A DNA stretch of 41,662 nt, taken from NCBI GenBank assembly GCA_030627235.1, contig DAOUSL010000010.1, forward strand, positions 1 to 41,662, written 5' to 3'. The notes beneath the pieces are model-generated. The model was given only the letters and a program-made list of their open reading frames with translations, ran no database searches and had not been told where the DNA came from. Origin of the DNA: Thioploca sp. (GTDB lineage Bacteria; Pseudomonadota; Gammaproteobacteria; Beggiatoales; Beggiatoaceae). Of the stretch, positions 1 through 41,662 are shown piece by piece. The translations under genes and the position numbers were made by a program. Within the stretch, counting starts at the first letter, position 1, and each line of letters starts with the position of its first letter.

Positions 1-401
1 TCTTGATATTTTTGAACAAGCTCAGCGTTAAGTCATGGTGGAATAGGTGTGACGGAGCTGTGCGGAGTCGCCCTATGAGACCGGACGTGTCAGGGCAATT
101 ATAACCGTTTCGCTGAAAAATTGATTAGTTCACGGAATAAGGACGTTCCAGGGACATCATGAAATCTCTGCGAAACTCCTTTAGGACTTACGTATTGACA
201 ACTTCTAAAAAATAATATTTTAATAAAATAATGTAGTAACTTATTGTATTTAAATAGTTTTGTAATATGATTGCCTTGTCAATGCGTAAATCCTATAAAT
301 CTATTTTAACATTTAATATTGCAAACTCCACAAATACACAACCTATGGTAAACTAAGTTAAAATTAATTCTAATTCCAAATATATAGTATTTTCCAAACT
401 T
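1..401. other. Intergenic region with a G+C-rich scrap at its left edge
   Basis: Positions 30-180 are visibly richer in G and C than the AT-rich flank that follows. Two short open stretches run in from the window edge: one ends at the TAA at 29-31, another spans 3-104. Neither is long enough to assign. GTTTCGC near 107 and GCGAAAC near 169 form an inverted pair, and a TAGGACTTACG-like string follows at about 182-192. From about 200 the sequence is plain AT-rich DNA leading to the promoter of the ABC gene. It could be the tail of a mobile element or structured RNA cut by the window edge; the sequence does not settle this. Confidence 0.35.
271..299 (+). promoter_or_regulatory. Putative sigma70 promoter of the type I secretion ABC gene
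   Basis: TTGCCT at 271-276 and TATAAA at 294-299 are separated by 17 nt, giving a fair sigma70-type promoter. Transcription would begin near 306 and leave a leader of about 95 nt before the GTG start at 402. Seen by eye only. Confidence 0.42.
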
Positions 402-2501
402 GTGATAAATTTCAACTACTGGAAAAATGATCCTTTACTTCAATGTTTAGTCATTTTAACCAAACTATATAATCAACCAACTTCTGCTGAAACTATTCGA
501 GCTGGTTTACCTTTACAACGTTTTACTCCAGAACTATTTATTAGAGCTGCTGAGAGAGCTAATTTAACCACCAACTATAAAAAAGTTAAATTTAATAAAC
601 TAGAGTTACCAGCAGTATTATTATTAAAAGATGGACAAGCCTGTGTATTAACTAAATATTCTCCTAAATATAGCAGAATTATTTTACCAGCAACTGATGA
701 AGAAACAATTTCTAATCGTGATTTAGCAGCCAATTATAGTGGTTATGCTTTATTAGCCAAACCTATTTATGAGTTTGATGCTCGTAGTGATACCAATAAT
801 AAATCTCAATCTAATACCAATTGGTTTTGGGGAACTTTAGCTAAATCATGGTCAATTTATACTGAAGTAATGGTAGCATCGATACTTACTAATTTATTCG
901 CTTTAGCATCGCCTTTATTTGTGATGAATGTATATGATCGGGTAGTTCCCAATTATGCAATAGAAACTTTATGGGTGTTGGCAATTGGAATAACTATAGT
1001 ATTTGGATTTGATTTATTGATTAGGACTTTACGTGGCTATTTTATTGATGTTGCAGGTAAAAAAACCGATATTTTATTAGCCAATATGATTTTTGAACAG
1101 GTATTGGGTACGCAACGAGCTTCCCACCCTAACTCAGTAGGAGCATTTGCTAATCATTTACACGAGTTTGAAAGCTTTCGAGATTTTTTTACTTCCACTA
1201 CTTTAGCAACCTTGATTGATATACCATTCGCCTTGATATTCATAGTGATTATTTGGACTTTACATAGTGAATTAGCCATGATTCCTTTGTATATTATGCC
1301 AGTGATCATCATTTTTAGTTTATTAATCCAATTTCCGTTACGCAAAGTAATTCAACAAACTTTTAAGGCTAGTACACAAAAACATGCTTTATTAGTAGAA
1401 ATTTTAACTAGCATGGAAACGATTAAAACTACTGGTGCAGAAGGCCAAATGCAACAAAAATGGGAACAATTAATTGTTGAAATTTCCCAATCTTCTTTAA
1501 AATCACGTTTATTATCAGCAATATCAGTTAACTTTGCTTTATTCATACAACAAATGGCGACTGTTATTGTAATAGTTTACGGAGTGTACTTAATTGTAGC
1601 TGGCGAATTGACAATGGGAGCATTAATTGCTTGTAGTATTTTGACTGGTCGTTCCTTAGCACCGATGACTCAGATTGCCAGTTTATTAACTCGCTATCAT
1701 CATTCAGTGGCAGCTTTACATACACTTAATCAAGTAATGCAAATGCCATTAGAACGACCAAGAAAGAAAAAGTTTTTGCAACATCCTAAATTAACTGGAA
1801 ATATTGAATTTAAACAAGTTAATTTTAGTTATTCAGAGCAGAAAGTTCTCAATGCGATTACATTAAATATTAAAGCTGGACAAAAAATAGGCATAATTGG
1901 TCGAATTGGTTCTGGTAAAAGCACTTTAGCGAAACTAATTTTACAACTTTATCAACCGGATAACGGTAAAATTTTACTAGATGGAATTGATAATCAACAA
2001 TTTGATCCGATTGAATTACGGCAACAAATAGGTTATGTGCCACAAGAAATTGAGTTATTTTATGGTAGTGTCAAAGATAATATTATAATGGGAGCAACTC
2101 ATATAACAGATGAGATAATGTTACAAACTGCTGAATTGGCTGGAGTAACTGAATTTACTAATCAACATCCATTAGGATTTGATCTGCCAGTTGGAGAACG
2201 TGGAGTTGGTTTATCTGGTGGTCAACGCCAAATGATAGCAATAGCTAGAGCATTATTACTTAAACCACAGATATTGTTATTAGATGAACCTACTAATGCA
2301 ATGGATAATAATGCTGAAGAACAGTTCAAAGCTAGGTTAAATTTGACTGATAAAACCTTGTTATTAATCACTCATAGAACTTCATTGCTGTCATTAGTCG
2401 ATAGTTTGATAGTTATGGATGCTGGACAGATAGTTGCAATGGGTAGCAAAGACAAGGTTATTCAAGCATTGGCAAGTAAACAAATAGCTAAAAAATCCTA
2501 G
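402..2501 (+). CDS. Type I secretion system permease/ATPase, LssB/LapB family
   Basis: This is the inner-membrane ABC exporter of a type I secretion system, which would move a large C-terminally signalled substrate (adhesin or RTX protein) out through HlyD- and TolC-type partners. Residues 1-125 form a C39-like domain of the LapB type (DPLLQCLVILTKLYNQPTSAE). Residues 145-430 hold the membrane region with the family motif NVYDRVVPN. The ATPase domain (about 455-699) has Walker A GRIGSGKST near 500, signature LSGGQ near 604, Walker B ILLLDEP near 625 and switch ITHR near 656. The GTG start has no clear Shine-Dalgarno sequence, but no in-frame ATG lies nearby. The 699-aa length is normal. No HlyD, TolC or substrate gene follows; partners may lie upstream of the window. 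Confidence 0.9.
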   Translation: MINFNYWKNDPLLQCLVILTKLYNQPTSAETIRAGLPLQRFTPELFIRAAERANLTTNYKKVKFNKLELPAVLLLKDGQACVLTKYSPKYSRIILPATDEETISNRDLAANYSGYALLAKPIYEFDARSDTNNKSQSNTNWFWGTLAKSWSIYTEVMVASILTNLFALASPLFVMNVYDRVVPNYAIETLWVLAIGITIVFGFDLLIRTLRGYFIDVAGKKTDILLANMIFEQVLGTQRASHPNSVGAFANHLHEFESFRDFFTSTTLATLIDIPFALIFIVIIWTLHSELAMIPLYIMPVIIIFSLLIQFPLRKVIQQTFKASTQKHALLVEILTSMETIKTTGAEGQMQQKWEQLIVEISQSSLKSRLLSAISVNFALFIQQMATVIVIVYGVYLIVAGELTMGALIACSILTGRSLAPMTQIASLLTRYHHSVAALHTLNQVMQMPLERPRKKKFLQHPKLTGNIEFKQVNFSYSEQKVLNAITLNIKAGQKIGIIGRIGSGKSTLAKLILQLYQPDNGKILLDGIDNQQFDPIELRQQIGYVPQEIELFYGSVKDNIIMGATHITDEIMLQTAELAGVTEFTNQHPLGFDLPVGERGVGLSGGQRQMIAIARALLLKPQILLLDEPTNAMDNNAEEQFKARLNLTDKTLLLITHRTSLLSLVDSLIVMDAGQIVAMGSKDKVIQALASKQIAKKS

Positions 2502-2509
2502 TTTTTGAG

Positions 2510-2538
2510 TTGCCAATTAATAACTGTTAAAATATAAT
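2510..2538 (+). promoter_or_regulatory. Strong sigma70-type promoter of bamD
   Basis: TTGCCA at 2510-2515 and a perfect TATAAT at 2533-2538 are separated by exactly 17 nt. The predicted start near 2545 gives a short leader to the ATG at 2574. bamD therefore appears to be transcribed separately from the ABC gene that ends 8 nt upstream of the -35 box. Confidence 0.65.
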
Positions 2539-2573
2539 TTATCTAAACTGAATTATAATTATCGGAATTTATA

Positions 2574-3338
2574 ATGAAATATATACTCATTACCATTTTA
2601 TCCCTAAATTTACTAGCTTGCGGCACATTGTCTGATCCTAAAACCGAAGATTGGTCGGCTAGCAAAATATATGAAGAAGCTAAAGATGCTTTTGCAGTGG
2701 GAGATTATGAAACTGCAATCCGTTATTATGAATTATTAGAAGCCAGATATCCGTTTGGAAAATATGCTCAACAAGCTCAATTTGAAATTATTTATTCTTA
2801 TTTTAAATATGAAGAACCTGCTTCTGCAATAGCTGCCGCAGATTTATTTATCAAATTATATCCACGCCATCCTAAAGTTGACTATGCGTATTATCTCAAA
2901 GGATTAGTGAATTTTGAATTGAATCAAGGAACTTTAGATAGGTTTTTACCAGTAGATCGTTCACAACGCGAACAAATGGCAGCAGTACAGTCTTTCCAAG
3001 ATTTTTCTGAATTGATAGCTCGTTTTCCTGACAGTAAATATAGTAAAGATGCCAGACAACGTATGATTCATTTGCGTAATAGAGCGGCTCAACATGAATT
3101 ACATGTAGCAAACTTTTATATGAAACGAGAAGCTTATCTTGCAGCAGCAAATCGAGCTAAAACAATACTTGAATCTTATCAACGTACTCCAGCCGTTCCT
3201 GAAGCATTAGTAATTTTAGCTAGAGCTTATAAAATAATTGGTTTACAAGATTTATCCGATAGTACATTAGCAATCTTAAAACTTAATTATCCTTCACATC
3301 CTGGAATATCTAGGGTTGAAGATTTAGCTGCTAGGTAA
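2574..3338 (+). CDS. bamD: Outer membrane assembly lipoprotein BamD
   Basis: BamD is the essential lipoprotein of the BAM complex; it sits on the periplasmic face of the outer membrane and works with BamA to insert beta-barrel proteins. The N terminus is a lipoprotein signal ending in lipobox LLAC, so Cys16 is the expected lipidated residue. TPR-like helical repeats follow through the 254-aa chain, including YEEAKDAFAVGDYETAIRYYE and RYPFGKYAQQAQFEI, typical of BamD (ComL/YfiO). The domain WSASKIYEEAK just after the lipobox is also characteristic. It is monocistronic by its own promoter and a repeat-filled gap downstream. Length and motifs are normal. Confidence 0.95.
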   Translation: MKYILITILSLNLLACGTLSDPKTEDWSASKIYEEAKDAFAVGDYETAIRYYELLEARYPFGKYAQQAQFEIIYSYFKYEEPASAIAAADLFIKLYPRHPKVDYAYYLKGLVNFELNQGTLDRFLPVDRSQREQMAAVQSFQDFSELIARFPDSKYSKDARQRMIHLRNRAAQHELHVANFYMKREAYLAAANRAKTILESYQRTPAVPEALVILARAYKIIGLQDLSDSTLAILKLNYPSHPGISRVEDLAAR

Positions 3339-3676
3339 GTTAATGGCAACCAAATTGCTTCTACATAATATTAGGAATTATATATTATACATCGTTTCCT
3401 AAATACTGAAAGTAATATAGTTATTAATTACGGACTTTATGTAGGATGTAATGAGTTTACGAATTACATCTTGATGCAATTCACTTCGTTCATTGCATCC
3501 TACATTTATTTAACCTTAATTCTAGGAATGATATATTTTAAAGTTCCATATATTTCACCCAAGAAATATTAATAGCTATCAGTGGAACTAATATTATTAT
3601 ATATAGTATACTGGATATGATATTTAGTATGAAATAATTGGTTTAAAAACTAAATATATTTAATACGAGATATAAT
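3339..3676. other. Intergenic region holding a palindromic repeat
   Basis: This 338-nt gap between bamD and the FeoC-like gene contains the 86-bp palindromic repeat listed at 3424-3509. The rest (3510-3676) is very AT-rich and shows no convincing ORF or terminator. Confidence 0.6.
3424..3509 (+). repeat. Dispersed palindromic repeat, family A, copy 1
   Basis: An 86-bp unit whose halves form a long imperfect hairpin: it opens near TGTAGGATGTAATGA and closes with TCATTGCATCCTACA. The same unit returns in reverse orientation at 41538-41644, where it carries about 21 extra bases in the centre. No ORF is present, so it looks like a MITE- or REP-type non-autonomous element. Confidence 0.8.
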
Positions 3677-3898
3677 ATGATTCTAACCGATGTAAAACAG
3701 TATTTACAAACTAATAATCGAGCAGTTTTGATTGATTTAGCCCGTCACTTTGATGTAACCCCAGATGCTATGAGAGGTATGTTAGAGCATTGGATACGCA
3801 AAGGTAAAGTGAAACATCTTAAGGGTAATACTTGTAGTAAAGGTTGTTGTCAATCTAATCCTGCTGATTTAGAAATTTATGAATGGATAGGAGTATAA
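3677..3898 (+). CDS. FeoC-like winged-helix protein
   Basis: A 73-aa protein with a winged-helix fold pattern over residues 1-50 (LTDVKQYLQTNNRAVLIDLA, then MRGMLEHWIRKGKV) and a short Cys cluster at 53-58 (CSKGCC). This matches the FeoC family, small cytoplasmic partners of the ferrous-iron transporter FeoB that may bind an Fe-S cluster. No feoA or feoB is adjacent, which is unusual. The stop codon lies 2 nt before the preferred start of the porin gene downstream, and the porin's ribosome-binding site is inside this gene, so the two are probably translationally coupled. An iron-related role is inferred from family and neighbour. Confidence 0.75.
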   Translation: MILTDVKQYLQTNNRAVLIDLARHFDVTPDAMRGMLEHWIRKGKVKHLKGNTCSKGCCQSNPADLEIYEWIGV

Positions 3899-3900
3899 AC

Positions 3901-4926
3901 TTGAAAGTAAAACCTGTTGTAATTGCAACTTTAGTTAGTTTAACTAGTTCTCAAGCATTATTAGCAGTCGACTTGTCTGTCGAAGAGATACTTACCGGAA
4001 TTACTGTAAGTGGTTATGTGCAAACTGAAGCTCGTTATAATAATGATTTTAATGACGTTGATAGCAGCGACATTGTAGTAGATGAAATAAATTTTACTAT
4101 AGATGGTCAAGTACATAAATTTGCTAAAGCAACTCTTTCTTTTAAATATGAAGAAGATAATACCCCATTAGAAATAGATAATGCTTATCTTACTTTAAAT
4201 AGTAATTCACCATTGTATTTAAAAGCTGGACAGCTATATGTACCATTTGGAAATTTTTCTAGTAATATGGTTTCCGATCCTTTAACTAAATTTGCTGAAG
4301 CTAGAGAAAGTGCAGCACAATTTGGGATTGAAACTGGTGGATTTTATAGCTCACTATATGGTTTCAATGGAATTACTCAAGATGATGCTAGAAACACAAT
4401 TGATCATTATGGTATGAACCTTGGTTTTGGTCAATCCAGTGATAATATGGGTTTTGATATAGGTATTGGCTATATAAGTGATATTGGTGATTCTGGTGGC
4501 TTAGAAGGTATTATAGAAAATGCTACTGACTATGATTATGTTGATGGAGCTAATGCGTATGTAAACTTTAATGCTGGTGCATTTAGTTTTATGGGTGAAT
4601 ATATTGCGGCATTGGATAATTTCAAATCCCAACATATAGCTTTTAATGGTGACGGTGCTGAACCACATGCTTACAATGCAGAAATTGGTTTAAACTTTAA
4701 TCTGGCTGGTTACAATACTACTGTTGCTGTTGGTTATCAAGCTACTGAAGAAGCTTTGGCATTACAATTACCAGAAAGCCGTATAACTGGTGTTTTATCC
4801 ACTGAAATTTATACTAATACTAGCTTATCTTTAGAATATGCCTTAAATGAAGATTATAGTGAAGAAGATGGTGGAACTGGGGAAGATTCTAGTTCAGCAA
4901 TTTTACAATTAGCAGTAAGATTCTAA
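3901..4926 (+). CDS. LbtU-family outer-membrane porin (siderophore-type)
   Basis: A predicted outer-membrane beta-barrel resembling LbtU, the legiobactin receptor/porin of Legionella. I prefer the TTG start at 3901: AGGAG at 3889-3893 lies 7 nt before it and the product begins with a clean signal peptide (MKVKPVVIATLVSLTSSQ, cleavage after about residue 22). An in-frame ATG at 3883 would add six charged or polar residues and lacks a ribosome-binding site. The mature protein of about 320 residues alternates polar and hydrophobic residues, carries family-like motifs (FKYEEDNTPLEIDNAYLTL; YLKAGQLYVPFGNF; SDPLT) and ends in Phe (LAVRF), as expected for BAM-inserted barrels. Substrate is not known; iron-siderophore uptake is inferred from family and the FeoC-like neighbour. 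Confidence 0.78.
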   Translation: MKVKPVVIATLVSLTSSQALLAVDLSVEEILTGITVSGYVQTEARYNNDFNDVDSSDIVVDEINFTIDGQVHKFAKATLSFKYEEDNTPLEIDNAYLTLNSNSPLYLKAGQLYVPFGNFSSNMVSDPLTKFAEARESAAQFGIETGGFYSSLYGFNGITQDDARNTIDHYGMNLGFGQSSDNMGFDIGIGYISDIGDSGGLEGIIENATDYDYVDGANAYVNFNAGAFSFMGEYIAALDNFKSQHIAFNGDGAEPHAYNAEIGLNFNLAGYNTTVAVGYQATEEALALQLPESRITGVLSTEIYTNTSLSLEYALNEDYSEEDGGTGEDSSSAILQLAVRF

Positions 4927-4980
4927 TAATTCTATATTTATAGTATTTTATAATTTAATTAATAATTTCAGCAATATCTT

Positions 4981-5033
4981 ATAGCAGAGCTAGTATAAAA
5001 TGATTGTAAAAAAAATTATACTGGCTTTGCTAT
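4981..5033. terminator. Long stem between convergent porin and radA genes
   Basis: Arms at 4981-4998 and 5016-5033 pair over 18 bp with two G-U wobbles around a 17-nt loop. It lies between convergent genes, so it may end transcription from one or both sides. No clear T-run follows on either strand, so termination is inferred from position and stem alone. Confidence 0.5.
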
Positions 5034-5117
5034 TAAAAGCAATCTTAAATAAAGTAATGTTAATTAATTTAACAGATTAATATCATTAAAAAATTATACT
5101 ACAGAGCCAATGATTAT

Positions 5118-6485
5118 TTAACTAAGATTATCTAAAGCATCTATTAAACGCCATACTGGTATCACTTCAATATTAGGCAATTTTTCCTTGGGAGCGTTAG
5201 CCTTGGGAATAATAGCTCGTTTAAAACCATGCTTATCAGCTTCACGTAAACGTTCTAAACCATTGGGTACTGGACGAATTTCTCCACCTAATCCAATCTC
5301 ACCAAAAACTATTAAGTCTCTAGCTAAAATCAAATCATTCATACTAGACAATATTGCTATTAAGATAGCTAAGTCAGCCCCAGTTTCATTGATTCTAACT
5401 CCACCAACTACGTTGATAAACACATCCATATTATAAGTTGCTATTTTTCCATGTCGGTGTAAAACAGCCAATAATACTGCTAACCGATTTTGGTCAAGTC
5501 CTAGTGCAACTCTACGTGGATTAGGAGCTGGTGATTCGTCTACCAAAGCTTGCACTTCTACTAATAATGGACGAGTACCTTCATGAGAAACCATAATAAT
5601 ACTACCAGGTACATTTTCTTGTTCGTTGGATAGAAAGATAGCTGAAGGATTGCTAACTTCACGTAATCCCTTATCAGTCATGGCAAAAACACCCAATTCA
5701 TTGACTGCTCCAAATCTATTTTTAATAGCTCGTATAATCCGAAATCTAGTGCCACTATCACCTTCAAAATATAGAACTGTATCAACCATATGTTCTAAAA
5801 TTCTTGGCCCAGCTAATGTTCCCTCTTTAGTAACATGACCTACTAAAAATATTGCAGTACCAGTTTTTTTGGCAAAACGTACTAATAATGCAGCACTTTC
5901 TCGTACTTGTGATACTGATCCTTGAGCTGATTGTAATAATTCTGTGTGCATGGTTTGAATCGAGTCAATAACCATGATTTTTGGTTGTTCGTCTTGAGCA
6001 GTATTTAGAATTATTTCAATATTAGTTTCAGTTAATAATTTCAAGTTTGTAACATCTAGACCTAAACGTTTAGCTCGTAAACTAACTTGTTGTGGAGACT
6101 CTTCACCAGTGACGTATAAAGGGGAATAAACGTGATTTTCACTAAGTTTGGCTAGAGTTTGTAGCAGTAAGGTGGATTTACCAATACCTGGATCACCACC
6201 TATTAAAATCACAGAACCCGGAACTAATCCACCTCCTAAAACATGATCCAATTCAGTTAAATTAGTTGAAATACGAATCTGTTCTGATACTTTTACTGAA
6301 CCTAATAAACATATATCAGCTTTAGTACCACTATAATTTATTTTATATTTATTCTTATTTACAACCTCTTCTACGATAGTTTCTTCTAAGGTATTCCATT
6401 CTCCACAATCAGGACATTTTCCAGCCCATTTAGGGGTGTTATATCCACATTTCTGACAAGTATAATTGTTTTTTTTACTAGGCAT
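5118..6485 (-). CDS. radA: DNA repair protein RadA
   Basis: RadA (Sms) is a RecA-like ATPase that drives branch migration and helps process recombination intermediates. The 455-aa protein has the N-terminal zinc finger (Cys10, Cys13, Cys24, Cys27), Walker A GGDPGIGKST at about 96-105, the RadA signature KNRFG near 255, and a C-terminal Lon-like domain (VNVVGGVRINETGADLAI through EIGLGGEIRPVPNG). Length and order are standard. It is a single-gene unit convergent with the porin gene, with a candidate promoter at 6549-6578. Confidence 0.97.
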   Translation of the reverse strand: MPSKKNNYTCQKCGYNTPKWAGKCPDCGEWNTLEETIVEEVVNKNKYKINYSGTKADICLLGSVKVSEQIRISTNLTELDHVLGGGLVPGSVILIGGDPGIGKSTLLLQTLAKLSENHVYSPLYVTGEESPQQVSLRAKRLGLDVTNLKLLTETNIEIILNTAQDEQPKIMVIDSIQTMHTELLQSAQGSVSQVRESAALLVRFAKKTGTAIFLVGHVTKEGTLAGPRILEHMVDTVLYFEGDSGTRFRIIRAIKNRFGAVNELGVFAMTDKGLREVSNPSAIFLSNEQENVPGSIIMVSHEGTRPLLVEVQALVDESPAPNPRRVALGLDQNRLAVLLAVLHRHGKIATYNMDVFINVVGGVRINETGADLAILIAILSSMNDLILARDLIVFGEIGLGGEIRPVPNGLERLREADKHGFKRAIIPKANAPKEKLPNIEVIPVWRLIDALDNLS

Positions 6486-6548
6486 GTTTATGTGATAAAT
6501 GTCATTATTTATTAAATATTTTGAAAATTATTTGCGTAACATCAATTA

Positions 6549-6578
6549 ATAATATTTAAATTTTATTATTTATGACAA
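6549..6578 (-). promoter_or_regulatory. Putative sigma70 promoter of radA
   Basis: On the minus strand TTGTCA (6573-6578) and TATTAT (6549-6554) are separated by 18 nt. Transcription would start near 6541, about 55 nt before the radA ATG. Each box differs from consensus at one position. Confidence 0.5.
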
Positions 6579-6780
6579 GAGACCATGTCTTATCACACTG
6601 GATAACTATTTTATCTTTTTTTAGGTGTAATATCAATCTAAAAACTTAAGCAAGCTGAAATGGCTTATAGTTTTCTTTAAGATACTTTTAGCCAATTTAT
6701 TCTTAGTTCTGTCGTACGATAAAAAATATTTAGCTTGTAATGAGATAACATAGTATATAAAATATCACCATAAGTACAAA

Positions 6781-6839
6781 ACCTTCACCAATGGTTGTTT
6801 CGGGAATGGAGCATAGCGGATTTCCCGAAACCTAAGTAA
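6781..6839 (+). repeat. Dispersed hairpin repeat, family B, copy 1
   Basis: This 59-bp stretch matches 32525-32583 at 57 of 59 positions. Its centre is a hairpin with TTTCGGGAA and TTCCCGAAA arms around a TGGAGCATAGCGGA-type loop. This copy lacks the right half seen in copy 2 and ends just upstream of the transporter gene. Confidence 0.85.
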
Positions 6840-6874
6840 GATAAGTATATCTCTAAAATTACAATTACATATCA

Positions 6875-7723
6875 ATGCATCGACAATCTTTCTATTTATT
6901 TGGGATAATAATTTTTGGTTTACTATTTAATCAAGGTCATATATATTCATTCTTAATCAAATATATTATTATGTTAATGTTGTTCTTCATTTTTTTGGAA
7001 GCAAAATTCACTGGAACAATAAATACATACTTAGGAATTATATATATTTTTTTCGCTATGCTTGGTATATCTTTTTCAGCATATTATTTAATTAGTTTTA
7101 TAAATAAAGATATTGCAGTGATAGCATTCCTTATTGGGATTACTCCAACCGCAACAGCAGCACCAGTAATGATTAGATTGCTAAAAAAGGATGTAAATTA
7201 TGTAGTTTCAGCAGTAGTATTGACTAATTGTTTAGTAGCTATCTCCATCCCATTTTTTTTGCCATTAATAACCACAGTGGAAAATATCTCAGTTAAAAAT
7301 ATGTTGTTTTCCACCTTAACAGTTGTTATATTACCTTTTTTACTTGCTAAAATTGTTAGTTTTAAGAAGATAAAACTTAATTCAAATATTTTTTTTTATT
7401 TGTGGTTAACATCTTTATATTTGGCTACAGCAAAATCTTCTCATTACATATTTATTGAATCAGCAACTACACCAATTATTACAATTATCGCAATTGCTAC
7501 TGTTGCTATGTTATTGTGTATTATTAATTTTTATTTGGGAACATTAATTGGAAAAAAACAATATTATCGAGAAACTAGTCAATCATTAGGGCAAAAAAAT
7601 ACTATGTTTATGATTTGGATTGCTTTAAATTTTGTAAATCCTCTAGCCGCTTTAGGTCCAATGTTTTATTTAATTTTTCAAAACATATATAATTCTTATT
7701 TATTAAAAATGAGTCCAAATTAA
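6875..7723 (+). CDS. BASS-type (bile acid:sodium symporter superfamily) membrane transporter
   Basis: A 282-aa, very hydrophobic inner-membrane protein with about nine predicted membrane segments. TPTATAAPVM near residues 89-98 and QKNTMFMIWIALNFVNPLAALGP near the C terminus resemble the two conserved regions of the bile acid:sodium symporter/arsenite-permease-like (BART) superfamily. The substrate cannot be told from sequence. Its stop codon is one base before the tolQ ATG, so it is probably co-transcribed and coupled with tolQ, an unusual neighbour for a Tol operon, where ybgC is usual. No clear ribosome-binding site precedes the ATG at 6875. Confidence 0.65.
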   Translation: MHRQSFYLFGIIIFGLLFNQGHIYSFLIKYIIMLMLFFIFLEAKFTGTINTYLGIIYIFFAMLGISFSAYYLISFINKDIAVIAFLIGITPTATAAPVMIRLLKKDVNYVVSAVVLTNCLVAISIPFFLPLITTVENISVKNMLFSTLTVVILPFLLAKIVSFKKIKLNSNIFFYLWLTSLYLATAKSSHYIFIESATTPIITIIAIATVAMLLCIINFYLGTLIGKKQYYRETSQSLGQKNTMFMIWIALNFVNPLAALGPMFYLIFQNIYNSYLLKMSPN

Positions 7724-7724
7724 A

Positions 7725-8387
7725 ATGAATGAGCTATCGTTAGTAAAATTAATCCTTGAAGCCAGTTTGTTGGTACAAATAGTCATGTTATTATTACTAT
7801 TTATTTCTTTATATTCATGGACTTTAATTTTTTATAAAAGTCGTTATTTAAAAAATATACGTAACACAGTAAATAACTTTGAAGAAATATTTTGGAGAAA
7901 TAAAGATTTAAATGTGTTATATAATCATATTCGTAGTAACGAAGCAGTTGGAATAGAGAAAATTTTTGTGGCTGGTTATGCTGAATTTTTGAAATCACGT
8001 GCTAATTCTGATAGCTTAGTTGAAAACACCAAACGAGCTATGCAAATAGTATTACGTCGTGAGATAGGTGAATTAGAATCAGAATTAGCGGCTTTGGCAA
8101 CTATTGGCTCAGTAAGTCCTTATATTGGTTTATTTGGTACTGTGTGGGGGATTATGAACTCATTTCATGCACTTGGTAGTCAACAACAAATTACTCTTGC
8201 TATGATAGCTCCTGGTATTTCTGAGGCATTGATTGCTACAGCTATGGGGTTATTTGTCGCAATTCCAGCAGTTATGGCTTACAATAGTTATAATGATGAT
8301 ATAGATAGATTAATTACTAGTTATGACACTTTTTTAGACGAATTGCTTGGTATTTTACAGCGTAAAACTCAAAATGCACTATCGTAA
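7725..8387 (+). CDS. tolQ: Tol-Pal system protein TolQ
   Basis: TolQ is the proton-channel subunit of the inner-membrane TolQRA motor, which keeps the outer membrane drawn in at the division site. The 220-aa sequence has three membrane segments (about 17-36, 130-150, 165-190) and the TolQ motifs VSPYIGLFGTVWGIMNSFHAL and TLAMIAPGISEALIATAMGL, which separate it from ExbB. Start and length are normal. It is preceded with a 1-nt gap by a transporter gene and overlaps tolR. Confidence 0.95.
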   Translation: MNELSLVKLILEASLLVQIVMLLLLFISLYSWTLIFYKSRYLKNIRNTVNNFEEIFWRNKDLNVLYNHIRSNEAVGIEKIFVAGYAEFLKSRANSDSLVENTKRAMQIVLRREIGELESELAALATIGSVSPYIGLFGTVWGIMNSFHALGSQQQITLAMIAPGISEALIATAMGLFVAIPAVMAYNSYNDDIDRLITSYDTFLDELLGILQRKTQNALS

Positions 8388-8799
8388 ACGTCGTCGCCAT
8401 ATGGCAGAAATGAATGTTGTACCATACATAGATGTAATGTTGGTACTATTGATTATTTTTATGATAACTTCACCATTATTAACCCGTAGTGTTGAAGTTG
8501 AATTACCAGCAGTCAAACAAGCAGAAACTATTGAAACTGAAAATATAAACTTTATAATCATTACCATAAATTCCAAAAGCCAACTATTTTTAAATGATGA
8601 GGAACAGCCTTTGAATACTAATCAATTACTAATTAAAGTAGTAGCTTTGACCAGTTTTATTACTGATTCACAAGTGTTAATTAAAGGAGACCATCGTTTA
8701 AGTTATGGAAAAATAGTAAAATTAATGTCCATTCTACGGGAAGCTGGAATAAAAAAAGTAGGCTTATTAACCAAAATTCAGAAAAATGTTAACAGATAA
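8374..8799 (+). CDS. tolR: Tol-Pal system protein TolR
   Basis: TolR is the second motor subunit, with one membrane helix and a periplasmic domain. I take the ATG at 8374 (141 aa, MHYRKRRRHMAEMNVVPYID), which overlaps the tolQ end by 14 nt; an upstream TTG at 8347 would add nine residues without benefit. The helix carries the proton-pathway Asp20 in VVPYIDVMLVLLIIFMI. The periplasmic part (about 45-141) ends with the ExbD/TolR-like pattern VLIKGDHRLSYGKIVKLMSILREAGIKKVGLLT. The next gene starts 14 nt before its end. Confidence 0.93.
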   Translation: MHYRKRRRHMAEMNVVPYIDVMLVLLIIFMITSPLLTRSVEVELPAVKQAETIETENINFIIITINSKSQLFLNDEEQPLNTNQLLIKVVALTSFITDSQVLIKGDHRLSYGKIVKLMSILREAGIKKVGLLTKIQKNVNR

Positions 8800-9193
8800 A
8801 TTTATCGCATTTTTTAAAGCTATATTATTATTGGGAATATTGATAGTAATCATATTATTTAATACTGATTTATCAAAATCTCCACAAATTGTTGAACAAA
8901 AATTGATGGACAACACAGCTGTAGCTGAAGAAATCGAACGTTTACAAAGAAATAAAATAATTACAGCTGCTACTCAGAAATATAGACAACAGATTTTAGA
9001 ACAAAAACAAGAAGAATATAAATATATTAAGAGTCAAGATCAAGAATATATAAAGACCTTAACTATTCAACAACATGAGGAACAAAAGCAATTAGATAAA
9101 TTAAAACAACATCGATCACAAGCTGAACTTGAACTAAAAAGAGTTCGTCAAGAACGAGAAAAATTGAGTAATGCAAACAATAGCACTAATTAA
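8786..9193 (+). CDS. Short TolA-like protein without the C-terminal domain
   Basis: A 135-aa protein with one N-terminal membrane helix (about 8-27), then a charged, Gln/Lys/Glu-rich helical stretch (35-130) that should form a coiled coil. The juxtamembrane segment DNTAVAEEIERLQRNK resembles the start of TolA domain II in other gammaproteobacteria. It ends without the TonB/TolA C-terminal domain that contacts Pal and TolB. It overlaps tolR by 14 nt and the full tolA by 23 nt. Because tolA downstream has its own membrane helix, this is not simply the front half of one frameshifted gene. A partial duplication or an accessory subunit is likely; function unknown. Confidence 0.7.
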   Translation: MLTDKFIAFFKAILLLGILIVIILFNTDLSKSPQIVEQKLMDNTAVAEEIERLQRNKIITAATQKYRQQILEQKQEEYKYIKSQDQEYIKTLTIQQHEEQKQLDKLKQHRSQAELELKRVRQEREKLSNANNSTN

Positions 9194-9947
9194 AGCAGTT
9201 ATTATTAATGTATTATTTTTATCACTAATATTTTTTAGTACATTAAATCAACCAGAACCACTTCCACCAGTATTAAAAGATATTATGCCAGCGGCTATTG
9301 TGGATGAAACTAATATTATAGTAAATAAAAATATTATAGATAAACCAGTTATCAAACAAGATACCGAATTAAAAAAACGTCAGATTGAAAAAAAAATTGT
9401 TTCTATAGAAAAACTACTTAATAAAACTGAAAGAAAAAAAATACAAGAACAAGCCATCTTAAATAAAGTTCTCGAACAAAAGGCAATTGAGGCAAAAAAA
9501 CTAACTAAAGAACGCAAAAAATCTAAGGAACTAGCTCGTTTAAAAACAGAGTTAGCAATAGAACGGAAACAGGCTAAAGAAAAACGTTTAAAAAGGGAGC
9601 AAAAAGCTTTACAACAACATGCTAAAAAAATTAAAAATACTGCAACAGTTGCTAAGAAGATAGAAAAACAAGATAAAGAACAAATTCAGGCAACTATAAA
9701 ACTTCTACAAAATAAGTTACCTCAATATTGGATACGGCCTCGAGGTTTTTATGGTGGGTTATCTTGTATAATAAAAATTAATTTACAAATGGGAGGAATG
9801 GTGAAAAATGTTGCAGTAGTCACTAGTAGTGGTAATGTTGCATTTGATAATTCTGCAATATTAGCAGTACAAAATGCATCTCCATTGCCTATACCAGATG
9901 AATTATTTACTGAATTTAGAGAGTTTAACTTTGAATTTAAGAAATAG
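9171..9947 (+). CDS. tolA: Cell envelope integrity protein TolA
   Basis: TolA links the TolQR motor to Pal and TolB across the periplasm. This 258-aa protein has an N-terminal membrane helix (about 8-25), a Lys/Glu-rich helical domain (about 60-170) and the C-terminal TonB-like domain (about 180-258). The latter shows W187 in QYWIRPRGFYGGLSC, then VVTSSGNVAFDNSAI, ASPLPIP and FREFNFEFK, all typical of TolA domain III. The helical domain is shorter than in Escherichia coli (about 420 aa in total). tolB and pal, which normally follow, are absent; the next gene is convergent rplQ. Confidence 0.9.
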   Translation: MQTIALIKAVIINVLFLSLIFFSTLNQPEPLPPVLKDIMPAAIVDETNIIVNKNIIDKPVIKQDTELKKRQIEKKIVSIEKLLNKTERKKIQEQAILNKVLEQKAIEAKKLTKERKKSKELARLKTELAIERKQAKEKRLKREQKALQQHAKKIKNTATVAKKIEKQDKEQIQATIKLLQNKLPQYWIRPRGFYGGLSCIIKINLQMGGMVKNVAVVTSSGNVAFDNSAILAVQNASPLPIPDELFTEFREFNFEFKK

Positions 9948-9968
9948 GAAAGAAACTTTTTAGAACTC

Positions 9969-9990
9969 GTGGGAAAACTAATTTTCCCAC
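9969..9990. terminator. Putative bidirectional terminator between tolA and rplQ
   Basis: GTGGGAAAA and TTTTCCCAC form a perfect 9-bp stem around a CTAA tetraloop between two convergent genes. The A/T ends of the stem could act in both directions, though no long T-run follows on either side. Confidence 0.6.
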
Positions 9991-10002
9991 AGAATTATAC
10001 TA

Positions 10003-10383
10003 CTATTCTTCAGCTTCTTCTAGCTGAGGTCGATCTACTAATTCTACAATAGCCATAGGAGCTTTATCTCCAGTCCTAAAACCACATTTAAGAATTCGTA
10101 AATATCCTCCTGGACGTTCCTTATAACGGGGACCTAATTCATTAAATAATTTAGTAACTATTGATCTATCACGCAGTCTAGCAAAAGCAAGACGACGTTT
10201 GGAAACACTATCTTCTTTAGATAAAGTAATCAAAGGTTCTACAACACAACGTAATTCTTTAGCTTTAGGTAAAGTAGTTCTAATAAGCTCATGATCTAGT
10301 AAAGAAACAGACATGTTTTTAAACATAGCCTTTCTATGACTACTATTCCTATTTAATTGTCTTCCCGCATGACGGTGACGCAT
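10003..10383 (-). CDS. rplQ: 50S ribosomal protein L17
   Basis: L17 binds 23S rRNA in the large subunit. The 126-aa protein opens with [20 protein letters not shown] and contains [16 protein letters not shown], both diagnostic of L17. It is the last gene of the ribosomal supercluster, 23 nt after rpoA, as usual for the alpha operon. The C terminus is slightly acidic (EEAEE). Confidence 0.97.
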
Positions 10384-10406
10384 AATTTTATCCTGTAATT
10401 ATATAA

Positions 10407-11405
10407 TTAAGAACCGTCAGATTCTTCATTATGAAGATTAGGAGGTGGCCAATCTTCTAAACGCATTCCCAATGATAAGCCGCGGGTTGCCAATATATCC
10501 TTAATTTCAGTTAAAGATTTTTTACCAAGATTAGGAGTTTTCAATAAGTCAGATTCAGTTTTTTGAATCAAATCACCTATATAGAAAATACTCTCAGCTT
10601 TTAAACAGTTAGCAGAACGTACAGTTAAATCTAACTCATCTACTGGTCGCAATAAAACGGGATCGATTTCATTCTTTTCAATATCTTCTTCCGGTTCAAC
10701 ACGATTTTCTAGATCAACAATTACTGCCAATTGATCTTGTAAAATAGTTGCAGCAGTTTTGATTGCAGCTTCTGGGTCAATAGAACCATTAGTCTCCAAT
10801 TCAATAATAAGTTTATCTAAATTAGTACGTTGTTCAACTCTAGCACTTTCTACTTGATAAGCTACTCGTAAAACTGGGCTAAAAGAAGCATCTAATTTTA
10901 AGGTGCCAATTGGACTGTCATTATCTTCTTCAGTAGCAGAACGTTGATTAGCAGGTTGATAACCACGACCTTCCATAATCTTTAAAGTCATATCCAACTT
11001 ACTATCTTTCGTTATATTCGCTATGACATGCTCTGGATTTACAATTTCAATATCATGTTCTAAAGTAATATCATCAGCACATATAACCCCAGGTCCTTGA
11101 CTAGTTAATTGCAAAGATACCTGAGAACGTTCTCCTAACATACGAAAAGCAACACCTTTTAAATTCAATAAGATATCCGTTACATCTTCCTGCACACCTT
11201 CAATGGCAGAGTACTCGTGCAATACACCTTCAATTTTCACATCAGTTACAGCAGCACCTGGCAAAGAAGATAACAAAACCCGTCTCAATGCATTACCTAA
11301 GGTATATCCGAAACCACGGTCTAAAGGTTCTAATGTTATTTTAGCAATTGTATCGCTGATATATTCAACATCAACAATACGAGGTTTTAAGAAATCCATT
11401 AGCAT
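10407..11405 (-). CDS. rpoA: RNA polymerase subunit alpha
   Basis: The alpha subunit nucleates RNA polymerase assembly and binds UP elements and activators through its C-terminal domain. The N-terminal domain (1-235) has [26 protein letters not shown]. The C-terminal domain (about 255-332) has [21 protein letters not shown] and [13 protein letters not shown]. At 332 aa it is close to the usual 329. The N terminus [11 protein letters not shown] allows an ATG at 11405 or two codons later at 11399. It sits between rpsD and rplQ in the standard alpha-operon order. Confidence 0.97.
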
Positions 11406-11420
11406 ACTTGCGTATCCAAT

Positions 11421-12041
11421 TTACTTAGAATACAACTCTACAACAAGCTGTTCATTAATGTCATTTGGTAATTCTTGACGTTCTGGAATCGTTTTAAAAA
11501 TGCCGCTCATTTTATTAATGTCAACTTCAACCCATTCAGGAAAACCATATTCCTTAGAACTAGTTAAAGCTGCTTTAATACGTAATTGTTCACAACTTTT
11601 ATCTCGAATTCTAACAACATCACTAGAACCAACTTGATATGATGGTATATTGACTGATTTTTCATTGACTAAAATAGCTTTATGACTCACTAACTGTCTA
11701 GCTTCAGCTCTAGTAACTCCAAATCCCATCCGATAAACTACATTATCCAGACGACATTCAAGTAATTTCAACAAATTTTCACCAGTCGAACCAGATTTTT
11801 GGTTAGCTTTTACATAATAACCATGAAATTGTTTTTCCAAGATTCCATACAAGCGACGCAATTTTTGTTTTTCACGTAGCTGGACTGCATAATCAGACAA
11901 ACGTTGTCGTTTATCACCATGCTGACCTGGCAACTTCTCAGATTTACATTTTGAATCAAGGCTACGAGCACGACTTTTCAGTAATAAATCAGTCTGTTCA
12001 CGTCGACTTAGTTTACATTTAGGGCCAAGATATCTTGCCAT
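11421..12041 (-). CDS. rpsD: 30S ribosomal protein S4
   Basis: S4 is an early-assembling 16S-binding protein and, in related bacteria, the translational repressor of the alpha operon. The 206-aa protein begins [20 protein letters not shown] and contains the S4 RNA-binding domain ([22 protein letters not shown]). It has a single Cys near the N terminus, so it is the zinc-free form. Length and place are normal. Confidence 0.97.
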
Positions 12042-12058
12042 ATTATCTCTCTAAGTTA

Positions 12059-12445
12059 TTATACTCTGCGTCTTTTGGGTGGACGACATCCATTGTGTGG
12101 AATTGGGGTCACATCAGTAATGGAAGTAATTTTAAAACCATTTGCATTAAGGGAACGAACTGCTGATTCACGTCCTGGTCCTGGTCCTTTAATCCGTACA
12201 TCCAAGTTTTTGACACCGAAATCTTTAACAATATTACCAACTTTTTCTGCTGCTATCTGAGCAGCAAAAGGCGTACTTTTACGAGAGCCTCTAAATCCAC
12301 TACCTCCAGCAGTCGCCCAACCCAGTGAGTTACCTTGACGATCGGTGATAGTAATAATGGTATTATTAAAAGAAGCATGTACATGGGCAATTCCATCTGT
12401 AATGTTCTTTTTAACTTTTTTACGTTGTCGTTGTGCTTTTGGCAT
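12059..12445 (-). CDS. rpsK: 30S ribosomal protein S11
   Basis: S11 lies on the platform of the small subunit near the Shine-Dalgarno helix. The 128-aa sequence shows [21 protein letters not shown] and the C-terminal [14 protein letters not shown], typical of S11. It lies between rpsM and rpsD with short gaps of 13 and 17 nt. Confidence 0.97.
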
Positions 12446-12458
12446 ATGTTAATCCGAC

Positions 12459-12818
12459 TTATTTCTTCTTAATTGGTCTTCTAGGACCTTTACGAGTACG
12501 AGCATTAGTACGAGTGCGTTGACCACGTAATGGTAAACCACGCCGATGCCTAATACCACGATAACAACCTAAGTCCTTTAAACGTTTTATGTTCATTGCA
12601 ATCTCACGACGCAAATCACCTTCAATATTATATTTAGCAACCTCAGTACGCAAACGCTCAAGTTCTTTATCTTTTAAGTTTTTCACTTTGGTACTAGGGA
12701 CAATTTTAGTTGCCTCACAAATACGTTGGGCTAAAACTGAACCAACTCCATAAATGGAAGTTAAAGCAATAACTATATGTTTGTGTACTGGGATATTAAT
12801 ACCAGCTATACGAGCCAT
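12459..12818 (-). CDS. rpsM: 30S ribosomal protein S13
   Basis: S13 sits in the head of the small subunit and forms bridges with the large subunit. [20 protein letters not shown] at the N terminus and [19 protein letters not shown] near the C terminus identify it. The 119-aa length is normal. It starts the alpha operon; the 68-nt spacer to rpmJ is where an S4-binding leader would lie, but I could not establish a pseudoknot. Confidence 0.97.
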
Positions 12819-12886
12819 AATAATCCTATCTAATTTTTAATTCTTAATATTTAATAATGAACCAGAATTAAACACAAGAATTATTT

Positions 12887-13000
12887 TTAACCTTGGCGTT
12901 GTTTATGTCGTTTATCTACACAAATAACTCTAACTTTGCCATGGCGACGAATAATTTTACAATTTCGACAAATTTTCTTAACAGAAGCTCTTACTTTCAT
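12887..13000 (-). CDS. rpmJ: 50S ribosomal protein L36
   Basis: A 37-residue protein read directly from the minus strand, starting [19 protein letters not shown] and ending in RHKQRQG. Cys11, Cys14, Cys27 and His32 give the C-C-C-H zinc-ribbon pattern, so this is the zinc-binding form. It lies 3 nt after secY, in its usual place between secY and rpsM. Confidence 0.95.
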
Positions 13001-13003
13001 AAT

Positions 13004-14326
13004 TTATAAACCACGTCCATGCCCTTTTAAATTAGCTTTTTTCATCAGTCCTTCATATTGATGTGACATTAGATGAGCTTGTACTTGGGACATAAAATCC
13101 ATTGTGACAACTACAATGATTAATAAAGAAGTACCTCCAAAATAAAAAGGTACATTCCATTTAAGAATTAAGAATTCTGGTAATAAACATACAGCAGTTA
13201 CATAAATAGCACTAGCTAAGGTTAATCTAGACATAACTGTATCTAAATATTCAGCAGTTTGTAATCCTGGTCTAACACCTGGAACAAAAGCCCCTGATTT
13301 TTTTAAATTATCTGCGATATCTCTAGGATTAAAAGTCAAAGCCGTGTAAAAAAAGCAGAAAAATATGATAGCTACTGCATAAAACATTACATATAAAGGC
13401 TGTCCTGGTGATATAGCTTGAGATACATCTTTTAGCCAAGTCATACCTTCAGCACTACCAAACCAACCAGCTAAAGTTGCTGGAAATAAGATAATACTAG
13501 AAGCAAAAATTGGTGGAATCACACCTGCCATATTCATTTTTAGTGGTAGATGGCTACTTTGACCGGCATATAGTTTATTACCCACCTGCCGTTTAGCATA
13601 ATTTACCGTTACACGTCTTTGACCACGTTCAACAAATACTACAAATGCTGTTACCATTAGAACTACAGAAAACAATACTAACACAGTTAAAATATGCAAT
13701 TGTCCAGTACGAGCTAATTCTAATGAACCACCAATTGCAGAAGGTAATCCTGCAACAATACCAGCATAAATAATAATAGAGATACCATTACCAATACCAC
13801 GTTCTGTCATCTGTTCACCTAACCACATGATAAACATAGCTCCAGTAACTAGTGTCATAATAGCAGTAACTCTAAATGCAAGACCAGGGTCAATAACTAC
13901 ACTTTGGCTTTCTAATGCAATTGCAACTCCAGTAGCCTGAAAGGTAGCTAATCCCAAAGTACCATAACGAGTATATTGCGTAATTTTGCGTCGGCCTGAC
14001 TCGCCTTCTTTTTTTAGCTGTTCTAGTTTAGGATGTACTGCCGTCATCAACTGCATAATAATAGCAGCTGAAATATAAGGCATTATACCAATAGCAAATA
14101 CAGAAAAACGTTCTAATGCACCACCAGAGAACATGTTAAACATATCTAAGATAGTACCACGTTGTTCTTCAAACATAGCTGCTAAAGCAACTGGATCAAT
14201 TCCAGGTACCGGTATAAACGTACCAATCCGAAATACTACTATAGCTCCCAATACAAACAGAAGCCGTTGTTTTAGTTCAGTTAAACGTCCAAATTTTCCA
14301 AGTTCCAACCCATTATTTATAGCCAC
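13004..14326 (-). CDS. secY: Preprotein translocase subunit SecY
   Basis: SecY is the channel of the SecYEG translocon in the inner membrane. The 440-aa protein has ten predicted membrane helices and the signatures [30 protein letters not shown] and [15 protein letters not shown]. It lies between rplO (5 nt upstream) and rpmJ (3 nt downstream), the standard spc order. Confidence 0.97.
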
Positions 14327-14331
14327 CAGCT

Positions 14332-14766
14332 TTATTCCTCAATTGAGCCACCAGCTTTTAAAATAGCGGAACGAGCTCCAGCGGTACAAGTTATACCTTG
14401 AATATTTAAAGCTCTAGTTATTTCACCAGTAGCAATAATCTTCACATACTTAAAATGTTGTTTAATAACACGAGCGGTTTTTAAAGCTTCTAAAGAAATC
14501 TTATCATCTTTAACTAATTCTAACTCATGCAAACGAACCTCAGCAGTTAATTTAGCAGTACGAGAAGAAAAACCAACCTTTGGTAAACGTCTTTGTAAAG
14601 GCATTTGACCACCTTCAAACCCAACTTTATGAAAACCGCCAGACCTGGAATGTTGTCCTTTATGACCTCTACCACAAGTTTTACCTAATCCACTGCCAAT
14701 ACCACGTCCAACACGTTTAGCTGCTTTTTTAGAGCCAGCTGCAGGTTTTATAGTATTTAGGTACAT
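14332..14766 (-). CDS. rplO: 50S ribosomal protein L15
   Basis: L15 binds 23S rRNA late in large-subunit assembly. The 144-aa sequence has [20 protein letters not shown] and [15 protein letters not shown], both typical. Its start overlaps the end of rpmD by 10 nt, so the two are translationally coupled. Confidence 0.97.
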
Positions 14767-14942
14767 TCTTCCACCTTTAATAAATAAGCAACCTTATTAA
14801 TCATACCACGATTAGCCGGAGTATCTTCAACATATACTGTATGATGACGTTTGCGTAATCCAAGACCAGCAACACAAGCTCTATGTTTTGGAATGCGACC
14901 GAATGAGCTACCTAATTGGGTAACTTTAATCTTTTTTGTCAT
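14757..14942 (-). CDS. rpmD: 50S ribosomal protein L30
   Basis: A 61-aa protein with the L30 pattern: [30 protein letters not shown] followed by [22 protein letters not shown]. The start overlaps the rpsE end by 17 nt. Length is normal for bacterial L30. Confidence 0.95.
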
Positions 14943-15450
14943 AACTTAAAATCTCTTCAACAGTTTTACCACGTTTGGCTGCTACTGATTCTGGATTCGC
15001 CATTTTAACAAGACCTTTAAACATAGCTTGTATTACATTTTTAGGATTAGAGCTACCAATAGTCTTAGCTAAGACATCACGTACACCCAATACATCAAAG
15101 ACTGCTCGCATCGCACCACCAGCAATAATTCCAGTTCCACTGGAAGCTGGTTGCATATAAACTTTAGCAGCACCATGTTCAGATGTAATAGGATATTGTA
15201 AAGTCACCCCATTTAGATCAACATTATACATATTTTTACGAGCATTTTCCATTGCTTTGGAAATGGCTAATGGAACTTCACGAGCTTTACCATATCCATA
15301 ACCAGCTCTTCCTTTACCATCACCTACAACCGTTAACGCAGTAAAACTAAAAATTCGTCCACCTTTAACTACTTTAGCTACTCTGTTCACTGCCACCAAC
15401 TTCTCTACAAACTCATCATTTTTAGTTCGTTGAAATTCGTAATTTGCCAT
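14926..15450 (-). CDS. rpsE: 30S ribosomal protein S5
   Basis: S5 contributes to decoding accuracy and mRNA unwinding at the entry channel. The 174-aa protein has the N-terminal double-stranded-RNA-binding-like domain ([30 protein letters not shown]) and the C-terminal domain with [20 protein letters not shown]. Order and length are normal. Confidence 0.97.
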
Positions 15451-15471
15451 AATATATTCAATTTATTATAA

Positions 15472-15825
15472 TCAGAACTTTAGACCATTTTCACGAGCAG
15501 TATCAGCCAAAGCCTTTATTCGGCCATGAAACTTAAAACCAGAACGATCAAAACTTACTTGTTCAATATCAACTGATTTAGCTCGTAGAGCAATAGTTTT
15601 ACCCACCACAGTTGCCGCTGCTATATTACCACCAAAAGCAATAATTTCTTTAACTTCTTTGTCTACAGTAGAAGCACTGGCAAGAACTTTGGAACCATCC
15701 GGAGTAATAATTTGTGCATAAATATGCTTAGGAGTTTTATAAACACATAACCTAGTAGCTCCTTGAGATTTAATTTTGGCACGGGTACGACGACTCCGTC
15801 GCAAACGAGCATTTTTTTTATCCAT
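15472..15825 (-). CDS. rplR: 50S ribosomal protein L18
   Basis: L18 binds 5S rRNA. The 117-aa sequence shows [32 protein letters not shown] and ends [19 protein letters not shown], typical of L18. It ends 21 nt before rpsE and follows rplF by 1 nt. Confidence 0.96.
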
Positions 15826-15826
15826 A

Positions 15827-16354
15827 TTATTTCTTCTTAGCTTCTTTTCTTATAATAATTTCATCCGAATACTTAACTCCTTTACCTTTATATGGTTCTG
15901 GCGGACGAAAAGACCTTATATTAGCTGCTACCTGCCCAACTTGTTGTTTATCTATTCCCTTAACTAATACTTCAGTTTGAGTTGGAGTTTCTATAGTAAC
16001 TCCATCAGGGATAGCAAACTTTATTGGATGTGAAAAACCTAAAGTAAGATTAAGATTTTTACCTTCTAATTGAGCCCTATAACCAACTCCAACTAAATTT
16101 AACCCTTTTTCAAAACCATTAGATACTCCTTCCACCATATTATTGACTATCGCACGCATAGTCCCAGCCATAGCTACAGCATTTTTGGTTCTAGGTGCAA
16201 AAGTTAAGGTATTATTAGATAGGCTTATTTCTACATCCATATGTATATTTTGTTGTAGTTGACCATTCTTACCTTTAATTGAAAGTGCTTGATTATCTAA
16301 AGATACTTCAACCCCAGTAGGAAAAATAATTGGTTTTTTTGCAATTCTTGACAT
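15827..16354 (-). CDS. rplF: 50S ribosomal protein L6
   Basis: L6 lies near the factor-binding site of the large subunit. I choose the ATG at 16354 ([17 protein letters not shown]), which matches the family N terminus and gives 175 aa; an upstream in-frame start at 16369 would add five residues (MVIYE). The C-terminal motif [18 protein letters not shown] is diagnostic. The order rpsH-rplF-rplR is standard. Confidence 0.95.
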
Positions 16355-16383
16355 TTCGTAAATTACCATTAAATATTAATTAT

Positions 16384-16776
16384 TTAAGCGACTAAACACA
16401 AAACTTCACCACCTTGGTCTAGGCTACGTGCTTGCCGATCTGTCATTATTCCTCTATTGGTAGAAATAACAGCTACTCCCAACCCTCCTGACACCTTAGG
16501 TAATTCATCCTTCTTTTTATAAATTCGTAATCCAGGTCTACTAAACCGTTTTAATAAACTAATAACCGGCTTCCCTTCATAATATTTCAAATCTATAGTT
16601 AATATTGGTTTTGTTTCTATAGTTGCACTAAAACTAGTAATATAACCTTCATCTTGTAATAATTTAGCAATTGCTAGTTTTATTTTAGATGATGGCATTT
16701 CCACTTGTTTAAAGTTACAAGATTGTGCATTGCGAATACGTGTTAACATATCAGCAATAGGATCAGACATACTCAT
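16384..16776 (-). CDS. rpsH: 30S ribosomal protein S8
   Basis: S8 binds helix 21 of 16S rRNA and in relatives represses the spc operon. The 130-aa protein begins [18 protein letters not shown] and ends [20 protein letters not shown], both typical. A 100-nt AT-rich spacer with no visible gene separates it from rpsN. Confidence 0.97.
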
Positions 16777-16876
16777 ACTTATAATTCTCTATAAATGTTA
16801 ACTTACATTACTGCTGAACTGTGAATTTATCAATAATGCTAAAATTTACAATTATTTTAAATTGTTGCGAGATATA

Positions 16877-17182
16877 TTACCAACTTGATTTAGTCAAACC
16901 AGGAATAAATCCTTGCATTGCTGCTTCTCTTAATTTATTCCGTCCTAATCCAAATTTCCTATAATAACCATGAGGACGCCCAGTTATTTGACATCGATTG
17001 CGAATACGACATGGACTAGCATCACGTGGTAAAGATTGAAATTTGCGTTTTGCAACTTCTCGTTCATTAAAACTTATACTTTGATCACTGATAATTTTTT
17101 TTAATTCAGCTCTCTTAGCAGCGTATTTTTTTACTGTTCGTAAGCGTTTTGCTTCTCGATTAATAACAGAAAGTTTTGCCAT
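16877..17182 (-). CDS. rpsN: 30S ribosomal protein S14, long zinc-independent form
   Basis: S14 lies in the head of the small subunit. This is the 101-aa long form: it has only two Cys in [21 protein letters not shown] rather than the four-Cys zinc site of the short form. The C terminus ends in GLTKSSW, as in most proteobacteria. It lies 13 nt after rplE. Confidence 0.97.
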
Positions 17183-17195
17183 AATAAATATCGAA

Positions 17196-17732
17196 TTATT
17201 TTAATGGAAAGTTAAAAGCTTTAAGTAAGGCACGACCTTCTTCATCTGTATTGGCCGAAGTAGTAAGTGTAATATCCATTCCTCGAATAGCATCAATCTT
17301 ATCATAATCTATTTCTGGAAAAATAATCTGTTCCTTTATTCCTAAAGTATAATTACCTCTTCCATCAAACGCTTTATCAGAAAAACCTCGAAAGTCTCTA
17401 ATTCTTGGAATAGCAATACTAACAAGCCTATCCAAAAATTCATACATATAAGTCCGTCTTAAGTTAACCTTACAACCAATTGGCCAACCTTCACGTACTT
17501 TAAAATTAGAAATAGATTTGCGGGCTTTAGTAACTACTGGTTTCTGACCAGCAATACTAGTCATATCAGAGACAGCTCGCTCAATTATTTTCTTGTCTGC
17601 AACAGCAGCTCCTAAACCCATATTTATGGTAATTTGAATCAATTTAGGAACTTGCATAACACTTTTATATTTAAACTGTTGTACTAACTCAGGCACAATA
17701 GTTTCTTGGTAATATGTGTGTAATCTTGCCAT
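17196..17732 (-). CDS. rplE: 50S ribosomal protein L5
   Basis: L5 binds 5S rRNA and contacts P-site tRNA. The 178-aa protein has [45 protein letters not shown] and [20 protein letters not shown], all family signatures. Its ATG shares one base with the rplX stop. Confidence 0.97.
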
Positions 17733-18049
17733 TATTCAGTAATCACTTCATCAGTTGACTTAAAATAACGTACCTTAGTTCCATCCTCAAGATATTTAAA
17801 TCCAACTCGGTCTGCTTTATTAGTGGTTGGATTGACTAAGGCAACATTAGAAATATGAATTGGCATCTCTTTATCAATAATGCCTCCAGCAATATTTTGC
17901 ATTGGATTAGGCCGAGTATGACGTTTAACTAGATTGATATTCTCAACCACGATTCTATCATTTTTTACAACTCGAACAACTTTTCCTAATTTATCTTTAT
18001 CTTTGCCAGCAATAACTATAATTTCATCGCCTGTTCTTATTTTTCTCAT
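17732..18049 (-). CDS. rplX: 50S ribosomal protein L24
   Basis: L24 starts 50S assembly at the 5' end of 23S rRNA. The 105-aa protein has the KOW motif near the N terminus ([21 protein letters not shown]) and [27 protein letters not shown]. It follows rplN by 15 nt and overlaps rplE by one base. Confidence 0.97.
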
Positions 18050-18064
18050 TTATTACCTACCTCA

Positions 18065-18433
18065 TCAAAGAACTTCTGGGGCAAGAGAAACAATCCGCAT
18101 AAATTTTTCATTTCTCAATTCACGAGTAACTGGCCCAAAAATACGAGTACCTATAGGCTGGGATTGATTATTAAGCAAAACAGCGGCATTACCATCAAAA
18201 CGAATTAAAGAACCATCTGGCCGTCTTACACCTTTACAAGTTCTAACTACTAATGCTTGATAAATTTCACCTTTTTTAACTTTGCTACGTGGAATTGCTT
18301 CTTTTACACTAACTTTAATAACATCTCCTATATTAGCATAACGCCGATGTGAGCCACCTAAAATTTTAATACATTTAAGTTTTTTTGCTCCACTATTATC
18401 AGCTGCATCTAGTATAGTTTGCATTTGTATCAT
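18065..18433 (-). CDS. rplN: 50S ribosomal protein L14
   Basis: L14 forms a bridge to the small subunit. The 122-aa protein begins [27 protein letters not shown] and contains [13 protein letters not shown], both diagnostic. It is the first gene after a 180-nt gap and has its own promoter candidate, matching the spc operon start in Escherichia coli. Confidence 0.97.
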
Positions 18434-18497
18434 AGCTTTTTCTCAATATTTTTAAAAATTATAATCATGATTCTAATTGAGTGGAACATCCATTGTT

Positions 18498-18527
18498 TAA
18501 ATAACAAAGTTATTCATTTTTTGTCAA
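18498..18527 (-). promoter_or_regulatory. Putative spc-operon promoter
   Basis: On the minus strand a perfect TTGACA (18522-18527) is followed after 18 nt by TATTTA (18498-18503), within the 180-nt gap (18434-18613) between rpsQ and rplN. The predicted start near 18490 gives a leader of about 55 nt before rplN. The location matches the known spc promoter of enterobacteria. Confidence 0.6.
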
Positions 18528-18613
18528 TGATTAAGATTATTTGCTAAATAAACAACTTGATTATCTAAGCATTTGTAAGCTAATCTTACGGAAAAAATCT
18601 AAATACCATTATT

Positions 18614-18880
18614 CTATATGATTGAAGAGCTTTTCCTAACTATTTGTTCTAATCGCCAACTCTTAGTTTTAGATAAAGGACGACATTGAATAATTTCAAC
18701 AATATCACCCACTCCACACATTTGTTCTTCATCATGAGCATGTAATTTAGTCGAACGTTTAATATATTTTCCATACTTAGGATGTTTCACTTTACGTTCA
18801 ACTAGCACAGTAATAGTTTTATCCATTGAACTGCTAGTTACACGGCCAACATGAGATACTTTTACCTTTTGTTTATCCAT
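18614..18880 (-). CDS. rpsQ: 30S ribosomal protein S17
   Basis: S17 binds 16S rRNA early in assembly. The 88-aa protein has [42 protein letters not shown], typical of S17. It is the last gene of the S10 block, 3 nt after rpmC, and is followed by the gap that holds the spc promoter. Confidence 0.97.
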
Positions 18881-18883
18881 AAC

Positions 18884-19078
18884 TTAAGCGGTCCTTTTTT
18901 CATTAATAACCGTTTTTACTCTGGCAATATCTCGCCTTACACTACGTAACCGAGTGTGTCTATTAAGCTGACCATTAGCTTTTTGTACTCGTAAGCTAAA
19001 ATGTTCTCTTAACAATTCCAATAATTCAGTATTTAATTCACTGACAGCCTTAGTGCGTAGTTCCCTAGCTTCCATCAC
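18884..19078 (-). CDS. rpmC: 50S ribosomal protein L29
   Basis: L29 lies at the polypeptide exit and helps dock SRP and trigger factor. The 64-aa helical protein shows [33 protein letters not shown] and [11 protein letters not shown]. Its start overlaps the rplP stop by 4 nt. Confidence 0.96.
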
Positions 19079-19488
19079 ATTATCACTCTGGTTGCAAAGG
19101 TAGTTTGCACAGATAATTTAGAGGCAGCCAAACGAAATGCTTCTCTAGCCACTTCTTCGCTAACTCCCTCAATTTCATACAACACACTACCTGGTTGAAC
19201 TAAAGCTACCCAATATTCTACATTACCTTTTCCCTTGCCCATACGAACTTCTAAGGGTTTTTTGCTGATTGGTTTATCTGGAAACATTCGAATCCATAAT
19301 TTACCACCACGTTTCACATATCTAGTAATAGTTCTACGAGCTGATTCAATCTGCCGAGCAGTAATCCGTCCATGACCTGTAGATTTAAGGCCAAATTCAC
19401 CAAAACTAATTTTATTACCACGTTGAGCATTGCCTCGATTGTGGCCTTTCATTTGTTTTCTAAATTTTGTTCGCTTAGGTTGTAACAT
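19075..19488 (-). CDS. rplP: 50S ribosomal protein L16
   Basis: L16 helps form the A-site tRNA-binding region. The 137-aa protein begins [19 protein letters not shown] and contains [29 protein letters not shown], both diagnostic. It lies 2 nt after rpsC. Confidence 0.97.
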
Positions 19489-19490
19489 AA

Positions 19491-20129
19491 TTAATCTTGC
19501 TTACCAATAATTTCGCCTTTAAAAATCCACACCTTAATACCAATAATTCCATAAGTGGTATGAGATTCAGCAAAGCCATAATCTATATCCGCACGTAAAG
19601 TATGTAAAGGCACTCGTCCTTCTCTATACCATTCCTTTCGTGCAATCTCAGCTCCATTCAAACGTCCACTCACATTTATACGAATTCCTTGAGCACCTAA
19701 TCGCATAGCATTACCTACTGCTCTCTTCATAGCTCGTCTAAACATTATTCTTCGTTCTAACTGCTGAGCTATATTCATTGCTACTAAATGAGCATCAACT
19801 TCTGGTTTACGGATTTCTTCTACACTTATGTGTACAGGTATACCCATCATTTTAGTTATTTTTGTCCTTAACTTATCAATATCTTCACCTTTTTTCCCAA
19901 TTACAATACCAGGGCGGGCAGTATGAATAATGATACGAGCATTACGAGCTGGACGTTCAATTCGTACTTTACCAACGGAAGCTTGCTTTAATTCCTGTTT
20001 GATAAAGTTTCTAACTTTTAGATCAACATTTAGGTATTCAGCATAGTTTCTTCCACTAGCATACCATTTTGATGACCAGTCTTTTATAATTCCTAGACGA
20101 ATTCCTATTGGATGTACTTTTTGACCCAT
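19491..20129 (-). CDS. rpsC: 30S ribosomal protein S3
   Basis: S3 lines the mRNA entry tunnel. The 212-aa protein starts [20 protein letters not shown], carries the KH domain ([17 protein letters not shown]) and the C-terminal [31 protein letters not shown]. It lacks the long C-terminal tail of some relatives. It ends 2 nt before rplP. Confidence 0.97.
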
Positions 20130-20136
20130 AATAAAC

Positions 20137-20472
20137 TCAACTCAAGTCAGAGACTATAACTGTAATGTGGCTGGTGCGTTTTAGAATACGGTTGCCACGT
20201 CCTTTAGCACGTGGCCGCATACGTTTAAGGGTTGCCCCTTCATTAATATATATTGCAGATATATGTAATTCATCTATATCTATGCCTTGATTATTCTCAG
20301 CATTAGCAATAGCACTATCTAATGTTTTTTTAATTAACTTAGCTGCTTTTTGTTTACTAAATTTTAATAAATTCAAGGCTCGTTCAACTGGCAACCCACG
20401 GATCTGGTCAGCAACTAAACGTCCCTTTTGAGCAGACATTCGTATATACTTATGTAAAGAAACAGTTTCCAT
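20137..20472 (-). CDS. rplV: 50S ribosomal protein L22
   Basis: L22 lines the exit tunnel. The 111-aa protein has [25 protein letters not shown] and the C-terminal [24 protein letters not shown], both typical. Its first base is shared with the end of rpsS. The tunnel-loop residues look ordinary. Confidence 0.97.
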
Positions 20473-20750
20473 TATTTTTTGCTCTTCTTATCACCTGTTT
20501 GGTGGCCTCTATAAGTTCGAGTTGTCGCAAATTCACCTAACTTATGTCCAACCATATTTTCGGTGACAAATACTGGAATATGTTGGCGTCCATTATGAAT
20601 AGCCATAGTCAAACCAACCATTTCCGGAATAACCATAGAACGACGCGACCAGGTCTTTATTGGACGCTTATTTCTAGTAGCTATAGATTTTTCAACTTTA
20701 CTCAATAGATGTAAATCAACAAAAGGTCCTTTTTTAATTGAACGTGGCAT
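20472..20750 (-). CDS. rpsS: 30S ribosomal protein S19
   Basis: S19 lies in the head of the small subunit and contacts tRNA. The 92-aa protein has [20 protein letters not shown] and [24 protein letters not shown], typical of S19. It follows rplB by 20 nt. Confidence 0.97.
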
Positions 20751-20770
20751 ATTTTTAAACCTTTAATATT

Positions 20771-21589
20771 TTAACGACGACGAATAATCATCTTAGAAGT
20801 ACGTTTATTCGTACGGGTTTTAGCACCTTTGGTTGGGAAACCCCAAGGAGTAACAGGATGTCTTCCACCAGAACTACGACCTTCACCACCACCATGAGGA
20901 TGATCTACTGGGTTCATAGCAACACCACGAACAGTAGGCCGAATGCCACGCCATCTTTTTGCACCAGCTTTACCCAATGAGATAAGGCTATGAGTTGAAT
21001 TACCTACTTCTCCTAAAGTCGCTCTACAATCAACTGATATTTTACGAACTTCGCCAGAACGTAAACGTAAAGTTGCATACCGATCTTCACGAGCTACTAT
21101 TTGAGCATAATTGCCAGCACTACGAGCTATCTGAGCTCCTTTACCTGGTTTTAATTCTATACAATGAACTAAAGTTCCCATAGGTATACTACGTAATGGC
21201 ATACAATTACCTGATTTTACAGGCACATGACTGCCTGAGATAATTATATCATCTGCTTTGACATCCTTTGGTGCAATAATATAACGACGTTCACCATCAT
21301 TATATAATAATAAAGCTATATTTGCACTACGATTAGGATCATATTCTAGTTGTTCTATTTTAGCTGGAATACCGTCTTTATTACGTTTAAAATCAATTAT
21401 ACGATAATGTTGCTTATGTCCACCACCACGGTGTCTAACTGTTATACGTCCGTGATTATTGCGTCCACTAGTCCTAGTTTTTTTACTAAGTAAAGATTTA
21501 TGTGGAGAACCTTTATGAAGTTCAGAGTTATCTTCTTTAACTACAAACCTACGTCCAGGTGAAGTCGGTTTAGTTTTAATGAGAGCCAT
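20771..21589 (-). CDS. rplB: 50S ribosomal protein L2
   Basis: L2 is a core 23S-binding protein needed for subunit association and peptidyl transfer. The 272-aa protein contains [28 protein letters not shown] and the conserved C-terminal [23 protein letters not shown] with the functionally important His. Length and place are normal. Confidence 0.98.
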
Positions 21590-21624
21590 AATAATTAGTA
21601 TATTTAAAGTTTAAAATTTTAATG

Positions 21625-21921
21625 TTATTCAGCATCTCTAAAGCTAATATCAAACCCAGGCATCAAACCTACATAAGCTTTTTTCCAATCTGCACGTTTT
21701 CCTTGAATCTTGCCAAAAATTTTACGTTTTCCTTTGACATTACAGACACGTACTGCTTTAACTTTAACATTAAATAGTAATTCTACTGCTTGCTTAACTT
21801 CTTTTTTAGTTGCATCTTTCAATATCTTAAAAACAAACTGTTGTTTATTATCAGATAAAGTAGTAGCTTTCTCAGAAATATGTGGAGTAATTAAAACCTT
21901 CATCAAACGTGCTTGATTCAT
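21625..21921 (-). CDS. rplW: 50S ribosomal protein L23
   Basis: L23 is the docking site for trigger factor and SRP at the exit. The 98-aa protein has ITPHISEKATTLSDNKQQFVFKIL, KEVKQAVELLFNVKVKAVRV and ADWKKAYVGLM, typical of L23. Its start overlaps the rplD stop by 4 nt. Confidence 0.97.
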   Translation of the reverse strand: MNQARLMKVLITPHISEKATTLSDNKQQFVFKILKDATKKEVKQAVELLFNVKVKAVRVCNVKGKRKIFGKIQGKRADWKKAYVGLMPGFDISFRDAE

Positions 21922-22535
21922 ATTGCTAACCTCTTTTCTAATTCTCTAATTGTTGCAATATTAGTTAACACTTGTTTTGATTGAATCAGATTTACTGGAT
22001 TAATTCCAATCATTTGAACTACATTTAAATAATAAATATTCCGTGATGCTAAACTCAAATTTGTATTTTTTTCTGGAGTAACAATTAGTATTTGTTTCTT
22101 ATCTAATTCAAGACGTTTTAAATATTCTAATAATGACGCAGTCTTAGAACTATCAAATGAAAAATCATCGACTACTAACAAACGTTCTTGTCTTAATAAT
22201 TCAGATAAAATAGAACGTAAAGCACCCCTATACATCTTTTTATTTATTTTTTGAGAATAATTTCTTGGTGTAGCAGCAAAAGTAACACCACCGCCTCTCC
22301 ATAATGGACTAGCTACACTACCAGCTCTAGCTCGCCCAGTACCTTTTTGTCGCCAAGGTTTGCTACCAGTTGCTTTTACCTGAGAACGATTCTTCTGAGC
22401 TTTCGTACCAGCACGACCACCAGCTAAATAACATGTCACTGCTTGATGTATCAAAGGTTCATTAAACTCTTTGTTAAACACTTCATCAGATACATCTATA
22501 ATACTGTCTTGTGTCCCACTTAAACTTAACTGCAT
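21918..22535 (-). CDS. rplD: 50S ribosomal protein L4
   Basis: L4 lines the exit tunnel; in Escherichia coli it also represses the S10 operon through a leader RNA. The 205-aa protein has the tunnel-loop region TKAQKNRSQVKATGSKPWRQKGTGRARAGS and SPLWRGGGVTFA. Such a leader cannot fit upstream of rpsJ here (11-nt gap), so that control is probably absent or placed elsewhere. Confidence 0.97.
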   Translation of the reverse strand: MQLSLSGTQDSIIDVSDEVFNKEFNEPLIHQAVTCYLAGGRAGTKAQKNRSQVKATGSKPWRQKGTGRARAGSVASPLWRGGGVTFAATPRNYSQKINKKMYRGALRSILSELLRQERLLVVDDFSFDSSKTASLLEYLKRLELDKKQILIVTPEKNTNLSLASRNIYYLNVVQMIGINPVNLIQSKQVLTNIATIRELEKRLAI

Positions 22536-22564
22536 TGTCTTTATTCTTTAAATTTAGTGAATAT

Positions 22565-23206
22565 TTATGCCTTAGCATTTTTCATTTTAATAGCTGAACG
22601 AATAAATACGTCGCCACCTGGAGCCCCTGGGATTGCACCTTTAACTAATAATAATTGCCTATCTATATCTATTCGGATAATTTCCAAATTTAATGTAGTA
22701 CAACGGACATTTCCCATATGACCAGCCATTTTTTTACCTTTAAAAACCCGCCCAGGAGTTTGGTTTTGACCAATAGAACCTGCTGACCTATGCGACAAGG
22801 AATTACCATGTGTAGCATCCTGCATTTTAAAGTTATATCTCTTTATAACACCAGCAAAACCTTTACCTTTAGTTAAACCAGTCACATCAACTTTCTGACC
22901 TTGGATAAAAATATCAACCCCAATACTTTGGCCTAATTTAAATGTTTTATCATCATCAATTCTAAACTCCCAGAAATGACGACCCTCTTCCACATTAGCT
23001 TTGGCTAAATGGCCTTTAGTTGGTTTATTAAGTTTAGCAACTTTATGAGTTCCGCAAGTAACTTGTACTGCGTCATAACCTTCTTTAGCAATTGACTTAA
23101 TCTGAGTAATACGGTTAGGTGAAACCGAAATCACTGATACTGGTATAGATTGACCATCCTCAGAGAAGATTCGTGTCATTCCACGTTTTTGCCCCACAAC
23201 CATCAT
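22565..23206 (-). CDS. rplC: 50S ribosomal protein L3
   Basis: L3 starts 50S assembly and reaches the peptidyl-transferase centre. The 213-aa protein has [22 protein letters not shown] and [50 protein letters not shown], with the conserved Gln that PrmB methylates in relatives. The first codons are MMV, so the start may be one codon later. Confidence 0.97.
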
Positions 23207-23236
23207 AATTTAATATCCTTTATGAAACTCAAACTA

Positions 23237-23557
23237 TTAATTAAGTTTAATTTGTACTTCAACCCCAGCAGCCAAGTCTAATTTCATTAAAGAATCAACT
23301 GTTTTATCAGTAGGATCAATAATGTCTAATAAACGTTTGTGAGTCCGGATTTCATATTGATCACGAGCATCTTTATTAACATGTGGTGAAATCAAAACAG
23401 TAAATTTCTCTTTTTTTGTCGGCAATGGAATAGGTCCGCGCAATCTAGCTCCAGTACGTCTTGCTGTTTCCACAATCTCTCGTGCCGACTGATCAATTAA
23501 CTTATAATCAAAAGCTTTCAAACGAATCCGAATACGTTGATTAACCATTGTAGCCAT
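23237..23557 (-). CDS. rpsJ: 30S ribosomal protein S10 / NusE
   Basis: S10 is a small-subunit protein and also the antitermination partner of NusB. The sequence [67 protein letters not shown] is typical. The listed ATG gives 106 aa; the ATG nine bases inside ([11 protein letters not shown]) gives 103 aa, the usual S10 length, and may be the true start. Only 11 nt separate it from fusA; tuf, usually found between them, is missing. Confidence 0.96.
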
Positions 23558-23568
23558 AATTCTTCTCT

Positions 23569-25668
23569 TTAATTTGTCTTTTTAATTACTGCTTCAGCAA
23601 TACTACTTGGGGCTTCATTGTAACAATTAAACTGCATTGTATAATTAGCACGACCCTGAGTTAAAGAACGCAAATCAGTTGCATAACCAAACATTTCAGC
23701 TAAAGGGACTTCTGCTTGAATAACTTTACCAGTAGGCAAATCATCCATTCCTTGTAAAATCCCACGCCGACGGTTTAAATCTCCCATCACATCACCCATA
23801 TAGTCTTCTGGGGTTACTACCTCTACTGCCATAATTGGTTCTAATAATACCGCATTAGCTTTTCTTGCTCCTTCTTTAAAACCCATAGAACCAGCAATTT
23901 TAAATGCCATCTCATTAGAATCAACTTCGTGATAAGAACCATCAAACAAAGTTACTTTTACATCAACCATTGGAAACCCTGCAACAATACCATTCTTCAT
24001 TTGCTCTTGGATTCCTTTATCAACAGCTGGAATATATTCTTTAGGAATTACACCACCAACTATTTCATTCACAAATTGATAGCCAGAACCAGCTTCCAAA
24101 GGTTCTATCTTTAACCACACATGACCATATTGTCCACGACCGCCAGATTGACGAACAAACTTACCTTCTTGATCAATTGTTTTACGAATAGTTTCTCTAT
24201 AAGATACCTGTGGAGCTCCAACATTAGCTTCAACTCCAAATTCACGTCTTAAACGATCTATAATAACTTCTAAATGAAGCTCCCCCATTCCTGATATGAT
24301 AGTTTGACCAGTTTCTTCATCAGTATGAACTCGAAAGGATGGGTCTTCAGCTGCTAATTTAGATAATGATAATCCCATTTTTTCTTGATCAGAACGGGTT
24401 TTTGGCTCTACTGCAATTGAAATTACTGGTTCTGGAAATTCCATCTTTTCTAAAGTTATTATATGATTTTTATCACATAAAGTTTCACCAGTAGTAACCT
24501 CTTTCAAACCCACTGCTGCTGCAATATCACCAGCTCTAACCTCTTTTATTTCTTCACGAGTATTAGCATGCATTTGTAAAATTCTACCAACCCGTTCTTT
24601 TTTTCTTTTTAACGGATTATACACACTGTCGCCAGAATTTAATATTCCTGAATAAACTCTAAAATAAGTTAACGACCCTACAAATGGATCTGTAGCCACT
24701 TTAAATGCTAACGCTGCAAATGGTTCTTCATCGCTAGAAGCTCGTTCTGCCTCAGTATCTTTATCATCATCCAATACTCCTTTTATTGCTGGTACATCAC
24801 AAGGAGCTGGTAGATAATCAATAACTGCATCTAACATTGCCTGCACGCCTTTATTTTTAAAAGCTGAACCGCACAATGTAGGAGTTATTTCGTTAGCTAT
24901 GGTACGCTGACGAATTCCCATTTTAATTTCTGATACAGACAAATCGCCTTCATCCAGATATTTTTCCATCAGTTCATCGTTCATTTCTGCAACTGATTCT
25001 AATAAATGTTCTCTCCATTTCAAACATTCATCTTGCATATCTGCTGGAATTTCTGCTTCTAAAAATTTTACCCCTTGACTGGAATCATCCCAGTAAATTG
25101 CTCGCATCTTAACTAAATCTACTACACCAGCAAAATTATCTTCAGCTCCAATAGGCAATTGTAATGGTACTGGATTCGCAGCTAAACGTTTTTTGATCTG
25201 TTCAACCACTCGTAAAAAGTTAGCTCCAGCTCTATCCATCTTATTTACAAAAGCTAATCTTGGTACACCATACTTATTTGCTTGCCGCCAGACTGTCTCA
25301 GATTGTGGTTCGACACCACCAACGGCACAAAATACTGCACACGTACCGTCTAAAACCCGTAATGAACGTTCTACTTCAATAGTGAAGTCTACATGACCCG
25401 GAGTATCGATAATATTGATACGATGCTCTGGATACTGTTTTTCCATTCCACTCCAAAAACAGGTAGTTGCTGCTGAGGTAATTGTAATGCCTCGCTCTTG
25501 CTCCAATGGCATCCAGTCCATTGTTGCAGCACCATCGTGAACTTCCCCAATTTTATGTGACACACCTGTATAAAATAAAATCCGTTCTGTTGCAGTTGTC
25601 TTACCTGCATCAATGTGTGCCATAATACCAATATTTCTATAATGCTCAATGGGGGTTTTACGTGCCAT
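23569..25668 (-). CDS. fusA: Elongation factor G
   Basis: EF-G is the GTPase that drives translocation and, with RRF, ribosome recycling. The 699-aa protein has the G motifs [17 protein letters not shown] and NKMD, the switch region [11 protein letters not shown], and the C-terminal domains with [25 protein letters not shown] and [14 protein letters not shown]. Length is normal. It follows rpsG by 97 nt. It is directly followed by rpsJ rather than tuf. Confidence 0.98.
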
Positions 25669-25765
25669 AATTCAGTTAATTTATCTTTACTTAAAAGTTA
25701 TTTTACAATATCCAGTTATTCAAAAAACTACTGAATACTGCTTCAACTAACTGGACATAAGAAAC

Positions 25766-26236
25766 TTACCATCGGAAATGGGAAAATGCTTTATTTGCTT
25801 CAGCCATACGGTGAACATCATCACGTTTTTTTATTGCAGTACCCTTATTTTCATGAGCATCAAGAATCTCGCCTGCTAAACGTAACCCCATAGTTTTTTC
25901 ACCTCGCTTCCTTGCAGAATCTACTAGCCATCTCATAGCTAAAGTAGTTCTACGCGAAGCCCTTACTTCTATGGGCACTTGATAAGTAGAGCCACCAACT
26001 CGACGTGATTTTACTTCAACAACTGGACGAACATTCTCTAAAGCTTTACTAAATATTTCTAAAGCTTCACCTTTTCCCTTTTCAGCTACTTTATCTAAAG
26101 CTCCATACACGATACTTTCTGCTACTGATTTTTTGCCGTTTTTCATCACTGTATTGATGAATTTTGCAACCGTCTCATCTCCAAATTTAGGGTCAGGTAG
26201 AATAACACGTTTAGCGACAACTCTTCTTCTCGACAT
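25766..26236 (-). CDS. rpsG: 30S ribosomal protein S7
   Basis: S7 nucleates the 3' major domain of 16S rRNA; in Escherichia coli it is the repressor of the str operon. The 156-aa protein starts [31 protein letters not shown] and has [21 protein letters not shown]. It follows rpsL by 18 nt and precedes fusA by 97 nt of AT-rich spacer in which I see no clear promoter. Confidence 0.97.
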
Positions 26237-26254
26237 TAAATATATCCATTCAAA

Positions 26255-26629
26255 TTAAGACTTAGGTTTTTTAGTACCATACTTAGAACGGCCTTGATTT
26301 CTTGAACTAACACCGGAAGTATCTAATGAACCACGTACAGTATGATAACGAACACCAGGTAAATCTTTTACACGACCACCACGAATCAATACTACCGAAT
26401 GTTCTTGTAAATTGTGACCTTCACCACCTATATAGCTTGTTACTTCCATTCCATTAGTGAGTCGTACACGTGCTACCTTACGCATGGCTGAATTAGGTTT
26501 TTTTGGTGTTGTAGTATAAACCCGAGTACAAACTCCTCGTCTCTGAGGACATCCTTCTAAAGCTGGAGTATTACTTTTACTAACTTGCCGTTTACGTGGT
26601 TTACGCACTAATTGATTAATTGTCGTCAT
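26255..26629 (-). CDS. rpsL: 30S ribosomal protein S12
   Basis: S12 controls decoding accuracy. The 124-aa protein has [32 protein letters not shown] and [20 protein letters not shown]. Both Lys residues at the positions where streptomycin-resistance substitutions arise in other species are present, so the sequence looks wild type. It is the first protein gene of the str cluster, 35 nt after tRNA-Arg. Confidence 0.98.
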
Positions 26630-26664
26630 CTCATTATGGAATTTAATTAATTTTTCAAAATAAA

Positions 26665-26742
26665 TGGCGCGCCCGGAGAGATTCGAACTCCCGACCCCCT
26701 AGTTCGTAGCCAGGTACTCTATCCAAACTGAGCTACGGGCGC
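26665..26742 (-). tRNA. tRNA-Arg(ACG)
   Basis: On the minus strand a full cloverleaf reads from acceptor GCGCCCG, D-stem GCTC, and anticodon stem CCTGG with loop CTACGAA, giving anticodon ACG. The T-arm has TTCGAAT and the acceptor closes with CGGGCGC, discriminator G and an encoded CCA. ACG is usually edited to ICG by TadA. It lies 29 nt after tRNA-Ser and 35 nt before rpsL. Confidence 0.95.
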
Positions 26743-26771
26743 ATAGTCATACTAAAACCTTTTCAATACAA

Positions 26772-26859
26772 CGAAGAGAGAGGGATTCGAACCCTCGATG
26801 GGCTTTTAACCCATACTTCCTTAGCAGGGAAGCGCCTTCAGCCACTCGGCCATCTCTCC
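26772..26859 (-). tRNA. tRNA-Ser(GCU)
   Basis: A class II tRNA on the minus strand with acceptor GGAGAGA, anticodon loop CTGCTAA (anticodon GCT), a long variable arm with a GGGTTAAAAGCCC-type stem, and T-loop TTCGAAT. The acceptor closes as TCTCTTC with one G-U pair, followed by discriminator G. CCA is not encoded, unlike in the neighbouring tRNA-Arg, so nucleotidyltransferase must add it. Confidence 0.93.
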
Positions 26860-26943
26860 AATAAAATTTTCTTTAATACTGAAATTAAGCCGAATTTCTG
26901 AAACATCTTATAATAATCCTAGCCTAACACAGCAGAATTATAC

Positions 26944-26972
26944 ATTCTAACTCTATTTATTAAATATGTCAA
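26944..26972 (-). promoter_or_regulatory. Strong promoter of the tRNA-Ser/tRNA-Arg/str unit
   Basis: On the minus strand a perfect TTGACA (26967-26972) and TAGAAT (26944-26949) are 17 nt apart. The sequence upstream of the -35 is A/T-rich and could serve as an UP element. Transcription would start near 26936, about 75 nt before tRNA-Ser, and could read through both tRNAs into rpsL, since I see no strong promoter in the 35 nt between tRNA-Arg and rpsL. Confidence 0.7.
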
Positions 26973-27280
26973 GTGCTTTTTTATTAATGCTTGCTTATAT
27001 TATTATTGAGATATTAATAATTATGTAATTATATTTATCTTCTTAATGATTGTTTTATTAATAATAACATTTATAGCATAATATTGCAATATAAACCTAG
27101 TGATACAAAATTTATATTCAATTAATTTATTTTAAATAATGCCTAAAAATAAGAAAAAATATAATTACGTTCTTCACTTTTTTACAATTATCTGTTATTA
27201 ATAAAGTAAGTATTTTCAATACATAACAATACTTATTTTAAGTATCCCTGTAACTATAGTTTATAACTTATTGTAATAAC

Positions 27281-27286
27281 TATAAT
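27281..27286 (+). promoter_or_regulatory. Candidate -10 box of mrcB
   Basis: A perfect TATAAT lies 20 nt before the mrcB ATG at 27307. The sequence 17 nt further upstream is a poor -35, so this is a weak call that would give a very short leader. Confidence 0.3.
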
Positions 27287-27306
27287 TTAATACATAGTGT
27301 AAGACG

Positions 27307-29589
27307 ATGACATACACAGAAGCTAATAGATTACCACCTCGTAGACGTAGTAGGATTCCTAAAAAACGTTTACCACCTCCACGTAAAAAATTTCATTTTA
27401 AAATAAGATGGATAATTATATTATTAATAATGATATTTATTGGCAACTATATAGGTGCAATAGATGTAAAAGTTCGTGAACAATTTGAAGGAAAACGTTG
27501 GGCATTACCAGCTCGGGTTTATGCCAGTCCATTAGAACTTTATAGTGGTAGTAATATAAGTCCAGATAGTTTAAATATAGAACTAAAAGCTTTAGGTTAT
27601 CAATATTCTAAAAAACTTTATGAAATTGGACAATATCAGCGTAGTAAGAGTAAATTTATAATTAAAACTAGAGCTTTTAAATTTTGGGATGGCACAACGT
27701 CACCACGTAAAGTTCAAGTAAGTTTTGTTGGTAGTACAGTGAAATCTATTATTGAACTACAAACTAATCAGCAAATACCACTTTTGCGTTTAGAACCAAG
27801 ATTAATTGGTAAAATATATCCAACCCACAATGAAGATCGGGTTTTAGTTCAGTTAAAAAATGTACCACAACAATTAATTGATGCTATTATTTCAGTGGAA
27901 GATCGTAATTTTTATAGTCACTATGGTGTTAGTTTGCGTGGTACTATTCGAGCTCTTTTTGAAAATATAATGTCAGGTGAAGTAGTTCAAGGTGGTAGTA
28001 CCTTAACTCAACAGTTAGTGAAAAATTTTTATTTAACTCCAGAAAAAACTTTCAAACGTAAAATAAATGAAGCTATTATGTCTGTATTATTAGAATGGCA
28101 CTATAGCAAAGAGCAAATTTTAGAAGCTTATTTTAATGAGGTTTTTTTAGGTCAAGATGGAAATAGAGCTATTCATGGTATAGGAATGGCGGCTAGATTT
28201 TATTTTAATCGTTCGTTGAATGAATTAAAGCTACCACAATTAGCACTGTTAGTTGGTTTAATACGTGGTCCCACATCATATAATCCACGCTTGCATCCAC
28301 AAATCGCAATGGATAGGCGTAATATGGTATTAAACTTAATGGTTCAAGAAGGGAAAATTTCTACTAATGAATCTACACTTGCTAAAAATACTGCATTAAA
28401 CATTAGTAAAAAAATGTCTGAAAAGTTCCCATATCCAGCTTTTATTGGATTAGTTCGTCATCAATTACATAAAGATTATCGTGAAGAAGATTTGCGTTCT
28501 GAAGGGCTACAGATTTTTACAACTCTTAATCCTACTCTACAAAAAGTAGGTGAAAGAGTTATGGTTAAAGGATTGAAAAAATTACAAAAAAGACATCGCA
28601 AAGCTCGTAATTTACAAGGTGCAATGGTTTTAACTAATGTTGAAAATGGTGAAGTATTAGCATTAGTAAATGGTAAAAATTCCCAATATGCTGGTTTTAA
28701 TCGTCCTCTTAACGCAATTCGTCCAATTGGCTCTTTAGCCAAAATAGCGGTTTATTTAACAGCTTTAGAAAGGAATAAAAGTTATTCTTTAACTACGATG
28801 ATTGATGATAGACCTTATAAATGGGAAGATCGTAATACTGGTGAAGTTTGGAAGCCACGTAATTATGACAAGATTTCTCATGGTAGAGTACCATTATATT
28901 ATGCTCTCTCTAAATCGTATAATCTTGCTACTGTGCGTTTAGGAATGTCATTAGGATTAGGTAAAATATATGAAACTTTGGAACGATTAGGTATAGAACG
29001 AGAATTCAAAACTAGATATCCATCAATGTTATTGGGTAGTATTGCTTTAAGTCCATTAGAAGTAACTCAAATGTATCAAACTATTGCTAGTGGTGGTTTT
29101 CGTATTCCATTACAAGCAATTCGTGCAGTTTTAGATCATAGTGGTGAACCTTTAAAACATTATGGTTTGGAAATAAAGAAACGCTTTGAAGAAGCACCTG
29201 TGTATTTATTGAATTATGCATTACGACAAGCGGTGCGAGAAGGAACTGGACGTAGAGTTTCTAAAACATTGCCGGATAGTATGATTCTTGCTGGTAAAAC
29301 AGGTACTAGTAATGATTTACGTGATAGTTGGTTTGCTGGTTTTGGTGGTAAATTTTTAGCAGTAACTTGGATTGGTCGTGATGATAATAAACCTATGGGA
29401 TTAAGTGGTGGTACTGGAGCAATGGTTATTTGGAGAGATTTAATTGTATCAATTCGCCCTAAAACATCTATGCCACAAGCTCCTAATAATATTAGATGGC
29501 GGAAAAAAGGCTCACGACGTATCCCATATATTGTTGGCAAAAATCAAGATAATAAAACTACAGCTGAAAATCATTCATTTTTATTTTAA
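27307..29589 (+). CDS. mrcB: Penicillin-binding protein 1B (bifunctional transglycosylase/transpeptidase)
   Basis: PBP1b polymerises lipid II into glycan strands and cross-links them in the periplasm. The 760-aa protein has a basic Pro/Arg-rich cytoplasmic tail, one membrane helix at about 33-52, a UB2H-like domain (about 65-155, the LpoB-binding region in relatives), and the GT51 domain with catalytic Glu198 in EDRNFYSHYG and GGSTLTQQLVKNFYL. The transpeptidase domain has Ser476 in SLAK, S-Y-N at 537-539 and K-T-G-T at 664-667. All active-site motifs are intact. It starts a + strand run with a TPR protein, thrC and thiL. Confidence 0.96.
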   Translation: MTYTEANRLPPRRRSRIPKKRLPPPRKKFHFKIRWIIILLIMIFIGNYIGAIDVKVREQFEGKRWALPARVYASPLELYSGSNISPDSLNIELKALGYQYSKKLYEIGQYQRSKSKFIIKTRAFKFWDGTTSPRKVQVSFVGSTVKSIIELQTNQQIPLLRLEPRLIGKIYPTHNEDRVLVQLKNVPQQLIDAIISVEDRNFYSHYGVSLRGTIRALFENIMSGEVVQGGSTLTQQLVKNFYLTPEKTFKRKINEAIMSVLLEWHYSKEQILEAYFNEVFLGQDGNRAIHGIGMAARFYFNRSLNELKLPQLALLVGLIRGPTSYNPRLHPQIAMDRRNMVLNLMVQEGKISTNESTLAKNTALNISKKMSEKFPYPAFIGLVRHQLHKDYREEDLRSEGLQIFTTLNPTLQKVGERVMVKGLKKLQKRHRKARNLQGAMVLTNVENGEVLALVNGKNSQYAGFNRPLNAIRPIGSLAKIAVYLTALERNKSYSLTTMIDDRPYKWEDRNTGEVWKPRNYDKISHGRVPLYYALSKSYNLATVRLGMSLGLGKIYETLERLGIEREFKTRYPSMLLGSIALSPLEVTQMYQTIASGGFRIPLQAIRAVLDHSGEPLKHYGLEIKKRFEEAPVYLLNYALRQAVREGTGRRVSKTLPDSMILAGKTGTSNDLRDSWFAGFGGKFLAVTWIGRDDNKPMGLSGGTGAMVIWRDLIVSIRPKTSMPQAPNNIRWRKKGSRRIPYIVGKNQDNKTTAENHSFLF

Positions 29590-29813
29590 TAATATTTACA
29601 AGCAAAATGAGTCCTAAGCGTGTTCAATTAAAATATTATTCAACTTTTTTAAGCTTGAAATAAATTGAATATTATGCAGGTAATCTTAAAATTATATATA
29701 ATATAATAAAGTATTATTCATATTTCATTTTAATAACACTAAATACTGTTGAATTATTAACTGAAATTATCAACTATACATAATAATTTTGTTTCAAGTA
29801 TTAAATTATATAT

Positions 29814-29820
29814 AAAGGAG
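29814..29820 (+). promoter_or_regulatory. Ribosome-binding site fixing a GTG start
   Basis: AAAGGAG lies 6 nt upstream of GTG at 29827. It is one of the strongest Shine-Dalgarno sequences in the window and supports the GTG start of the TPR protein. Confidence 0.75.
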
Positions 29821-29826
29821 ATTACC

Positions 29827-30270
29827 GTGAATCTATTAAAAATATTATTTAAATCTTTATTAGTATTAACCTTAATAACTGGAAATGTTTTAGCCAATTC
29901 TTCTTATTTAATACGCACAGATGCTACTGATGCAGTAAAATCTTTATTAAACACTGCCAAAGAGCATTATGAAAAAGAGGAATTCGAGCAGGCAGCAGCT
30001 ATTCTTGAACGAGCTATACGAATTAAACCTAAGCATCCAATACTTTGGCATAATCTTGCTGGAGTACGTTTAGCTCAAGGAGATTGGGAACGGGCTGCTA
30101 GTCTTGCTAGTAAGTCTAATGCTATAGCTACTAAATCTCGAAATTTAAAAGAATTACGCATCAGAAATTGGGTTGTGATAACTCTAGCTTGTGAAGGTAT
30201 GAAAAATGAAGAATGTACTAAAGAAGCTCGCATTCAAGCTCAAAATTTGGCAAAATCATTAGCTAATTAA
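29827..30270 (+). CDS. Small secreted TPR protein
   Basis: A 147-aa protein with an N-terminal signal peptide (cleavage after about residue 23, VLANS) and at least two TPR repeats at about 37-110 (AKEHYEKEEFEQAAAILERAI and LWHNLAGVRLAQGDWERAASLA). The C-terminal helix holds two Cys (LACEGMKNEECTKE) that could form a disulfide. Predicted periplasmic. TPR proteins are found beside mrcB in other gammaproteobacteria, so a role near PBP1b is possible but is inference. A 237-nt gap separates it from mrcB, and thrC follows after 15 nt. Confidence 0.75.
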   Translation: MNLLKILFKSLLVLTLITGNVLANSSYLIRTDATDAVKSLLNTAKEHYEKEEFEQAAAILERAIRIKPKHPILWHNLAGVRLAQGDWERAASLASKSNAIATKSRNLKELRIRNWVVITLACEGMKNEECTKEARIQAQNLAKSLAN

Positions 30271-30285
30271 TTTAAGGAACTTTCA

Positions 30286-31371
30286 ATGGCATCAAGTACA
30301 CGTTATATCGGACTAATTGATAAATATCGTGATTATCTACCAGTGCATGACGATACCAGAATCATTAGTATAACTGAAGGCAATACTCCTCTAATTCGTT
30401 TACATAACATTCCTAAGATTTTGAATAAGGATGTAAATATTTACGTTAAATATGAAGGTCTTAATCCTACAGGTTCATTTAAAGACCGTGGTATGACTAT
30501 GGCAATTACCAAAGCAGTTGAAGCTGGTAGTAAAGCAACTGTTTGTGCCTCTACTGGTAATACCTCTGCTAGTGCTGCAGCATATAGTGCCAGAGCTGGA
30601 ATAACTGCTTTTGTATTAATTCCAGATGGTAAGATTGCTCAAGGTAAATTAGCCCAAGCTATGATGCACGGAGCAGTGGTTATTCAGATTAAAGGTAATT
30701 TTGATGATGGAATGCGATTAGTAAAAGAAGTAGCTGAACATGCTCCAATTACTATTGTAAATTCTATCAATCCTTATCGTTTACAAGGTCAAAAAACAGC
30801 TGCTTTTGAGATTGTTGAAGCTCTTGGTAAAGCTCCAGATTATCATTGTTTACCAGTTGGAAATGCCGGTAATATCAGTGCTTATTGGATGGGTTTTACA
30901 GAATTTTTCAACATTGGAGTTACTAATAAACGACCTAAGATGTGCGGTTATCAAGCTAGTGGATCTGCTCCATTTTTGCGTGGTCATCCAATTGATAATC
31001 CAGAAACAATAGCAACTGCAATTCGGATTGGTAATCCACAGAGTTGGGATAAAGCAGTTAATGCTCAACAAGAATCTGGTGGTTGGTTCGATGAATTTAC
31101 TGATGAAGAAATTTTGGTTACTCAAAAATTATTAGCTGAAAAAGAAGGTATTTTCTGTGAACCAGCATCAGCAATTTCAGTTGCAGGAGCGATTAGAGAT
31201 ATTAATAATGGTAAAATAGTTGAAGGAAGTACAATTACATGTACATTAACTGGTCATGGTCTAAAAGACCCAGATACTGCTATTAATCAAAGCAATACTC
31301 CTCTCATTAAAGTTAAAGCCCAGATTGCAGAAGTTAAAGATGTTATACTGCAAAATATGGAAAATTCATAG
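30286..31371 (+). CDS. thrC: Threonine synthase
   Basis: Threonine synthase converts O-phosphohomoserine to threonine with PLP. The 361-aa protein is the short form. NPTGSFKDRGM contains the PLP-binding Lys66; the phosphate-binding GNAGN loop is also present (LPVGNAGNISAYW), as is CASTGNTSASAAAY. AAGGAA precedes the ATG with suitable spacing. It follows the TPR gene by 15 nt and is probably co-transcribed with it. homoserine kinase and thrA are not in the window. Confidence 0.95.
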   Translation: MASSTRYIGLIDKYRDYLPVHDDTRIISITEGNTPLIRLHNIPKILNKDVNIYVKYEGLNPTGSFKDRGMTMAITKAVEAGSKATVCASTGNTSASAAAYSARAGITAFVLIPDGKIAQGKLAQAMMHGAVVIQIKGNFDDGMRLVKEVAEHAPITIVNSINPYRLQGQKTAAFEIVEALGKAPDYHCLPVGNAGNISAYWMGFTEFFNIGVTNKRPKMCGYQASGSAPFLRGHPIDNPETIATAIRIGNPQSWDKAVNAQQESGGWFDEFTDEEILVTQKLLAEKEGIFCEPASAISVAGAIRDINNGKIVEGSTITCTLTGHGLKDPDTAINQSNTPLIKVKAQIAEVKDVILQNMENS

Positions 31372-31411
31372 TCCATATATAAATTAAAATTAGCGATTGT
31401 ATCTTAAAAAA

Positions 31412-31448
31412 AGTATAAGGTTTGTAATAGATTAACAAATCTTATACT
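31412..31448 (+). terminator. Stem-loop between thrC and thiL
   Basis: Arms at 31412-31425 and 31435-31448 pair over 14 bp with one G-U wobble around a 9-nt loop. It lies 41 nt after thrC and 11 nt before thiL. No T-run follows, so it could be a transcript-end stem for thrC or a structure over the thiL ribosome-binding region. Confidence 0.45.
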
Positions 31449-31459
31449 AATATATAAAT

Positions 31460-32395
31460 ATGTCAGAATTTGATTTAATTTCCCGTTATTTTGCTACAAA
31501 ATTCCCTCAACGCCCAGATGTTGATTTAGGTATTGGTGATGATGCCGCAGTTTGTACTATTCCTCCAAATATGCAACTTGTTACTGCGATAGATACATTA
31601 GTTGCAGATGTGCATTTTCCATTAACAACTAAACCTGAAGACATTGGCTATAAAGCATTGGCTGTAAATTTGAGTGATATGGCAGCAATGGGTGCGACTC
31701 CAGTTTGGATGACATTAGCATTGACTTGTCCTGAATTTAATGAAGTATGGCTACAAAAATTTAGTGAAGGTTTATTAGAAATAGCTCAACTTAATCAAGT
31801 GAGTTTAATAGGTGGAGATACCACTCGTGGCCCATTAACTATTACTATACAAATTGCTGGACTAGTTCCGTCAAATACTGTCCTAAAACGTAATGGAGCG
31901 AAACCAGGAGATAGTATTTATGTAACTGGAACTATTGGGGATGCTGGTCTTGGTTTACAAGCAGTTAAACAACAGATTGTCTTATCCAAATTAGCTAAAA
32001 AATATACATTATCACGTCTAAATCGCCCAACTCCACGTTTAGCAGAAGGCCAAAAATTACTTAAAGTTGCTAATAGTGCAATTGATATTTCTGATGGATT
32101 AGTTGCAGATTTAGGACATATTTTAAAAGCTAGTAATGTAGGTGCTTCGTTACAAATTGATAATCTACCATTATCTAATGAACTATTAGAATCTGTTCCT
32201 TATGAAGTAGCAATAGAATTAGCCTTAAGTGCTGGCGACGATTATGAATTATGTTTTACTATTCCAGAATCAGAAATATTACCTATAAATTCATGCACTT
32301 ATATTGGAAAAATAGAAACTGATTTAGGTTTGCGTTGTGTGACTAAAACAGGTGATATATTTATTCCTAAAGCTAATGGATATCAGCATTTTTGA
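31460..32395 (+). CDS. thiL: Thiamine-monophosphate kinase
   Basis: ThiL phosphorylates thiamine monophosphate to the active cofactor thiamine pyrophosphate. The 311-aa PurM-like protein has GIGDDAAV at about 24-31 (metal and phosphate binding), AVNLSDMAAMGATPVWMTL, LIGGDTTRGPL, YVTGTIGDAGLGL and AIDISDGLVADLGHIL. Length and motifs are normal. In many gammaproteobacteria thiL follows nusB or ribE; here it follows thrC after an 88-nt gap with a stem-loop. Confidence 0.96.
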   Translation: MSEFDLISRYFATKFPQRPDVDLGIGDDAAVCTIPPNMQLVTAIDTLVADVHFPLTTKPEDIGYKALAVNLSDMAAMGATPVWMTLALTCPEFNEVWLQKFSEGLLEIAQLNQVSLIGGDTTRGPLTITIQIAGLVPSNTVLKRNGAKPGDSIYVTGTIGDAGLGLQAVKQQIVLSKLAKKYTLSRLNRPTPRLAEGQKLLKVANSAIDISDGLVADLGHILKASNVGASLQIDNLPLSNELLESVPYEVAIELALSAGDDYELCFTIPESEILPINSCTYIGKIETDLGLRCVTKTGDIFIPKANGYQHF

Positions 32396-32747
32396 TTCAT
32401 ATTTAATATAAAAATTATTAGTCAGAAATATTAATATAGACGATTTTTCAATACAGAACAAATAACTTTAGACTGGATTAGAGTGATAATATTTATTATC
32501 AATTTAGTCTTAATCTTTTACAATACCTTCGCCAATGGTTATTTCGGGAATGGAGCATAGCGGATTTCCCGAAACCTAAGTAATATCAGTATTTCGAGAA
32601 ATCGTGCCTAATTCCCGAAACATTTTGACATTTGCGAAGGCATTGGTTTTAGCAAAAGAATTAAAAAAATAACTATAAATGTCTTTTCAAATTAATATCT
32701 GTAAAAACATTACTATACACATTCTCACGACAGTTGAAACATAAAAT
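32396..32747. other. Intergenic region carrying the longer family B element
   Basis: A 352-nt gap between thiL and pyk, mostly occupied by the MITE-like element at 32524-32646. The remainder is AT-rich; I see no gene and no clear pyk promoter with both boxes. Confidence 0.6.
32524..32646 (+). repeat. MITE-like hairpin element, family B, copy 2
   Basis: The left 59 bp match 6781-6839 at 57 positions. This copy is longer: a second CCCGAAA string lies near 32614-32620, and imperfect inverted ends (AATACCTTCGC on the left, GCGAAGGCATT on the right) frame the unit. Nested hairpins with TTTCGGGAA and TTCCCGAAA arms dominate the left half. There is no ORF. It is probably a non-autonomous mobile or REP-type element. 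Confidence 0.78.
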
Positions 32748-34202
32748 ATGCTTAGAAGAACTAAAATCATTGCCACACTAGGACCAGCAACAGACGATCC
32801 TGAAATGTTGGATAAAATTATTAAAGCTGGAGTAGATGTGGTACGGCTCAACTTTTCTCATCAAACTGCAGAAATTCATCAGAAACGTTTAGATGCTGTG
32901 CGTGCTTGTGCTAGTGCTCATGGTCGGCCTATTGGTATAATTGTCGATTTACAAGGGCCTAAAATTCGGATTGAGAGTTTTAAAAATGGTTACATCATTC
33001 TAAATGAAGGTGAAGAGTTTATCTTAGATACAGCTTGTCCATCTGATGATGGTGATCAACAACATGTTGGAATCACTTATAAACAATTACCTAAAGATGT
33101 AAAAAAAGGTGATATTTTATTACTTGATGATGGTCGCATTGTTTTAAAAATCCAGGAGGTTATTAATGGTTGTATTCGTTGTAAAGTCGATATTGGCGGT
33201 AAACTTTCTAATCATAAAGGGATTAATCGTCAAGGTGGAGGCCTTTCTGCTGGTGCTTTAACTTATAAAGACAAAGCTGATATCATTACTGCTGCTAGTA
33301 TGCAGGTCGATTATATTGCAGTATCATTTCCACGTAGTGCTGACGATATTATCGAGGCTAGACAATTATTACAAAATGCTGGTAGTAAAGGTGGTATTAT
33401 CGCTAAAATCGAGAGAGCAGAAGCTATAACTAATAGTGAGGAAATTATTAAAGCTTCTGATGCAATAATGGTAGCTCGAGGTGATTTAGGAGTTGAGATT
33501 GGCGATGCTAGTTTACCACCAGTTCAAAAACGGTTAATTAAACAAGCTAGAGATTTAAATACCATCATAATAACTGCTACTCAAATGATGGAATCAATGA
33601 TTGAAAACCCAATTCCAACTCGAGCTGAAGTTTCTGATGTTGCTAATGCAGTGTTTGATGGTACTGATGCTGTTATGTTATCGGCAGAAACAGCTGTAGG
33701 TAAATATCCAGCTAAAACTATCTTAGCTATGGATCGAGTATGTCTTGAAGCTGAAAAACAACCAAGTGTTAGAATTTCTAAACATCGGTTAGATACTAAA
33801 TTTGGGCGAATTGATGAAGCTGCGGCAATGGCGGCTATGTATACGGCTAATCATTTAAATATTGCTGCAATTGCTGCTTTGACTGATTCTGGTTCTACTC
33901 CATTATGGATGTCACGAATTAATTCCAGTTTACCAATTTTTGCGTTATCAAATATTAAAAGCACTGGTAGTAAGGTAACATTGTATAGAGGTGTTTATCC
34001 AATAGAATTTGATACCTCTTTAGAAGTGGATATGATGCACGTAAACTATGCAATGATTGAGGAATTAGTGCGACGTGGTGTTGTCAGTGAAGGTGATTTG
34101 GTTATTATTACTAAAGGTGATTTAAAAGGAATTTCTGGTGGAACTAATTCAATGAAGATAGTTTGTGTTGGCCAACATTCTCTCGATGATACCGTGAATT
34201 AA
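32748..34202 (+). CDS. pyk: Pyruvate kinase
   Basis: Pyruvate kinase makes pyruvate and ATP from phosphoenolpyruvate. The 484-aa protein begins RRTKIIATLGPATDDPEML and has VVRLNFSH, the active-site region GIIAKIERAEAI, the metal-binding MVARGDLGVEI and TATQMMESMI. Length is normal for the proteobacterial enzyme. In many sulfur-oxidising and autotrophic gammaproteobacteria pyk directly precedes fba; here they are separated by a SUMF1-domain gene and repeats. Confidence 0.96.
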   Translation: MLRRTKIIATLGPATDDPEMLDKIIKAGVDVVRLNFSHQTAEIHQKRLDAVRACASAHGRPIGIIVDLQGPKIRIESFKNGYIILNEGEEFILDTACPSDDGDQQHVGITYKQLPKDVKKGDILLLDDGRIVLKIQEVINGCIRCKVDIGGKLSNHKGINRQGGGLSAGALTYKDKADIITAASMQVDYIAVSFPRSADDIIEARQLLQNAGSKGGIIAKIERAEAITNSEEIIKASDAIMVARGDLGVEIGDASLPPVQKRLIKQARDLNTIIITATQMMESMIENPIPTRAEVSDVANAVFDGTDAVMLSAETAVGKYPAKTILAMDRVCLEAEKQPSVRISKHRLDTKFGRIDEAAAMAAMYTANHLNIAAIAALTDSGSTPLWMSRINSSLPIFALSNIKSTGSKVTLYRGVYPIEFDTSLEVDMMHVNYAMIEELVRRGVVSEGDLVIITKGDLKGISGGTNSMKIVCVGQHSLDDTVN

Positions 34203-34211
34203 ATCTAGGAC

Positions 34212-34259
34212 TAGGAGTGCAAGATTCATCTTGCTTACAAACTAAAGTTTGCACTCCTA
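34212..34259 (+). repeat. Stem-loop repeat after pyk (family C, copy 1)
   Basis: TAGGAGTGCAA (34212-34222) and TTGCACTCCTA (34249-34259) are perfect 11-bp arms. Inside lies a shorter palindrome, GCAAGATTCATCTTGC (34219-34234), that would compete with the outer stem. The 22 bp at 34220-34241 recur with one change at 36135-36156. It may end the pyk transcript. Confidence 0.7.
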
Positions 34260-34361
34260 TGATAAAAGTGATTTGATAGCAAGTAATATTTAATTAAATC
34301 ATAGGATTTTTGGATAACTGGTAAATCATTCATTATAAAATTTTAGGTTGTTAATAAAAAT

Positions 34362-35765
34362 ATGACAATAAAATTAATTATATTGGCAATAGTATTTGTA
34401 TTAAGTGGTGGAGCGGCTTTTTCAGAGTATTTTAGAGGTCATAAAAAACTTTCTTTTTTAGCAACGGTTATAGCGATTATTGCTACTTTTTACTTATTTG
34501 AAGATATTTGGGAAGATATTGAAGAACAAATTTCAAAAACTAAAGAATCAACAATTACACAATCTCCGGTATTAAAGCCATCAATTCAACTACCTGTAAT
34601 AACTAAATCTGAACCTCCAGTATCAAGTTTATCAACTCAAATAGTAACCAAACCTAGTCCACCTATAAAAATTAATGAAGGAAATTTCACAGCTTATTTT
34701 CAGCCTAAAAAAGATGAATTTGAAACTACTACTGATTTCACAAATCGTAGGCGTAAGTTATTACAACAGTTCAATAATAATGTTAAACAACGTAATTTAG
34801 CTTATCAAGCTGGAATATTAAGTTTAACTAAATATAATGCTGATAGTCAAATATTTATAGTAAATTTAACTTGGCAAGCAAATTGGGTAAATCAGTTTTT
34901 TGGTAAATTGGAAGGTAAAGGTATAGTTAAAATTGGAGTTAAAGAAGCTAAACTTCTTAAACAAAAAGGTTTGAATAAACCATTGTTTATAACTGCTAGT
35001 TTAAATGATAATCAAGTTGAAATTCAAGGTTTGATAGTAGAAAATAGTCAAATTTACCCAATTTCCTTACTAAAAATACCTCAAATGGTAAAAATTCCAG
35101 TCGGAAAATTTCAAATGGGAGATATTCAAGGCAGTGGTAGTTCTGATGAAAAACCAGTACATTGGGTAACTATTAAACAACCTTTTTTCATGAGTAAATA
35201 TGAAGTAACCTTTGCCGAATACGATGTTTTTGTTGAAGCTACTGGTAGAAAACAACTTAATGATGAAGGTTGGGGACGTGGTAATCGGCCAGTAATTAAT
35301 GTTTCTTGGCATGATGCGGTGGCTTATACAACATGGTTAAGTCAACAAACTGGCGAACAATATAGGTTGCCTTCGGAAGCAGAATGGGAATATGCAGCTA
35401 GAGCTGGCACTAAAACTAAATATTGGTGGGGGAATGAGATTGGAAAGAATAAGGCTAATTGTAATAGATGTGATAGTCAATGGGATAATGAACAGACTGC
35501 TCCTTTAGGTTCTTTTAGTGCTAATCAATTTGGTTTATATGATACAGTAGGTAATGTTTGGGAATGGTGTGCAGACAATTATCAAGATAGTTATAATAAT
35601 TTTCCAACTGATGGCAGTGTATGGGAAAAATCCAGTAAATACCGAGTGTTGCGTGGTAGCTCGTGGAACAACAATCCTGTCAATACTCGTGCTTCTGATC
35701 GTGTTAGGTACGACCCAGATTATATGTTCAGCAATGTTGGTTTTCGGGTTGTGCGGACTTTTTAA
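34362..35765 (+). CDS. Membrane-anchored SUMF1/CLec-fold protein, candidate DGR target
   Basis: A 467-aa protein in four parts: two hydrophobic segments (about 3-20 and 29-46), a Pro/Ser-rich linker (about 65-100), an unrecognised domain (about 104-235, with ETTTDFTNRRRKLLQQF), and a C-terminal SUMF1/formylglycine-generating-enzyme-like domain (about 245-467). The last has IPVGKFQMGD, YEVTFAEYDVF, RLPSEAEWEYAARAG, GLYDTVGNVWEW and RVLRGSSW. The Cys pair of active FGE is absent from the RVLRGSSW...GFRVV region, so oxidase activity is unlikely. Residues 431-467 resemble the variable region of DGR target proteins of this fold. A binding or display role is inferred; substrate unknown. It interrupts pyk-fba. 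Confidence 0.8.
   Translation: MTIKLIILAIVFVLSGGAAFSEYFRGHKKLSFLATVIAIIATFYLFEDIWEDIEEQISKTKESTITQSPVLKPSIQLPVITKSEPPVSSLSTQIVTKPSPPIKINEGNFTAYFQPKKDEFETTTDFTNRRRKLLQQFNNNVKQRNLAYQAGILSLTKYNADSQIFIVNLTWQANWVNQFFGKLEGKGIVKIGVKEAKLLKQKGLNKPLFITASLNDNQVEIQGLIVENSQIYPISLLKIPQMVKIPVGKFQMGDIQGSGSSDEKPVHWVTIKQPFFMSKYEVTFAEYDVFVEATGRKQLNDEGWGRGNRPVINVSWHDAVAYTTWLSQQTGEQYRLPSEAEWEYAARAGTKTKYWWGNEIGKNKANCNRCDSQWDNEQTAPLGSFSANQFGLYDTVGNVWEWCADNYQDSYNNFPTDGSVWEKSSKYRVLRGSSWNNNPVNTRASDRVRYDPDYMFSNVGFRVVRTF
35652..35762 (+). other. Candidate DGR variable region (VR)
   Basis: The last 37 codons of the SUMF1-domain gene run from RGSSWNNNP to NVGFRVVRTF. Val440 (GTC), Tyr450 (TAC), Asp451 (GAC), Phe456 (TTC) and Ser457 (AGC) sit where DGR targets of this fold usually have template Asn (AAC). 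Each can be reached from AAC by changing A only. C-ending codons are frequent here yet rare in the rest of the gene. The segment ends in a less variable, G-richer stretch (GFRVV) where mutagenic homing would begin. No template repeat or reverse transcriptase is in the window. Confidence 0.55.
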
Positions 35766-35862
35766 CCCTTTATTCTTTTTTCTCCTCTTTTCTCTTTTAC
35801 ACTTTTGACTTTAAAAATTTTTGGGGTTTTTGAACATGATTTAACGGATTAATTGTCTGAAT

Positions 35863-36114
35863 CAGGATTTACAGGATTAAAGGATAAAATCTGATTAAAC
35901 CTTTAAAATCTCTTTCATGGATTGAGCCATATAGGGTCGGTGCAAGGTAACCACAAGGGATTACCCCCTACGAATCATCATATTATGTAGGAGCAGTTGC
36001 CCTTTCCATTGTCCCCAAACATGAGTTTAAGAACAATAATCGATGAACAGGATTTTAAATTTATCTATCTATATTTGATTTAATCGGGTTTATCCTTTAA
36101 TCTGTGTAATCTTG
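35863..36114. repeat. Composite nested inverted repeat
   Basis: Outer arms of about 38 bp (35863-35900 and 36076-36114) share GATTAAAGGATAAA and are roughly 80% alike in inverted orientation. The inner part has GTAACCACAAGGGATTACC near 35947-35965 and GTAGGAGCAGTTGCCC at 35987-36002, a decayed version of the perfect palindrome at 38217-38283. One element seems to have inserted into, or recombined with, another. Confidence 0.65.
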
Positions 36115-36134
36115 TTCAAACAATTTTAGGATTA

Positions 36135-36156
36135 CAAGATTCATCTTGCTTGCAAA
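36135..36156 (+). repeat. Family C repeat, copy 2
   Basis: This 22-bp string matches 34220-34241 at 21 of 22 positions in the same orientation. With copy 1 it brackets the SUMF1-domain gene between pyk and fba. It lies about 30 nt before the fba start. Confidence 0.65.
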
Positions 36157-36184
36157 TACAATTATAAACAACTAGGAAAATTAT

Positions 36185-37246
36185 ATGCTTATATCTATGC
36201 GTCAACTGCTTGATCATGCAGCAGAAAATAATTATGGCTTACCAGCTTTTAATGTTAATAATATGGAACAAGTCCATGCTATTATGCAGGCTGCTAGTGA
36301 AACAGATAGCCCAGTTATCATGCAGGGTTCAGCTGGAGCTAGATCATATGCTGGCGAACCATTTTTACGTCATTTAATCTTAGCTGCAATAGAAGAATAT
36401 CCACATATTCCAATCGTAATGCACCAAGATCATGGTTCTGAACCATCAGTTTGTTTACGTTCAATTCAAAGTGGTTTCTCCTCTGTAATGATGGATGGTT
36501 CATTAGAAGCAGATATGAAAACTCCTTCTAGCTTTGAATATAATGTTAAAGTTACTAAACAAGTTGTGGATATGGCTCATGCTGGTGGAGTTACTGTTGA
36601 AGGTGAACTTGGATGTTTAGGTTCATTGGAAACTGGCGAAATGGGTGAAGAAGATGGACATGGTGCTGAAGGTAAATTATCCATGGAAATGTTATTGACT
36701 GATCCTGAACAAGCAGCTGATTTTGTTAAACAAACTAAAGTTGATGCCTTAGCAATCGCAATTGGTACTAGTCATGGTGCTTATAAATTTACTAAGAAAC
36801 CTACTGGCGAAGTATTACGGATTGATCGAATTAAAGAAATCCATGCTCGGATTCCAAACACTCATTTAGTAATGCACGGTTCTTCTTCCGTACCACAGGA
36901 ATGGTTAGAAATCATCAATAATTTTGGTGGTGATATGGGACAGACTTATGGCGTTCCAGTTGAAGAAATCGTAGAAGGTATTAAATATGGCGTACATAAA
37001 GTGAATATTGATACTGATTTACGGATGGCTTCTACTGGTGCTGTGCGTAAATTCTTGGAAGAAAATAAATCAGTATTTGATCCACGTAAATTTCTGAAAG
37101 AAGCTACTAAAGGTATGGCTGGAATTTGTAAATCTCGTTATGAAGCTTTTGGTTGTGCTGGTATGGCTTCTAAAATTAAACCACTTTCTTTGGAAGTTAT
37201 GTTTAATCGTTATAACAGTGGTGAATTAGCCCCAAGCATTAAATAG
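36185..37246 (+). CDS. fba: Fructose-bisphosphate aldolase, class II
   Basis: A zinc-dependent aldolase that joins or splits fructose 1,6-bisphosphate; in autotrophs the same type also serves the Calvin cycle (sedoheptulose bisphosphate). The 353-aa protein begins [29 protein letters not shown] and has the catalytic/metal motif HQDHG at about 80-84, [29 protein letters not shown] and [10 protein letters not shown]. It most resembles the 350-aa CbbA/Fba subtype. AGGA precedes the ATG. pgk and gap, often adjacent, are not in the window. Confidence 0.95.
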
Positions 37247-37253
37247 AGGCAAT

Positions 37254-37360
37254 TTCTTAATTCTTAATTATGAATTCTTAATTAACACCTAATAATTTAA
37301 AAATATTAACGATTTTTAGGTTGATTTTCATTAAGAATTAAGAATTAAGAATTAAGAATT
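37254..37360. repeat. AT-rich inverted repeat and heptamer tandem repeat before the small membrane genes
   Basis: A TTCTTAATT-type arm at 37254-37285 is complementary to the run at 37330-37360. The right arm is a tandem array of just over four ATTAAGA heptamers that ends about 10 nt before the ATG at 37370. The left-arm motif returns at 38137-38170, after the two small membrane genes. Confidence 0.75.
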
Positions 37361-37369
37361 AAAAAAAAC

Positions 37370-37912
37370 ATGTCAGATAAAATTTATAAAGTTATTCTGC
37401 TTGGAGAGGTTGTGGATGGATACGATATAGAAATAGCCCATGAAAAATTGGCACTTATATTTGATATCGATCTAAAAAAAATTCCTAAATTATTAAAAAA
37501 GCCTACCGTAATTAGAAAAGAATTAACCCATAGTATTGCAGTTCGTTATAAAACAGGGCTTGAAAAAATAGGGGTTTTATGTAAAATTCATCCTCCAATT
37601 GAAACAGGTTATGTAGAATCAAGTCCAAAAGCTACTGAGGAAGATATCCCTGAGCTAACTTCTGAACTTGAAAAAAATTCAGAAATTGAAGAAGAAATTG
37701 TTGAAAAACCAGTTGAAGAAGTTATAAAATTTGCTCCTATTAATATGAAGCTTGGAGATACATTACGAGTTGCTAATATACAAATGTCATTTGGAGCAAT
37801 CTTGATGCTATTTATTAAGATTGTATTTGCATCTATTACAGCAATGATTATTTTGGGTGGTATTATACTCATACTTCAACAAGCTATTATCATGATTGGT
37901 AGTTTTATATAA
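37370..37912 (+). CDS. Membrane protein with N-terminal YKV(x)LxGE-type domain; function unknown
   Basis: A 180-aa protein of unknown function. Residues 1-75 (KIYKVILLGEVVDGYDIEIAHEKLALIF through VRYKTGLEKIGVLCKI) form a compact alpha/beta domain of a kind I have seen fused to membrane segments in gammaproteobacteria. A Glu-rich linker (about 83-120) follows, then two hydrophobic segments (about 135-178). The segment IQMSFGAILMLFIKIVFASITAMIIL closely resembles the core of the next gene's product, so the two share a membrane module. It has no clear ribosome-binding site; a heptamer repeat lies directly upstream. Confidence 0.6.
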   Translation: MSDKIYKVILLGEVVDGYDIEIAHEKLALIFDIDLKKIPKLLKKPTVIRKELTHSIAVRYKTGLEKIGVLCKIHPPIETGYVESSPKATEEDIPELTSELEKNSEIEEEIVEKPVEEVIKFAPINMKLGDTLRVANIQMSFGAILMLFIKIVFASITAMIILGGIILILQQAIIMIGSFI

Positions 37913-37925
37913 CAGGTATAAAAAA

Positions 37926-38132
37926 ATGGACAAAGAAAGTCAAAATGTTGTTATAACTGATGTAAAAATACCATTTATGTCGATGGTAGGTTTTATGATT
38001 AAATCAATGCTTGCATCTATTCCAGCTATGATTATTTTTGGATTATTAATGGTTGGATTGTCGCTTGGTATTAATGTGTTAATAGAAATGTTTGATTTAC
38101 AAGAAATGTTTAGTTTTATGCAGCAACAGTGA
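37926..38132 (+). CDS. Small membrane protein related to the preceding one
   Basis: A 68-aa protein. I choose ATG 37926 (MDKESQNVVITDVKIPFMSMVG); a TTG 30 nt upstream would overlap the previous gene for no gain. It has one long hydrophobic region or hairpin (about 15-55: PFMSMVGFMIKSMLASIPAMIIFGLLMVGLSLGINVL) that aligns with residues 130-165 of the upstream product (both show F or M, I-K, A-S-I, A-M-I-I). It lacks the soluble N-terminal domain. The 13-nt spacing suggests co-transcription. Function unknown. Confidence 0.65.
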   Translation: MDKESQNVVITDVKIPFMSMVGFMIKSMLASIPAMIIFGLLMVGLSLGINVLIEMFDLQEMFSFMQQQ

Positions 38133-38136
38133 TAGT

Positions 38137-38170
38137 AATTCTTAATTATGAATGCTTAATTCTTAATTAA
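38137..38170. repeat. AT-rich TTCTTAATT repeat after the small membrane genes
   Basis: This copy shares the TTCTTAATTATGAAT and TTCTTAATTAA strings of 37254-37285. Together they flank the 37370-38132 gene pair. In AT-rich DNA such strings can arise by chance, but the length of the match argues against that. Confidence 0.55.
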
Positions 38171-38190
38171 ATTCAAAAGAAATTATTTAA

Positions 38191-38330
38191 CTGATATTAC
38201 GCAATTAATTAGGAAAGGGCAACCACAAGGGATTGCCCCTACATAACATGATTATTTGTAGGGGCAATCCCTTGTGGTTGCCCATCTCCCTACAAAGTTC
38301 AGGTTACCCTGATTTATTTGCGTAATATCA
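38191..38330. mobile_element. MITE-like nested palindrome with terminal inverted repeats
   Basis: The centre is a perfect palindrome: 27-bp arms at 38217-38243 and 38257-38283 around a 13-nt loop, containing GGGCAACCACAAGGGATTGC. Outside it are 13-bp inverted ends, TGATATTACGCAA (38192-38204) and TTGCGTAATATCA (38318-38330). ATTATTTAA occurs just outside on both sides (38182-38190 and 38331-38339), as a 9-bp target duplication would. The right copy includes the glyS stop codon. There is no ORF, so it would depend on an enzyme elsewhere. Confidence 0.65.
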
Positions 38331-38335
38331 ATTAT

Positions 38336-40405
38336 TTAAGCTTGTAATTTAGAAATATCAGCTACTTGTAAGAATATCTGCCGAATTTTTTGTAAAAAAG
38401 CTAATCTATTGTCACGCACAATAGGATTTTCATCCATTACCATTACATCATCAAAGAAGGTATCAATTACTTCACGTAAACTAGCTAAATGTTGCAAAGC
38501 TATTTGATAATCACCAATTTTTAATAATGGTGCAATAGCCTCATTTACAGATTCCATCGCATCATATAAATTTCGTTCGGCTTTATTCTTGAAATAAGTT
38601 GGATTTGGCTCATCAGGAAAAGATTGATCAGCTTTTTTCAAAATATTATGAATCCGCTTATTAGCACTAGCTAAACTAGCCATTTCTGGTAAATCACGGA
38701 AAGTTTTAATCGCTTGGATTCTATTATCAAAATCTAATGGCGAAGTAGGACGGCATACCAATATCGCATCGATACTATCTAAAGGTATATCTTGTTCTTG
38801 ATAATAATTGCGTAATCTTTCCAACATAAAATCAAAAACTTTAGTAAATACTTTGCTGTCTTTGGCTAACACTTTATCTGGATAAGCTATCTGAGCTTCA
38901 ATCAATAATTGTTGTAAATCTAATGGTAATTTGCATTCAATCATAATGCGCAAAATGCTTAACGCTGCTCTTCGCAATCCAAAAGGGTCTTTATCTCCAG
39001 TTGGAACTTGACCAATACCAAAAATACCAATTAAAGTATCCAATTTATCAGCAATAGCCAATGCCTGACCTAAAATTGTAGTTGGTAATTCATCACCAGC
39101 AAAACGAGGCATATACTGTTCCCGCAAGGCAATAGCAACATTATCTGTTTCTTTATCCCATTGTGCATAATACTGCCCCATAATTCCCTGTAATTCTGGA
39201 AATTCTCCAACCATATCAGTTACTAAATCACATTTAGCTAGTTGACCAGCTCTAATCCCTTGTAATTCAGTAGCTCCCAATTGTTTAGTTATATTGCCAC
39301 ATAATTGAGCAACTCGTTTAGACTTGTCGTATAAACTGCCTAATTTATGTTGAAAAATAACGGTTTTTAATTGTTCTAATCGATTGATTAATGGAGTAGT
39401 TCTATCTTGTTTCCAAAAGAAAGCTGCATCACTTAAACGTGGTCTAATTACTCTTTCATTGCCAGCTTGAACTATTTTTGGTTGTTTACTGTTAATGTTG
39501 CTTATTGCAATAAAATTAGGTAATAATTCCCCAGCTTGATTTACTACTGGAAAATATTTTTGATGGCCTTGCATGGAAGCTATCAATGCCTCTGATGGAA
39601 TTTCCAAAAATTGTTTATCAAAACTACCAGTTATAGCAGTTGGCCATTCTACTAAACCAGTTACTTCATTCAATAAATTATCATCAATTACTGCAGTGCC
39701 GCCTATATAACTAGCTGCTTGTTTAGTCAGAGCTTCTATATGTTCACGTCTATTATTAAAATCAGCAATAACATGCCCATGTTTTTCTAATATTTCAGCA
39801 TAATCATTAGCTTCATTTAACTTAATTGGTTCTGGATGATGGAATCTATGGCCTCTAGTTTCATACCCACTTTTAAGCCCCATAATTTCTGCTTCAATCA
39901 GCTCAGAACCAAATAAAATTACTACCCAATGTACTGGTCGTACAAACTCAAATGGTGAATTTCCCCATCGCATTCGTTTAGGAATTGGTAAAGCTGCCAA
40001 TGCTGTTTCTATTATATTAGGAATCAAACTGACAGTAGATTTTCCAACTTGAATATTACTATAAACCAACCGATTATCTTTTTGGGCTAAATTACTAACT
40101 TCAATTCCACAAGAACGAGCAAAACCTAATGCGGCTTTAGTTGGATTACCTTCTTTATCAAAAGCAGCAGCTATAGCTGGGCCTTTTCTTTCAATTTGTT
40201 GATCTGCTTGTTTAGTACTCAAGCCTTCTATCATTACTGCTAAACGACGTGGAGTTGTAAAAGGACGTACAGTATTATAATTTAAAGATTTTTGTTGTAA
40301 TCCATTACTTATAGCAGCCATAAATGCTTCTGAAAGATTTAATAAAGCTTTAGGTGGCAATTCTTCTGTACCAATCTCAATTAATAAGTTACGAATTTCG
40401 CTCAT
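38336..40405 (-). CDS. glyS: Glycine-tRNA ligase beta subunit
   Basis: The beta subunit of the alpha2beta2 glycyl-tRNA synthetase binds tRNA-Gly. The 689-aa protein begins with [15 protein letters not shown] and contains [31 protein letters not shown] and [12 protein letters not shown], with the anticodon-binding domain at the C terminus ([17 protein letters not shown]). Its ATG overlaps the glyQ TGA by 4 nt (ATGA). The stop codon lies at the edge of the MITE-like element, so the element landed right beside the gene without truncating it. Confidence 0.97.
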
Positions 40406-41301
40406 GCTGAAACCTCACACATTGGAAAGTTTAAAGATTCACGTCGTTCATAATATGCTTTAGCTACTGCTCTGGATAAAGCCCGTATTCGTAAAATATA
40501 ATGTTGTCTTTCCGTAACTGAGATAGCATGACGAGCATCTAATAAGTTAAATGTATGTGAAGTTTTAAGCATCATTTCATAAGCTGGTAATGATAAATTT
40601 TTTGCAATTAAAGAGCTACTTTCAGATTCATATAATTCAAATAAACGAAATAATTCGTTAACTGGAGCATGTTCAAAATTATAAGTTGACATTTCCACTT
40701 CATTTTGATGAAATACGTCTTTATAAGTAATTCGTCCCAAAGGGCCATCAGTCCAAACTAGATCAAATATGCTATCAACTCCTTGTAAATACATAGCAAT
40801 CCGTTCTAAACCATAGGTAATTTCTCCAGTAACTGGTTTACATTCCAATCCACCCACCTGTTGAAAGTAAGTAAATTGGGTAATTTCCATACCATTTAGC
40901 CAAACTTCCCAACCTAAACCCCAAGCTCCTAAAGTTGGAGATTCCCAATTATCTTCCACAAATCGAATGTCATGAATCAATGGATCAAGTCCTAACATTT
41001 GTAAAGATTCTAAGTATAAATCTTGGAATTCCAATGGTGATGGTTTTATAACAACTTGATATTGATAATAATGTTGTAATCGATTGGGATTTTCTCCATA
41101 ACGACCATCAGTAGGTCGACGAGAAGGTTGTACATAAGCTGCACTCCAAGGTTCTGGCCCAATAGATCGTAGAAAGGTTGCTGGATGAAACGTTCCTGCT
41201 CCAACTTCCATATCATATGGTTGCAGTAATACACAACCTTTATTAGCCCAAAATTCTTGGAGAGCTAAAATTAATCCTTGAAACGTTGTAGGTGATGACA
41301 C
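40402..41301 (-). CDS. glyQ: Glycine-tRNA ligase alpha subunit
   Basis: The catalytic alpha subunit of heterotetrameric GlyRS, which activates glycine. The 299-aa protein has [47 protein letters not shown] and [18 protein letters not shown], both diagnostic. The start is GTG (41299-41301), supported by AGGAG at 41309-41313, 7 nt upstream on the minus strand. It overlaps glyS by 4 nt, so the two subunits are coupled. Confidence 0.97.
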
Positions 41302-41360
41302 ACTATTACTCCTAATTATTTATATAAATATATACTAAAATCTTGAAATTATTAAGATAA

Positions 41361-41389
41361 ATTCTACACTACTTGATGTATTAAGACAA
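41361..41389 (-). promoter_or_regulatory. Putative sigma70 promoter of glyQS
   Basis: On the minus strand TTGTCT (41384-41389) and TAGAAT (41361-41366) are 17 nt apart. Transcription would start near 41354, leaving a leader of about 53 nt to the GTG start. Confidence 0.5.
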
Positions 41390-41537
41390 ATTAAAGAGTA
41401 TCATTTATAATTGAAGTTCTTCCTATTTAAGAAAGATGTCTAATACAATGAGTATTTTCAGATTAACTGATATATGAGGTGGGAAATTTAAGTTAAAAGT
41501 TGTGATAGGAAATAGTAGACATCTTTCCTAAATAAGG

Positions 41538-41644
41538 ATAAATGTAGGATGCAATGAACGAAGGGAATTGCATCAATCGTATTAATGCGACTCGAAAGAT
41601 GTAATTCGTAAACTCATTACATCCTACAAAAAGTCCGTAATTAA
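41538..41644 (-). repeat. Dispersed palindromic repeat, family A, copy 2
   Basis: This 107-bp unit is the reverse-orientation match of 3424-3509, nearly identical in both halves but with about 21 extra bases (including CGAGTCGCATTAATACGA on the minus strand) between them. The extra bases sit at the hairpin tip. Confidence 0.8.
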
Positions 41645-41662
41645 CTGTATAGCTTTGGGAAA

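Follow-up and report, generated by a model that had tools for sequence, protein, structure and literature searches.

Remote variable proteins of diversity-generating retroelements (DGRs) are known from cyanobacteria (Vallota-Eastman 2020, PMC7517822), where C-terminal C-type-lectin (CLec)/formylglycine-generating enzyme (FGE) domains are joined to many N-terminal modules, caspase and kinase among them, and where the targets are dispersed over the genome and carry their variable region (VR) at the 3' end. In Thiohalocapsa PB-PSB1 (Dore 2024, PMC10907252), targets in trans match a distant template repeat (TR) at all non-A sites, orphan VRs occur without a template and MITE-like repeats lie near the DGR loci; a role as antigen sensors has been proposed for such targets. 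In a further, inverted type (Schillinger 2012, PMC3521204), TR and target lie opposite the strand of the reverse transcriptase (RT). The DGR of Bordetella phage BPP-1 comprises RT, Avd, TR and a spacer RNA, and its VR is followed by a GC-rich hairpin (z -4.4). In systems of this kind, a DGR RT together with Avd would copy the transcript of a template repeat rich in A, misreading its adenines, and the cDNA would replace the 3' end of FGE/CLec-fold genes with matching ends anywhere in the genome.

Here we describe a gene from Thioploca sp., found in a window of 41,662 nucleotides (the whole stretch of DNA that was analysed) within a genome assembly of 4.58 Mb, 471 contigs and 98.9% completeness. 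This gene is very likely a remote DGR target, with a patch probably written by retrohoming from a second template (TR2) related to the assembled one (TR1). Remote targets of this type are a kind already known, and with them a lineage of filamentous or giant sulfur bacteria joins the multicellular bacteria with dispersed DGR targets. The cyanobacterial arrangement recurs here, with C-terminal CLec/FGE domains on various N-terminal modules, dispersed targets with a 3'-terminal VR, and related RTs (about 70% identity); the host, however, belongs to another group, and a single template is assembled, with which several families of VRs do not agree. Likewise, targets in trans whose non-A sites all agree with a distant TR are found as in Thiohalocapsa, together with VRs orphaned of their template and MITE-like repeats near DGR loci, but activity was shown by reads there, whereas the present system is known from one assembly. 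The features of the gene are as follows.

34362..35765, plus strand: target gene, 467 aa, with N-terminal hydrophobic segments (by eye), a linker and a C-terminal FGE/C-type-lectin-fold domain
35076..35756, plus strand: FGE-sulfatase domain (PF03781, 2.8e-61), formylglycine Cys pair missing
35643..35754, plus strand: VR, homologous to TR1 of contig C315; it contains an insertion of 6 bp (CCAGAT) that is also in the VR on contig C93
35755..35760, plus strand: boundary motif GGACTT, immediately 3' of the VR, complementary to AAGUCC of the TR1 spacer RNA and coding in the window (R-T-F-stop)
35766..35812, plus strand: pyrimidine-rich tract, without a hairpin, also found 3' of most other VRs in the genome

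The gene lies between those for pyruvate kinase and fructose-bisphosphate aldolase, and its nearest paralogs are on contigs C382 (74%) and C315 (71%). An earlier, sequence-only reading of the window had taken its C-terminal end for that of a SUMF1/CLec-fold protein without the Cys pair for formylglycine formation. The PF03781 match agrees with this assignment, and the aligned sites are N/N (SSWNNNPVNTR), compared with GSYLCHDSYCNRYR in the FGE 2q17, which sets the window protein apart from the formylglycine-generating enzymes. The predicted structure of the domain (pLDDT 79, pTM 0.84) resembles PvdO, FGE and Treponema TvpA (2y3c, E 6.6e-12), the last of which is a known DGR target. From fold and family, we infer a variable binding surface on what would be a ligand-sensing membrane protein; the protein is intact and was probably retained as a fixed binder.

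The codons on which the reading had based its claim of hypermutation are correct (V440 GTC, Y450 TAC, D451 GAC, F456 TTC, S457 AGC), and C-ending codons are indeed scarce in the rest of the gene: they make up 9/106 of the two-fold codons before residue 429 and 7/15 after it (Fisher p=6.5e-4). The GC content of the VR is 48%, compared with 33% for the whole gene. The conserved GFRVV end and the pyrimidine-rich tract described there are both present. The proposed range of 35652-35805 captures the VR but begins about 9 bp too late (the true start is 35643, the end 35754), and beyond 35754 it runs through the final codons and the stop into the pyrimidine-rich tract.

A search of the window's contig yielded neither an RT nor a template repeat; the reading had placed the retroelement elsewhere. 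It sits on another contig, C315, which carries an RT and Avd and, next to them, the template repeat TR1, which is rich in A, about 110 bp long and located downstream of the RT on the opposite strand. The RT (347 aa) carries the DGR version of the (I/V/L)GxxxSQ motif, IGNLTSQ, as well as YVDD; the Avd scores 136 bits with equivalog NF033474 (cut-off 80) and 83 bits with PF22296 (cut-off 40). Relatives of the RT are found in Parabeggiatoa (74%) and in Thiomargarita and cyanobacteria (about 70%). TR and target of this DGR are opposite the RT strand, as in the inverted type (PMC3521204), whereas VR gene, RT and TR share one strand in most of its relatives; an exception is Candidatus Parabeggiatoa sp. 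HSG14 (L106:9277-9405, minus strand), where the template is also opposite the RT. The RT on C315 belongs to another lineage than those of the inverted type, and this layout probably arose separately.

TR1 differs from the VR on C382 at 7/34 A sites and 0/81 others, and from that on C168 at 15/34 A sites and 0/82 others, i.e. at template adenines alone. Judging from these comparisons, the C315 DGR has recently written other genes of the genome. Next to the C382 target (L021:1194-1442), a truncated Avd gene marks a second DGR cassette in decay, from which the RT is gone. Where C315 ends and C168 begins (L004 end, L029 start), the two contigs overlap by 102 bp with 2 differences, both at template-A sites, which fits two alleles of one VR in the sampled population, possibly, although two loci are also feasible. 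The sister genes with VRs bear caspase (C333, C150) and DUF4062 (C168) modules, domain partners that belong to the cyanobacterial repertoire (PMC7517822) and fit the antigen-sensor role proposed for DGR targets (PMC10907252); a kinase fusion on C302 is without DGR signs.

How does the window VR compare with this template? It is 72% identical to the TR over 114 bp and 81% identical to the C93 VR, and as a 3'-terminal VR in a CLec/FGE gene with at least 50% identity to a DGR VR or TR, it has the hallmarks of a remote DGR target. That TR1 itself rewrites it at present is highly improbable: the 5' end of the window VR (CGAGTGTTGCGTGGT) matches TR1 and the GGACTT boundary motif matches the TR1 spacer RNA, but besides 14/32 A sites, the two sequences differ at 12/75 other sites and by the 6-bp insertion, whereas the recent copies on C382 and C168 show no non-A mismatch at all. 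Given these 12 mismatches and the insertion, TR1 did not write the window VR recently and is not its last template. The reading had proposed to look for a repeat of ~100 bp that matches except at template A; the repeat of about 110 bp falls short of this by 12 non-A sites and 6 bp. Of its wording that the gene 'is, or once was, hypermutated', the second half is therefore better founded than the first.

An enrichment of differences at template-A sites, which the reading had anticipated among homologous copies, is evident at moderate strength in comparisons between paralogs. With codon positions held fixed, differences are in excess at TR1-A sites relative to C382 (p=0.004), C333 (p=1e-4) and C93 (13 seen, 8.3 expected; p=0.011). 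Relative to C382, amino acid identity falls from 81% before the VR to 32% in its core, and the balance of changes between codon positions 1+2 and position 3 shifts from 42 vs 53 before the VR to 19 vs 5 within it (p=0.0019). The relationship to C93 is the reverse of what the proteins as a whole would suggest: identity in the FGE domain before the VR is 51%, yet third bases are identical in 34/39 cases in the VR vs 98/177 before (p=1.1e-4), and codons for the same residue in 21/21 vs 58/82 (p=0.0018); in all, five comparisons were made. Both VRs also share the CCAGAT insertion. A DNA patch that is common to diverged genes and varies at template adenines fits retrohoming from one template, and the window VR was probably written from a TR2 that it shares with C93. 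The 10/73 non-A differences between the two indicate that they have since drifted or stem from different versions of that template.

It is very unlikely that this C terminus arose with no retroelement involved, through ordinary divergence or gene conversion among FGE genes. FGE paralogs without DGR signs (C26, C302, C383) do vary strongly in the same stretch, but pairs among them mostly lack the shift to codon positions 1+2, the sole nominal exception being C302/C383 (p=0.041). The window VR, moreover, combines the A-site excess with third-base conservation relative to C93 and the boundary motif, in a genome whose DGR writes sister genes.

We therefore prefer retrohoming from TR2, a template that would since have been lost or not been assembled. 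No template fitting the window VR at non-A sites was found in the assembly by DNA search, motif pattern or a covariance model of the spacer RNA. Scanning with the start-motif pattern returned ten copies (TR1, 8 VRs and 1 unrelated sequence), and the spacer-RNA model matched in the genome on C315 alone. A search of plasmid DNA with the window VR gave no match. In the congeners G001 and G004, the locus beside fructose-bisphosphate aldolase holds no orthologous VR, since the adjacent gene there is not an FGE gene. Further templates have existed, as the VRs on C150 and C333 differ at 23/32 A sites and 4/73 others; this pair bears the same sign of a further lost template as the window and C93.

An active TR2 that has fallen into an assembly gap has a low but appreciable probability. 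In its favour are the 471 contigs, with C315 and C168 both breaking at their ends in these repeats, and the further templates to which C150 and C333 (23/32 A, 4/73 other) point. These are opposed by the completeness of 98.9% and by the lack of a second spacer RNA or DGR RT in the genome or in four congeners (one 99% complete), among which a broken fragment in G002 is the sole DGR-RT trace. Under retrohoming from TR2, the window VR was last rewritten long ago or from a template missing from the assembly, and it is now probably fixed; that it outlived its template would be one route to the fixation of a selected binder.

The boundary of the VR may bear on how targets are chosen. Most VR genes of the genus have CGGACTT and then a pyrimidine-rich tract after the VR; the motif is coding in the window, C333 and C323, non-coding in C382, C168 and C144, and lost in C93. 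The template carries a different two-base version at this point (TTACTTATC). A spacer RNA lies 3' of the DGR template (L004:2416-2519, minus strand) and at 21 related loci (alignment A2). The 22 loci share one covarying structure with compensatory changes at 16/23 pairs, and the outer 3' strand closes with AGUCC, after which comes a conserved A; an Rfam 15 scan of five loci (L004 and four relatives) found no family at the gathering score. The target GGACT right after the VR pairs with this AGUCC of the template RNA, whereas the template itself cannot. Tentatively, the template RNA may read the GGACTT after the window VR as the address of its target. AAGUCC, on the spacer strand immediately 5' of the adenine that primes the cDNA, would make up a single antisense strand with that cDNA, complementary to the target across the VR boundary, and with the template mismatched there, information would flow from template to target only.

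Where TR and VR first differ, pairing with the spacer strand is seen for the base of the VR in 32/34 loci and for that of the TR in 2/34, with L116 and L139, whose automatic registers look wrong, scored as failures; the former is the informative figure, because the TR must differ from the VR there by definition. When VR flanks were dealt to other loci, the pairs at three positions dropped from 87 to 65 of 102 (0/20000 shuffles), a drop partly due to the boundary offset.

BPP-1 (L154) also has a VR complementary to its spacer at the boundary. VR positions 118-126 (TGACCACCT) are the perfect complement of spacer 48-56 (AGGUGGUCA), including three differences between the initiation-of-mutagenic-homing signal (IMH) and IMH*, and the BPP-1 TR forms no equivalent helix with the spacer. 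This pairing ends at A56, the priming adenine, with A56/G117 as the BPP-1 priming site. Priming is described in general terms in PMC12875486. Across 27 non-redundant loci of the BPP-1 lineage, the VR mostly pairs over 7-9 bp (mean 6.5; TR mean 4.2), and the pairing sequences are invariant, hence without covariation. The hairpin differs: directly 3' of the VR, where BPP-1-type target sites have a GC-rich hairpin, none is found in the window (z -0.85) or on C382 (z -0.26), compared with z -4.39 for the BPP-1 control.

Together, the alignments suggest a pairing rule that would apply to 32/34 DGRs of the clade, with some covariation, and, with a different sequence, to BPP-1 relatives. No prior statement of this complementarity between target flank and spacer was found in the literature searched. 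As a simple base-pairing means by which DGRs may find their targets, the rule is the part of this analysis worth testing. If true, it explains the TR-to-VR directionality and target choice (IMH vs IMH*), and it allows remote targets to be found and retargeting to be designed.

Other RTs of the genome were rejected as DGR candidates: that on C291 belongs to a group II intron, that on C309 (L002) is a type XI retron RT-protease, that on C352 is CRISPR-type, as judged by its neighbourhood, and that on C313 (L005) is a UG5-nitrilase. The enzymes on C313 and C309 represent two further defence-type RTs. Lastly, the window contains a MITE-like palindrome, GGAGTGCAARATTYATYTTGC...GCACTCC, at 34212-34265, with a degenerate copy at 36127-36180; of its 23 exact sites in the genome, 5 lie beside DGR-type FGE genes (C93 twice, C144, C315 and C414).
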